From Thermoleophilia bacterium (GTDB taxonomy: Bacteria; Actinomycetota; Thermoleophilia; Gaiellales; SKUG01), in assembly GCA_025964555.1 (NCBI GenBank), contig JAOPYQ010000031.1:1-64000 (forward strand): DNA of 64,000 nt, given 5' to 3'. Within the stretch, counting starts at the first letter, position 1; each line of letters begins with the position of its first letter. A model generated the notes under the pieces. The model was not told where the DNA came from, searched no databases, and was given only the letters and a program-made list of their open reading frames with translations. The position numbers and the translations under genes were made by a program. This document shows positions 1 through 64,000 of this stretch, piece after piece.

Positions 1-508
1 TGGAACGACCCTCGAAGATGCCGTCCTCGATCTCGTCGAGCTTGTGGCCGATCTTGTCGAGGATGGGGAAGCAGTAGTCGAACAGCTCGCTGAGCACCGT
101 GTAGAGGATGAATCCCGGGCCCTTCTCGAACAGCTCGTCGCGGAACGCGTCGTCGGCCTGGCTGCGGTGGAAGACGCGACCGAGGGCGCGCAGTGGCTGG
201 CTCGAACAGGTGATGAGGTAGTCCGGTCCGACGAAGATGTCGAGCTCGGCGGTGCCGAGGCGTCCGGCGCTCTTGTCGTAGCGCGGGAAGTGCAGCACGA
301 CGAACAGGTAGTCGGCGTACTCGTCGACCTTCGGGCGCTGGCGCCGGGAGAGGACGTCCTCGTAGTCCAGCTCGTGGAACTCGAACTCCTCGGCGACGGC
401 GGCCATCTCGATCGTGCCGGGCCGCTCGATGTGGAGCCAGCGAAGTCCGCGCTGTTCCTCGGTCGCGGGAACGTCCACGCGTTCGATCCGCGGTGCGCGC
501 TCGGGCAT
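1..508 (-). CDS. corA: CorA-family Mg2+/Co2+ transporter, N-terminal part (runs off window edge)
   Basis: Reverse-strand translation MPERAPRIERVDVPATEEQRGLRWLHIERPGTIEMAAVAEEFEFHELDYEDVLSRRQRPKVDEYADYLFVVLHFPRYDKSAGRLGTAELDIFVGPDYLITCSSQPLRAL resembles the CorA N-terminal domain; no stop in window so absent from the ORF track. Confidence 0.85.
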   Translation of the reverse strand, partial: MPERAPRIERVDVPATEEQRGLRWLHIERPGTIEMAAVAEEFEFHELDYEDVLSRRQRPKVDEYADYLFVVLHFPRYDKSAGRLGTAELDIFVGPDYLITCSSQPLRALGRVFHRSQADDAFRDELFEKGPGFILYTVLSELFDYCFPILDKIGHKLDEIEDGIFEGRS

Positions 509-626
509 CGCGGCGGGAAGCTTGGGACCTCGGGGCCCGCGACGGATGCGTGGGATCAGCGGCACGCTGGAATGGTACCCGCTGGGTCGCGGTCACGATC
601 CTGCCGGGCGCGTCCTGCGCCGGGTC

Positions 627-1145
627 GGGTCAGGCCTTCGCAACGGGTCGACGCCCGCGATCTCCGAGTTCGGCGCGTCCGACGAACTGGAGGACGTCGC
701 CCGCGTGACCGCGCTCGCCGACCAGAACATGCAGTCGTGGTTCTTCTGGCACTACGGCGCGTGGCAGGACCCGACCGGCGCGCCACACGTGCAGGGGCTC
801 TTCACCGACGACCTCGATCGTCCGGGATCGCTCAAGTCCCGCAAGGCAGATGCGCTCGTGCGAACGTATCCGCAGGCCGTCGCCGGAATCCCGCTCCAGT
901 TCGGCTTCGATGCGACGAGGATGGATCGTCGCTTCACGATGACCTACGTGCCGGACCTGTCGATCGTCCAGGAGACCGTCGTGCACGTGCCGCCACGCCA
1001 CTATCCGGACGGCTACGACGTGTACCTGACCGGGCCTGCGCTGGTGACGTCGGCACCCAACGCGACGCTGCTCACGCTGCAGAAGACCGGTGCGCGTGGT
1101 GCGGTGCGCGTCGTCGTGCAGCGTCACGGTGCGCCGCTCGTCTGA
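627..1145 (+). pseudogene. 5'-truncated endoglycoceramidase/GH5-like C-terminal remnant
   Basis: Translation contains ISEFGASDELEDVARVTALADQNMQSWFFWHYGAWQDPTG...GLFTDD...KADALVRTYPQAVAG, matching the nucleophile region and C-terminal domain of endoglycoceramidases; the N-terminal barrel half is missing because corA starts at 508. Confidence 0.6.
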
Positions 1146-1223
1146 GCGTCGTTCGTTCGAAAAACGTGTGTGCTCGAACGTACTGTTCATGCGTGAGGGT
1201 TCGTCTGCCGATGCAGGAAGTTC

Positions 1224-3722
1224 ATGGGGCCGCCCACGCCACCTCGACATCCTCGACGCCTGCCCGCTCGTGTCATCGCGGCGATCCTCTGCCTGCTCAC
1301 GGCGACCGGGGCAGCGACGCTGGGATCCGCGAACGGGGCAAGCTCCGGCACCGTGGTCAGCGCACAGGTCCCCAGCGCGGTGATGCTGACGACCGGCTGC
1401 TCCGCAGGCATCTCCCACGAATTCGGGAACGTGCTGCCGAACTCGCCGACGACGACCTCGACCACGACGCCATGCACGATGACTTTCCAGTCGAGCAACG
1501 ACAGCGCGCAGCTGCGGATCGGCCAGAAGGATGGCGGCCTCGGCGCGAATGCGATGGGACTGTCGTCGCCGGCGTTCGTGGATGCCACCTACGACCAGGA
1601 TCACCTGACCGACGTCGATCAACACGACACGAACAACGGGTGGGCCGTCGGTCGCGACGGAATGCTGCTGCAGACCACCAACGGCTCGACGTGGACCGAT
1701 CGGAGCGCAGGCGTCGCGGCGTTCCTGGTGGGGCACTGGATGGAGGCGGTGGACGTCGTCGACGGTGCGCCCGCGACGGCGTTCATCGGTGGCAACAGCT
1801 CCCGGCTCGTGCGCATCGATGCAGCGAACACCGGCGCGCCGACGTATGCCGACCTGACCGCGCGACTGAACTGGGGCTCCGACGGCGTGGAATCGATCCT
1901 CGCCGTGTCAGCCTCGGAGCTCATCGTCATCGGCTACAACGGACGCGTCGCGCGCAGCACCAACGCGAACCTCACGCCGGCGTCGGTCACGTTCGCGAAC
2001 TACACGCTCGGTGCGGCTGGCAACTTCGACATCGTTCGCGCCGCCGCCAACACGTACTACATCAGCGGTGACACCGACATCTGGAAGACCACGAACGGCG
2101 CGGTCAACAACGTTCCGGGTGACTGGGCGCCCATGACGGCCGGCCACGCACTCGGCATCGCCGCTTCGGACGCGACCCACATCTACGCAGCAGGGTGGAA
2201 CGGCAAGCTCGCGACCAGTGCCGGCGGCGCATTCACCTACCGGACGGTAGCCGCCCGAACGCAGTCCGCCCTCCGCAGCGCAGCGGCCGCGGGCAGCGCA
2301 GCCCCCGGCACGGCTTGGGTGGCCGGCGAGCACGGCGAGCTGTGGAAGACCACGTCCAGTGGGGTGACGTGGACACGGCAGGTGCTCCCGACGTCCAACC
2401 AGATCTTCAACATCTCGGCCGTCAGCGACCAGATCCTCGTGGCGGTGGGAGCAGACACGCTCATCATGCGAAGCGGAGACGGCGGCACCACCTGGACGAA
2501 GCAGTCGTACTCGGCGGGCGGCCTGAGCCAGCTCAACGCAGTCGACGTCGACCCGACCGACGGCCGCGTCGCCGTCGCCGTGGGCGGGAACGGGGGCACG
2601 GGCAGCGCGGCGCTCATCCGTCGGACCACGGACGGCGGCGCGAGCTGGACGACGATCGTTCCGCCGACCAGCGAGGCGCTGTTCGACGTCGCGTTCGCGT
2701 CGAGCACGGTCGTCTGGGCGGTCGGCGAGTCGGGCACGATCCTCAAGTCCGCAAATGCCGGCGTCACCTGGACTGTGCAGCCGTCCCCGACGGGACTTCG
2801 CCTGGACGCCATCGCCGCGCGCAGCGAGGTCGAGCTGTGGGCCGTCGGCGAACAGGGTGTCGTCCTGTCCACGGCCAACGGCGGATCATCGTGGGTCGTG
2901 CGTCCCGCCGGAACATCGACGTGGCTGCAGGATGTCGTGGTGACGAGCACGGGCACGGTCGTGATCGCCGGCAACGACAGCGTCGTTCGCCGGTCCACGG
3001 ACGGTGGCACCGTCTGGAATGCCGCGACCGTTCCCGGGGCCGGAGGGCAGGTCCTGGCGCTGAGCGCAGCAACCGACACGACCATGTTCGCGGTGGAGGA
3101 CGTCTCCGAGGACATCTGGCGCAGCATTGACGGAGGCGTGAACTGGGCCGCCCTGAACGCGTCCACCAACGACAATCCCGTCGACGTGTCGGCGGTCGAT
3201 TCAGTCGTGTACAGCGTCGGGGCATGGGGTCGGTCGCAGCGCTCGGACGACTCGGGGGCGACGTGGAACAGCACCCGTGTGGCGTCCAATGGCGCGCTCT
3301 ATGGGATCGCGCTCGCGGACTCCCACACCGCCTACGCCGTCGGTGAGGGTGGCGCGATCCAGGTCGCCTCGCCGAACGGAAGCGTCAACGCGCTCGTGAA
3401 CAACTACGCGTTCGCTGGCTCGGACTGGGACACCGCGGCGTCGACCAGCATGTTCGGCGTGTGCATCCAGGACGTCACCGCCACGACCGCCATCGCGGCA
3501 GGCTGGACCGAGGACGCCGCGAACGTCGCCGGACGGTGCGAGGCGCTCGACACCGATCCCTGGGCGGCGATCCCGGCCACGCAGTCCAAGGTCGCGACCA
3601 CGTCTGGAGCGGGCGTCGTCGGGCGGGTCGACTTCGTCTGGGGATTCCGACCGAAGAATTCGCAGATCCCGGGGCGATACACGGCCGCCGTCGTGTTCGA
3701 GGCGCTGGCGCCGAGCACGTAG
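1224..3722 (+). CDS. Secreted Ycf48/BNR-repeat beta-propeller protein
   Basis: N-terminal signal-like hydrophobic segment; repeated Asp-box-like motifs (GGTTWTKQS, GGASWTTIV, AGVTWTVQ, GGTVWNAA, SGATWNST); RBS-like caggaag before ATG. Confidence 0.75.
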   Translation: MGPPTPPRHPRRLPARVIAAILCLLTATGAATLGSANGASSGTVVSAQVPSAVMLTTGCSAGISHEFGNVLPNSPTTTSTTTPCTMTFQSSNDSAQLRIGQKDGGLGANAMGLSSPAFVDATYDQDHLTDVDQHDTNNGWAVGRDGMLLQTTNGSTWTDRSAGVAAFLVGHWMEAVDVVDGAPATAFIGGNSSRLVRIDAANTGAPTYADLTARLNWGSDGVESILAVSASELIVIGYNGRVARSTNANLTPASVTFANYTLGAAGNFDIVRAAANTYYISGDTDIWKTTNGAVNNVPGDWAPMTAGHALGIAASDATHIYAAGWNGKLATSAGGAFTYRTVAARTQSALRSAAAAGSAAPGTAWVAGEHGELWKTTSSGVTWTRQVLPTSNQIFNISAVSDQILVAVGADTLIMRSGDGGTTWTKQSYSAGGLSQLNAVDVDPTDGRVAVAVGGNGGTGSAALIRRTTDGGASWTTIVPPTSEALFDVAFASSTVVWAVGESGTILKSANAGVTWTVQPSPTGLRLDAIAARSEVELWAVGEQGVVLSTANGGSSWVVRPAGTSTWLQDVVVTSTGTVVIAGNDSVVRRSTDGGTVWNAATVPGAGGQVLALSAATDTTMFAVEDVSEDIWRSIDGGVNWAALNASTNDNPVDVSAVDSVVYSVGAWGRSQRSDDSGATWNSTRVASNGALYGIALADSHTAYAVGEGGAIQVASPNGSVNALVNNYAFAGSDWDTAASTSMFGVCIQDVTATTAIAAGWTEDAANVAGRCEALDTDPWAAIPATQSKVATTSGAGVVGRVDFVWGFRPKNSQIPGRYTAAVVFEALAPST

Positions 3723-3738
3723 CTCGATGCGAGTTGAG

Positions 3739-3810
3739 TACCCCCGGCTGGAGTCGAACCAGCGCACATGGCTTCGGAGGCCAATGCTCTATCCACTGAG
3801 CTACGGGGGC
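3739..3810 (-). tRNA. tRNA-Arg (anticodon CCG)
   Basis: Reverse complement GCCCCCGTAGCTCAGTGGATAGAGCATTGGCCTCCGAAGCCATGTGCGCTGGTTCGACTCCAGCCGGGGGTA folds as a cloverleaf; anticodon loop CTCCGAA. Confidence 0.95.
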
Positions 3811-4097
3811 GGGTTGGATCATCCTAGCCGTCGCCGCGCCGCTCGCACACGATGTTCCCCGGCCTCGCGCGCGCGTACACGAGCGCGTGACGACGATTCG
3901 GTCGCGTGGGGCCTGTCATGCATGCGCTGACGGTGCCGATCCGACGCGCGGACGCGGGTTCCCGACGGTGGTCCATGGATCGAATCAAGCCGGGCGCGGG
4001 GGGTCCGAGTGAGTGAACCTCAGGACTTCGTAAAGGTGGGTGAGGTTTACCGCGTTTCGGGGGTCTGGGCCGAGGTAACCCCGTCCGGGCTATAGCA

Positions 4098-4125
4098 CTC
4101 AAGTCGAGCTGCAGTGGACCGATAG
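4098..4125 (+). promoter_or_regulatory. Sigma28-like promoter (CTCAAG-N14-ACCGATAG) upstream of 4160 ORF
   Basis: Matches the flagellar core pattern seen elsewhere in the window, one base shorter spacer; no TTGCAA box upstream. Confidence 0.5.
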
Positions 4126-4159
4126 TGACGGGCAAGCTACGCACCAAAAGGATTTCGAA

Positions 4160-5698
4160 ATGCGCAAGCTCCAGCGACATCGTCGCTCCCTGACCTGGCT
4201 CGCCAGCCTCTCCGTTGCCGCTGTCGTGGCGACGGCAGGCGCGACCGCCGTGCTCGCCGAAGGCCCCGAGGGCTGCACGACGCCCGCCGGGACCGTGGTG
4301 ACCGCCGAGCAGGCCGCCGCCGATCCGACGCTGTGCCCCGCCGACGCGGGCGCCGCACCGGCACCTGCTCCTGCCCCCGATCCGGCACCGGCTCCCGAGC
4401 CGACGCCCGATCCCGCCCCGACGCCCGATCCGGCACCGACGACCGACCCCGCACCGGTCGATCCCGCACCCACCGATCCTGCGCCGACGACGCCAGCGCC
4501 GACGGATCCCGCACCGATCACGGCCGTCGAGCCGACCACCGCCGATCCTGCGCCGACGACGCCCGCTCCGAGTGATCCGGCACCGACGACGCCGGCTCCC
4601 GCGGACCCCGCGCCGACGACCGGAGGCGAGCCGACCGCGAAGCAGCCGACTGCAACGCAGCCGACCGCGACGCAGCCCGCGCCGACGCGGCCGACTCGCG
4701 GCACGCATCGTCCGGCCGCGCCGAAGCCGCCGAAGGCCGATCCCGCCACCGAGCAGGCGAACGAGGTCCTCAAGGCCAAGCGCTTCCAGTCCGCGCCGTT
4801 CCGCGACGCCCGACTGTTCCGCGAGCAGTTCACTCCGACAGGTCGCATCCCTGCTCAGCCGCAGATGCCCGAGGCGGACGCGCAGCTCCTGGCCGACGCG
4901 GCGAAAGGAACCGGCACGAGCTGGGCGACCCTCACCGCCGTGGCGTGGCTCGAGTCCCGCTGGAGCGACCCGAGCGCGGGAGGCATCGTCGGACGACGAC
5001 TGACACCTGCCGCGTGGGCCGCCTACGGCACGGACGGCGACGGCGACGGACGCGTGACGCGCTCGAGCCGAGCCGACCAGGCCCGTACCGTCGCGGTCTT
5101 CCTGGCCGAGGCCCGCAGCCGTGATCGCGCCGCGCTCGAGGCGTACTTCTCGGGTACCAAGCGCGAGGTGATGGCCGAGCGGGCACTGTTCCTGGCCGAT
5201 TACTACGACGCGCTCGGCAAGGACGCGCTCGTCAACGGTCTCGACGATCCCGAGGTCCGCGCCGCGCTCGAGGAGCGCACGCTGGCCGACGACACCATCG
5301 AGATCTACGACGGTGGTCGCAGCGACATCGAGGCGGGTCTCATCGATCCGCGCAGCCTCGTGACGCTGCGGTTCCTGGCCAACCGCTTCGACTCGGTCAC
5401 GGTCTCGTCCATGATCAGCGGCCACGGCGTGTACACGGCGAGCGGCAACGTCTCGCTGCACTCCTACGGCCAGGCGATCGACATCGCCGCGCTCGGTGGC
5501 GAATCGATCCTGGGCAACCAGCAGCGCGGCGGCAAGACGTGGCACGCGGTGCAGGACGTGCTCCTGCTGCCCAAGTCGATGCAGCCGGCCGAGCTCATCA
5601 CGCTGTGGGACATGGGCGGCGCGTCCTTCGCGCTGGCCGATCACCACGACCACATCCACATCGGCTTCAAGACCGAGGCAGGTCCCCAGCTCCCGTAA
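4160..5698 (+). CDS. Secreted cell-wall protein: Pro/Ala/Thr-rich linker plus M15-like/transglycosylase-like C-terminal region
   Basis: Signal-like N-terminus; repeats of DPAPTTPAPTDPAP; C-terminus with SLHSYGQAIDIA and DHIHIGF motifs typical of metal-binding peptidoglycan peptidase folds. Confidence 0.7.
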   Translation: MRKLQRHRRSLTWLASLSVAAVVATAGATAVLAEGPEGCTTPAGTVVTAEQAAADPTLCPADAGAAPAPAPAPDPAPAPEPTPDPAPTPDPAPTTDPAPVDPAPTDPAPTTPAPTDPAPITAVEPTTADPAPTTPAPSDPAPTTPAPADPAPTTGGEPTAKQPTATQPTATQPAPTRPTRGTHRPAAPKPPKADPATEQANEVLKAKRFQSAPFRDARLFREQFTPTGRIPAQPQMPEADAQLLADAAKGTGTSWATLTAVAWLESRWSDPSAGGIVGRRLTPAAWAAYGTDGDGDGRVTRSSRADQARTVAVFLAEARSRDRAALEAYFSGTKREVMAERALFLADYYDALGKDALVNGLDDPEVRAALEERTLADDTIEIYDGGRSDIEAGLIDPRSLVTLRFLANRFDSVTVSSMISGHGVYTASGNVSLHSYGQAIDIAALGGESILGNQQRGGKTWHAVQDVLLLPKSMQPAELITLWDMGGASFALADHHDHIHIGFKTEAGPQLP

Positions 5699-5809
5699 CA
5701 CTGATACCGGCTGCGGTCACCCGATCCCGGGTATCGCGCCTCTCGCGGCAGCCCTGCGCGCCGCCATCATCCAGTCGAGGTCCATTCGTGGTGGGATACT
5801 TCCCCCCGA

Positions 5810-6796
5810 ATGGACCTCGACGTCGTCTTCCTCGGAACAGCAGCCTCCGTGCCCTCGGCAGGGCGAGGGCTGTCGAGCATGCTCATCCGTCGCGGCGGCG
5901 ACCGCATCCTCATCGACTGCGGCGAGGGCACGCAGCGCCAGCTCATGCGCTCGACGGGCCTCGCCGACCTCGACGTCATCCTCATCACGCACCTGCACGC
6001 CGACCACGTGCTCGGCCTCCCGGGCCTGGTCAAGACGTTCGGGCTTCGCGATCGCGACAAGCCCCTGGTCATCGCCGGCCCGCCGGCGCTCCAGCAGTTC
6101 TGGGCCGCGATGCGACGCACCGTGATCGGCACGTTGCCGTACGACATCGAGATCGTGCCGGTGCACCACGAGGTCGCCTGGAGTGGCGAGGACTACCGCA
6201 TCGAGGCCGTACCAACCGAGCACGGCATCCCGAGCGTCGGCTACGCACTGATCGAGGACGATCGTCCCGGCCGCTTCGATGCCGATCGCGCACGCGAGCT
6301 GGGTGTCACGGACGTGCGCGAGTTCGGCGTCCTGCAACGTGGAGGCGACGTGGTCACCGAGGCGGGGGAGACCGTTCGCCCGGCAGACGTGCTCGGCGAG
6401 CACCGGCTCGGGCGCAAGATCGTCTACACGGGCGACACGGCGGCGTGCAGCTCGGTCCGCGAGGCGGCACGCGACGCGACTCTGCTCGTGCACGAGGCCA
6501 CGTTCCTGCAGGAAGACGCCGAACGTGCACGACAGACCCATCACTCCACGGCGCTCGACGCCGCGCTGACCGCGGCGGCCGCCAACGTCCGCATGCTCGC
6601 GCTCACGCACGTGTCGACACGGTACGTGCCACGCACGCTCGAGGAGGAGGCGACGGCCGTCTTCGACACTGCGTTCGTCGCGCGCGACTTCGATCGCATC
6701 GACCTGCCCTTTCCCGAACGCGGCGAACCGGTCCACGAGCCGCGCGGTGGTCGTCCTCGGCACGAGTCCGCCGAGGCCGCAACCTCGGAACGATGA
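5810..6796 (+). CDS. rnz: Ribonuclease Z (MBL fold)
   Basis: MDLDVVFLGTAASVPSAGRGLSSMLIRRGGDRILIDCGEGTQRQL...ITHLHADHVLGLPGL. Confidence 0.93.
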   Translation: MDLDVVFLGTAASVPSAGRGLSSMLIRRGGDRILIDCGEGTQRQLMRSTGLADLDVILITHLHADHVLGLPGLVKTFGLRDRDKPLVIAGPPALQQFWAAMRRTVIGTLPYDIEIVPVHHEVAWSGEDYRIEAVPTEHGIPSVGYALIEDDRPGRFDADRARELGVTDVREFGVLQRGGDVVTEAGETVRPADVLGEHRLGRKIVYTGDTAACSSVREAARDATLLVHEATFLQEDAERARQTHHSTALDAALTAAAANVRMLALTHVSTRYVPRTLEEEATAVFDTAFVARDFDRIDLPFPERGEPVHEPRGGRPRHESAEAATSER

Positions 6797-8028
6797 CGAT
6801 GACGATGCCGACGACGAGCATCGTCATCCTCACGCGCAACCAGCTCGACTACACGACGCAGTGCGTCGACGGCATCGCGCGCACGACACCCGAGCCACAC
6901 GAGCTCGTGTTCGTCGACAACGGATCGACGGACGGCACCGTCGAGTACCTGCGATCGCTCCCCGACGCGATCGTCATCGAGAACGGGCGCAACCTGGGCT
7001 TCGGCGGCGGATGCAACCTGGGGATCGCGGCGAGCGCAGGGGAGCGCATCCTGCTGCTCAACAACGATGTCGTGCCGACCGCGGGATGGCTCGCCGAGCT
7101 GCATGCGGCGCTCGATTCGGGCGAGCGGATCGGACTGGCTGGACCGCGCTCCAACCGCATCGTCGGCGTGCAGCAGGTGGACGACGTCGGCTACGAGGAG
7201 GAGACGCTCGACGGTCTCGACGCGTGGAGCGCGAGCTGGCGTGCATCACAGGGCGGGCGACTGACGCGCATCCCGCGGCTCGTCGGGTTCTGCATCCTGA
7301 TGGAGCGTGCGGTCGTCGAACGCATCGGCGGATTCGACCTGCGCTACGGGCTCGGGAATTTCGAGGACGACGACCTGTGCCTGCGTGCCGGGGTGGGCGG
7401 ATTCGAGTGCCGCATCGCGCATGCGTCGTTCGTGCACCACTTCGGGAGCCGCACGTTCGCGGGCGAGGGCATCGACCACGGCGCGACGATCTTCGAGAAC
7501 TACGCACGGTTCGCCGCCGCGTGGCAGCTGACGCCGGAGGAGCTCGATCCGCAGACGCACGGGTATCCGGCCGACCGGCTCATGTCGAGCACGAGGTTCG
7601 ATGCGACGCGTCATCACGCGCCGCTCGTGGGCGTGGCGGATGACGCGGGTCGCGTCGCGCTCGACGGCCATCGCGAGCGTGTGGTGCTCGTGTGCTGCGA
7701 CCGGCTCGATCCCGACGCGACCGAGGTCGTGCTGCGCGCGACGTGCGCGACGTTCGGGCCGAGCGACCCGGTGACGGTGGTCGTGCGGATCGATCCTCGC
7801 GACGGTGTGTCACCCCGACTGCTCGATGCCGTCGCGGACGAGATCGGCGATGCGCAGTTGCCCGACATCGTGGTGGTGGAGGCCTCGGACGAGGACGACC
7901 GCCCGGCGCTGCGGGTCGCGAACGAGGTCGTCGTGCACGGCCGGTTCGGCCCTGCACGACGACTGCTCGCGAATCACCTGGGCGTGCACTGCGTCACGCC
8001 CGAGGACCTGACAGGTCAGACCGGCTGA
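6793..8028 (+). CDS. Glycosyltransferase family 2
   Basis: TSIVILTRNQLDYTTQCVDGI...LVFVDNGSTDGTVEYL...NLGFGGGCNLGI; ATGA overlap with rnz stop. Confidence 0.85.
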   Translation: MTMTMPTTSIVILTRNQLDYTTQCVDGIARTTPEPHELVFVDNGSTDGTVEYLRSLPDAIVIENGRNLGFGGGCNLGIAASAGERILLLNNDVVPTAGWLAELHAALDSGERIGLAGPRSNRIVGVQQVDDVGYEEETLDGLDAWSASWRASQGGRLTRIPRLVGFCILMERAVVERIGGFDLRYGLGNFEDDDLCLRAGVGGFECRIAHASFVHHFGSRTFAGEGIDHGATIFENYARFAAAWQLTPEELDPQTHGYPADRLMSSTRFDATRHHAPLVGVADDAGRVALDGHRERVVLVCCDRLDPDATEVVLRATCATFGPSDPVTVVVRIDPRDGVSPRLLDAVADEIGDAQLPDIVVVEASDEDDRPALRVANEVVVHGRFGPARRLLANHLGVHCVTPEDLTGQTG

Positions 8029-9731
8029 CGCGACCCGTGGTCGTTCTCGGGGCCGGGGTCCTCGGCGGGAACGTCCTCGGTCGCGGGCAGGCCCAGCAGC
8101 TTGACGAGCTCCTCGACGGAGCGGCCCTGGATGATGACCTGCTCGTCGGGATGGATGAGACCGACCTGCGGGTCGCGGCCGAGCCGCTCGGAGTTCGTGG
8201 TGACGAGTGCGGAGAAGTGCTGCGGGTCGAACTGGTCCTGCGGCTTGCCGTCGGACATGTCCGCGATGCGCCAGTAGGAGTCGCCGGACTGCACCTGGTA
8301 GACCGCCTCGCCCTTGTCGTTGAACTCGACGTTCTGCTCAGGTAGCAGGTTCTGCTTCTGGGCCTGGGCGAGCACCTGCGTGCGCTGCGCCGGCTTGGAG
8401 TAGTCGATCGCGGTGCCGTCCGGGCCACCCGCGGGCGGCGTCTCGCCCGGCTTCGGCGGCGTGCCGTCGGGCTTCTCGGATGGCGAGGTCGGGCTGGTCT
8501 TGCCGGGGCGCTCGTGGCCGGTGGTGTCCGACGGCTTGGTCGGCTCCGGCGTGACCTCGGGCTTCTCGATGATGCCGTCGATCGGCGTGACGTGCTTCTC
8601 GACGGTCTCGATCGACTCGGGTGACAGGACCGACAGGTCGGTCTCGATGGAATCGTTGAGGTAGCCGATCTCGGCGTCGAGCGCTGCGCTCTGGCCCTTC
8701 TGGCCGTCGACGGCGTCGCGTGCGGTGTTGTAGCGGCCGAAGATGCCCTGCAGCTCCTGCGCAGCCTGGTAGCGCAGCGCGATCTTGGTGGCTTCCTCAG
8801 AATCGTCGAGGTTGGCGAGGTACTCGCCGACTTCCTCGGTGGACTTGCCACGCAGGTGGTCGTCGTCCTGGCCCTGGACCTCGGCGAACTCCTTGAGCTT
8901 GTCGGGGTCGTCGTGGAAGCGCTCGGCCAGGCGATCGAAGTCGACCTTGGACGTGTCCCAGTCGTCGCCGAACCAGTCGTTGCCCTCGTAGTACTGGCCA
9001 CCGTTGGCGTTGAACTGCTCGATGTACTTCTGCGCCTCGGTGCGCAGCGACTGGTAGTCGTCCTTCGCGACCTTGGTCGCGCTGTCGTCGAGCGCGAGCT
9101 TGTCCGCTTCGAGGGTGCCGACGAGCGCGAGCTTGTCCTCGACGACGCCGACGACCTTCGCCTCGTCGCCTGCGCGCTGGGCACGCTCCTGCTTGAGGGC
9201 GTCGAGGCCGACCGTGGCACCGGCCTCCTCGAGCTGCTTGATGCGCGAGTCGATCTGGTCGAGGCTCTCGTCGCCCTTGCTCTCGCCGAGCGACTTCACG
9301 AGCTTCTCGTGGGCGGTCGGGTTGATGATCGCTTCGGGCTTGCCGACGAGCTTGCCGTCCTCGAGCTTCACGCGACCCTTGTCGTCGCGCTCGAGGTCGT
9401 CACCCTGCGCCTGCTTGACGGCGTCGCTCAGGCGCTTCTGCTCGCTTGTGAGGACCTGGGACGACGCCGCGGGCGTCTTGTCGAAGGCGGTCTTCTCCTG
9501 CTTGGAGATCGCGCCATCCTTGATGGCTTCCTTGACCTGGTCGGTGGGGGTGACCGGGACCGTCTTGGTCTTGCCCGCGTCGCCCGTGACGGGACGGCTG
9601 TGGACGGTCGTGGTCGGGGTCGGAGCGGGCTTGCCGCCTCCGCCGCCGCCGTCGACGAGCATGCGTGCTCGGCTCGCGGTGCGGACTCCCAGGTCACTGG
9701 CGTCGAAACGATCATCGAAATGGCGATGCAT
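8016..9731 (-). CDS. Uncharacterised large protein with C-terminal LysM-like segment, no Sec signal recognised
   Basis: Start MHRHFDDRFD preceded by GGAGGGGG; C-terminal YQVQSGDSYWRIADMSDG...LIHPDEQVIIQGRSVEELVKLLG. Confidence 0.75.
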   Translation of the reverse strand: MHRHFDDRFDASDLGVRTASRARMLVDGGGGGGKPAPTPTTTVHSRPVTGDAGKTKTVPVTPTDQVKEAIKDGAISKQEKTAFDKTPAASSQVLTSEQKRLSDAVKQAQGDDLERDDKGRVKLEDGKLVGKPEAIINPTAHEKLVKSLGESKGDESLDQIDSRIKQLEEAGATVGLDALKQERAQRAGDEAKVVGVVEDKLALVGTLEADKLALDDSATKVAKDDYQSLRTEAQKYIEQFNANGGQYYEGNDWFGDDWDTSKVDFDRLAERFHDDPDKLKEFAEVQGQDDDHLRGKSTEEVGEYLANLDDSEEATKIALRYQAAQELQGIFGRYNTARDAVDGQKGQSAALDAEIGYLNDSIETDLSVLSPESIETVEKHVTPIDGIIEKPEVTPEPTKPSDTTGHERPGKTSPTSPSEKPDGTPPKPGETPPAGGPDGTAIDYSKPAQRTQVLAQAQKQNLLPEQNVEFNDKGEAVYQVQSGDSYWRIADMSDGKPQDQFDPQHFSALVTTNSERLGRDPQVGLIHPDEQVIIQGRSVEELVKLLGLPATEDVPAEDPGPENDHGSRQPV

Positions 9732-9822
9732 GATGGATTCCCCCTCCGAAAAGTGCGTGCGCACTCCCTCCGTGATCCATGCTGGTGCCAACTGCGTTCC
9801 ACGTACTCGGGGGAACTACCTA

Positions 9823-9837
9823 AGTTAGGGGCATGCG
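9823..9837 (-). promoter_or_regulatory. 15-bp motif TAACTTAGGTAGTTC upstream of 8016-9731 gene
   Basis: Exact match to 39934-39948 in the same orientation relative to its gene. Confidence 0.55.
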
Positions 9838-9865
9838 GCGCTCGGACGGCTCCGAATCGGCGTTC

Positions 9866-9922
9866 CTGCACGTCTTCCAGCGTGATCTGGCGGTTCAAGC
9901 GGGGTCGTGGATGCGCCGAATC
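9866..9922 (+). promoter_or_regulatory. Flagellar-type promoter with upstream box: CTGCAC-N11-TGATC-N6-TTCAAG-N15-GCCGAATC
   Basis: Direct match; -10-like octamer is followed by exactly 7 nt and the ATG at 9930. Confidence 0.65.
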
Positions 9923-9929
9923 GGGACCC

Positions 9930-12455
9930 ATGAGCACCGATTCGAATGCCCCTGGGCGCCGCTTCCGCAGCGGCGCCGTCGTCGCGTCCACCCCTGAAGC
10001 ACGCGTGCAGGAGCTGCTGGGGGACGGCGTTCGCATGTTCGCGGTGTACGAGGACCAGTTGCGCGAAGCGGGCCAGGCAGGCGATGTCGACCTGGTCGTG
10101 CGCCTCGCCACGGTGGCCGGCAGGGCAGCGGACGCCCAGCGTGCGTACGCGGCGCAGCGGCTCGCCGCGTCACTGCTCGTGACGATGGCCTCGCAGCTGC
10201 CGCGCGACTCAGACGAGCGCATCGCGCCTCTGGACGCGGCCGTAGGCCTGCTCGCACCGGTGCTCGACACGAACCCGCACGAGCCGGAGCTGCTCGACCT
10301 GCTCGGCGTCGCGAGCTACGAGCTCGGCGACGTCACCCTCGCCAGGCGCATCTTCGAGGCGGTGTGCGAGCTGGAGCCCGGCCACGAGGGCGGACGCCTG
10401 CACGTGCGCTCGGTGGCTGCCGCGCAGCGCGCGAAGAGCACGCCGGCTGCAGCGCCGGAGCGGCTCGCCCCGCACCTGACCGCCGCCCGCGCGACGATCC
10501 GCTCGATCGTCGAACGCGCCGTGCGAGTGCCGGAGCGCTCGATCTCGCTGTGCATGATCGTGAAGGACGAGGAGGACATGCTGCCGGGTTGCCTGGCAGC
10601 GGTTGCGCCGTTCGTGGACGAGCTGGTGATCGTCGACACCGGGTCGACGGATCGCACCCGTGAGATCGCCGCCGAGTACGGCGCGAAGGTGATCGAGTTC
10701 GAGTGGAACGGCTCGTTCAGCGATGCGCGCAACGAATCGCTGCGCCACGCGACGAGCGACTGGATCCTGTGGCTCGACGCCGACGAGCACCTCGTCGCCG
10801 CAGATGGTCCGCAGCTCCGCGACCTCGCGCGACGTACGTGGGTCGAGGGCTTCTCCATCATCGAGACGCACCTGCTCGGTTCCGGAGACGGCGAGACCGC
10901 ATCGCACGCACCGATGCGCCTGTTCCGACGGCGCCCGCAGTACGTGTGGCGCGGCACGGTGCACGAGCAGGTCGCCTGGGCGCTGCCGTCGTGGCTGCCC
11001 GGCCGCGTGCAGCAGTCGACGATCCGCGTCGACCACTATGGATACCTCGCATCGGTCGTCGAGGATCGAGCGAAGGGCGAGCGCAACCTCTCGCTGCTCA
11101 TGTCGCAGCTCGAGCAGGACCGCAGCGCGTTCCCGTGCTTCAACATCGGCACCGAGCACGCCCAGCTGGGCGACTGGGGCGAGGCGCGACGCTGGTTCGA
11201 GGAGGCACTCACGCTCGCGCGAGCGGTCGGCGACGGCTGGACCGGTGACACGTGGGTCCCGCTGCTCGTGAGCCGCGCCGTGACCGCGCGCCGCCTGACG
11301 GGAAGTGGGTTCGAGGCGCTCGAGCTCGCCGGCGAGGCGCTCACGTGGTGGCCCGACTACACCGACCTGGAATTCGAACGTGCGCAGGTACACGCAGACG
11401 CGGGCGAGTGGGAGCCGGCCGCCGCCCATGCACGAGCTGCGCTGGAACTCGGCGACGCACCCGCGCGCTACGTGGCGGTGTCGGGCAAGGGCTCGTTCCA
11501 GGCGCGCCACCTGCTCGCGACCGTCCTGCGCGCGAGCGGTGACAGCGACGGCGCACGCGCACAGCTCGAGCTCGCGCTCGAGGAGGCGCCGTACTTCCTG
11601 ACGTCGCTCACCGAACTGGCCGACCTGCTGCTGCGCGGCGGCGACGAACCCGCCACGGTGTCGGAGATCGTCGACACCCTGCTCGGCGCGCGCGCGGATC
11701 GCACGCAGCCCAACGTGCTGCTCGGCGCCGTGTTCCACGAGGCCGGCGCCTTCGACGTCGCCGAGGAGCGCTACGAACGCGCACTTGCGGCGTCGCCCAC
11801 GTCGGCAACGGCTCGAGTCGCACGCGCGGAGCTGCGGCTCGCGCAGCGCCGGCTGCAGGATGCCTGGGACGATGCCATGACGATCGGCGAGCTCGACCCG
11901 TACGCCGGGGTCGCCGGCATGACCGCCTTCCTGGCAGCCGCAGCGATGGGCGATGCGCCGAAGGTCGCCGCCGCAGCCGAGCGGATCGCACGCAGCACGA
12001 CGATCCCACCGGCCGAGCGCTCCGTATACGTGGCATGGCGCCAGCTGCTCGATCCCAGCGAGACCGTGCACGTGCTCATGCCGACCGGCCCCGGAGCGAC
12101 GCAGGTGCTCATGCGCAACCTCGAGGCGCTCGCGCGCCTGGAGGCGACCGACGCGTTCGAGCAGCTGCATCCGCTCGTGGCGAAGGTCGTCCCCGACGGA
12201 CGCGAGCGTGGACTGCGCTTGGCCGACCTGTACCTGCGACTGCAGTTCGCGGACATGGCGGGCGAGGAGCTCATGCTCGTCGCCCAGCACTTCGGACCCG
12301 ATGCCACGGTCCTGGCAGGGCTGGGGAGGGTCGCCACGATGAAGCAGATGTGGGAGGACGCGGAGGTCTTCCTGACCGAGGCGCTGCAGCTCGATCCGAG
12401 CCAGCAGGAGACATCACGCCTGCTCGCCGCGGTGCGGGAGCGGATCGCGGGGTGA
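9930..12455 (+). CDS. Family 2 glycosyltransferase fused to TPR repeats
   Basis: ISLCMIVKDEEDMLPGCLAAVAPFVDELVIVDTGSTDRTREIAAEYGAKV plus extensive helical TPR-like repeats; likely leaderless start. Confidence 0.85.
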   Translation: MSTDSNAPGRRFRSGAVVASTPEARVQELLGDGVRMFAVYEDQLREAGQAGDVDLVVRLATVAGRAADAQRAYAAQRLAASLLVTMASQLPRDSDERIAPLDAAVGLLAPVLDTNPHEPELLDLLGVASYELGDVTLARRIFEAVCELEPGHEGGRLHVRSVAAAQRAKSTPAAAPERLAPHLTAARATIRSIVERAVRVPERSISLCMIVKDEEDMLPGCLAAVAPFVDELVIVDTGSTDRTREIAAEYGAKVIEFEWNGSFSDARNESLRHATSDWILWLDADEHLVAADGPQLRDLARRTWVEGFSIIETHLLGSGDGETASHAPMRLFRRRPQYVWRGTVHEQVAWALPSWLPGRVQQSTIRVDHYGYLASVVEDRAKGERNLSLLMSQLEQDRSAFPCFNIGTEHAQLGDWGEARRWFEEALTLARAVGDGWTGDTWVPLLVSRAVTARRLTGSGFEALELAGEALTWWPDYTDLEFERAQVHADAGEWEPAAAHARAALELGDAPARYVAVSGKGSFQARHLLATVLRASGDSDGARAQLELALEEAPYFLTSLTELADLLLRGGDEPATVSEIVDTLLGARADRTQPNVLLGAVFHEAGAFDVAEERYERALAASPTSATARVARAELRLAQRRLQDAWDDAMTIGELDPYAGVAGMTAFLAAAAMGDAPKVAAAAERIARSTTIPPAERSVYVAWRQLLDPSETVHVLMPTGPGATQVLMRNLEALARLEATDAFEQLHPLVAKVVPDGRERGLRLADLYLRLQFADMAGEELMLVAQHFGPDATVLAGLGRVATMKQMWEDAEVFLTEALQLDPSQQETSRLLAAVRERIAG

Positions 12456-12463
12456 GCGTTCAC

Positions 12464-12521
12464 TTGCAACGAGCCGCGTTTGCGGGGATTGCCTCAAGCG
12501 TGGCAGCGACCGAGCCGATGC
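12464..12521 (+). promoter_or_regulatory. Flagellar-type promoter of fliS: TTGCAA-N11-TGCGG-N7-CTCAAG-N15-GCCGATGC
   Basis: Direct match. Confidence 0.75.
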
Positions 12522-12558
12522 CAGTAGCAAGCCGCACGACGACGTGAGCAGGGGAACG

Positions 12559-12942
12559 ATGGCTTCGACAGGACATGATGCATATCGGACGAACGCGATC
12601 GAGACCGCGTCGCCCGAGCAGCTCACGCTCATGTGCTACGACGGCGCGCTCCGCTTCATGCGACGCGCCGCGAAGGCGATGGACGATGGCGACCTGGCCG
12701 ATGCCAGCTACGCCACGGGTCGCGCGCAGGCGATCGTCAACGAGCTGAACATCACGCTCGACATGGAAGCTGGCGGCGAGATCGCCACCAACCTGCGAAG
12801 CATCTACCTCTTCGTGAACCGGCACCTCTCGGATGCCATGGTGACGACGCAACCGACCAAGATCCGGGAATCGATGGGTCTCATCGGCGACCTGCGCGGT
12901 GCCTGGTCGGAGGCGATGAACCTCGGGGCGGCTGCAGCGTGA
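12559..12942 (+). CDS. fliS: Flagellin chaperone FliS
   Basis: DAYRTNAIETASPEQLTLMCYDGALRFMRRAAKAM; AGGGGA RBS before ATG. Confidence 0.93.
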   Translation: MASTGHDAYRTNAIETASPEQLTLMCYDGALRFMRRAAKAMDDGDLADASYATGRAQAIVNELNITLDMEAGGEIATNLRSIYLFVNRHLSDAMVTTQPTKIRESMGLIGDLRGAWSEAMNLGAAAA

Positions 12943-13319
12943 TGCGCGGCGCCGGTGGAGGAGAGACGCGAGTGGATTTCCTGCTTCGACGCCTCGTGCT
13001 GCTCGCGGGCGACGTTCGCGACCTGCTCGCGAGCGGTGACTGGGAAGGCGCGCTGCCGGTCCAGGACGAGTTCGACGAGGCGTTCGCCTCGCTGCATCAC
13101 CTCGCCGAACGTGGCCAGCTCGACACTGCGCTGCACGCCAACGACCTGGCGCGACTGCAGCACGTGCATTCGGAGAACACGCGCCTTGCCGCGGAGCTGC
13201 ACCAGGCCGCCGGGCTCAAGCAGCGCGAGACCAGCAACGTGCATCGCATCGGCATGGCGTACTCGCCGCTGGGTGCGAACCACCGCCCGTCGCCGCGCTA
13301 CGTCGACGGCTCCGCCTGA
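12942..13319 (+). CDS. FliT-like/flagellar accessory protein (hypothetical)
   Basis: Small helical protein overlapping the fliS stop; position of fliT. Confidence 0.5.
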   Translation: MRGAGGGETRVDFLLRRLVLLAGDVRDLLASGDWEGALPVQDEFDEAFASLHHLAERGQLDTALHANDLARLQHVHSENTRLAAELHQAAGLKQRETSNVHRIGMAYSPLGANHRPSPRYVDGSA

Positions 13320-13346
13320 CACGATGATCGGAATCGCGACGCGCTG

Positions 13347-13763
13347 CTAGCGCCGCCGCTGGTCCTGCAGCTGTGCGCGCTGGACGTCGAACACCTGCTT
13401 GACGAGGCGCTCGCGCTCTTCCTGCGTCAGCTCGTCGAACTGCACGCCGACCTGGCTGCCCGCGAGGATCGGCTTCACGAACTTGACGATGAACGCCTTC
13501 GCGAAGCGCCAGCCGTCGAACTCCACTGTGACCTCGCCGCGCTGGTCGAGCTCGACCGGCAGGCGGGTCGAGAACCCGATGCCGGTGGCGGACACGTCGC
13601 GGGTCCGGCCGGGCGCCTCGCGCCCCGCCATGCGCAGCATGATCGGCAGCTGCACGTCCACGCGGACGTTCTGGCGACGTTGACGACCAGCGGGATCCTC
13701 GGCGGGACCCATCCCGCCGAAGCCGGTCTCGTCATCTTCAGCTGTATCGCTCGCAACCTGCAC
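13347..13763 (-). CDS. PilZ-domain protein
   Basis: RRQNVRVDVQLPIMLRMAG...RTRDVSATGIGFSTRLPVELDQRGEVTVEF. Confidence 0.8.
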   Translation of the reverse strand: MQVASDTAEDDETGFGGMGPAEDPAGRQRRQNVRVDVQLPIMLRMAGREAPGRTRDVSATGIGFSTRLPVELDQRGEVTVEFDGWRFAKAFIVKFVKPILAGSQVGVQFDELTQEERERLVKQVFDVQRAQLQDQRRR

Positions 13764-14095
13764 GAGTGCAATCTGCCCAGTGCACGCCGCTGTCCAAACG
13801 ATCCGGTGGTCGTCCGGTGGTCGCCGCGCGGTGCGGGCGCCATACGAGCGGGTGTGCGAGCGGATGTGCGAGCGGATTTCACGGGCGACGGATCGAGCGC
13901 AGCGTGCGACGATCGTGCGCGTCGTCGGAACGCGTGAACGGGCGCGTCACGCGTCCGCAGTGCGCGGCGTCGTCGCACGTGGTGCAGGAGCTGGATGACG
14001 GCCCCATGCCGTTCCTCCTCCCTCGGTGTGTGAGATAACCCCGATTATCCAACACTCCAGAACGGTGTACCCCGGAGCGTCCGAGCACGAAAAGC

Positions 14096-14126
14096 GGGCC
14101 GGCTCGAGGAATCCCCGAACCGGCCC
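14096..14126 (-). terminator. Hairpin GGGCCGG...CCGGCCC
   Basis: Inverted repeat downstream of the 14211-15362 gene. Confidence 0.5.
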
Positions 14127-14134
14127 GGAAGAAC

Positions 14135-14181
14135 TTCAGCGGCACCCACGGAACGGGTAAGTACCCGTGGGCGCCGCTGAA
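14135..14181 (-). terminator. Long hairpin TTCAGCGGCaCCCACGG...CCGTGGGcGCCGCTGAA
   Basis: 17-nt arms with one mismatch, just downstream of the 14211-15362 gene. Confidence 0.65.
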
Positions 14182-14210
14182 ATCGTGTTGTAACTCGCAT
14201 GGCGTTCGGC

Positions 14211-15362
14211 TCAGCCGAACAGACCGCCGACGAAGTTGCCGACTGCCTTGGCGCCACCGGCGATGGCCTCGCCGGTGTTCTCGACGCCGGTGATGACGTT
14301 CTCGACGCCGGCCTCGACGACCTCCTTGGCCATGTTGCCGCTGTCGACGATGGTCGAAGCGACACCCTGGACCGTGTTCTCGACCGCCTCGTAGCCGGCG
14401 ACGACGAGCTGTCGCTCGATCGTGGGCTGCTTGTTCCAGGCGTCGCTGATCTCGGAGTAGCCGTCGAAGTTGTCGCCGAAGTTCTTGCCGGCTTCCTTCA
14501 GCTCCCGGGCGTTTTCCTTCGCCTGGTCGACCGAGCGGTTGACGATCTTGGAGCCGGTCTCGGCGGACGTCTTGCCGGCCTTCACCGCGCCCTCGGCGCC
14601 ACCGTTGATGCGGTCGCTGAACCAGCCGCCGACGGCACCGGCAACATCCTTGCCTGCCTCGATGCCGATCTCGACGCCCTTCTTGCCAAGCTCGACGCCC
14701 TTCTTGCCGAGCTCGACCGCGCCCTTCACGCCTTCCTTGATGGCGTTGTTGATCGGGTTGTGGAGCCAGATCTCACCGGCACCCTCGAGCACTTCCTTGC
14801 CCAGGTTGCCGAGGTTCTTGACGTTGTTCCACGTGTCCTTGCCGACATTCTTGAGCGCCTCGAAGCCGGCGAACACCACGGCGCGCTCCGGCGTCGGTGC
14901 GTCATCCCACGCCTTCTTGACGTTGCCTTCGTCGAACGGATTGAGGCTGTCGACGAATCCCTTGCCGTACTTCTCGCCGGCCTTGCCGACTTCCTTGCCG
15001 GCTTCCTTGATCTCTCGCGTGAAGGGCTCGTGCAGCGGCTTGCTGGCCTCGACGACCTTCTTGCCGATGTCTCCGGCGCCAGCGACGGCGGTCTTCACGG
15101 CGGCCTCGCCGGTCTTGTAGGCACCGACGACGATCTTGCGCTCGATCGTGGGCTGTGCGTCGACGGCCTTCTTGACCTCGTTCGCGCCCTCCGCGGCGGC
15201 CTTGCGTGCCTCGGGCAGCGGGCCGTCGTCCTTCTTCTTGGGAGCGGCAGGTGCCGTCTTCTTCGGCGCGCTCGGCGCCGGCTTGCTCGGCGCCGTCTTG
15301 TGGCGCTCGGCCGGCTTCGTGGTGGTCGTCGGCTTCGGTCGGTCTTCAATCGGCAGTGCCAT
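14211..15362 (-). CDS. Uncharacterised Gly/Lys/Glu-rich amphipathic repeat protein
   Basis: Three internal repeats (DAQPTIERKIVVGAYKTGE, DDAPTPERAVVFAGFEALKN, NKQPTIERQLVVAGYEAVEN); start set at MALPIED with GGGGGAG 9 nt upstream; ORF extends to 15380. Confidence 0.7.
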   Translation of the reverse strand: MALPIEDRPKPTTTTKPAERHKTAPSKPAPSAPKKTAPAAPKKKDDGPLPEARKAAAEGANEVKKAVDAQPTIERKIVVGAYKTGEAAVKTAVAGAGDIGKKVVEASKPLHEPFTREIKEAGKEVGKAGEKYGKGFVDSLNPFDEGNVKKAWDDAPTPERAVVFAGFEALKNVGKDTWNNVKNLGNLGKEVLEGAGEIWLHNPINNAIKEGVKGAVELGKKGVELGKKGVEIGIEAGKDVAGAVGGWFSDRINGGAEGAVKAGKTSAETGSKIVNRSVDQAKENARELKEAGKNFGDNFDGYSEISDAWNKQPTIERQLVVAGYEAVENTVQGVASTIVDSGNMAKEVVEAGVENVITGVENTGEAIAGGAKAVGNFVGGLFG

Positions 15363-15440
15363 CTTCGTCATCTCCCCCATCTGGAAGGCGTACCCGTTCG
15401 CCCTCTCTGCAATGAAGGTACGACCCCTCTGCCCCCCCTG

Positions 15441-15471
15441 TACTAGGTAGTTCCTCGGTACTTAGGTACCG
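15441..15471. promoter_or_regulatory. TACTAGGTAGTTC plus palindrome CGGTACTTAGGTACCG
   Basis: Related to the 15-bp motif at 9823/39934 but opposite orientation relative to the minus-strand gene; perfect 6-bp arms around TTAG. Confidence 0.4.
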
Positions 15472-15661
15472 ATATCGAGAAACCCGCATGCGGCCGTGTA
15501 ATTCTGGCGCTCAATGCACCCGAAATCACCTAGGTAGGTGGTCTGCGGGGCCGAATTCGGGGGTGTTTCGGGTGTCCTGGGGCGTGATCTGGGAGCGATC
15601 GGGGCGATCCAGGCGATCGCCGGGGCAGGATCGATCCCGCGCAGGGCGAACGTGGACGTGG

Positions 15662-16663
15662 ATGACTCGCGGTCCTGACCCCACGCTCGCCCGGACGATC
15701 GATCGCTACGTCGGATCGGTCGAGGGTGCCGGCTACTCGCCCCACACCCTCAAGTCCTACGCGACGCGCCTCAACGACTTCCTGCGCTGGGTGGTCGCCG
15801 ACGGCGGCGGCGATCCCGACGACCCTGCCGACCTCGCGCGCCCAGCGGCGCTGCAGTCACCCGACACGATTCAGGCGTACCTCGCGGCGCTGCGCCGACG
15901 CCGCATCGGTCGCCGCGTCGGCGTCTCCCCCCAGACTCTCGCGCACGCGTACGCGGTGCTGAGCGGATTCCACCGCTGGATGGAGCGCACGCTGCGCCTC
16001 GAACCGAACCCGATGCGCGACGTGCTGCGACCACGCGGCGAGACGAGCGTCGACGACGAGTTCAAGTCGCTCACGGCAGACCAGCTCGAGGACCTGCTCG
16101 AGGCGGCCCGCAACGGCTGGCCCTCCGGCCACGGACCTGCCGACCTGCGCACCACCAATCGCAAGCTCGAGGACTGGCTGCTCGTCGCGTTCATGGGACT
16201 GGCCGGACTGCGTGTGAGCGAGCTGTGCAACATCGACCGCGACGACATCGTCGGCGACATGGTCCACGTGCTCGGCAAGGGTCGCAAGCGTCGGGCCGTG
16301 CCGCTCGCACCCGAGATCCTCGAGGCGCTCGGCGAGTACTCACCCCCGCGCCAGGGACGACACCTGTTCGGACGCCCGACCGATCCGGCCCGGCGCCTCG
16401 CGCCCTATGCCGTCGAGCAGCGGGTCCCGCGCCTCGCGCGCCGCGCGGGCATCCTCGAGCTGCGTGTCACGCCGCACGTGCTTCGCCACACGTTCGGGTC
16501 GCTCATGCTCGCCGCCGACCCGGCCGCGCTCATCCCGACGCGCGACCTGATGGGCCACGAGAGCGTCGAGACCACCAACAAGTACGCGCACACGCGCGAG
16601 GAAGCGCGCCGACTCGCGCTGCTGTCCATGCACGAGCTGCGCGGTCGTCGCTCGCAGTCCTGA
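15662..16663 (+). CDS. Tyrosine recombinase/integrase (XerC/D-like)
   Basis: GLRVSELCNIDRDDI, HVLRHTFGSLML, LMGHESVETTNKYAHT catalytic motifs. Confidence 0.9.
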   Translation: MTRGPDPTLARTIDRYVGSVEGAGYSPHTLKSYATRLNDFLRWVVADGGGDPDDPADLARPAALQSPDTIQAYLAALRRRRIGRRVGVSPQTLAHAYAVLSGFHRWMERTLRLEPNPMRDVLRPRGETSVDDEFKSLTADQLEDLLEAARNGWPSGHGPADLRTTNRKLEDWLLVAFMGLAGLRVSELCNIDRDDIVGDMVHVLGKGRKRRAVPLAPEILEALGEYSPPRQGRHLFGRPTDPARRLAPYAVEQRVPRLARRAGILELRVTPHVLRHTFGSLMLAADPAALIPTRDLMGHESVETTNKYAHTREEARRLALLSMHELRGRRSQS

Positions 16664-16690
16664 CGGGCGAGGCGCCGCGAACCGCGAGCC

Positions 16691-17161
16691 TCAGACCCAG
16701 CCGTCCTGCTCGCGCAGGTGATCCACGTAGAACTGCAGCACCTGCAGCTCCTCGAAGCGAGTGGTGTCTTCGCAGAACTCGATGCCGACGTCGTAGAGGC
16801 GTCCCCGCCGCTCCATGCGCCGTACCGTTCCCGCGATACGCACGACGTGCGTGTGCATCGGACCATCCACGACGAGCGAGTGTGCGTCGTAGCCCAGATG
16901 TACGCGCAGCGGCAGGTCGCACTCCATGTCGACGAGCACGCGCGCGCCGATCGGCAGGCGACGGCGCAGCAGCACCCGCACACCGAGGTCGGAGATGTCG
17001 ACGATTCTCGCGCGCGTGAGGAGCTGCTCCTCCAGGTCCGCGAGCCGCACGGTCGAGCGGATCGTGGAATCGATGCGCTCCCTGCGTCGACGTTCGGTGC
17101 GCTCGGGCGGCATGGCTGCGCCGTTGGACGCGCCTCCGATACCCGAACGTCGAGCTGTCAT
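16691..17161 (-). CDS. PilZ-domain protein
   Basis: RRRRERIDSTIRSTVRLAD...ARIVDISDLGVRVLLRRRLPIGARVLVDMEC. Confidence 0.8.
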   Translation of the reverse strand: MTARRSGIGGASNGAAMPPERTERRRRERIDSTIRSTVRLADLEEQLLTRARIVDISDLGVRVLLRRRLPIGARVLVDMECDLPLRVHLGYDAHSLVVDGPMHTHVVRIAGTVRRMERRGRLYDVGIEFCEDTTRFEELQVLQFYVDHLREQDGWV

Positions 17162-17357
17162 CGAATCATTCCTCCACCACCACGGTGTCCCCGTCCGATG
17201 CACCAGCAGTGCTCTCGCGGGTCACCTCTACGAGTGCCCGCGACGGGATGCGGCTACGCCGCCGATCCGGAGGTCCGACGACAGGTTCCTGCGGCTTCGG
17301 GCCGAACTCGGGCCGATCCGCGCCTTCGCCGAGCCCGCAAACCGCGCATAGCGGTCG

Positions 17358-18323
17358 TCAGACCAGGAAATCCTGCAGGTGCGGCGCGGCCTCGGACAGC
17401 TGCTGAAGCGCACGGTTCTCGAGCTGGCGCACGCGCTCGCGCGTGACTCCGAGCACTGCGCCGACCTCGTCGAGGTACTGCGGCTGGCGGCCGTTGAGCC
17501 CGTACCGCATCTCGATGACGAGCCGCGACCGCTCAGACAGGGTGCGCAGCGCATCGCCGACGGCGTCCTGGCGCATGCCGACCACGACCTGGGCGAAGGG
17601 ATCCACGACCCGTTCGTCCTCGAGCATGTCGGCGAGGTCGTTCTCGCCCTCGCCCACCGGAACGTCGAGCGACATGGTGTCGTCGGTGAGGCGCCGCAGC
17701 TCCTCCACCTCTGCCGTCGTGATCTGCAGCTTGGTCGCGAGCTCCTCGAGCGTGGGATCACGGCCGAGCTTCTGCGACATCGTGCGCTGCTCGCGCTGGA
17801 GCTTGCGCACCACGTCGACGACGTGCAGCGGCAGTCGGATCGTGCGGCCCTGCGAGGCGATCGCGCGGCTCACGGCCTGGCGGATCCACCACGTCGCGTA
17901 CGTGGATAGCTTGAAGCCCTTCTCCGGGTCGAACTTCTCGACCGCGCGGATGAGACCGATGTTGCCTTCCTGGATCAGGTCCAGGAGCGGCACCCCGTTG
18001 CCCTGGTAGCGCCGCGCGATCGAGATCACGAGGCGCAGGTTGCACTCGACGAGGCGATCCTTGGCAGCCTGGTCGCCGCGATCCTTTCGTCGGGCGAGCT
18101 CGAGCTCCTCCGGGTGCGTCAGCAGCGGGCCGTCATCGAGCTGGCCCACGTACGTGCGCAGCAGGTCGAGGTTTCCGCCGTCGCTCGTCCACGCCGTGTC
18201 GGCGCGCACGGGGCGCAGCACTGCAGCCGAATCCTCGTCGACGTCGACTGCGTCGACCTCGGCGGTCGGCGGATCGAGGTCGTCGTCCGGAGCTGCTGGG
18301 GGGATGTTCGCGTCGGCGTGCAT
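17358..18323 (-). CDS. RpoD-like (group 2) sigma-70 family factor
   Basis: [61 protein letters not shown] and region 4 [16 protein letters not shown]. Confidence 0.93.
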
Positions 18324-18380
18324 GGTCTGTCTCGGGAATGGGCGATGGATCCACCGCCACTGGAATCGTTGTCTCCGCTG

Positions 18381-18400
18381 CCGGGTGCTTCTACACCCGG
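18381..18400 (-). terminator. Hairpin CCGGGTG-CTTCTA-CACCCGG
   Basis: Perfect 7-bp inverted repeat between the 18420 ORF and the sigma gene. Confidence 0.45.
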
Positions 18401-18419
18401 GAGGCGAGGCGGATGCTGG

Positions 18420-18722
18420 TCAGGCCGTCTTGTCGACGTGCTCGTGTGGAGCGTCGGCGCCCTCGGCTGCCGCGATGCGCCCGTGGTCGTCGTAGCCGCC
18501 CGCGGCCTTGAGGGGCGCGACCGTCTGGAACCACTCGGCGGGCACGGCAGGATCGTCGTCCGACTCCTCCTGCTCCGGCTCGTGGTGGCCGGGCTGGCGA
18601 TCGTCCTCGTCGCCGCGTCGCCTGCGTCGCGCGACCCGCTCCGCGAAGGCGCTGCGCTCCACGTACACGTCACCGGCAACCGGCCCTATCGGGCGAATCG
18701 GTTCAGACGGTGGCGGGCACAT
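18420..18722 (-). CDS. Hypothetical protein
   Basis: Collinear ORF between sigma gene and 18736 membrane protein. Confidence 0.5.
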   Translation of the reverse strand: MCPPPSEPIRPIGPVAGDVYVERSAFAERVARRRRRGDEDDRQPGHHEPEQEESDDDPAVPAEWFQTVAPLKAAGGYDDHGRIAAAEGADAPHEHVDKTA

Positions 18723-18735
18723 CGTGCGTCAGCTC

Positions 18736-19254
18736 CTAGGCAGCAAGCGATGGTGGGTCGGAATAGGCGGCGTAGCCGGGAACGGCCTGCACGAGCGGGT
18801 CGTTGCCGAGCGACGGGATCGATCCACCGGGAACCGACGCGACGTGCTCGTCGCGACCGATCGCGTCCTGGGCGCGGAGACGATCGCGGTAGTAGGCCTC
18901 GATGCGGCGGGCGCGCTCGCGCTCCTTCTCCTCCAGCTCGCGGCGGGCGTTCTTGACCTCTGCGTCGTAGAGCTCGCCGAAGATGAACAGGCCCGCGGCC
19001 CAGGCGAAGAAGTGGAACACGATCGCCGCGATGATCCCGCGCACGGTCGCGGCGTCCCAGCTCATGCCGCTCGTGTAGCTGGCGAGCCACACGATCATGA
19101 ACGCGCCCATCGCGGAGAGCGTGCGCAGCATCTGCAGTCGGCCGAGCCACCGCTCGAACGACGGCGGGGTGAACTCGATCTCGCCGTCGCGGGCGATGAT
19201 GCGACGGACGTGCTCGGGAAGCTCCTGGTAATCGCCTGCGGGCATCGCGCTCAT
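18736..19254 (-). CDS. 2TM domain-like membrane protein
   Basis: Two hydrophobic helices (LSAMGAFMIVWLAS, IIAAIVFHFFAWAAGLFIFG) then a charged coil. Confidence 0.55.
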   Translation of the reverse strand: MSAMPAGDYQELPEHVRRIIARDGEIEFTPPSFERWLGRLQMLRTLSAMGAFMIVWLASYTSGMSWDAATVRGIIAAIVFHFFAWAAGLFIFGELYDAEVKNARRELEEKERERARRIEAYYRDRLRAQDAIGRDEHVASVPGGSIPSLGNDPLVQAVPGYAAYSDPPSLAA

Positions 19255-19964
19255 CGGCTCATCACCTTCTTGCGTCCGGCGAGCTCACGCTGCCGGAAGA
19301 ACAGGAATCGGATGATGCGCTCGCGATCGGTGATCTGCATGCGCTCGAAGCTGCACGCGATGATGTACTGGTCGGGGCGCTCGGGATCCGGGTGGGCGTG
19401 GACGACCTTCGCGCGGCTCGTGATGTCGCCGCCGTGCTCGGGCAGGTAGAACGTCACGACGAGCTTGTCGCCGCCCGCGAGCTTGATCGGGGTGCGGAAG
19501 TTGATGCCGCCGCCGCTGATGTTGCGGGTAAGCGCCTTGACGCGCTCGCCGGTGATGCGCGGCGAATCGCTCGGCTCGTCCTCGAGCTCCCCGACGTGCT
19601 GCTCGACGCGCGCGTGCAGCAGCAGCGACACGTCGACGCGAACGTGGTTGCGGCGCTGTGCGCGGTGCACGTCGCCGCCGCGGCTCAGCTCGAGGAACTG
19701 TTCGCCGTCGCGCTCGTAGACCGTGCGCACGACCGTCTTCATGCACCAGTAGCCACCGCCCTGGGTGTACCACAGGCGCATCGGGCTGCCTTCGCGCAGG
19801 TCGAGGGTCTCGCCTTCGAACTCGGGCGCGCTGATGCGCAGCGTGTCGGCGGTCTCCTCCACCAGTCGGCTGAAGTACTGCGCCGAGCCACCGCGGTCAC
19901 CGGTGGCGACCTCGAGGCGCTGGTTGAGGCGGGGAAGGGGCGTGGCGGGGCTGGTGGCAGGCAC
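19251..19964 (-). CDS. YcgR-like PilZ flagellar brake protein
   Basis: N-terminal YcgR-like domain and RRNHVRVDVSLLLHARV...RNISGGGINFRTPIKLAGGDKLVV; directly downstream of flhF. Confidence 0.8.
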   Translation of the reverse strand: MPATSPATPLPRLNQRLEVATGDRGGSAQYFSRLVEETADTLRISAPEFEGETLDLREGSPMRLWYTQGGGYWCMKTVVRTVYERDGEQFLELSRGGDVHRAQRRNHVRVDVSLLLHARVEQHVGELEDEPSDSPRITGERVKALTRNISGGGINFRTPIKLAGGDKLVVTFYLPEHGGDITSRAKVVHAHPDPERPDQYIIACSFERMQITDRERIIRFLFFRQRELAGRKKVMSR

Positions 19965-20015
19965 GGTGCGTGTCGTCCTCTGACGTGGAGTGGCTCTGGG
20001 AATGGTTGGCGGTGG

Positions 20016-21761
20016 CTAGCTGAGTGACAGGATCCGGTCGGCGATCTCGCGCGCGCTCGCTGCGCGAAGGTCACCGGTGACGTTCGGTCCGTCCGACAGG
20101 AACGTCATCGGCAGGCCGAGCCGGAAACCCAAGTTGAGGATCTCACCGATCCATCGGCTCTCGTCGATTCGGCTCACCACCATGCGATTGGCGCCGAGCG
20201 GGCGGAACCGTTCGACGATCGAACTCGCCTCGCGGGTGCTCGTCGCCATGGGCAGCACGACGTGCACGTCGTCGGCGCCGATCGCCATGAGGCAGGTCTG
20301 GACCTGCTGGTAGGTGGCGGAGTCGAGGTAGGTCGATGCGGGGGTGTCGACGAGGACGAGGTCGTGCTCGTCGAATGCGTTGACCGCCTCGATGGCCTGG
20401 GCGGAGCTGGCGGCGTAGCGAACGTCGCAGTCGAGGTCGCTGAAGCTGCGATCGGCGACGATCGACACGCCGGGATCGGCGGAGACGATCGAGATGATGC
20501 CGACGCGCATGCCGGCGGCGGCGTACTGGCCGGCGACCTTGGTGACGACGGTCGTCTTGCCTGCGTTGGCGGCGCCCACGAACGCGACGCGGTGCGCGCG
20601 GCCGAGGTCGGCGAAGCCGGTGCGGACCGAGAGGCTCTCCTCCACCATCGAGCGCATGAGCGTGGCGATGTCCTGCTCGCCACCGAACGGGCGGCGGTGG
20701 CGAACGGCGGTGTCGACGAGCGCGTCGATCACGTCCTGGTCGACGCCGACGTCGGTGAGGCGCGCGGTGATCGGCGCGAGCTCGGTGTCGAGCTGCTCGA
20801 TGACGTTCTGGATGCGGGCGTCGAAGCTCGTGGCGGCCTCGGCCTGCTGGGAGCGGCGCGTGGCGTGCACGACGCTGCGCAGGGCGGCCATGGCCTTGAG
20901 GTCGATCGTGTCGACCGCGGCGTTGAGCGCCTCGGTGAGCTCGTGGTTGGTGGAGCGCGGCATCGCGAGGTCGGTGCGCAGCGCGTGCTCGACCGTGGTT
21001 GCGGCGTGCTCGAGTGCGGGCACGGCCTGCGGCACGAAGCCCTGCATCGGGGTGTCCTCCACCGACGCGGCGAAGGTGCGGGTGTAGTCGACCTGCGGAT
21101 CACGCGGCAGCGCACGCGGCGGTGCGTAGGTGCCGGCGGCGGGCGCCTGCTCCATGCGCGCGGTGGCGTGCTGCATATGCTGGTGGGCGCGCTCGGCGAG
21201 TGCATGCGCCTGTGCGAGCGGATCGAGGGCGGGAGCCGGAGCCGGAGCGGCGACGGGCGCCGCGAGGGCGGCCTGCATCGGCGCGGTCGGCTGCGGGACG
21301 GTCATCGGCTGGGTGTGGATCGGCGTTCGCGCGACCACGGGAACGTCAAGCTCCGAGAAACCTGCGGTTGCGGCGTGCTCGAGCACGCGGCCGTACTCCT
21401 GTGCGAGCTCGGCATCCTGCGAGGGATCCCACTCGTCGGTGACGTCGAGGCCGCCGACGCGACCCATCTTCATGGCGCCGGCGAAGCGCTTGGCGAGTTC
21501 GGGGGCGGCGTCGTCGCCACCGTCGTCGTCGGCGTCGAGGTCGGCGTTGCCCATGAACTGGTCCTCGAGGTCGACGAGCATCTCGTCGCTCGGCATCTCG
21601 TCGGCAGCGGTGACCTCGATGACCTTGGTCCCGAAGAACCCGGCGACGCCGCCCTGCACCTTGGTGCGCTGACCCACGACGACCGCGTTCGGCCCGAGCT
21701 CCTCGCGAATCTGCGGCAGTACCTCTTCGAGGCTGCGACCCTGGAACGTCTTGATCCTCAC
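20016..21761 (-). CDS. flhF: Flagellar SRP-like GTPase FlhF
   Basis: MRIKTFQGRSLEEVLPQIREELGPNAVVVGQRTK; VAFVGAANAGKTTVVTKVAGQYA; LVLVDTPAS. Confidence 0.9.
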   Translation of the reverse strand: MRIKTFQGRSLEEVLPQIREELGPNAVVVGQRTKVQGGVAGFFGTKVIEVTAADEMPSDEMLVDLEDQFMGNADLDADDDGGDDAAPELAKRFAGAMKMGRVGGLDVTDEWDPSQDAELAQEYGRVLEHAATAGFSELDVPVVARTPIHTQPMTVPQPTAPMQAALAAPVAAPAPAPALDPLAQAHALAERAHQHMQHATARMEQAPAAGTYAPPRALPRDPQVDYTRTFAASVEDTPMQGFVPQAVPALEHAATTVEHALRTDLAMPRSTNHELTEALNAAVDTIDLKAMAALRSVVHATRRSQQAEAATSFDARIQNVIEQLDTELAPITARLTDVGVDQDVIDALVDTAVRHRRPFGGEQDIATLMRSMVEESLSVRTGFADLGRAHRVAFVGAANAGKTTVVTKVAGQYAAAGMRVGIISIVSADPGVSIVADRSFSDLDCDVRYAASSAQAIEAVNAFDEHDLVLVDTPASTYLDSATYQQVQTCLMAIGADDVHVVLPMATSTREASSIVERFRPLGANRMVVSRIDESRWIGEILNLGFRLGLPMTFLSDGPNVTGDLRAASAREIADRILSLS

Positions 21762-23911
21762 GCGCTCACCATCCCGGCGTCACCTGCCATTGCACTGCCC
21801 GACCCGTCGAGGGACACGCGTGCGACCATCTGGATGTCCACATCTCGCTGGATCTCGTTGTACGAGACCACGGCGAGTCGCGGCAGCACCGGCTCGCTCA
21901 CCTGCTTGAGGTGACGGCGAACCTTTGCCGAGCACAGCACAACAGGCACCATGCCCTGCATGGATACCCGTTCGTAATCTCCCTTTAACGCAGTGAGGAC
22001 GGAATTCACGGTGCCGGGATCGAGGTTGAGATACGAGCCGTCGCCGGTCTGGACGACGGCGTCGCCCAGCATGGCCTCGAGTGGGCCGTCGAGCGTGATC
22101 GCGTAGAGCACGTTGCCGGGTGCGAGGTAGGGGCGCAGGATCGATCGGGCGAGCGTCTGGCGGCAGTAGTCGGCGAGCAGGCCGATGTCCTTGGTGAGGC
22201 GGCCCTTGTCGGCGAGCGTCTCGACGACGGACGCGAGGTCGCGGATCCCGACGCCCTCGGCGAGCAGCGACTGCAGGACGCGGTGGACCTCGCCCAGGCC
22301 GAGCACGTCGGGAACGAGCTCCTCGACGGCTGCCGGGTAGCGCTCCTTGAGCGCGTCGAGCAAGCCGCGCACGTCCTGGCGCGTGAGCAGGTCGGGCGCG
22401 TGCTGGCGGATCGTCTCGGTGAGGTGCGTGACGATGATCGAGGCGGGATCGACGACGGTGTAGCCCATGGATTCGGCGCGCTCCTTGACGGCAGCCGGGA
22501 TCCAAAGGGCGGGGAGGCCGAAGGCGGGCTCGGTGGTGGGCGTGCCGTCGAGGCCGGGCTCGGCGTCGCCGGGGTTCATGGCGAGCCAGCAACCCGGCAG
22601 CAGCGAGCCGACGACGATCTGGGCGCCCTTGAGCTTGAAGGAGTACTCGTGCGAGGCGAGCTGCACGTTGTCGCGGATGCGGATCGGCGAGAGCACCATG
22701 CCGAGGTCGAGCGCGATCTGGCGGCGGATCATGCTGACGCGCTTGAGCAGGTCGCCACCCTGCTCCTCGTCCACGAGCGAGATGAGGCCGTAGCCGATCT
22801 CGAGCTCGAGCACGTCGAGCGGGAGCAGGCCCTTGACGTTCTCGATGGTGGGCGTGCCCTCCTCTTTCGGCGGCTCCATCGCGGCGACCTCGGCGGCGAG
22901 GCGGTCGCGCTCCTGGGCGCGGCGCAGGACGGTGCCGATGGCGAACAGCAGGATCGACATGCCGATGAACGGGATCTTGGGCAGGCCGGGCAGCAGGCCG
23001 AGCCCGCCGAGCACGCCGGAGACGATGAGGATCGCCTTCGGGTAGCGGGTGAACTGCACGGCGAGGTCGCCACCGAGGTTGGACGCGCCGTCGCCGGCGG
23101 CTCGCGTGACGATGATGCCGGTGGCGGTCGAGATGAGCAGCGCCGGGATCGCGGCGGCGAGGGCGTCGCCGATCGAGAGGGTCGAGAAGCGCTGGACCGA
23201 TTCGGAGAAGCCGAGCCCCTGCTGGACCATGCCGACGATCATGCCGCCGAAGAGGTTGATGAGCGTGATGATCACGGCGGCGATCGCGTCGCCCTTCACG
23301 AACTTCGCGGCACCGTCCATGGAGCCGTAGAAGTCGGCTTCGCGCTGGATCTCGAGGCGGCGCTCGCGGGCCTGCTCGTCGGTGATCTGGCCGGCGTTGA
23401 GGTCGGCGTCGATCGCCATCTGCTTGCCCGGCATGGCGTCCAGGGTGAAACGGGCGGCGACTTCCGCGACGCGGCCGGCACCGTTCGTGATGACCACGAA
23501 CTGCACGACCATGAGGATGAAGAACACGACGAGGCCGACCACGATGGAGCCGCCGATGACGAACCCGCCGAAGCTCTCGACGACTTGGCCGGCGTCGCCC
23601 TTGAGCAGGATGAGGCGCGTCACCGAGATGTTGATCGCGAGGCGGAAGAGCGTGGTGATGAGCAGCAGCGTCGGGAAGGCGCTGAAGTCGAGTGCCTTCT
23701 GTGCATAGACCGAGATGAGGACGATCGACAGCGCTGCGGCGATGTTGAGCGTGATGAACAGGTCCAGCAGCACGTGCGGGATCGGCACGATCATCATGAT
23801 GACGATGGTGACGATGCCGAGGGCGACGAGCAGGTCGCTCTGGCGCAGGACGCGGCCGAGCAGGCCGAGACCGGCGGGGCCTGACGCGTTCGCTGTGGTC
23901 GTGTCGCTCAT
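21758..23911 (-). CDS. flhA: Flagellar export protein FlhA
   Basis: Multi-TM N-terminus, VVITNGAGRVAEVAARFTLDAMPGKQMAIDADLNAGQI. Confidence 0.96.
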   Translation of the reverse strand: MSDTTTANASGPAGLGLLGRVLRQSDLLVALGIVTIVIMMIVPIPHVLLDLFITLNIAAALSIVLISVYAQKALDFSAFPTLLLITTLFRLAINISVTRLILLKGDAGQVVESFGGFVIGGSIVVGLVVFFILMVVQFVVITNGAGRVAEVAARFTLDAMPGKQMAIDADLNAGQITDEQARERRLEIQREADFYGSMDGAAKFVKGDAIAAVIITLINLFGGMIVGMVQQGLGFSESVQRFSTLSIGDALAAAIPALLISTATGIIVTRAAGDGASNLGGDLAVQFTRYPKAILIVSGVLGGLGLLPGLPKIPFIGMSILLFAIGTVLRRAQERDRLAAEVAAMEPPKEEGTPTIENVKGLLPLDVLELEIGYGLISLVDEEQGGDLLKRVSMIRRQIALDLGMVLSPIRIRDNVQLASHEYSFKLKGAQIVVGSLLPGCWLAMNPGDAEPGLDGTPTTEPAFGLPALWIPAAVKERAESMGYTVVDPASIIVTHLTETIRQHAPDLLTRQDVRGLLDALKERYPAAVEELVPDVLGLGEVHRVLQSLLAEGVGIRDLASVVETLADKGRLTKDIGLLADYCRQTLARSILRPYLAPGNVLYAITLDGPLEAMLGDAVVQTGDGSYLNLDPGTVNSVLTALKGDYERVSMQGMVPVVLCSAKVRRHLKQVSEPVLPRLAVVSYNEIQRDVDIQMVARVSLDGSGSAMAGDAGMVSA

Positions 23912-24043
23912 CTGCTCCCCTGCGGTGCGTGCATCTCCCCGAAAACGACGACAGGCGAGCCGGAACGAATCGCCGTTCCTTGGCTCGCCTTGATCGGTGC
24001 GCATCATGCGCGAATCGGGTGCACGCGTGGTGCTGTCCTTCGA

Positions 24044-24101
24044 ACCTCGGCGGTCTCCTCCGCAACCTTGATCCCATTGCAGCATGCTGGACGGATTGCA
24101 G
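24044..24101 (-). promoter_or_regulatory. Flagellar-type promoter of flhA: CTGCAA-N11-TGCTG-N7-ATCAAG-N15-GCCGAGGT
   Basis: Direct match on reverse strand. Confidence 0.7.
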
Positions 24102-24150
24102 AAGGGCGGCACGTCAACCTCGAACCGCGCCCGCCACCCGTCCGTGACGG

Positions 24151-24199
24151 GATGTGAGTCGAGTTCACCCCGCTCCGCGGGGAAAAGTCGACGCACACC
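24151..24199. repeat. 49-bp imperfect palindrome, A1
   Basis: GATGTGAGTCGAGTTCACCCCGCTCCGCGGGGAAAAGTCGACGCACACC; inverted near-copy of A2. Confidence 0.8.
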
Positions 24200-24259
24200 G
24201 CGTATTTCCATCACACTGGACGTATTGCAAGGAACTGGATCCCGTCGTACCGTGGAGCC

Positions 24260-25150
24260 ATGACCTCCCCCAGGGTCGATGGTGCGTACCCCCACCGCAC
24301 CGGCGCCGCAGGCGCCTCCTCCACGGGTTCGAGCCCGCGCATCGGCGCGGACGCCAAGGCACGCTCCAATCAGCTCGCACAGCAGTTCGCGGCGCAGATC
24401 GAGATGTCGATGATGAAGTCGCTCAGCGAGATGGGCGCATCCGACGAATCCGACGAATCCGGCGACGGCGGCGAGGACGGCGGCGGCAGCTCCGACCTCG
24501 GCCTCGATCCCGGCATGCAGCAGATGCTGCTCATGACCTCCTTGTTCGCAGGCGCAGCCAAGGGTGGTGGTTCAGCCGCGGAGGTCCAGGCACGGCTCGC
24601 CGCCTTTGGCGGCGGCGGAGCAGGCGGCATGGGCGCGCTGACAGGCGCCGGCGCGGGATCCGAGGCCCAGCTCGCGCAGCAACTGCTCGGCACGTTGGGT
24701 GCGGCAGGAACCGAAGGCGCGGCGCCTGGCGCGGCTGCGACCCCCTTCTCGGGCGCTGTCGATCGAGGTGCCGCGGCCAACGCGCAGATCGTCGCCCAGG
24801 TCGCCCGCGAGAAGGGGGTCGACCCGGTCGCCGCCGTGGCGATGATGCTCGTCGAGAGCGGCGGTCGATCCACTGCGTCCGGCGACGGCGGCACGAGCTT
24901 CGGGCTCTTCCAGCTGCACGAGGGCGGCATGTTGACCGCGGCCGGCCTGACCAAGGAGCAAGCCTTCGATCCACGCACCAACGCGTCGGTCTCGCTGAGT
25001 TCGCTCCGCCACGAGTGGGACAAGGGTCACGCGAGCCGGACGCCCGGACAGATCGCGGCTGCATCGCAGCGCCCCGCCGACCCTGTCGGGTACGCAGCCA
25101 AGGTCGACGGCGCGATGGACCGCGCCCGCGCGCTGCTCGGCGGCGGCTGA
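24260..25150 (+). CDS. Lysozyme-like/lytic transglycosylase-like protein
   Basis: C-terminal VAQVAREKGVDPVAAVAMMLVESGGRSTASGDGGTSFGLFQLHEGG. Confidence 0.6.
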   Translation: MTSPRVDGAYPHRTGAAGASSTGSSPRIGADAKARSNQLAQQFAAQIEMSMMKSLSEMGASDESDESGDGGEDGGGSSDLGLDPGMQQMLLMTSLFAGAAKGGGSAAEVQARLAAFGGGGAGGMGALTGAGAGSEAQLAQQLLGTLGAAGTEGAAPGAAATPFSGAVDRGAAANAQIVAQVAREKGVDPVAAVAMMLVESGGRSTASGDGGTSFGLFQLHEGGMLTAAGLTKEQAFDPRTNASVSLSSLRHEWDKGHASRTPGQIAAASQRPADPVGYAAKVDGAMDRARALLGGG

Positions 25151-25157
25151 CAGCGCT

Positions 25158-26042
25158 TCAAGGTGTCAGCCCAAACACGCGCAGGACGGCATCGGTGTCG
25201 CGGCGCCTGCTCCGCGCATCGATCCGCATGACACGGAGTCCGATCGACTCGAGCAGCTCCGTCTTCCGCTCGTCATCGACTTTCGTGCGCCGCCGCTGGT
25301 GCGGTCGACCGTCGATCTCAACGACGAGACCATGCGCCTCGAACAGCAGGTCGGGACGAATCCTGCGTCCCCCGATCGTCACGCGAGGCGTGATTCGCGG
25401 CATCGGCGCGCCGCGTTCGAGCAGGTCGTCGAGCACACGACGCTCGAGGTGACTCTGGGTGCCTGCGCTCTCCGATCGATTGAGCGCCAACGCATTCGAG
25501 ATCCGCCGGTGTGCGGGCCCGCGCCGCGTGCGGTGTCGCCGGATGCTCGCGCGAAGCGCGCGTACATTGAGCAGGTCGAGGAGGTCGAGCTCGTGCATGA
25601 CGTCCGCGAGCTCGGTGACGACCGTCGTGTCAGCCATGTCGACGAGCATTCTCGGCACGGACGTGACCGGGATCCCGTCGACGAAGCCGGCTTCGGATGG
25701 GTGGATGCTTCTGGTGGATCGAATCGACACGTCATCGGCGCGGCAGGTCGATCGCGTGGTGATGACCACGTCGATCTTCGTCGGTGCACGTCGGACAGCG
25801 CGTCGCAGCCACGCCGCTGCGCGACCAGTGACGAACGCGCACCCGTCGGGGTGGGCGAGGACCGCGGCCATGCAACGTCCGTGAAACGAGAGCGCGTCAT
25901 GCCCGACTGCACAGACGCCTCGTCGGACCGGCACGAGGAAGGCTCGAGTGATCCATCGGTCGATGCGACCACTCGGGACGCCCTGTTCGACCAGTTGGCG
26001 GCGCGCGACGACGCCATGTTGACGAGCGGCGAGGTCGCTCAC
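25158..26042 (-). CDS. AbiEi-type wHTH plus DUF559 (Vsr-like endonuclease fold) protein, copy A
   Basis: LAARQHGVVARRQLVEQGVPSGRIDRWI N-terminus and IRPDLLFEAHGLVVEIDGRPHQRRRTKVDDERKTELLESIGLRVMRIDA C-terminus; ORF extends to 26123 through the palindrome. Confidence 0.8.
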   Translation of the reverse strand: MSDLAARQHGVVARRQLVEQGVPSGRIDRWITRAFLVPVRRGVCAVGHDALSFHGRCMAAVLAHPDGCAFVTGRAAAWLRRAVRRAPTKIDVVITTRSTCRADDVSIRSTRSIHPSEAGFVDGIPVTSVPRMLVDMADTTVVTELADVMHELDLLDLLNVRALRASIRRHRTRRGPAHRRISNALALNRSESAGTQSHLERRVLDDLLERGAPMPRITPRVTIGGRRIRPDLLFEAHGLVVEIDGRPHQRRRTKVDDERKTELLESIGLRVMRIDARSRRRDTDAVLRVFGLTP

Positions 26043-26056
26043 GAGGTGCTCGAGCG

Positions 26057-26105
26057 GATGTGGGTCGACTTTCCCCCGCTCCGCGGGGCGAACTCGACTC
26101 ACATC
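26057..26105. repeat. 49-bp imperfect palindrome, A2
   Basis: GATGTGGGTCGACTTTCCCCCGCTCCGCGGGGCGAACTCGACTCACATC; ends 15 bp before the inferred start of the DUF559 gene. Confidence 0.8.
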
Positions 26106-26205
26106 GGTTTGAGAGGTGTCCATCGGTCCAGCGTGACGGCGTGAGCGTCACGAGAGTTGCGCGCAACGTGCCGGAACTCGCGCAGGAACGTCGCGAGAGA
26201 CACAC

Positions 26206-26276
26206 GCGGCTGCGCCGCGGGAAGCGGCTGCGCCGCGGGAAGCGGCTGCGCCGCGGAAACGCTGCACCGCGGAAGA
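26206..26276. repeat. 18-bp tandem repeat GCGGCTGCGCCGCGGGAA x3 plus degenerate units
   Basis: Direct reading. Confidence 0.9.
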
Positions 26277-26278
26277 CG

Positions 26279-27379
26279 CTACGCCGCGATGCTCGGGCGG
26301 ACGTGCTCGCCGGCGGCGCGCTTGCGCTCTTCGGCGCGGTAGACGAAGGCGAGGACCTCGGCGACGGCTGCGTACAGCTCGGCCGGGATGAGGTGGCCGA
26401 CCTCGACGCTGGCGTACAGCTCTCGGGCGAGGGCTCGGTTCTCCACGCGCATGACGCCGGCCTCGTCGGCGATCTCGCGGATGCGCATCGCGAGCAGGTC
26501 GACACCCTTGGCGACGACCTTCGGTGCGCCGGTCTCCGAGTCGTACTTGAGCGCGACCGAGTAGTGCGTCGGGTTGGTGATGACGACGTCGGCGAGCGGC
26601 ACGTCGGCGAGCATGCGGCGCCTGGCCATGTCGCGCTGGCGACGTCGCTGGGCGGCCTTCATCTCGGGCGCGAGTTCCTGCTGCTTGTACTCCTGCTTGA
26701 CCTCGTGCTTGGTCATGCGCAGGTTCTTCTCGTAGCGATGGCGCTGGTAGAGGTAGTCGATGATCGCGATCGTCACGTAGATGCCCGCCACGCGGAAGCC
26801 GATCGACATGATGATGTCGACCGTCACCAGTCCAGCCGCGATCGGTTCGGCATCGCCGAGCGACAGCAGCTCGTTGCGGCGCTGCCACACGATCATCGAG
26901 GCCGGGATGCCCACCGCCATCATCTTGAGCAGGCTCTTGGCGAGCTCGAAGTAGGCGGCCGGTCCGAAGCGCTGCTTGGCGCCGCTGATCGGATTGAGCT
27001 TGGAGAAGCGCGGCTTGATGACGCTCGGCGTGATCTTCGGCTTGACCTGCAGCACGCTCGCGAGCACGCCGACGACGAGCATCCCGACCATGATCGGCGC
27101 CGTGACGAATGCCATCAAGCGCATCACGTCGGCGAACATCGTCATCGTGTCGTTGATCGTGAAGTCGCTCGTGCCGACCGTCCCGAGCGAGCGGAGGCGC
27201 GTGACCATGTCCTCCTGCAGGCGCGACCAGATGCCGGGACCCCAGACGCTCAGGATGCCGAACGCGGCGAGCATGGCGAAGGCGCTGTTGATCTCCATGC
27301 TGCGCAGGACGTTGCCCTCCTTGCGCGCTTCCTCACGGCGTTTCGGTGTCGCCTTCTCGGTCTTGTCGTCACCTGCCAT
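26279..27379 (-). CDS. flhB: Flagellar export switch protein FlhB
   Basis: MAGDDKTEKATPKRREEARKEGNV; VVITNPTHYSVALKYD (NPTH autocleavage). Confidence 0.96.
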   Translation of the reverse strand: MAGDDKTEKATPKRREEARKEGNVLRSMEINSAFAMLAAFGILSVWGPGIWSRLQEDMVTRLRSLGTVGTSDFTINDTMTMFADVMRLMAFVTAPIMVGMLVVGVLASVLQVKPKITPSVIKPRFSKLNPISGAKQRFGPAAYFELAKSLLKMMAVGIPASMIVWQRRNELLSLGDAEPIAAGLVTVDIIMSIGFRVAGIYVTIAIIDYLYQRHRYEKNLRMTKHEVKQEYKQQELAPEMKAAQRRRQRDMARRRMLADVPLADVVITNPTHYSVALKYDSETGAPKVVAKGVDLLAMRIREIADEAGVMRVENRALARELYASVEVGHLIPAELYAAVAEVLAFVYRAEERKRAAGEHVRPSIAA

Positions 27380-28199
27380 TGGCGGTCGTCACCCCCTTCG
27401 CGGCGGCGGCTTCTTCGGGCGTGACCTTCGCGGCGAGCACGCCGGCGCCGGCGACGACGTCGCTGACGCGCTGCTCGAGGAACCCGGTGAACGCGGGCAG
27501 GCAGATGATGACGGCCACCAGGCCGACGCCGATCTTCAGCGGGATGCCGACGAAGAACACGTTCATCTGCGGCACGACGCGCGCGATGATGCCGAGCACG
27601 ACATCCACGAGCAGCAGCGTCACGAGCACGGGCGCGGCGATCTGGAAGGCCATCGCGAACAGCGACCCGAACGTCGCGAACAGGTTCGTCATCATCTGCT
27701 CGATGTCAGGCGTCTGGCCGAGACCGATCGTGTCGAACGAACGCTTGAAGCCCGCGAGCAGCCAGTGATGGCCGTCGACCGCCAGGAATGCGAGCGTCGC
27801 CACGAGCGAGTAGAACGAGCCGAGCACGCTCGCCTGTGCGTTGTTGAGCGGGTCGATGATGTTCGCCATCGAGAACCCGATCGAGGTGTCGATGAGCGAC
27901 GCGCCGACCTGCACCGCGCTGAACACGATCGCGACCGAGAAGCCGAGCGCGAGTCCGATGATCGACTCCGTGCCGACCGCGATGATCAGGGGCAGGATGC
28001 CCGTCGGGACGGTGGGTGCCGCGGTGGCGACGATCGGCGTCATCGTCGCCGCCAGTGCCAGCAGCACCATGAGCTTGATGCGCGGCGGGATCATCGGCGA
28101 GCTGAACACCGGCGCGATGAGGAAGAGCCCGCTCAGGCGCGCGACGACCAGCATGAAGCCGATCACCTGCGGCACTGCGATGTCGAGCGGGATCTCCAC
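27369..28199 (-). CDS. fliR: Flagellar export protein FliR
   Basis: Hydrophobic; VIGFMLVVARLSGLFLIAPVFSSPMIPPRIKL. Confidence 0.95.
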   Translation of the reverse strand: MEIPLDIAVPQVIGFMLVVARLSGLFLIAPVFSSPMIPPRIKLMVLLALAATMTPIVATAAPTVPTGILPLIIAVGTESIIGLALGFSVAIVFSAVQVGASLIDTSIGFSMANIIDPLNNAQASVLGSFYSLVATLAFLAVDGHHWLLAGFKRSFDTIGLGQTPDIEQMMTNLFATFGSLFAMAFQIAAPVLVTLLLVDVVLGIIARVVPQMNVFFVGIPLKIGVGLVAVIICLPAFTGFLEQRVSDVVAGAGVLAAKVTPEEAAAAKGVTTANGR

Positions 28200-28208
28200 C
28201 GTCGTCCC

Positions 28209-28505
28209 CTACTGGTTCGCCACGAGTGCCGGGATCTCGCGGAACAGTTCCTCGGTGTAGTTCACCATCACGTTGAGCATCCACGGCCCCGTGATGGCGA
28301 GCACCGCGACGATGCCGACGATCTTCGGGATGAAGACGAGCGTCTGCTCCTGGATCTGCGTGACCGCCTGGAAGATCGAGACGACGAGGCCGATCACGAG
28401 GCCGACGAGCAGCACCGGGCCACCGAGCTGGAGCGTCACCCAGATCGCCTTGCCGGCGACCGCGGTCACGTCCCCGTCGTTCATGGCTGCGTACATGGTC
28501 TGCAT
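28209..28505 (-). CDS. fliQ: Flagellar export protein FliQ
   Basis: 98 aa, GPVLLVGLVIGLVVSIFQAVTQIQEQTLVFIPKI. Confidence 0.96.
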   Translation of the reverse strand: MQTMYAAMNDGDVTAVAGKAIWVTLQLGGPVLLVGLVIGLVVSIFQAVTQIQEQTLVFIPKIVGIVAVLAITGPWMLNVMVNYTEELFREIPALVANQ

Positions 28506-28506
28506 G

Positions 28507-29418
28507 TCAGGTTCCTCCGAAGCTGACGACCAGGCTCTCGATGGTGAGCCCCCAGCCGTCCACGAGTACGAACAACAGGATCTTGAAGGGAAGCGAGATC
28601 ATCACCGGAGGCAGCATGATCATGCCCATGCTCATGAGCGTCGAGGCGACGACCATGTCGATGATCAGGAACGGCACGAAGATGAGGAAGCCGATCTGGA
28701 ACGCGGTCTTGAGCTCGGAGATCAGGAACGCCGGGATCAGCACGTGCGTGGGCACGTCGGCGCGGGTCTCGGGTCGCTTCTGGTCGGCGAGGCGCACGAA
28801 CAGCGCGAGGTCGTCCTCGTCCACCTGCGTGAACATGAACTCGCGCAGCGGGGCCTGCGCGTTGTCGAGTGCGACCTGCTGCGTGATCGCCTTGTCCTGG
28901 TAGGGCTTGATCGCGGTCTCGTTGATGGCCGAGAACGTCGGGAACATCACGAACAGCGTCAGGAACATCGACAGGCCGATGAGCACCTGGTTCGGCGGCA
29001 TCGTCGGCGTGCCGAGCGCGTTGCGGACGAAGCCCATGACGATGAGGATGCGGGTGAAGCCCGTCATCATGATGAGGATCGACGGTGCCAGTGCGAGCAC
29101 CGTCATGACGACGAGCACCTGGATGGCGGTGGACGCGCCACCCTCCGCGCCGGTGTCGATCGAGATGCCGAGGCCGTTGCCGGACTTCGTGCCGGCTCCC
29201 CTGCCTGCGGCGGCTCCGGCGCCGCGACCTGCGCCCGCGCCTGCACCCTGGCCGGCTGCCGGCGTGGTGGTCGTCGCGGCGGGCGTGGTGGTCGTGGACG
29301 GCTGTGCCTCCACGGCCTGTGCGGTGGCGACGGTGCCCGCGAGCAGCACGACGATCGCCGCGAGGCTGGCGAGTGCCAGGCGGGCGATGCGTGAGTGATG
29401 TCGGAAGGTGCGGGCCAT
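28507..29418 (-). CDS. fliP: Flagellar export protein FliP
   Basis: [42 protein letters not shown]. Confidence 0.96.
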
Positions 29419-29532
29419 GGGAACGTGTGTGTGGTGCGACCGTTGGTCGCCGTCCCTGGCTCGAGCGTGTGGCGCGCGTCCTGCGTGCCGCTCGTTCTGT
29501 CGCTGTCGTGCGAAGTCGAAGAAGTTGTGCGG

Positions 29533-30255
29533 CTACCTTGCGGTGCTCAGTCGGAGGTTGTCGAGGAATCGCTTGATGAACGGCTGGTCGGCACTGCCGG
29601 CCCCGCCCATGCCCTGCGGCACGCCGGGCTGGTTGCCGAGCAGCGCGCCGCTCAGCATCGCCTGGAACTCGCCGTTGCCGGCGTTGCCCTGGCTCTGTGC
29701 GAACAGGGTTGCGTCGACATCGCCGATGCGGGTGATCGACTGGTCGGTCGCGCCGACGAGCACCAGCTCGTCACCGACGCGCACCAGGTGCAGTGCGCGG
29801 CCCTGTGCGAGCGGCGTGGTTGCGACGACGTCGATCACGCCGGTGCGGCCGGCGACACCCTGCAGGCGCGACTGGCCCCACTTCTTGAGCAGCCAGTGGA
29901 CTCCGTAGATCGCGCCGAGCACGACCGCGAGGCCGAAGATGAACCGGAGCGCGCTGCCACCGGAGTTGCTGCCGCTGCCCTTGTCGCCGCCCTTGGCAGC
30001 CTTCTCGTCCTCCTGGAAGGCGCCCTGGTCGAGCTTCTCGCGCTCGAACTCGGAGCTCGCGGCTCGGCGCTTCGCGGCCGACTCCTCCTGCGCCTTGACC
30101 TTCGCCTTCGCCTCGGCGGCGGACGTTGCGCCGGTGGTCGTCGCCGGCTTCGTGGTGGCTGCAGCGTCGGCCGCTGACGCGATCGGGACTGCAACGAGCA
30201 GGGCCAGCACGACGAGTGCGGCGAGCAAGGAACGAAGTGGCGTGGTGCGCTTCAC
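29533..30255 (-). CDS. fliO: Flagellar protein FliO
   Basis: Signal/TM, FIFGLAVVLGAIYGVHWLLKKWG...LVRVGDELVLVGATDQSITRIG. Confidence 0.85.
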   Translation of the reverse strand: MKRTTPLRSLLAALVVLALLVAVPIASAADAAATTKPATTTGATSAAEAKAKVKAQEESAAKRRAASSEFEREKLDQGAFQEDEKAAKGGDKGSGSNSGGSALRFIFGLAVVLGAIYGVHWLLKKWGQSRLQGVAGRTGVIDVVATTPLAQGRALHLVRVGDELVLVGATDQSITRIGDVDATLFAQSQGNAGNGEFQAMLSGALLGNQPGVPQGMGGAGSADQPFIKRFLDNLRLSTAR

Positions 30256-30262
30256 GAAGAGC

Positions 30263-30320
30263 GATTCGGACGCGTCGCGAAGCTGCTTGAACCGATCGGA
30301 GCAGGCGAGAGGAATTGCAA
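30263..30320 (-). promoter_or_regulatory. Flagellar-type promoter of fliO: TTGCAA-N11-TGCTC-N7-TTCAAG-N15-TCCGAATC
   Basis: Direct match; 7 nt from octamer to GTG start at 30255. Confidence 0.75.
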
Positions 30321-30341
30321 AAGCGCCCGTGTGGGGCGCTT
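30321..30341 (-). terminator. Hairpin AAGCGCCC-5 nt-GGGCGCTT followed by TTTT on the minus strand
   Basis: Perfect 8-bp stem upstream of fliO and downstream of the fliN-side transcripts entering from higher coordinates; T-run abuts the TTGCAA box. Confidence 0.55.
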
Positions 30342-30364
30342 CTGACGACCGTCGAACGGTCGGG

Positions 30365-31363
30365 TCAGCCGAGGCCGCGGAGGCGATCCTCCGGCGACAC
30401 GATCTCGGTGACGCGGATACCGAACTCCTCGTCGATGACGACGACCTCGCCGCGTGCGATGACGCGGTCGTTGACCTTGATGTCGAGCGGATCGCCCGCC
30501 AGCTTGCCGAGCTCGATGATGGAGCCGATCGAGAAGTCGACGAGCTCGCGGATCGTGCGCTGGGTGGAGCCGAGCTCCACGGTGAGCGGCAGTGGCACGT
30601 TCATGAGCAGCTCGAGGTCACCTGGGCGGCTCGCGGGCTGCGTGGCTGCGGCCATGGGCGCGGCGAGCGGCTGGGCAACGGCTGCGAGCGGCACCACGTT
30701 GTCGGCGCCGGCAGCCGGGTGGGCCTGCGCGAAGGCGGGGGTCGGACCGGCAGGCGTGGGCGCCTCGTCCGCGAGGATCGCATCTGCGAGGGGTTCGGCC
30801 GTGGTGGCGGCGGGGGCGCTGGTGGCTGCAGCGGGAGCGGCGGACGACGTTGCCTGCGCGAGCGCGTGCATGTCGAGCCAGTGCGTGAGGTCGGCGTCGG
30901 CCTGCTGCACGACCGGGATCATGCCCCAGCCATCGATGTGCAGGGCGAGCACCACGCGGGTGCCGGCGGGGTCGGCTGCGGGAAGCTCCGCCTCCATGCC
31001 GAGGTCGATCTCGCCGCTCTCGAGCGGCTCGGAGATGCCGCCGGCGATGCCGTCGACGGCTCGGGACAGCATATCGCTGAACGCCACGGTGAGCGCGTCC
31101 AGGTGCATCTCGGTGAGCACCGCGCCGCGGTCGCCGCCGCCGCCGATGAGCATGTCCGAGAGGCCGGTCGCGTCCTCGTTGGAGATGAACCACGTGAGGC
31201 GGCCGCCTGCGGTGAACGGCAGGTCGAAGCGCAGGATGGCGCTCGAATCGGGTGCCTGGCCCTCGCCGACCTGCACGTCGCGGCCGAGCCGTGCGCGTGC
31301 CACGTCGGCCGCTCCCTGGAGGGCGGCTGCGAGCAGTTCGCTGACCTTGGTGCTCTGGCTCAT
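30365..31363 (-). CDS. fliN: Flagellar switch protein FliN/FliY (CheC-like plus SpoA domain)
   Basis: LLMNVPLPLTVELGSTQRTIRELVDFSIGSIIELGKLAGDPLDIKVNDRVIARGEVVVIDEEFGIRVTEIV. Confidence 0.92.
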   Translation of the reverse strand: MSQSTKVSELLAAALQGAADVARARLGRDVQVGEGQAPDSSAILRFDLPFTAGGRLTWFISNEDATGLSDMLIGGGGDRGAVLTEMHLDALTVAFSDMLSRAVDGIAGGISEPLESGEIDLGMEAELPAADPAGTRVVLALHIDGWGMIPVVQQADADLTHWLDMHALAQATSSAAPAAATSAPAATTAEPLADAILADEAPTPAGPTPAFAQAHPAAGADNVVPLAAVAQPLAAPMAAATQPASRPGDLELLMNVPLPLTVELGSTQRTIRELVDFSIGSIIELGKLAGDPLDIKVNDRVIARGEVVVIDEEFGIRVTEIVSPEDRLRGLG

Positions 31364-31394
31364 GGCTGGTTCCGGTTCCGGGTGCGTACGTGGA

Positions 31395-31937
31395 CTACTG
31401 GACGACGAACTTGGTGAAGTCGAGATCTTCGACGTGGTACGGCGGGCCGACGTGCGCCGGATCGTCCGCACCGGCGCTCTTGCCGTACGTGCTCGCGTCC
31501 TGCTCGGCGATCTCGTGGAAGCGGGTGAGCAGCTTCTCCTTGAGCGCTGCCTTGCCGTCCTCGGTCTTGAGCTGGTCGTAGGTGAAGGTCGACGAGACCG
31601 TCAGCACGGCGTCGTAGAAGCGCGGGTACGTGGAGACCTTGAGTTCGCCAGGTCCGGGGCCCGTCGCGCCGCCGTGGCCGCCACCGCCGGCGCCCGTGAA
31701 CGCTGCCCAGTGCACCTCGTCCATCGGCTCGAGCTTGAGCGCGATGTTGAATGCGAGCAGGCGTGCGCTGTCGGTGTCGGCGAGGTTGATCGTGAACGGT
31801 TCGGCCAGCGCGATCGGTTCGAGCACGTGCTTCTTGGTCGGACCGGACTTACCGCCGATCATGCCGCTCGCGAAGAGGCCTGCCGCGGCTGCGGCAACGA
31901 CGATCGCGATGATGATGGGAAGCTTGAGCTTGCTCAT
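31395..31937 (-). CDS. fliL: Flagellar basal body protein FliL
   Basis: MSKLKLPIIIAIVVAAAAAG, FTINLADTDSARLLAFNIALKLEP. Confidence 0.88.
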   Translation of the reverse strand: MSKLKLPIIIAIVVAAAAAGLFASGMIGGKSGPTKKHVLEPIALAEPFTINLADTDSARLLAFNIALKLEPMDEVHWAAFTGAGGGGHGGATGPGPGELKVSTYPRFYDAVLTVSSTFTYDQLKTEDGKAALKEKLLTRFHEIAEQDASTYGKSAGADDPAHVGPPYHVEDLDFTKFVVQ

Positions 31938-32028
31938 GTGCGGTGTGTCTCCTGGGTCGTGCACAGGTTTCGGCAGGTCGTGGTGGGTGCTTGAGCGGCC
32001 GGATCAGGCTGGATGACGTGCAAGTCGT

Positions 32029-32940
32029 TCATCCGTCCGCCTTCGCGGTCGCGGCAAGCTCTTCGACGAGTGCCGTGTCGAACTCTTCTTCCGGTGCGAC
32101 GGGACGAAGCTTCTCGATCGACTCGGGCGTGATGCCCTGGGCCTGGGTCGCGAGCTTCGCGACGCGCTCGGTCTCGGTGAAGGAACTGTCTGCGGCGGGC
32201 TGCAGCACCGTGATCTCGATGCGGCGGTTGCGCTTGTTTGGAGTCGTCTTGTTCTGCGGCTTGGTGAGCGGCTTGTCGTCGCCCCACGAGACCGTCTCGA
32301 TGCGGCTGCCGTCGTAGCCCTGCTCCACGAAGAGCTGGTAGACGGCCGAGGCGCGATTCCAGCCGAGCAGGCGATTGCCGCCGGGGAACGGCTGTCCGTC
32401 GGTGTGCCCGGCGATCTCGATCGGATGGTTGAAGGCCGCGAGCTGGCGCTCGATGCGCACAAGCTTGGCGCGGAACTCCGGCTTGATCTCCCAGCTACCG
32501 GACATGAACAGCGCGTCGCCGGCGAGGTTGATCTTGATGCCCTTCTCGTTCGTCGTGACCTGCACGTCGTTGCCGAGGCCGGATTCCTTGACGAGCGCCT
32601 TGAGCTGCTGCTCCTGCTTCTCGAAGCGGGCGGCGGACTGGCGGACGGCTTCCTGGATCTGCACGGCCGACGGCGTCGGCGCGGCGGTGGATGCGTTCGG
32701 GTCGAGCGCGCCGGACGAGCCGGGCATGACGCCGCCGCTCTCCTCCAGCACTGCCCCGTTGAAGGTCTGCGAGAGCGAGCGCTTGACGTTGTCGAACTGC
32801 TTCGCGTCGATCGAGCTCATCGCGAAGAGCACGATGAACAGGCCCAGCAGGAGGGTGATCATGTCGGAGTACGGCAGCAGCCAGCGCTCGTGGCCGCCGT
32901 CGCCGTGCCCTCCTCCACCCCTGTTGCGTCGTGATGACAT
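32029..32940 (-). CDS. motB: Flagellar stator MotB
   Basis: RWLLPYSDMITLLLGLFIVLFAMSS; OmpA-like IEIAGHTDGQPFPGGNRLLGWNRASAV. Confidence 0.95.
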   Translation of the reverse strand: MSSRRNRGGGGHGDGGHERWLLPYSDMITLLLGLFIVLFAMSSIDAKQFDNVKRSLSQTFNGAVLEESGGVMPGSSGALDPNASTAAPTPSAVQIQEAVRQSAARFEKQEQQLKALVKESGLGNDVQVTTNEKGIKINLAGDALFMSGSWEIKPEFRAKLVRIERQLAAFNHPIEIAGHTDGQPFPGGNRLLGWNRASAVYQLFVEQGYDGSRIETVSWGDDKPLTKPQNKTTPNKRNRRIEITVLQPAADSSFTETERVAKLATQAQGITPESIEKLRPVAPEEEFDTALVEELAATAKADG

Positions 32941-32954
32941 CGTGTCCTTCAGGC

Positions 32955-33833
32955 CTAGGCGGCCAGGTCCATGTCGAGGTCGCCGCCGTCCTTGAGCTCC
33001 TTGGCGGCTCGGTAGCGGGCGCGGTCCTTCGTGGTCAGGAACGCGACGAGCTTCTCCTCGACGATGCGCGGGTTGTCACCCGACTGGATCGCGAGGATGC
33101 CCTCGATGAGCATCTCCTTGCCGGAGACCTCGTCGGTGGCGCAGCCCTTGAGCTTGTTGCCGACCGGCAGGAAGATGAGGTTCGCCGAGCCGAGGCCGTA
33201 GAGCGTCGCGATGAACGCGACGGCGATCGAGGCGGCGAGGCTCGACGGGTCGGAGATGTTGGAGAGCACGAGCACGAGGCCGATGACGGTGCCGCAGATG
33301 CCGAGGGTCGGCGCGAAGCCGCCCATCGTGTCCCAGACTGAGGCGTCGGCATGGCGCTCCTCGTGCAGCGAGTCGACCTCGGTGCGCAGGATCTCCTTGA
33401 CGAGCTCCGGATCGGTGCCGTCCACGACGAGTTGGACGCCGCGGCGCATGAACTCGTCCTCGGTCGTGCGCAGGTCGTCCTCGAGCACGAGCAGGCCTTC
33501 GCGGCGTGCCTTCTCCGCGAAGCCGACGAGCGTGTTGATCGACTTGGGGCGATCCATCGTCTGGTACTTGAGCGCGTGCATGAACGTGGACGGGATCGAC
33601 TTGACGGCGGCGAGGCCGACCGACGCGATCGTCACGCCGAGCGTTCCGCCGAGCACGATGACGCCGGCGCTCGGTCCGTAGTACTTGCCGACCGACGAGC
33701 CCTCCATGTAGAGACCGCCGATGACGCCGCCGAACGCGACCGCGAAGCCGATGAGCAGGCTCAGGTCGATGCCGCCGCCCTTGGGCGCGTCGGCCTCGTC
33801 TGCAACCACCTGGATGTCGTCGTCGTCCGCCAT
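32955..33833 (-). CDS. motA: Flagellar stator MotA
   Basis: GGVIGGLYMEGSSVGKYYGPSAGVIVLGGTLGVTIAS; TLGICGTVIGLVLVL. Confidence 0.95.
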   Translation of the reverse strand: MADDDDIQVVADEADAPKGGGIDLSLLIGFAVAFGGVIGGLYMEGSSVGKYYGPSAGVIVLGGTLGVTIASVGLAAVKSIPSTFMHALKYQTMDRPKSINTLVGFAEKARREGLLVLEDDLRTTEDEFMRRGVQLVVDGTDPELVKEILRTEVDSLHEERHADASVWDTMGGFAPTLGICGTVIGLVLVLSNISDPSSLAASIAVAFIATLYGLGSANLIFLPVGNKLKGCATDEVSGKEMLIEGILAIQSGDNPRIVEEKLVAFLTTKDRARYRAAKELKDGGDLDMDLAA

Positions 33834-34099
33834 CAGGCAGCCCGCTCCTCTTCAAGGTCCTCGAACACGGGGACCACGCGCGCTCCGGCGGCGGGGTCTC
33901 CATGGCCTCCAGTCACGGCGCTGATGCGCGCGCGAAATTCGATGATCCGCTCGATGACCGCTTCGATGTCGTCCTCCACCACGAACCGGGTCTTGTTGAC
34001 CAGGGTGACGGTGGTGTCGGGACGCGCCTCGATCGTCTCGACGAGGTCGGGATTGACGAAGAACGTCCCATTGCCATGAAGTCGGTTGAGTTCGATCAC
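33833..34099 (-). CDS. flbD: Flagellar FlbD-family protein
   Basis: (V)IELNRLHGNGTFFVNPDLVETIEARPDTTVTLVNKTRFVVED. Confidence 0.9.
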   Translation of the reverse strand: MIELNRLHGNGTFFVNPDLVETIEARPDTTVTLVNKTRFVVEDDIEAVIERIIEFRARISAVTGGHGDPAAGARVVPVFEDLEEERAA

Positions 34100-34106
34100 G
34101 GGAACG

Positions 34107-34163
34107 GCATCGGCGCTCGACTCGGGGCGCTTGAGGTCACTGAGCATGCTGGATCGCATGCAA
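34107..34163 (-). promoter_or_regulatory. Flagellar-type promoter of flbD-motAB: TTGCAT-N11-TGCTC-N6-CTCAAG-N15-GCCGATGC
   Basis: Direct match; 7 nt from octamer to GTG start at 34099. Confidence 0.75.
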
Positions 34164-34193
34164 GTGCAGTGTTCGCCGGTCTGCCCCGGAAGA

Positions 34194-34232
34194 CACCGAG
34201 GGCGCGTGCCACGCGGCACGCGCCCTTCGGTG
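34194..34232 (-). terminator. Strong hairpin CACCGAGGGCGCGTGCC...GGCACGCGCCCTTCGGTG
   Basis: 17-bp stem with one bulge between flgE 3' end and flbD promoter. Confidence 0.65.
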
Positions 34233-34443
34233 ATCTGCTGCATCGCGCCGGCGTCGCCGTCCATGGCGACCACCGGGAGAGCTGTTGACGGCACGGGTGT
34301 GCCCCTCGAACGGGTGGTGAGTCCCGTCCGCGGAAGCATCCCGCCCCGGTTCCGCCGTCTGTGACGGAGCCGACACGATGAATCCATCCACGAAGTACGG
34401 ATCGACGAAGCAGTCGTCGTGCGATCCGATCTACACGCTGGAC

Positions 34444-35376
34444 TCAGCGCTTGAGGTTGACGAGTTCCTGGAGGATCTCGTCGCTGGTGGTGATGACGCG
34501 GCTGTTGGCCTGGAAGCCACGCTGTGCCTTGATCATCTCGGTGAACTCGGTTGCGAGGTCGACGTTCGACATCTCGAGGTAGCCGACGGACAGCTGACCC
34601 ATGCCGCTCGAGAGCGCCACGTCGTTGACCGGCGTGCCGGAGTTGAGGCTGGCCTGCCAGCGGTTGTTGCCCGCCTGCTCGAGGCCGCTCGGGTTCGAGA
34701 AGCGCGACATCGCGATCTGTGCGACGACGACGCGGGTGCCGTTGAGCGGGTTGCCGGTGGGCGGGGGCCCAGGCAGCGTCGGGTTCGACGGATCCTGGAA
34801 GATGCCGCTGACGGAGCCGTCCGAGCCGATGATGACGTTCGAGTACGCAGCGGTCGGCGTGTTGGCCGGCAGCTGGATCGAGCTCATCGGATTCGTGATG
34901 TCGAGCTGGAAGCCCGCGGTGGCGGCATCGTCATCGGTCCAGCCCATGACGTGGAAGCCGTCGCTCGTGACGAGCGTGCCGTTGGCATCGAACTTGAAGT
35001 TGCCGGCTCGGGTGAAGAACTTCTCCGCGGTGGGCGATGCGACGCCGCCGACGAGGTCGTTCGTCACGTTGAAGAACCCGTCGCCCTGGATGGCGAGGTC
35101 CGTCTGGACGCCCGTCGTCTGGAGCGCACCCTGCGTGAACTGCTGGGTGATCGAGTCGATCGTCATGCCGAGGCCGACCTGCTGGAAGTTGGTACCACCG
35201 AGGTTCGGGCTCGGCGCGCCGGCGCCCTGCATGGTCTGGGTCAGCAGCGTCTTGAACGCCGTGGTCGACCCCTTGTAGCCATACGTGTTGACGTTGGCGA
35301 TGTTGTTACCGACGACGTCGAGCATCGTCTGGTGGTTGCGCAGGCCCGTGATGGACGTGTACATGGCTCGAAGCAT
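34444..35376 (-). CDS. flgE: Flagellar hook protein FlgE
   Basis: MLRAMYTSITGLRNHQTMLDVVGNNIANVNTYGYK; VDLATEFTEMIKAQRGFQANSRVITTSDEILQELVNLKR. Confidence 0.92.
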   Translation of the reverse strand: MLRAMYTSITGLRNHQTMLDVVGNNIANVNTYGYKGSTTAFKTLLTQTMQGAGAPSPNLGGTNFQQVGLGMTIDSITQQFTQGALQTTGVQTDLAIQGDGFFNVTNDLVGGVASPTAEKFFTRAGNFKFDANGTLVTSDGFHVMGWTDDDAATAGFQLDITNPMSSIQLPANTPTAAYSNVIIGSDGSVSGIFQDPSNPTLPGPPPTGNPLNGTRVVVAQIAMSRFSNPSGLEQAGNNRWQASLNSGTPVNDVALSSGMGQLSVGYLEMSNVDLATEFTEMIKAQRGFQANSRVITTSDEILQELVNLKR

Positions 35377-35422
35377 GATTGCTCCCCCTGTTCTGGTCTT
35401 GCTCTTCGTGGATGTGGCATGT

Positions 35423-35447
35423 CAGGGATGTTCTTCGGACGTCCCTG
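35423..35447 (-). other. Hairpin CAGGGATGT-7 nt-ACGTCCCTG in flgE leader
   Basis: 9-bp inverted repeat with one G-T in the 134-bp gap upstream of flgE. Confidence 0.45.
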
Positions 35448-35510
35448 TCCTTACCGGCTTCCTCAGGGAGAGGTCCAGCCGGGACTTTCGTATTGACGTT
35501 CTTGCTTACA

Positions 35511-35966
35511 TCAGGCGATCACCGCGGAGTCGATGTTGGTGAACACGTTCTCCTTCGCCTGGTGCATGCCGAGGGCAGTGATGACGGTCCGGTTCTGTGC
35601 GCTGACGACAAGTGCTGCGTCGTCGAGCAGGACCAGGCTGTCCTTCGCTCCCTTGGCCACGGCCTTGTCGACCGCGGTCTCGAGTCGTGCGTGTTGTTCG
35701 GGCGTGAACTCGATGCCTCGCTGTCGCAGCCGGGCCGTTGCATGGGCGCTCCACTTGATGGAGGTCCCGGGCACCGGTGTCGGTACTGCGGTCAGCGCTG
35801 CTCGATCGGCCGGGGCCGTCGCGGGGAGTGACCCGCGCAGGACCTGGTCGAACGTTCGTCCGTCCGCCGTTCGTCCGGGCTCCGTCGACTTCTGCGTCGA
35901 TGGTGGCTCGGGCGACAGTGGTCGGATCGTCGCCGGGTTCAGTTCGATGCGATCGGGGGTGCTCAT
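35511..35966 (-). CDS. TIGR02530-like flagellar operon protein
   Basis: IKWSAHATARLRQRGIEFTPEQHARLETAVDKAVAKGAKDSLVLLDDAALVVSAQNRTVITAL...NVFTNIDSAVI. Confidence 0.88.
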   Translation of the reverse strand: MSTPDRIELNPATIRPLSPEPPSTQKSTEPGRTADGRTFDQVLRGSLPATAPADRAALTAVPTPVPGTSIKWSAHATARLRQRGIEFTPEQHARLETAVDKAVAKGAKDSLVLLDDAALVVSAQNRTVITALGMHQAKENVFTNIDSAVIA

Positions 35967-36442
35967 GCTCCACCGACCCTCGTGACGTCAGCCGGCGAGA
36001 TCTCGGTCGCGGGAAGGTCGTCGGGTGCGCCAGGGGGCTTTGCCAGCACCAGCTTGATGCTGCCGCCGCTCTGCTTGACGTGGTCGACGATCCCCGTGAA
36101 GGTGATCTCACCGATGACTTGGCCCTGGTCGTTCTTGTCGAGCATCTTGTACTCGATCTCCCGACCGATGAGCCCGACTCCCTGTGACAGGGAGATGGTC
36201 TCCATGGCCTTGGTCATGTTCTGCATCTGCTCGACCTGGCTGAACTGGGTCATCGACGCCATCATGTCCTTCTGGTCCATGGGCGCCGTCGGATCCTGGT
36301 TCTTGAGCTGGGCGATCATCAGCTTGAGGAACATGTCCTTCTGCAGGGATGCGTCTTCGTTCAATCCCACGATGCGCGCCTTGGTGGCGTTCTCCGCGGG
36401 CGGGGCGATCGTTATCGCCTGCTTTCCGGTGTTGACGGTCAT
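35963..36442 (-). CDS. flgD: Flagellar hook scaffolding protein FlgD
   Basis: DMFLKLMIAQLKNQDPTAPMDQKDMMASMTQFSQVEQMQNM. Confidence 0.92.
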   Translation of the reverse strand: MTVNTGKQAITIAPPAENATKARIVGLNEDASLQKDMFLKLMIAQLKNQDPTAPMDQKDMMASMTQFSQVEQMQNMTKAMETISLSQGVGLIGREIEYKMLDKNDQGQVIGEITFTGIVDHVKQSGGSIKLVLAKPPGAPDDLPATEISPADVTRVGGA

Positions 36443-36474
36443 TTCGTATTCACCTCCCTTCCTTGCTCGGCTCG

Positions 36475-38274
36475 CTACGCGAGCACGCTGACATCTCCAT
36501 CGTGTGCTTCCTCGGCGCTGACCGTGCGGTCACCGGAGAGGCCGGGCGTCGCAGCCACGGCTCCGGCGAGCGTCGATCCATTCGAGGCGTTCGACGATCG
36601 TCGTCCGCCGCCGTTGAGGTCGGCAGCTGCGCGGGCGTTGGCTCCGCCGGCACCGCTGTCGCCGCGAACGTCGACCGAGAACTCGCCGATTTGCAGGCCT
36701 TGGGCCTCCAGGCTTCGCTTGAGGTCCTCGATATTGGTCTGCAGCGTTCGCAGCGTGTCGGCCTTGTCGACCAGGATGGTCGCCGCGACCGAGCCCTCGC
36801 GCACGTGCATCTGGACCGTCACCTCGCCCAGCTCGCGTGGCTTGAGGCTCAGCTGCACCTGGCTGCCGCCAGCTGCCTGCGAGAGCCGCAGGCGCGTTGC
36901 CAGCTGCTCGGCGATGTGGTCGATGCGCTGCTGGACCTGTGCCTGCAGCCCCTCGCGGATGCGTCCCGCAGCTCCGAGGCCCTCACCGCGAGCGGTGGTG
37001 GCGATCGGCGCGGCCTGCACCGGCAGCGGTTCGAGCTTGGCGGGAGCGGCGTCATCTGCGACGTCGTCCGATGCCTGCTCGGCCGCCTTGGCCTGGCCCT
37101 GTGCGTTGATGGCGACGGTCGGAGCCTGCGTCTGGTTCAGGCGAGCTGCCTGCACCACGTCGGGATCCTCTGCGTCGACGACGACGGCTTCGGTCTCGGT
37201 GGCGACCGGCGTGGTCGCTCCGTCACCCTTGCCGGCCTTGAGCGCGACTGCGTCGTCGGCAACGACCGCTTCCTCGGGCGAGGCATCGGAGTCGATCTCG
37301 ACTGCCGCTGCCTGCACGAGCTGCGTGGTTGCCGCGTCGTTGGTCGTTCCCGCTGCCGCGTTGATGGCGTCACTTGTCGCGACCTGGGTCACCTGGGCGT
37401 CGGTCGTCGTCGCTGCGGCTGCCGTGGCAGTCGCATCGGTGCTGAACGTCGCCGCTGCCAGCTGCACGGGGGAAGGTCCAGACGTGGTGGCCGGCGTGGA
37501 CGTGGTCGGGCGCGTCGGGCCCGCCTGCACGTCACCGGTCTCCGCATCCTCCGCACCCTGTGCGTTGGCTGCTGCTGCGAGCTGCGCATCGGCGTCGATC
37601 TCGACGTCGGTGCTTGCCGCAACTGCGGTGGTGGTCGTCGCCGCGACGGCTGTCGTCGTTGCGGCGTTGGTCGTGGCGGTCGCCGCGGCGTCGGTCTCGA
37701 TCGCGAGCCGGATGGCTGCGTCGACGGCGTCGGGGGCGACCTGCGTGATCGTCGTGGACGTCGGAACGATGATGGCGTCGAGGTCGGTGATCACGGGAGC
37801 GGCCGCAACTGCAAGGGTCGCCTGGACGGCCGCTGATGCTGCGTCGGTTCCGGCCTCGCTCGTCGCCGTCGTGGCGTCGTCGGACTGGTCGGTCTGCGTA
37901 GTGGTCGGGGCGCTCGTGTCGTCTGCGAAGGCAGTCGGATCGGTCGTGTCGACGGCCGAGTCGTGCTCGGTCTTCGGCGCGGTCTCGGTTCCGGTGTCCT
38001 CGGATCGTCCGGCGCGGTCAGCCTTGTCGGAGCGAACTTCACCCGCACGGTCCTGGCCGCGAGTTCGTTCGGTCGAACGATCTCCCTGGGCCCAGTCCCG
38101 TCGTGAGCTGGTCGCTGCCTGTGACTCGCGTCGATCGTGCACGGTGTGCGCCCCGGCCAATGCTTCGCCGAATGCGTTGTCGCCCTGTCGCGCGTCGGGC
38201 TGCTTGATGGCGGCAGCCTTCGGAGCGAGGTCAGCGACGTTCATCTTGCTGCTCAATGCCGAGTTGTTGATCAT
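36475..38274 (-). CDS. fliK: Flagellar hook-length control protein FliK
   Basis: Long low-complexity N-terminus; C-terminal LSLKPRELGEVTVQMHVREGSVAATILVDKADTLRTLQTNIEDLKRSLEAQGLQIGEFSV. Confidence 0.88.
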   Translation of the reverse strand: MINNSALSSKMNVADLAPKAAAIKQPDARQGDNAFGEALAGAHTVHDRRESQAATSSRRDWAQGDRSTERTRGQDRAGEVRSDKADRAGRSEDTGTETAPKTEHDSAVDTTDPTAFADDTSAPTTTQTDQSDDATTATSEAGTDAASAAVQATLAVAAAPVITDLDAIIVPTSTTITQVAPDAVDAAIRLAIETDAAATATTNAATTTAVAATTTTAVAASTDVEIDADAQLAAAANAQGAEDAETGDVQAGPTRPTTSTPATTSGPSPVQLAAATFSTDATATAAAATTTDAQVTQVATSDAINAAAGTTNDAATTQLVQAAAVEIDSDASPEEAVVADDAVALKAGKGDGATTPVATETEAVVVDAEDPDVVQAARLNQTQAPTVAINAQGQAKAAEQASDDVADDAAPAKLEPLPVQAAPIATTARGEGLGAAGRIREGLQAQVQQRIDHIAEQLATRLRLSQAAGGSQVQLSLKPRELGEVTVQMHVREGSVAATILVDKADTLRTLQTNIEDLKRSLEAQGLQIGEFSVDVRGDSGAGGANARAAADLNGGGRRSSNASNGSTLAGAVAATPGLSGDRTVSAEEAHDGDVSVLA

Positions 38275-38314
38275 GTGCGGGTCACCTCCCTTCCGTGGTC
38301 GTCGTCAGACGGCG

Positions 38315-39037
38315 TCATGCCGCCCGTTGGCCTGTAGAACTTGTCGGCGAGCCGGGCCTGAACCCGAGTTCTGCCGCGTAATCGAACACTCGTGCAACGT
38401 AGGTCTGCGTCTCCTCGTACGGAGGCACGCCGCCGTACTGCGCAACTGCGTTGGGTCCTGCGTTGTAGCCCGCGACCACCTTCGTGACGTCGCCGTCGAA
38501 GCGGTCGAGCAGCTGGCGCAGGTACTTGGTGCCGCCGGCGATGTTCTGCCAGGGGTCGGTCGTGTCGGTGACGCCGAGGCCGCGCGCGGTGGCGGGCATG
38601 AGCTGCATGAGCCCGGTGGCGCCGGCGGGCGACTTCACGTCGGATCGGAAGGCGCTCTCGGCCCGTGAGACGGCGATGACGAGCTCGCGCGGCACGCCGA
38701 AGCGCTCCGATGCGGCGTCGACCATCTGCTTCATCTCGGGCGACCAGCCGTTGACCTTGCGCGGGGTCGGGAAGTTCGGAGCCTCGATCGAGGCGGACGG
38801 GCTGCCACCCGTGGCGCGCATGCGGGCGACCGGAACCTGGTTGGTTCCCGCCCCCCACTCGCTGCCCGGAACGGAATCGGAGGTGGAGACGATCTTGCTC
38901 GGACCCTCGGCGAAGCGGCTGCGTGCGGTGGCGAGCACCTGGTCGAAGCCCTCGGCACCGATGGTGCGGACGTTCGACGGCATGCCGAGCCGCTCGCGCA
39001 GCTCGCTCACCCGGCTGATGGCGTCGGCGTAGCTCAT
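38315..39037 (-). CDS. Lytic transglycosylase SLT (flagellar cluster)
   Basis: VPRELVIAVSRAESAFRSDVKSPAGATGLMQLMPATARGLGV...GYNAGPNAVAQYGGVPPYEETQTYV. Confidence 0.9.
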   Translation of the reverse strand: MSYADAISRVSELRERLGMPSNVRTIGAEGFDQVLATARSRFAEGPSKIVSTSDSVPGSEWGAGTNQVPVARMRATGGSPSASIEAPNFPTPRKVNGWSPEMKQMVDAASERFGVPRELVIAVSRAESAFRSDVKSPAGATGLMQLMPATARGLGVTDTTDPWQNIAGGTKYLRQLLDRFDGDVTKVVAGYNAGPNAVAQYGGVPPYEETQTYVARVFDYAAELGFRPGSPTSSTGQRAA

Positions 39038-39480
39038 GCCACTGCCCCCAGTCCGCGGGCGGCGCGCATCGTGGCGATCTCGTCGAGTTCGTTCTGCTCC
39101 TCGCGCTGGGCGGCGAGGCGCCAGGCCTCGCGCTGCTTGTCGTGGAGGCGATCGAGCGCCTCGCGTCGTGCGCGTGCATCGACCAGGCGGGTTCGCACGA
39201 GCTCGACGCCCTTGTCGAACTGCATGAGCTTGATGCCGAGGCTGAAGATCTGCTGGCGGTGCCAGGTGCCGTAGCGCGAGACGTGCGCCATCTCGGCGGC
39301 GGTGCGACCCGGCTCGCGAAGGTACGTGAAGAGGTCCTGCTCGGCGTCGCGCGATGCGATCAGGTCCTGGAGCACGGCGTTGCGCTCCCGCATGACACGG
39401 GCGAGCTCGACCTGCACGGCCTCTTCCTGCTGCTTGCGCAGCTTGCGGACGGCCTCCAGCTTGAATACGAAGCGTTGCAT
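39034..39480 (-). CDS. fliJ: Flagellar export chaperone FliJ
   Basis: MQRFVFKLEAVRKLRKQQEEAVQVELARVMRERNAVLQDL; coiled coil between fliI and fliK. Confidence 0.85.
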   Translation of the reverse strand: MQRFVFKLEAVRKLRKQQEEAVQVELARVMRERNAVLQDLIASRDAEQDLFTYLREPGRTAAEMAHVSRYGTWHRQQIFSLGIKLMQFDKGVELVRTRLVDARARREALDRLHDKQREAWRLAAQREEQNELDEIATMRAARGLGAVA

Positions 39481-39490
39481 CTCGGAACGC

Positions 39491-39548
39491 GCATCGGACC
39501 GTCGAAACACGTGCTTGAACCTGCCAGAGCGAGCACGGCGCATTGCAA
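39491..39548 (-). promoter_or_regulatory. Flagellar-type promoter of fliJ: TTGCAA-N11-CGCTC-N7-TTCAAG-N15-TCCGATGC
   Basis: Direct match; 10 nt from octamer to ATG. Confidence 0.75.
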
Positions 39549-39676
39549 ACGCGACTCGCGTGATCGCACCACTCCTCCGTCATGTGTGTCCGTCTGGATT
39601 TGAGGGGTGAACCCGAACGCACGCACATGTCTTGGTCGTCTGCGATCGGTCGAGGCTTCTCCAATCGGTTCAGGCT

Positions 39677-39717
39677 TCTCGCGCGCGCGTGCGCGCTCGT
39701 GCGCGCGCGCGCGAGAG
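39677..39717. repeat. Alternating CG inverted repeat
   Basis: TTCTCGCGCGCGCGTGCGCGCTCGTGCGCGCGCGCGCGAGA. Confidence 0.9.
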
Positions 39718-39774
39718 GTAACGATCGTGACGGGGCGCGGTCGAGAACCGATGCGGCTCCTCGAACCCACGTGT

Positions 39775-39862
39775 GACCACGGTTCGCGAGGTCGCATCGA
39801 GTGACGCGATGCAGCGGTGCGACAGCACTCGTCGAACCGGCGCAGGACCACGGTTCGCGAGG
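39775..39862. repeat. 17-bp direct repeat GACCACGGTTCGCGAGG (39775-39791 and 39846-39862)
   Basis: Exact repeat in the fliJ/40079 intergenic region. Confidence 0.9.
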
Positions 39863-39933
39863 AAACGTCGCGTCGGACGGGTGCTTCGCGGGGCGCGAGC
39901 GCACGGAAAGCACGTCGCGACGTGGGTCGGCCG

Positions 39934-39948
39934 TAACTTAGGTAGTTC
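39934..39948 (+). promoter_or_regulatory. 15-bp motif TAACTTAGGTAGTTC upstream of 40079 gene
   Basis: Exact match to 9823-9837. Confidence 0.55.
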
Positions 39949-40078
39949 GTCCTAGTACCGAGGGCCGCGACCGGTCGTACAACCGTGTCATGGCGGCATG
40001 CCGACCGCCTGTCCCGTGCATCGGGAGCCGTTCGCCGACGGTGATGCACGAGACGACTTGCTTTGGGGGAAACACGCC

Positions 40079-43000
40079 ATGAGCGTCTCATCTACGCCGA
40101 CCACGTCGAACGCCGCCGCATCGGACCGCCTCTCGCGGGCCATCTCCGCTGCGAAGCCATCGACGCCCGCTGCCGCCGCACCGTCGCCAGCGACGAAGCC
40201 GTCCGGCGCGAAGGCGGCTCCCGATGCCGCCGCGCCGCTCACGCCCGAGGACCTGGTCGCTCCGGCGTCGCGCACCACGACGAGCTCCTCGTCGCGCGCC
40301 ATCTCGGCGACGGGCACCTCCTCCACGCCGATCCTCGACGCCATCCGCGCGGCGGCGGCAACGAAGTCCACGACGGGCGCCGGCTCCACCACCGGCACCG
40401 GCCGCGGCGCGAAGGCAGCACCCGAGTCGGCGGCCGCTGGCGCATCCCAGGTGATGGGCGCCGGCCAGCCCGGCACGGTCGCCGCAGCAGCTCCCGACTC
40501 CGCGCCCGAGCCGATCCCGACCGGCTCCGACACGGGCGGCGACCCGGCGCTCGCGACAGATCCCACGGTGATGCCCGAGCGCACCGTCCAGCCGATCGCG
40601 GGCACGGGCGCATGGACCACGGAATGGCAGCGTCGCTTCGAGAAGCTCCAGCTCGCACCCGCTGACGTGGCGTTCCTCGCACAGGCCAACTACTCGGACG
40701 CCGAGCTCACCGACATCGCGAACCAGCTCGGCGAGGTGGACGTGCTCGATCCCGCTGCCGCCAACCAGCAGATCGAGGGGCCCACGCCCAACGTCGACGC
40801 CGGCAGCGTGTCGTCCGCCGATGGTCCACTTCCGGAGGACGTCGTCCCCCAGGGCCAGCCTGGCTCGGCGACCGGGAGCGCATGGACCCCCCAGTGGGAG
40901 CAGCGCTTCGGCGACGTGATGACGCGCATGGGCATGTCGGAGACCGAGATCGCCGCGCAGCTCAAGGGCGTCCAGTCGCAGCCGACCACTGAGGCGCAGC
41001 TGTCCGAGGCGTACCGCCAGATGGAGCAGTCGATCGGAGCGTTCTCACCCGAGTGGCGCGACAAGTTCACGAAGGTGATGACCGACCTCAAGACCCCGAA
41101 GGCGGAGCAGGAGCAGGTCCTGCAGCAGCTCGCCGGGAGCGGCATGGACGAGTCCAAGCTGACCGAGGCGTACACGCAGATGCAGAACTCGCTGCCGGCG
41201 TGGAACACCGAGTGGGAAGACAAGTTCAAGTCCCTCGCGATCCCCGATGAGATGCTCAAGCAGCTCAAGGATTCCGGGGCACCGAAGGCCGCGCTCGAGG
41301 CGCAGTTCAAGCAGCTCGTCGACACGAAGATGAAGTACAGGGACGACGGTCGACTCGAGAAGCTCGAGGACGCCGATGCCTCCAACGAGGAGAAGTGGGG
41401 CGTCATGCTCCAGAACACCGAGGGCAAGGACTTCGACAAGGTCGTCGAGCAGATCCCGTCCGCCCACGTGCCGATGTGGAAGCGCGCGCTCAGCTTCGGC
41501 GTCAACCTCATCCCGGGCGTGTACGCGCTGCAGTACATCACCGGCAAGGACTGGGTCACGAGCGAGAAGATCGACCGCTCCAACCCGCTCAACATCGTCG
41601 GCGCCGTTGCCTCTGGCTTCGCCGGGTTCACCGCGGTCCGCAGCGCCGTGCAGGGCATCCAGGGGCTGAGCGCCGCAAGCCGCGCGGCGACCGCCACGAT
41701 GCAGGCCGCGAACGCGAGCAAGGGCATCACCGGCCTGGCGGCATCGGTCGAGTCGCTCGGATCGGCATCGGCGCTCAGCCGCGGCTCGTTCCAGGCGATC
41801 GAGGCTGCTGGTCTCGTCTCGAAGTTCGAGAAGGGCCTCAAGTTCACCGACTACCTCAAGAGCGCGGTGCCGCTCGTCAATCGCTTCGGCGAGGCGGGTC
41901 GCCTGTCGTCGGTCGGTCGCGGCTACTTCCAGGGCATGCAGCTCGCGGCCGGTGCCGCGTCGCTCAAGGCGCTCGAGGGTGGCAAGGTCGGCATCGACGC
42001 CGCCACCAGGTCCACCGTGCTCGGCGAGCTCAAGCAGGGCCGCTCGATCCAGGATGCGATGACGGCCGCCGGCCGCTCCAGCGGCACTGGTGGCGGCTAC
42101 GCCATCAAGGCGCAGGATGTGATTCGCGACTCCTCGCGCTACGGCTTCCTGCAGGGTGGCGCCGGCAAGCTCGCCGAGGGCAACAAGCTCATGCGTGGCA
42201 GCGGCAACTTCCGCTTCAGTCCGTTCAAGAACAGCGCAGCGATCGGCACGACCAACACCGAAGGCGTGTTCGCGCTCGGCCGCAACGTCAACTTCGGCAC
42301 GAACGGTGGTCTCGCACAGGGGCTCGGCGCCATCAAGGGTGCCAACAGCGTGCAGAACGCGGGGCTCTACGCCCAGGCGGCGCAGCGCGCCACCGGTGCG
42401 AACCAGCTCATGAACGCCGGCAACGCGCAGCGCATGGCAGGGCTCAACATCGCCGACGACGTGCAGCGCATCGAGACGATGACCAAGACCGCCGAATGGG
42501 CGGGCAAGCTCGGCGTCACCGGGGGCAGCAAGTTCCGTACGCTGCTCCAGCTCGGCGGCTCCAACCGCACCGCCGCCCGCGTGGCCGGCATGGTCGAGAA
42601 CGGCGGCAACCAGGGCTACCGCGCAGCGCGCATGACGCTCGACACCGCGCAGCGCTTCGGCAACTTCGTCGCAACGCCGCTCGTGGCAGGTGCCGCGTTC
42701 GGCATGACCGGCAAGCAGATGCAGCCGCTGTGGGAGTACTGGAAGAACCGCGACGAGATCCACGCGGAAGAGCAGCAGCAGGCAGGCGTGGCCGACCAGG
42801 AGGCGAAGGACCTCGAGCGCCTCTACGCCGAGCAGCAGGCGGGCGGTGGCACGCCGACCGGCCAGCCGAACCCGGCGGGCGGCGCCGCTCCGGAAGGTGG
42901 CAATGCGCAGGTGCAGGTGCTGGGGGCATCGCCCTCGGGTGGCCAGTACGTGCTCGACCCGAGCGTCGGACTGATCCTCGACACCGCGACCGGCGACCTC

Positions 43001-43267
43001 ATCGATCCGAACACGCAGCAGCTCGTCGGCAACATGAACCAGATGGCGAACGGCGTCGCGGATTCCATGAACGCCAACCCCGCAGCGAACGCGCAGTCGG
43101 GTCCGACAGCGACGACCGGCGCAGGTGGCGAGGCCGGCGTGTTCGTCGACCCGCAGTCCGGCATGTACGTCGATCCGCAGACCGGTCTCAAGGCCGATCC
43201 GAAGACCGGCCAGGTCTACGACGCCCAGAACAACGTCGTCGGCAACATCAACCAGCCGGCCGCGTAG
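40079..43267 (+). CDS. Large ORFan with four W-F repeats; candidate non-Sec exported protein
   Basis: Repeats AWTTEWQRRFEKLQL, AWTPQWEQRFGDVMT, AFSPEWRDKFTKVMT, AWNTEWEDKFKSLAI; C-terminal YVDPQTGLKADPKTGQVYDAQ; no N-terminal signal peptide evident. Confidence 0.8.
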   Translation: MSVSSTPTTSNAAASDRLSRAISAAKPSTPAAAAPSPATKPSGAKAAPDAAAPLTPEDLVAPASRTTTSSSSRAISATGTSSTPILDAIRAAAATKSTTGAGSTTGTGRGAKAAPESAAAGASQVMGAGQPGTVAAAAPDSAPEPIPTGSDTGGDPALATDPTVMPERTVQPIAGTGAWTTEWQRRFEKLQLAPADVAFLAQANYSDAELTDIANQLGEVDVLDPAAANQQIEGPTPNVDAGSVSSADGPLPEDVVPQGQPGSATGSAWTPQWEQRFGDVMTRMGMSETEIAAQLKGVQSQPTTEAQLSEAYRQMEQSIGAFSPEWRDKFTKVMTDLKTPKAEQEQVLQQLAGSGMDESKLTEAYTQMQNSLPAWNTEWEDKFKSLAIPDEMLKQLKDSGAPKAALEAQFKQLVDTKMKYRDDGRLEKLEDADASNEEKWGVMLQNTEGKDFDKVVEQIPSAHVPMWKRALSFGVNLIPGVYALQYITGKDWVTSEKIDRSNPLNIVGAVASGFAGFTAVRSAVQGIQGLSAASRAATATMQAANASKGITGLAASVESLGSASALSRGSFQAIEAAGLVSKFEKGLKFTDYLKSAVPLVNRFGEAGRLSSVGRGYFQGMQLAAGAASLKALEGGKVGIDAATRSTVLGELKQGRSIQDAMTAAGRSSGTGGGYAIKAQDVIRDSSRYGFLQGGAGKLAEGNKLMRGSGNFRFSPFKNSAAIGTTNTEGVFALGRNVNFGTNGGLAQGLGAIKGANSVQNAGLYAQAAQRATGANQLMNAGNAQRMAGLNIADDVQRIETMTKTAEWAGKLGVTGGSKFRTLLQLGGSNRTAARVAGMVENGGNQGYRAARMTLDTAQRFGNFVATPLVAGAAFGMTGKQMQPLWEYWKNRDEIHAEEQQQAGVADQEAKDLERLYAEQQAGGGTPTGQPNPAGGAAPEGGNAQVQVLGASPSGGQYVLDPSVGLILDTATGDLIDPNTQQLVGNMNQMANGVADSMNANPAANAQSGPTATTGAGGEAGVFVDPQSGMYVDPQTGLKADPKTGQVYDAQNNVVGNINQPAA

Positions 43268-43379
43268 GCAGCGCGCGACGGCCGCCGACCTGAACGCGGC
43301 TGCAACGCCAGCGGCCGTGGATCCGAAGTCCCGATAGGAGCCCGTGCGTGGGGATGCGCGTGGGACTGGAGGGACGACC

Positions 43380-44783
43380 ATGTCGACGATCGGCATTCGA
43401 GGAGGCGGTTACGCGCCTCCCACAACTCAATCACCTGTGCAGCAGGTACCGACCACGCCCGCGCCAGCGCCATGGCCCGGACCGGTACCTACGCCGACGG
43501 ACCCGCCGGTCGATCCGACCTGGCCCGGGCCACCCGGCGCGCCGCCGCAGGACGTGCCGTTCCCACCGAATCAGGGTCCGACCGGACCCACCGGCCCGGA
43601 TGCGCCACCGCACCCGCCGACGCTTCCGCCGACGCAGGGACCGACCGGCCCGGATGCGCCGCCGAATCCGCCGACCTTCCCGCCGAGCGGTCCGGACGGG
43701 CCCCCGCCTGGCCCGACCACGCCGCCGCCTGACCCGACCACGCCGCCGCCCGGACCGACCACGCCGCCGCCCGGACCCGGTCCGATCGAGCCGCCGCCCG
43801 GACCTGGACCGGTGGATCCGCCGCAGCCGCCGACCGATCCCACCGAGCCGCCTCCGGTCGACGAGGGATTCAACTGGAAGCCATGGCTCATCGGAGCTGG
43901 CGTGGTGACCGCCGGCGTGCTCGGCGCGCTCGCCATCCACAGCGGCGTCAAGAACGTCCACGCCCTCCAGGCAACCGAGAACGCGTTCGCGTCGGGCACC
44001 ATGCATCAGGGCGGCCTGCAGGCGATCAACGACGCGAAGCTCGGCGCGACCTTCGCGAACGGCATCGGCTTCGGTGACTATGCACGCGTTGCGCTGCCGG
44101 GTGTCAATCGCGTCGGCCTCGGTGGTCGACTGACATCCGTCGCGCGCGGCCACGTGCAGCACAACGAGCTGCTCGCTGCGAGCACCGCGCTGCGGCACGT
44201 CGCGACCGGCGATGGCGTCGCCGTGTTCGAGCCGCTTCGGAAGTCCGTGTTCTCGGACCTGCAGGCAGGGCGCGGCATGGAAGCGATCCTCGGCGACCTG
44301 GATCGATCCGCCTCCGGCGCTCGCCCCGTGTTCGACAACAAGCAGCTGCTGCGCTACTGGAACCAGCAGTCGATCGTCGAGCTGGGCCGCACCTCGGGGG
44401 GCGACCACATCGCCTCCGCGGCACGCGTCACGGTGCCGAATCTCGGCCTCGAGGGCCGCGAGATCGTCGAGACCGGTGGCACAGCCACGATCAACCAGCT
44501 CGTCGCGGGCCGCAATGCCAGCCTCCGCGCGAAGGGCTTGGCCAGCGGCATCGGATCAGTGCAGGCCGCGAACGTGTCCACGCTCCCGCCGGCGCTGCAG
44601 AAGGCAGCGATCGAGGCGTCGGGCGTCGATCCCAGGCTCGTCGAGACGGCCGGGCTGCGCCCCGCCTACGTGCAGCGCTGGCAGGAGCGAGTTGCCGCGG
44701 GCGTCGCGGCCGGGCCCTCCTGGCAGGAGCGCGTCGGTGACGGTGTCGCCGAGCTCGCCGACGTCGCGATCACGGCGAGCTAG
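43380..44783 (+). CDS. Pro-rich ORFan paralogous to the middle of the 40079 protein
   Basis: Pro/Gly-rich N-terminus, TM segment WLIGAGVVTAGVLGALAI, then FANGIGFGDYARVALPGVNRVGLGGRLTSVARGHVQ resembling FEKGLKFTDYLKSAVPLVNRFGEAGRLSSVGRGYFQ. Confidence 0.8.
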   Translation: MSTIGIRGGGYAPPTTQSPVQQVPTTPAPAPWPGPVPTPTDPPVDPTWPGPPGAPPQDVPFPPNQGPTGPTGPDAPPHPPTLPPTQGPTGPDAPPNPPTFPPSGPDGPPPGPTTPPPDPTTPPPGPTTPPPGPGPIEPPPGPGPVDPPQPPTDPTEPPPVDEGFNWKPWLIGAGVVTAGVLGALAIHSGVKNVHALQATENAFASGTMHQGGLQAINDAKLGATFANGIGFGDYARVALPGVNRVGLGGRLTSVARGHVQHNELLAASTALRHVATGDGVAVFEPLRKSVFSDLQAGRGMEAILGDLDRSASGARPVFDNKQLLRYWNQQSIVELGRTSGGDHIASAARVTVPNLGLEGREIVETGGTATINQLVAGRNASLRAKGLASGIGSVQAANVSTLPPALQKAAIEASGVDPRLVETAGLRPAYVQRWQERVAAGVAAGPSWQERVGDGVAELADVAITAS

Positions 44784-45427
44784 GACTGCTGGGCAAGCAG
44801 CTGCTCGTAGTGCTTCGAGCCGAAGTTGATCCAGCGATCCACGCCGACGATGGCGACGAGGTCGGGGTGCGACTTCTGTGCGGTCACGCGCAGCGCGCCG
44901 TGCTTGGCGTCGTCCATCGCGTCCGGCACGAGACGCCCGGGTCGACTCGAGCCCGTCTGCTCCCAGATGCGCTCGGGACCGTAGACGGTGCCGTGCTCGG
45001 GATCGATCGGCAGGTTCGTCACCGGCGGCTCGTCGTCGCCGTAGTGCTGGCCGGGGCCGTACCCCATCACCGGCACGACGATCCACTCGTTCTTGCCGTG
45101 TCCGCGAAGGATCGCGGCTGCGCTCATCTCGGGCATGTCGATGTCGTCGAGCGACGCCTCCACGCGCGCCTTGCCGACCGCGTCGGCGAACGAGCCGACG
45201 ATGCGGTTGCCGACGTGGTTGTAGTCACCGATGCGCGCCGACACCGTCATGTGTTCGTCGCCCTTCACGTACTCCACCACCGCGACTTCGCGATCGAGCC
45301 AGACGCGTTCCTTGAGGTTGCCGCCGTAGCGCGGCGTGTCCACCAGCGGCACCGTCGCGGGGAACGCGGCCGGGCGGACGGGATGCGGGAAGTTCACGGG
45401 AGCGGGCATGCGAACACGGTACGCCAC
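44780..45427 (-). CDS. Hypothetical protein
   Basis: Coherent ORF convergent with 43380 gene; no family recognised. Confidence 0.55.
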   Translation of the reverse strand: MAYRVRMPAPVNFPHPVRPAAFPATVPLVDTPRYGGNLKERVWLDREVAVVEYVKGDEHMTVSARIGDYNHVGNRIVGSFADAVGKARVEASLDDIDMPEMSAAAILRGHGKNEWIVVPVMGYGPGQHYGDDEPPVTNLPIDPEHGTVYGPERIWEQTGSSRPGRLVPDAMDDAKHGALRVTAQKSHPDLVAIVGVDRWINFGSKHYEQLLAQQS

Positions 45428-45526
45428 GATCTCGTGGATGACGGCCGTCGAACCGTCGTCGTGGCCGCCCGGCCAGATCGGGTGTCCCGCCCTGCCCCTT
45501 GCCGGCGATCCCGCCGGAGACCGCGC

Positions 45527-46867
45527 CTAGAAGAAGACGGGCGGCGCGTCACCCATGAGCAGCTCCAGCTGCGCACGTGCCTCGGGCGCGGTCGTGCGCT
45601 CGGTCATCGACTGCTGCAGGAACTGGTCGATGTCGGGCTTCTTCGCGATCGCGTAGTCGACCTTCGGGTCCGAGCCGATCGCGTACGCGCCGATCGAGAC
45701 GAGGTCCTCGCGGTCGCGGTACACGGCGAGCGTCTCGCGGGCGAGGCCGGCCGCGCGGATCTGCTCGGGCGTCAGCAGCTCCGACTGCAGCCGACTGATC
45801 GAGGCGAGCACGTCGATCGCGGGATAGTGGTTGCGGTGCGCGAGCTCGCGCGAGAGGACGACGTGCCCGTCGAGGATGCCGCGCACCGCGTCGGCAATCG
45901 GCTCGTTCATGTCGTCACCTTCGACGAGCACCGTGTAGAGCCCGGTGATCGAGCCCTTGTCGGAGGTCCCGGCGCGCTCGAGCAGGCGTGGCAGCATCGC
46001 GAACACGCTCGGCGTGAATCCGCGCGTGGCGGGCGGCTCGCCGATCGCGAGTCCGATCTCGCGCTGCGCCATCGCGAAGCGAGTGACGCTGTCCATCATG
46101 AGCAGCACGTCCTTGCCGCGGTCGCGGAAGTACTCGGCGATCGAGGTGGCGGCGAACGCAGCGCCGATGCGCTTGACGGCGCTCTCGTTGGAGGCAGCGA
46201 CCACGACGACGGAGCGTCGCATGCCCTCCTCCCCCAGGTCGCGCTCGATGAACTCGAGCACCTCGCGACCGCGCTCGCCGATGAGCGCGATGACGTTGAC
46301 GTCCGCGTTCGTGGCGCGCGCGATCATCCCCATGAGCGAGCTCTTGCCGACACCCGACCCGGCGAACACGCCGAGGCGCTGGCCGCGCCCACACGGGATC
46401 ATCGAATCCATCGCGCGCACGCCCAGGTCGAGCTGCGTGTCGATGCGTCGCCGCGTCATCGGCGGCGGCGGATCGGCGTGCAGCGACACGCGCGCCTCCG
46501 CATCGAGCGGCCCCTTGCCGTCGATCGGCTCGCCGGTCGCATCGACGACGCGACCGAGCAGCTCCACGCCCACAGCCACGCGCACCGGATGGCCGGTCGC
46601 CACGACCTCGTTGCCCGGCGCGACGCCGCGCATCTCCCCGAGCGGCATGAGCAGCGTGCGTCCCTCGCGGAAGCCGACGACCTCGGCCGGGATCGGCTCG
46701 TCGTGGCGCGACACGTGCACGTGACACAGCTCGCCGACCTGCGCCTCGGGCCCCTGCGCCTCGATCACCAGGCCGATGACCTGCACCACGCGACCGTTGA
46801 GTCGGTACGGGTCGACGCGTCCGAGTCGGTCGTGGTAGGTCGAGAGGTCGAGCGGCGGGTCGGCCAT
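45527..46867 (-). CDS. fliI: Flagellum-specific ATPase FliI
   Basis: GRGQRLGVFAGSGVGKSSLMGMIARATNADVNVIALIGERGREVLEFIE; DSVTRFAMAQREIGLAIGEPPATRGFTPSVF. Confidence 0.96.
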   Translation of the reverse strand: MADPPLDLSTYHDRLGRVDPYRLNGRVVQVIGLVIEAQGPEAQVGELCHVHVSRHDEPIPAEVVGFREGRTLLMPLGEMRGVAPGNEVVATGHPVRVAVGVELLGRVVDATGEPIDGKGPLDAEARVSLHADPPPPMTRRRIDTQLDLGVRAMDSMIPCGRGQRLGVFAGSGVGKSSLMGMIARATNADVNVIALIGERGREVLEFIERDLGEEGMRRSVVVVAASNESAVKRIGAAFAATSIAEYFRDRGKDVLLMMDSVTRFAMAQREIGLAIGEPPATRGFTPSVFAMLPRLLERAGTSDKGSITGLYTVLVEGDDMNEPIADAVRGILDGHVVLSRELAHRNHYPAIDVLASISRLQSELLTPEQIRAAGLARETLAVYRDREDLVSIGAYAIGSDPKVDYAIAKKPDIDQFLQQSMTERTTAPEARAQLELLMGDAPPVFF

Positions 46868-46925
46868 GCCCGGAGCATGTACCCCATCCGGCCGATTCCG
46901 GCGCATCCGGGCGGGTCGACGTCGC

Positions 46926-64000: not shown

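Follow-up and report, generated by a model that had tools for sequence, protein, structure and literature searches.

Locus-specific palindromes on both flanks of predicted DUF559 nuclease genes: a possible HUH-independent counterpart of the REPtron

Why should a lysozyme-like gene and a DUF559 gene stand between flhB and flhA, and why should two palindromes enclose the pair? The question is raised by positions 24151-26105 of the window, by which is meant the whole stretch of 64,000 nucleotides from a Thermoleophilia bacterium that was analysed. The DUF559 family is large, and its members are known chiefly as predicted nucleases (PMC1189080). The features at this place are the following.

21758-23911, minus strand: flhA, left neighbour of the block
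24151-24199, no strand: palindrome A1, in the divergent intergenic region between flhA and the SLT ORF
24260-25150, plus strand: SLT/lysozyme-like ORF, between A1 and DUF559 gene A
25158 to about 26042, minus strand: DUF559 gene A, with a likely GTG start at 26042
26057-26105, no strand: palindrome A2, 15 bp upstream of DUF559 gene A
26279-27379, minus strand: flhB, right neighbour of the block

The layout proposed by a sequence-only reading of the window is borne out. A1 and A2, about 49 bp each, have the core CCCCGCTCCGCGGGG and arms of the form GTGnGTCGA...TCGACnCAC in common; ORF and Pfam matches confirm a lysozyme-like and a DUF559 gene between them, in a block that splits flhB from flhA; and A2 does end 15 bp ahead of the DUF559 start, if the likely GTG is the one used. 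The two copies had also been called inverted, which is right, but since the copies are themselves palindromic the inversion is only slight (87% over 47 nt inverted versus 82% over 51 nt direct). Taken alone, the short core has 2 matches in the window against 1.5 expected, which is not a significant excess. The segment from A1 to A2 has palindromic ends and holds no known transposase domain, and no target-site duplication, the mark of a classical insertion sequence, was seen next to either palindrome. The SLT-like ORF matches SLT_3 at 25.7 bits, slightly below the cut-off of 27 bits, and is probably cargo or a bystander, since its homologues in genus mates stand in unrelated contexts, beside enolase, topoisomerase IB or RTX genes; the idea that it is a flagellar core gene was dropped on the same grounds. 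An 18-bp unit (GCGGCTGCGCCGCGGGAA) stands three times in tandem at positions 26206-26259, between A2 and the flhB end.

The product of DUF559 gene A matches PF04480 at 27.5 bits, above the 20.6-bit cut-off, and its candidate catalytic residues appear intact: E200, D231, D244 and H248 are invariant, and E242 nearly so, in 17 paralogous proteins. An AlphaFold model of the 294-residue protein, made with the 17-row alignment, has a mean pLDDT of 90.5 and suggests two parts. Residues 1 to about 190 are predicted to form an AbiEi-like winged helix followed by an AbiEi domain, and match the AbiEi antitoxin 6y8q (Foldseek E 4.8e-6) and Rv2827c (1zel). The C-terminal domain is predicted to be a PD-(D/E)XK fold of the Vsr/homing-endonuclease kind, resembling the catalytic domain of I-Bth0305I and Vsr with weak E-values and a consistent fold, and in the Thermoleophilia proteins it is homologous to short YcjD-type DUF559 proteins (hhalign 98.8%). 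The PADLOC models for AbiEi (1.1e-13) and for a methyl-directed restriction enzyme both match the protein, and NCBIfam holds no model for the Thermoleophilia proteins. Beside gene A, whose neighbours are the SLT ORF, flhB and flhA, there is no AbiEii (DUF1814) toxin gene. AbiEi proteins and Rv2827c are known to bind inverted repeats in their own promoters (PMC7319586).

A second DUF559 gene in the window had been credited with a separate palindrome family, B, and this family is indeed present there, as one doublet upstream and another downstream of the gene.

52956-52998, no strand: palindrome B1, upstream of DUF559 gene B
53017-53059, no strand: palindrome B2, forming a doublet with B1
53163-54128, plus strand: DUF559 gene B, with an AbiEi-like N-terminus and DUF559
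54121-54163, no strand: palindrome B3, overlapping the stop codon of gene B
54192-54234, no strand: palindrome B4, forming a doublet with B3

When flank comparison was slid along the window as a control, the A locus came out on top with a score of 29; the B locus scored 18, tied with an unrelated stretch near 11.5 kb.

This MAG contains six DUF559 genes, five of which are, by eye, bracketed by a repeat that is different each time. For a formal test, the upstream flank of each gene, in the MAG itself and in related genomes (of the same genus, plus one of the same family), was aligned with its own downstream flank, and 462 pairs taken from different genes served as the control; a stricter alignment scoring was used, looser scoring being uninformative in GC-rich DNA. 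As an association, the suggested pairing of every DUF559 paralogue with a cognate palindrome of its own has good support: 13 AbiEi-DUF559 genes (L001, L004, L005, L006, L008, L009, L010, L013, L015, L016, L019, L020 and L021) beat all 462 cross-locus controls, whose maximum was 18, and their palindromes are locus-specific. L002, which is family B of the window, and L014 score 18, equal to the control maximum. No convincing flank pair was found for L007, L012, the short L003, L011 and L018 or the large L022 and L023, the tie of L018 with the control maximum being due to a 21-nt match distant from the gene. The majority of the flank pairs are in direct orientation (L001, L005, L006, L008, L010, L013, L015, L019 and L021). 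A check on co-variation between protein and palindrome gave no significant graded relation (Mantel r 0.14, p 0.07). Overall, most AbiEi-DUF559 genes of this genus, and of one genome of the same family, are bracketed by locus-specific palindromes. Near the short DUF559 gene of the MAG (L003, 595-720) there are tandem GC-rich repeats, GCGCGCAGCGCGCCGTGCC, which by eye are like sequences near the L001 and L006 loci.

Further afield the arrangement is seen less often on both sides of the gene. In other Thermoleophilia families, clear palindromic pairs hug both gene ends in only 5 of 26 loci (L070, L075, L077, L082 and L088), and in 13 of 22 the palindrome upstream is strong, exceeding the 95th percentile of the control stretches (Mann-Whitney p 5e-7). 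A profile search of named genomes with a subset of five of the 17 proteins matched only the same MAGs.

The palindromes also occur away from the genes. A genome-wide pattern search covered families A, B, D and E, four out of five in this genome (the fifth is that of L001), and found low copy numbers, 3 to 8 per family. Allowing 3 mismatches at most, the full 43-nt family A pattern matches the 2.7-Mb MAG at 8 sites and the reversed control pattern at none; neither A nor B, D or E has a copy in four relatives, three of the same genus and one of the same family. Away from the DUF559 gene lie 6 of the 8 copies of A, 3 of the 7 of E, 1 of the 3 of D and one doublet of B, and the form at the gene flank is usually retained in such dispersed copies, which are single for A and D and doublets for B and for one of the two E sites. 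A SWIM-protein gene carries one A copy, in frame, in a linker; three genus mates have orthologues of this gene that are without the copy. Dispersed A copies adjoin unrelated genes, and family A also brackets its DUF559 gene; a palindrome lying next to unrelated genes only, which the sequence-only reading had named as telling against itself, is therefore not what the genome holds. When the eight A copies are aligned, conserved and variable positions are mirrored between the arms, and there is no excess of paired (compensatory) changes, free positions not being kept complementary. With n=8, this is suggestive of a symmetric dimer that recognises the site as duplex, which would fit the copies better than a conserved hairpin. 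The palindromes yielded no clean empty site at the nucleotide level and no clean target-site duplication, and the Y1 transposase (RAYT, PF01797) was absent from all five genomes, the control being positive in E. coli and the MAG 64% complete. Near dispersed A copies, a further family (GTGCGTCG...GTGACGAnnATGACGCAC) is represented by two palindromes of similar sequence, at L034 875-917 and L038 1404-1446; no cognate DUF559 gene was found for them in the MAG at its 64% completeness.

The flhB-flhA junction itself differs from one relative to the next. In two order-level relatives (G006 and G020) the genes are adjacent with a gap of about 60 bp, and in G004 the gap is 330 bp and holds no DUF559 gene. 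The junction of G002 carries a DUF559 homologue, 49% identical and oppositely oriented, between palindromes of a different sequence and with no SLT gene. In G003, the sequence behind flhB is a palindrome doublet that belongs to a DUF559 gene located elsewhere (L021), and there is no DUF559 gene at the junction. Given this variable occupancy, the site appears to have been visited repeatedly by different palindrome families, which argues for mobility. The proposal that the segment could move thus gains support of an indirect kind, from the variable junction and from dispersed, species-specific copies, one of them intragenic.

Is the association peculiar to this clade? A search probe, which was an approximate short DUF559 protein and not a database sequence, matched 43 records in a plasmid collection, some of them whole chromosomes, and in the first ten loci C-rich/G-rich palindromes stood beside most of the DUF559 genes. 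These palindromes are of the BoxC/PIT/TM kind described in PMC4666352, where such repeats were found in more than 260 genomes and to mark unstable, rearrangement-prone loci; that survey reported no mobility function near the repeats and does not mention DUF559, and no link of DUF559 or YcjD to palindromic repeats, BoxC or triplex was found within open-access papers. In the 6.9 kb that lie no more than 250 bp from DUF559, a TM pattern occurred 16 times, versus 4 times in the other 123 kb, and it stood beside DUF559 in 8 of 8 loci of 16 kb from Pseudomonadota and Deinococcota (binomial p 1.6e-17), a value that is optimistic because the pattern was written after some flanks were known and the eight loci were picked from twelve, with L141 and L145 (other palindromes) and L142 and L150 (none) set aside. 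For this reason five unseen loci were held out, of which three carried the fixed pattern, below the predicted at least four of five, one of the three having 15 units in an array after the gene; the other two had variant palindromes on both flanks (one scoring 45, where the controls reached at most 14, the other 20, where they reached 18). Repeats of the BoxC type recur beside DUF559 genes in other phyla. As for the loci set aside, both DUF559 flanks carry their own repeats in the cyanobacterial plasmids L141 and L145, and the DUF559 genes of Synechocystis (L142) and Thermoactinomyces (L150) are without flanking palindromes. A pairing of short DUF559 genes with CGTC-tagged REPs had been expected and was rejected, the CGTC-like core being absent at the genes, where palindromes of the BoxC type stand instead.

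Escherichia coli offers a familiar instance, in that copy #9 of the published BoxC list of MG1655 lies 168 bp from ycjD (chance about 0.003). Of 5426 E. coli genomes, 3331 have most of the ycjD region and the others break next to BoxC; a clean empty site was not obtained in E. coli, the examined strain without ycjD being rearranged. Several short DUF559 genes interrupt operons (suf, pnt and paa).

Individual loci show further peculiarities. In the 3' flank of MG1655 ycjD (L139, 1690-1920), duplicated pieces of the ycjD 3' end (GGAGACGGTGCTGGAGAATATTC...) lie among degenerate BoxC copies, as if the gene end and the palindrome had been copied together. In Photobacterium sp. GJ3 (L164, 8274-9822), 15 BoxC/TM units follow directly 3' of DUF559, with none elsewhere in the 16 kb. 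The position of DUF559 within the hpa cluster of Deinococcus (L140, L143, L144 and L160) varies by species, and in each case the gene runs against the direction of the hpa genes. A DUF559 homologue of N. gonorrhoeae (L133) is bracketed by a direct repeat of more than 100 bp with a BoxC-like palindrome, and further copies of the repeat lie in its 3' flank.

What could hold gene and palindrome together? The explanation that we favour, with a probability of roughly 0.55, is a palindrome-recognising DUF559 nuclease that is bracketed by, and spreads, its own palindrome (a 'DUF559 REPtron'). The main rival, unlikely though to be taken seriously, regards the palindromes as operators by which the AbiEi-like winged helix regulates its own gene, with the remaining copies as incidental targets, or a small regulon. 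It draws on the 15-bp distance between A2 and the start of gene A, on the strong palindromes that 13 of 22 loci in other families have upstream, near the start, and on the promoter-binding habit of AbiEi and Rv2827c, but it does not account for copies at or just past gene 3' ends or for the dispersed A copy within a coding sequence; moreover, short YcjD-type genes, which lack the AbiEi part, show the same pattern, and the nuclease domain would be left unexplained. It is a decidedly unlikely possibility that the association is passive, the palindromes being fragile, recombination-prone sites at which cassettes of any kind, DUF559 included, were inserted or rearranged. Such fragility would suit the rearrangement-prone BoxC/TM loci (PMC4666352) and the polymorphic ycjD region with its break at BoxC, yet it predicts neither a private palindrome on both sides of each paralogue nor a motif that is almost missing from the rest of the 16-kb loci.

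A role in defence or self/non-self marking, with the nuclease cutting DNA that lacks (or bears) its palindrome, is very unlikely: the genes of the window have no AbiEii toxin or methylase beside them, their neighbours are flagellar and housekeeping genes and not a defence island, and the palindromes are very few per genome, even though the protein matches the two PADLOC models and genomes hold many paralogues. There is a very slim chance that the palindromes act as RNA features of the gene unit, for example a small RNA, a terminator or an mRNA-stabilising hairpin. If transcribed, they would fold into strong hairpins, and their place at gene ends is fitting, but family A shows no excess of compensatory changes, there is neither an Rfam match nor a T-run, and locus-specific sequences with dispersed copies would be unexpected for terminators. 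Scarcely credible, finally, is that A1 and A2 are the inverted ends of a flipping segment, as the sequence-only reading had allowed. The two copies are inverted and the G002 homologue is oppositely oriented, but most cognate flank pairs are direct, no recombinase lies in 24151-26105, and the G002 locus is not simply the flipped segment, because its palindrome differs and the SLT gene is absent; inversion of the segment is neither needed nor supported.

For the favoured explanation, a spreading nuclease, we infer that the protein binds its palindrome and cuts there, and that cutting drives the spreading. The DUF559 protein would bind the duplex palindrome symmetrically, in this clade through the AbiEi-type winged-helix part, and short YcjD-type proteins, which are without that part, would need the nuclease domain for this, or else a partner. 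The Vsr/homing-type PD-(D/E)XK domain would then nick or cut at or beside the palindrome, and repair of the break, or replication, may copy or excise palindromes and sometimes the whole unit of palindrome, gene and palindrome, dispersed copies presumably being non-autonomous elements. The upstream palindrome may double as the operator of its own gene, such that spreading and self-regulation may both be true together. The best reading of DUF559 nucleases is as a second, HUH-independent class of REP-associated enzyme. More tentatively, and at somewhat under even odds, DUF559/YcjD proteins may be the dedicated mobility enzymes of a second, HUH-independent superfamily of palindromic repeats, one that includes the orphan BoxC/triplex repeats and extends over at least Actinomycetota, Pseudomonadota, Deinococcota and Cyanobacteriota. 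The link between DUF559 and BoxC gives the family a testable function and the repeats a likely origin, and YcjD of E. coli K-12 makes the idea immediately testable. An independent counterpart to RAYT/REP would also bear on how selfish palindromes and their enzymes persist.

Several known systems invite comparison. With the AbiE type IV toxin-antitoxin systems (PMC7319586) the protein has in common the predicted AbiEi fold of its N-terminal two thirds; the DUF559 locus differs in its added nuclease domain and in palindromes that lie at both gene ends and are dispersed, and it does not belong to AbiE because an adjacent AbiEii (DUF1814) toxin gene is absent. The catalytic domain is akin in fold to Vsr and the Vsr-like homing endonuclease I-Bth0305I, but a homing endonuclease gene splits its own site, whereas the DUF559 gene has intact sites on both sides. 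CGTC-tagged REPs (PMC3733652) have likewise been reported without a dedicated transposase; they differ in short stems of 8-9 bp with an unpaired CGTC tag, and they stay an orphan family because none lies beside DUF559 in the loci examined. The BoxC/PIT/TM repeats (PMC4666352) are closer, since in Pseudomonadota and Deinococcota the palindromes that accompany short DUF559 genes are of the BoxC type, and ycjD of MG1655 has a copy close by, although the palindromes of the window have no third G-rich block and hence are not TM motifs. The closest parallel is the REPtron (RAYT/TnpA_REP with GTAG-tagged REPs; PMC3733652, PMC8266576), in which an enzyme gene is likewise bracketed by cognate short palindromes that are also dispersed, single or in doublets, with several systems per genome and species-specific sequences. 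The DUF559 unit is not filed under RAYT/REP because both the HUH transposase and the GTAG tag are missing: its enzyme is not a Y1 HUH protein but a predicted (Vsr-like) PD-(D/E)XK nuclease joined to an AbiEi-type half for DNA binding, no tag stands at the ends of families A-E, and its palindromes are longer, about 35-52 nt, and apparently conserved as duplex half-sites. Units of this kind, an enzyme gene with cognate palindromes, are already known; what appears to be new is the class of enzyme, the palindromes themselves and the connection with BoxC. In architecture and distribution the DUF559 unit works like a REPtron with another enzyme.

What the first reader, a model, noticed from the sequence alone, without database searches (positions are those of the whole stretch)
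40079..44783. Tandem paralogous ORFans without Sec signals inside the fli cluster
Seen: the 40079 protein segment FEKGLKFTDYLKSAVPLVNRFGEAGRLSSVGRGYFQGMQLAAGAASLKAL...RSTVLGELKQGRSIQDAM aligns by eye to FANGIGFGDYARVALPGVNRVGLGGRLTSVARGHVQHNELLAASTALRHV...RKSVFSDLQAGRGMEAIL in the 43380 protein. Their N-termini differ: four about 50-75-aa W-x(3)-F repeats versus a Pro/Gly-rich collagen-like stretch. They lie on the strand opposite to fliJ and fliI and separate the two. Inference: fast-evolving surface or effector-like proteins possibly exported by the flagellar apparatus.
Basis: partly seen in the sequence, partly recalled or inferred. Interest (0 to 1): 0.75.

Follow-up and report, generated by a model that had tools for sequence, protein, structure and literature searches.

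The report
Flagellar-cluster orphan proteins with export-linked cousins
Two related, otherwise unknown proteins sit between two flagellar export genes in an uncultured actinobacterium; their cousins share promoters with needle-like proteins linked to a second flagellum-type export machine, so the family probably travels through, or works with, such machines, although no export has been shown.

Summary
ORF A (40079-43267) and ORF B (43380-44783) are tandem paralogs (38% over 89 aa, E=9e-14) on the strand opposite fliJ and fliI, which they separate in a canonical motility cluster. They are not true ORFans: 11 relatives exist, all in the same GTDB family (5 of 129 genomes of the order), and A and/or B orthologs sit at the fliJ/fliI position in all three other genus members. 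No Sec signal by hydropathy; the A core weakly resembles the Pre-toxin TG domain.

New: this family carries a second flagellum-type export operon with its own sigma factor. In one genome a 74-aa needle/inner-rod-like (SctF/SctI) gene lies beside it. Paralogs X1 and X2 lie elsewhere but share one promoter motif with rod-like genes and signal-peptide-less M4 peptidases. This gives the 'type III export' idea indirect support. Against it: A and B lack that motif and the flagellin promoter, and export is untested. Verdict: new lineage-specific family, probably type III-associated (about 0.5). The second system with needle-like proteins in a presumed monoderm is the more surprising lead.

The parts
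40079..43267 (+). ORF A, 1062 aa: Ala/Ser/Thr/Pro-rich N-terminus, four W/F helical modules, Pre-toxin-TG-like hydrophobic region, domain shared with B, C-terminal tail
   Evidence: orthologs beside fliJ in G001 (L010) and G003 (L045)
40613..41350 (+). four W-x2-W-x3-F-type modules of A (residues about 179-425), modelled as helical bundles
   Evidence: AF2 single-sequence model of residues 165-440, pLDDT about 75-87 over the modules, no fold match
41477..41632 (+). Pre-toxin-TG-like stretch 'YITGKDWVTSEKIDRSNPLNIVGAVASG'; related motif in X1, X2 and G004 members
   Evidence: PF14449 15.2 bits here, 18.2 bits in the G001 ortholog, both below the cut-off of 23.5; motif listing
41720..42445 (+). 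domain of A shared with B (residues about 548-789)
43145..43222 (+). OCRE-like DPxTG repeats at the C-terminus of A; absent from the G001 ortholog
   Evidence: PF17780 26.4 bits, cut-off 24.7; alignment A4
43380..44783 (+). ORF B, 467 aa: Pro/Thr/Gly-rich N-terminus, one hydrophobic helix, domain shared with A
   Evidence: orthologs beside fliI in G003 (L012) and between fliJ and fliI in G002 (L013)
43881..43937 (+). hydrophobic helix of B (residues 168-186), conserved in B orthologs
43941..44693 (+). domain of B shared with A (residues 188-438)
44783..45427 (-). ORF C, 215-aa orphan between B and fliI, absent from the same place in G001-G003
   Evidence: coding G+C pattern; no family match; only chance hits
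39034..39543 (-). fliJ (conserved start codon at 39480)
   Evidence: PF02050 E=1.6e-12; start from comparison with orthologs
45527..46906 (-). fliI, flagellar export ATPase
   Evidence: PF00006 E=3.8e-91 and PF18269 E=1.3e-22
39481..40078 (.). fliJ-A intergenic region; blocks conserved in G001 and G003 next to A; no match to either sigma-28-like motif

Best explanation
A and B belong to a lineage-specific family of large modular proteins that accompanies flagellum-type (type III) export machines in one GTDB family, probably of class Thermoleophilia. Most likely, step by step: they are made without a Sec signal (shown by hydropathy only); their disordered Ala/Ser/Thr/Pro-rich N-termini are taken by the export gate (inferred); they are exported through the flagellar apparatus, or held at its membrane side, where the hydrophobic TG-like region of A or the hydrophobic helix of B meets the membrane (inferred); the W/F helical modules and the Pro-rich stretch serve as spacers or binding arms (inferred). 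X1 and X2 would be the counterparts for the second export apparatus.
For: Position between fliJ and fliI: A+B here, A in G001, B in G002, A beside fliJ and B beside fliI in G003, while a named Thermoleophilia relative (L048) and others (L060, L071) have fliI-fliJ without insertion. The family is confined to f1 (5 of 129 genomes), as is the SctF/SctI-like protein; two FlhA clades occur within f1, each found in four or five of the five genomes. Paralogs X1/X2 share the motif TGNAACAAC-N13-GCGATAGA with rod-like genes and M4-peptidase genes (19 hits against 2 in the control; X1/X2 reached by 0 of 200 shuffles). The needle/rod-like proteins have T3SS rod or needle models among their best matches (T3SS_SctI E=0.00096 and 0.0053, PrgJ 0.012; T3SS_needle_F 0.0077) and one lies beside the second flhA-flhB-fliR-fliQ-fliP run in G003. 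No Sec-like N-terminus in any member.
Against: A/B promoters match neither the shared motif nor the flagellin promoter. X1/X2 lie beside transketolase genes, not beside the second apparatus. No sequence rule proves a type III signal. B's hydrophobic helix could simply anchor a cytoplasmic protein. All needle/rod matches are below curated cut-offs. The genomes are incomplete MAGs.
Confidence: 0.5

Rival explanations
1. A and B are not exported: they are membrane-associated accessory proteins of the flagellar base (assembly, ATPase or chaperone platform), which is why they sit between the genes for the export ATPase and its stalk.
For: Location between fliJ and fliI in four genomes; hydrophobic helix in B, hydrophobic TG region in A; promoters unlike those of the exported flagellins.
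Against: Long disordered Pro/Ala/Thr-rich N-termini, fast divergence and one-sided presence (A without B in G001, B without A in G002) are unusual for a core assembly factor; X1/X2 share a promoter motif with rod-like genes.
Confidence: 0.25
2. They are polymorphic-toxin-like effectors: a Pre-toxin-TG-like linker followed by a toxin-like domain, delivered to neighbouring cells.
For: PF14449 is the best Pfam match of the G001 ortholog (E=0.035), and the two best PF14449 hits in the five genomes are that ortholog and A itself; the motif recurs in X1/X2; the promoter motif of X1/X2 also precedes M4 peptidases without signal peptides.
Against: Below the curated cut-off; no immunity gene in G001-G003, where A or B abuts fliI directly; the part behind the TG-like stretch is conserved between A orthologs (about 40% to residue 886), not swapped as polymorphic toxin tips are.
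Confidence: 0.12
3. They are unrelated passengers that inserted between fliI and fliJ in the genus ancestor; the link to export machines is coincidence.
For: The flagellar clusters of this group hold other insertions (ORF C, the 677-aa protein at 46926-48959, an HD-GYP-type gene in G003); promoters unlike flagellar ones.
Against: Kept at the same place in four species, and the paralogs share a promoter motif with needle/rod-like genes.
Confidence: 0.13

Closest known systems
Non-flagellar proteins exported by flagellar type III apparatus (known in several flagellated bacteria)
   Same: Encoded with flagellar genes, no Sec-like N-terminus
   Different: No sequence relation found to any described family; export not shown; unknown to Pfam, NCBIfam, PHROGs and PADLOC apart from a short OCRE-like repeat
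Pre-toxin TG domain (PF14449) of polymorphic toxins
   Same: TG/SG motif with acidic and basic neighbours in a hydrophobic stretch
   Different: Below cut-off; no toxin domain or immunity gene recognised
Non-flagellar type III secretion systems (injectisomes), for the second apparatus
   Same: SctN, SctR, SctT, SctU, SctV, SctQ-type core and a SctF/SctI-like protein
   Different: Keeps flgB, flgC, fliE, which the definition of Abby and Rocha excludes; known cases are confined to diderms in their survey (PMC3459982), while this host is presumed monoderm

Membership tests
Flagellar type III export substrate | export depends on FlhA/FliI | not testable with these tools
   uncultured MAG; no proteomics
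Flagellar type III export substrate | no Sec signal peptide, disordered N-terminus | tested here: met
   hydropathy and composition of the N-terminus; no SignalP available
Flagellar type III export substrate | late-gene (sigma-28) promoter as for flagellins (usual, not obligatory) | tested here: not met
   A and B upstream regions score like shuffles
Pre-toxin TG polymorphic toxin | PF14449 above gathering score | tested here: not met
   18.2 and 15.2 bits against 23.5
Pre-toxin TG polymorphic toxin | adjacent immunity gene | tested here: not met
   A or B ends within a few bases of fliI in G001, G002, G003
Non-flagellar T3SS (second apparatus) | lacks flgB, flgC and fliE | tested here: not met
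   PF00460 and PF02049 matches in the operon
Non-flagellar T3SS (second apparatus) | has a secretin | not tested
Non-flagellar T3SS (second apparatus) | has needle subunit SctF / inner rod SctI | tested here: inconclusive
   best matches to SctI/PrgJ/SctF models, all below cut-off; linked to flhA2 in G003

The most novel reading that the evidence does not exclude
This actinobacterial family has turned a second flagellum into a needle-bearing protein delivery machine (an injectisome-like system in a monoderm), with its own sigma factor, M4-peptidase effectors and X1/X2 as translocon-like or effector proteins; A and B are the copies of that protein family adopted by the ordinary flagellum.
Probability: 0.28. 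Interest if true: 0.92.

Novelty: new variant of a known kind. Interest (0 to 1): 0.62.

Why it matters
If right, a protein family without recognised domains marks what actinobacterial flagellum-type machines export or need besides flagella, and leads to a second export apparatus with needle-like proteins in a lineage where, in the survey read here, only flagella were known. That would bear directly on how flagella turn into secretion machines, and it is testable by proteomics.

Tried and rejected
AF2 of the A/B core: pLDDT 33.5, unusable. Foldseek with the model of the W/F modules: nothing at E<=0.001 in PDB or BFVD. PDB sequence search with the core: nothing. Rfam near A: nothing. A hairpin-like 5' leader was seen by eye in A upstream regions but not tested further. 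PF14449 in 150 genomes of the phylum: none, so no profile-profile test. A first mismatch search for the motif used a wrong spacing; repeated correctly. Apparent relatives of ORF C downstream of X1 are frames overlapping transaldolase, so chance. Plasmids and phages: no relative of the A core. First genome-contig scan with A: nothing.

Full report
Observation. The window holds a canonical motility cluster on the - strand: MotB, MotA, FlgE, FlgD, FliK, an SLT transglycosylase, FliJ, FliI, FliH, FliG, FliF. The similarity is real: blastp E=9e-14, 38% over 89 residues, and 66.2 bits against a best of 24.6 in 500 shuffles. It extends more weakly over some 240 residues when relatives are included. 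A has four W/F modules (residues 179, 269, 322, 375); strict motif hits are 3 against 0.12 in shuffles. A single-sequence AF2 model makes the modules short-helix bundles at pLDDT about 75-87, without a fold match. B begins with a Pro/Thr/Gly-rich stretch followed by one hydrophobic helix. None of the family members has a Sec-like hydrophobic N-terminus (hydropathy, not SignalP).

Distribution. The proteins are not lone ORFans. Profile searches of 129 genomes of the order find relatives in exactly five, all of GTDB family f1: the window's own genome, the three other held species of the genus (G001-G003), and one of a sister genus (G004). No match in plasmids or phages. FliI is closest (70%) to a Thermoleophilia MAG, SKUG01000233.1, so the class is probably Thermoleophilia; this is inference. 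The place is conserved: G001 has fliJ-A-fliI (L010), G002 fliJ-B-fliI (L013), G003 A beside fliJ (L045) and B beside fliI (L012). L048, L060 and L071 have fliI and fliJ side by side without insertion. ORF C (44783-45427) is present only here.

Paralogs elsewhere. G001-G003 carry further members, X1 and X2, outside the flagellar cluster beside transketolase and other pentose-phosphate genes (L011, L043, L009); A matches X1 of G003 at E=1e-30. A, its G001 ortholog, X1, X2 and the G004 members share a stretch around 'GKDxxTxEKID' that resembles the Pre-toxin TG domain: PF14449 is the best Pfam hit of the G001 ortholog, at 14.5-18.2 bits, below the cut-off of 23.5. I treat it as a resemblance, not membership.

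Promoters. Upstream of X1 and X2 I found a bipartite motif, TG[AC]AACAAC-N13-GCGATAGA. An exact short form occurs 10 times in the five genomes and never reversed; with up to two mismatches the full form occurs 19 times against 2. Besides X1/X2 it precedes small proteins of 142-163 aa, signal-peptide-less M4 peptidases (PF02868 E=8e-20 and 2e-16; one in the own genome, contig C20) and a divergent pair in G002:C121. Flagellin genes use a different motif of the usual sigma-28 kind, CTCAAG-N15-GCCGATGA. A and B match neither.

Needle/rod-like proteins. The small proteins sit with a 74-aa protein whose best or near-best matches are type III rod or needle models: T3SS_SctI E=0.00096 and 0.0053, PrgJ 0.012, needle 0.082, PF09392 0.0077, PrgJ in PDB 0.028. 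All are below curated cut-offs, though they come from three species and separate libraries; unrelated matches of like strength (CENP-H, a designed repeat protein) show how low such scores are. It too is confined to f1 (the window's own genome gives only a weak partial hit).

Second export apparatus. All five f1 genomes hold a second FlhA clade apart from the flagellar one. In G002 (contig C170, L187) it belongs to an operon with flgB, flgC, fliE, fliI, a fliJ-like gene, fliM, fliN, fliP, fliR, flhB, flhA and a sigma-28-like factor; no recognisable FliG or Mot gene was seen there. In G003 (C441, L194) the needle-like gene lies about 3 kb from flhA2. By the definition of Abby and Rocha (PMC3459982) this is not a non-flagellar T3SS, because flgB, flgC and fliE are kept; a secretin was not searched for. 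That the second sigma reads the motif is inference.

Interpretation. The family keeps company with type III export machines at two levels: position (A/B in the flagellar cluster) and a shared promoter motif (X1/X2 with rod-like genes). Together with the missing Sec signal this favours export substrates or machine-associated proteins, at about 0.5. The main holes are the unmatched promoters of A/B, the distance of X1/X2 from the second operon, sub-threshold rod matches, incomplete MAGs, and no experiment. The literature held here gave no report of such a system in Actinobacteria; the held library lacks most subscription journals.

Noticed in passing
G002:C170 = L187 (185-19964); G003:C441 = L194; G000:C15 = L184: Second flagellum-type export operon with its own sigma-28-like factor in this GTDB family; second FlhA clade present in all five genomes.
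   Followed up: partly
L150:4742-4960 +, L151:2420-2647 -, L154:32-253 +, G003:C441:2566-2787 +: 74-aa SctF/SctI-like (T3SS needle or inner-rod) protein, beside the second flhA in G003; confined to the family.
   Followed up: partly
L153:1410-2600 +, L155:9643-10593 +, L204 (G000:C20 about 67 kb): M4-type metallopeptidases without signal peptide behind the same promoter motif; candidate exported enzymes.
   Followed up: partly
L188:9140-10204 -, L189:8700-9962 -, G000:C16:42832-43434: Proteins holding only the FlhA C-terminal domain, one with a zinc-ribbon-like N-terminus.
   Followed up: no
L152 (G002:C121) around 3537-3612: Divergent gene pair with a copy of the shared promoter motif on each side; both products carry hydrophobic stretches.
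   Followed up: no
window 46926-48959 -: 677-aa protein with a signal-peptide-like start and repeat-like sequence between fliI and fliH; no Pfam match.
   Followed up: no
L012 3447-4928 - and 5013-5900 +: In G003 an HD-GYP-type protein and an open frame with HEAT-like repeats lie between fliI and fliH.
   Followed up: no
window 39481-40078; L010, L045: Leader of A holds a block (CCGT-TCGCCG-ACGG with flanking complementary arms) that looks like a conserved hairpin in three species; no Rfam match in the window.
   Followed up: partly
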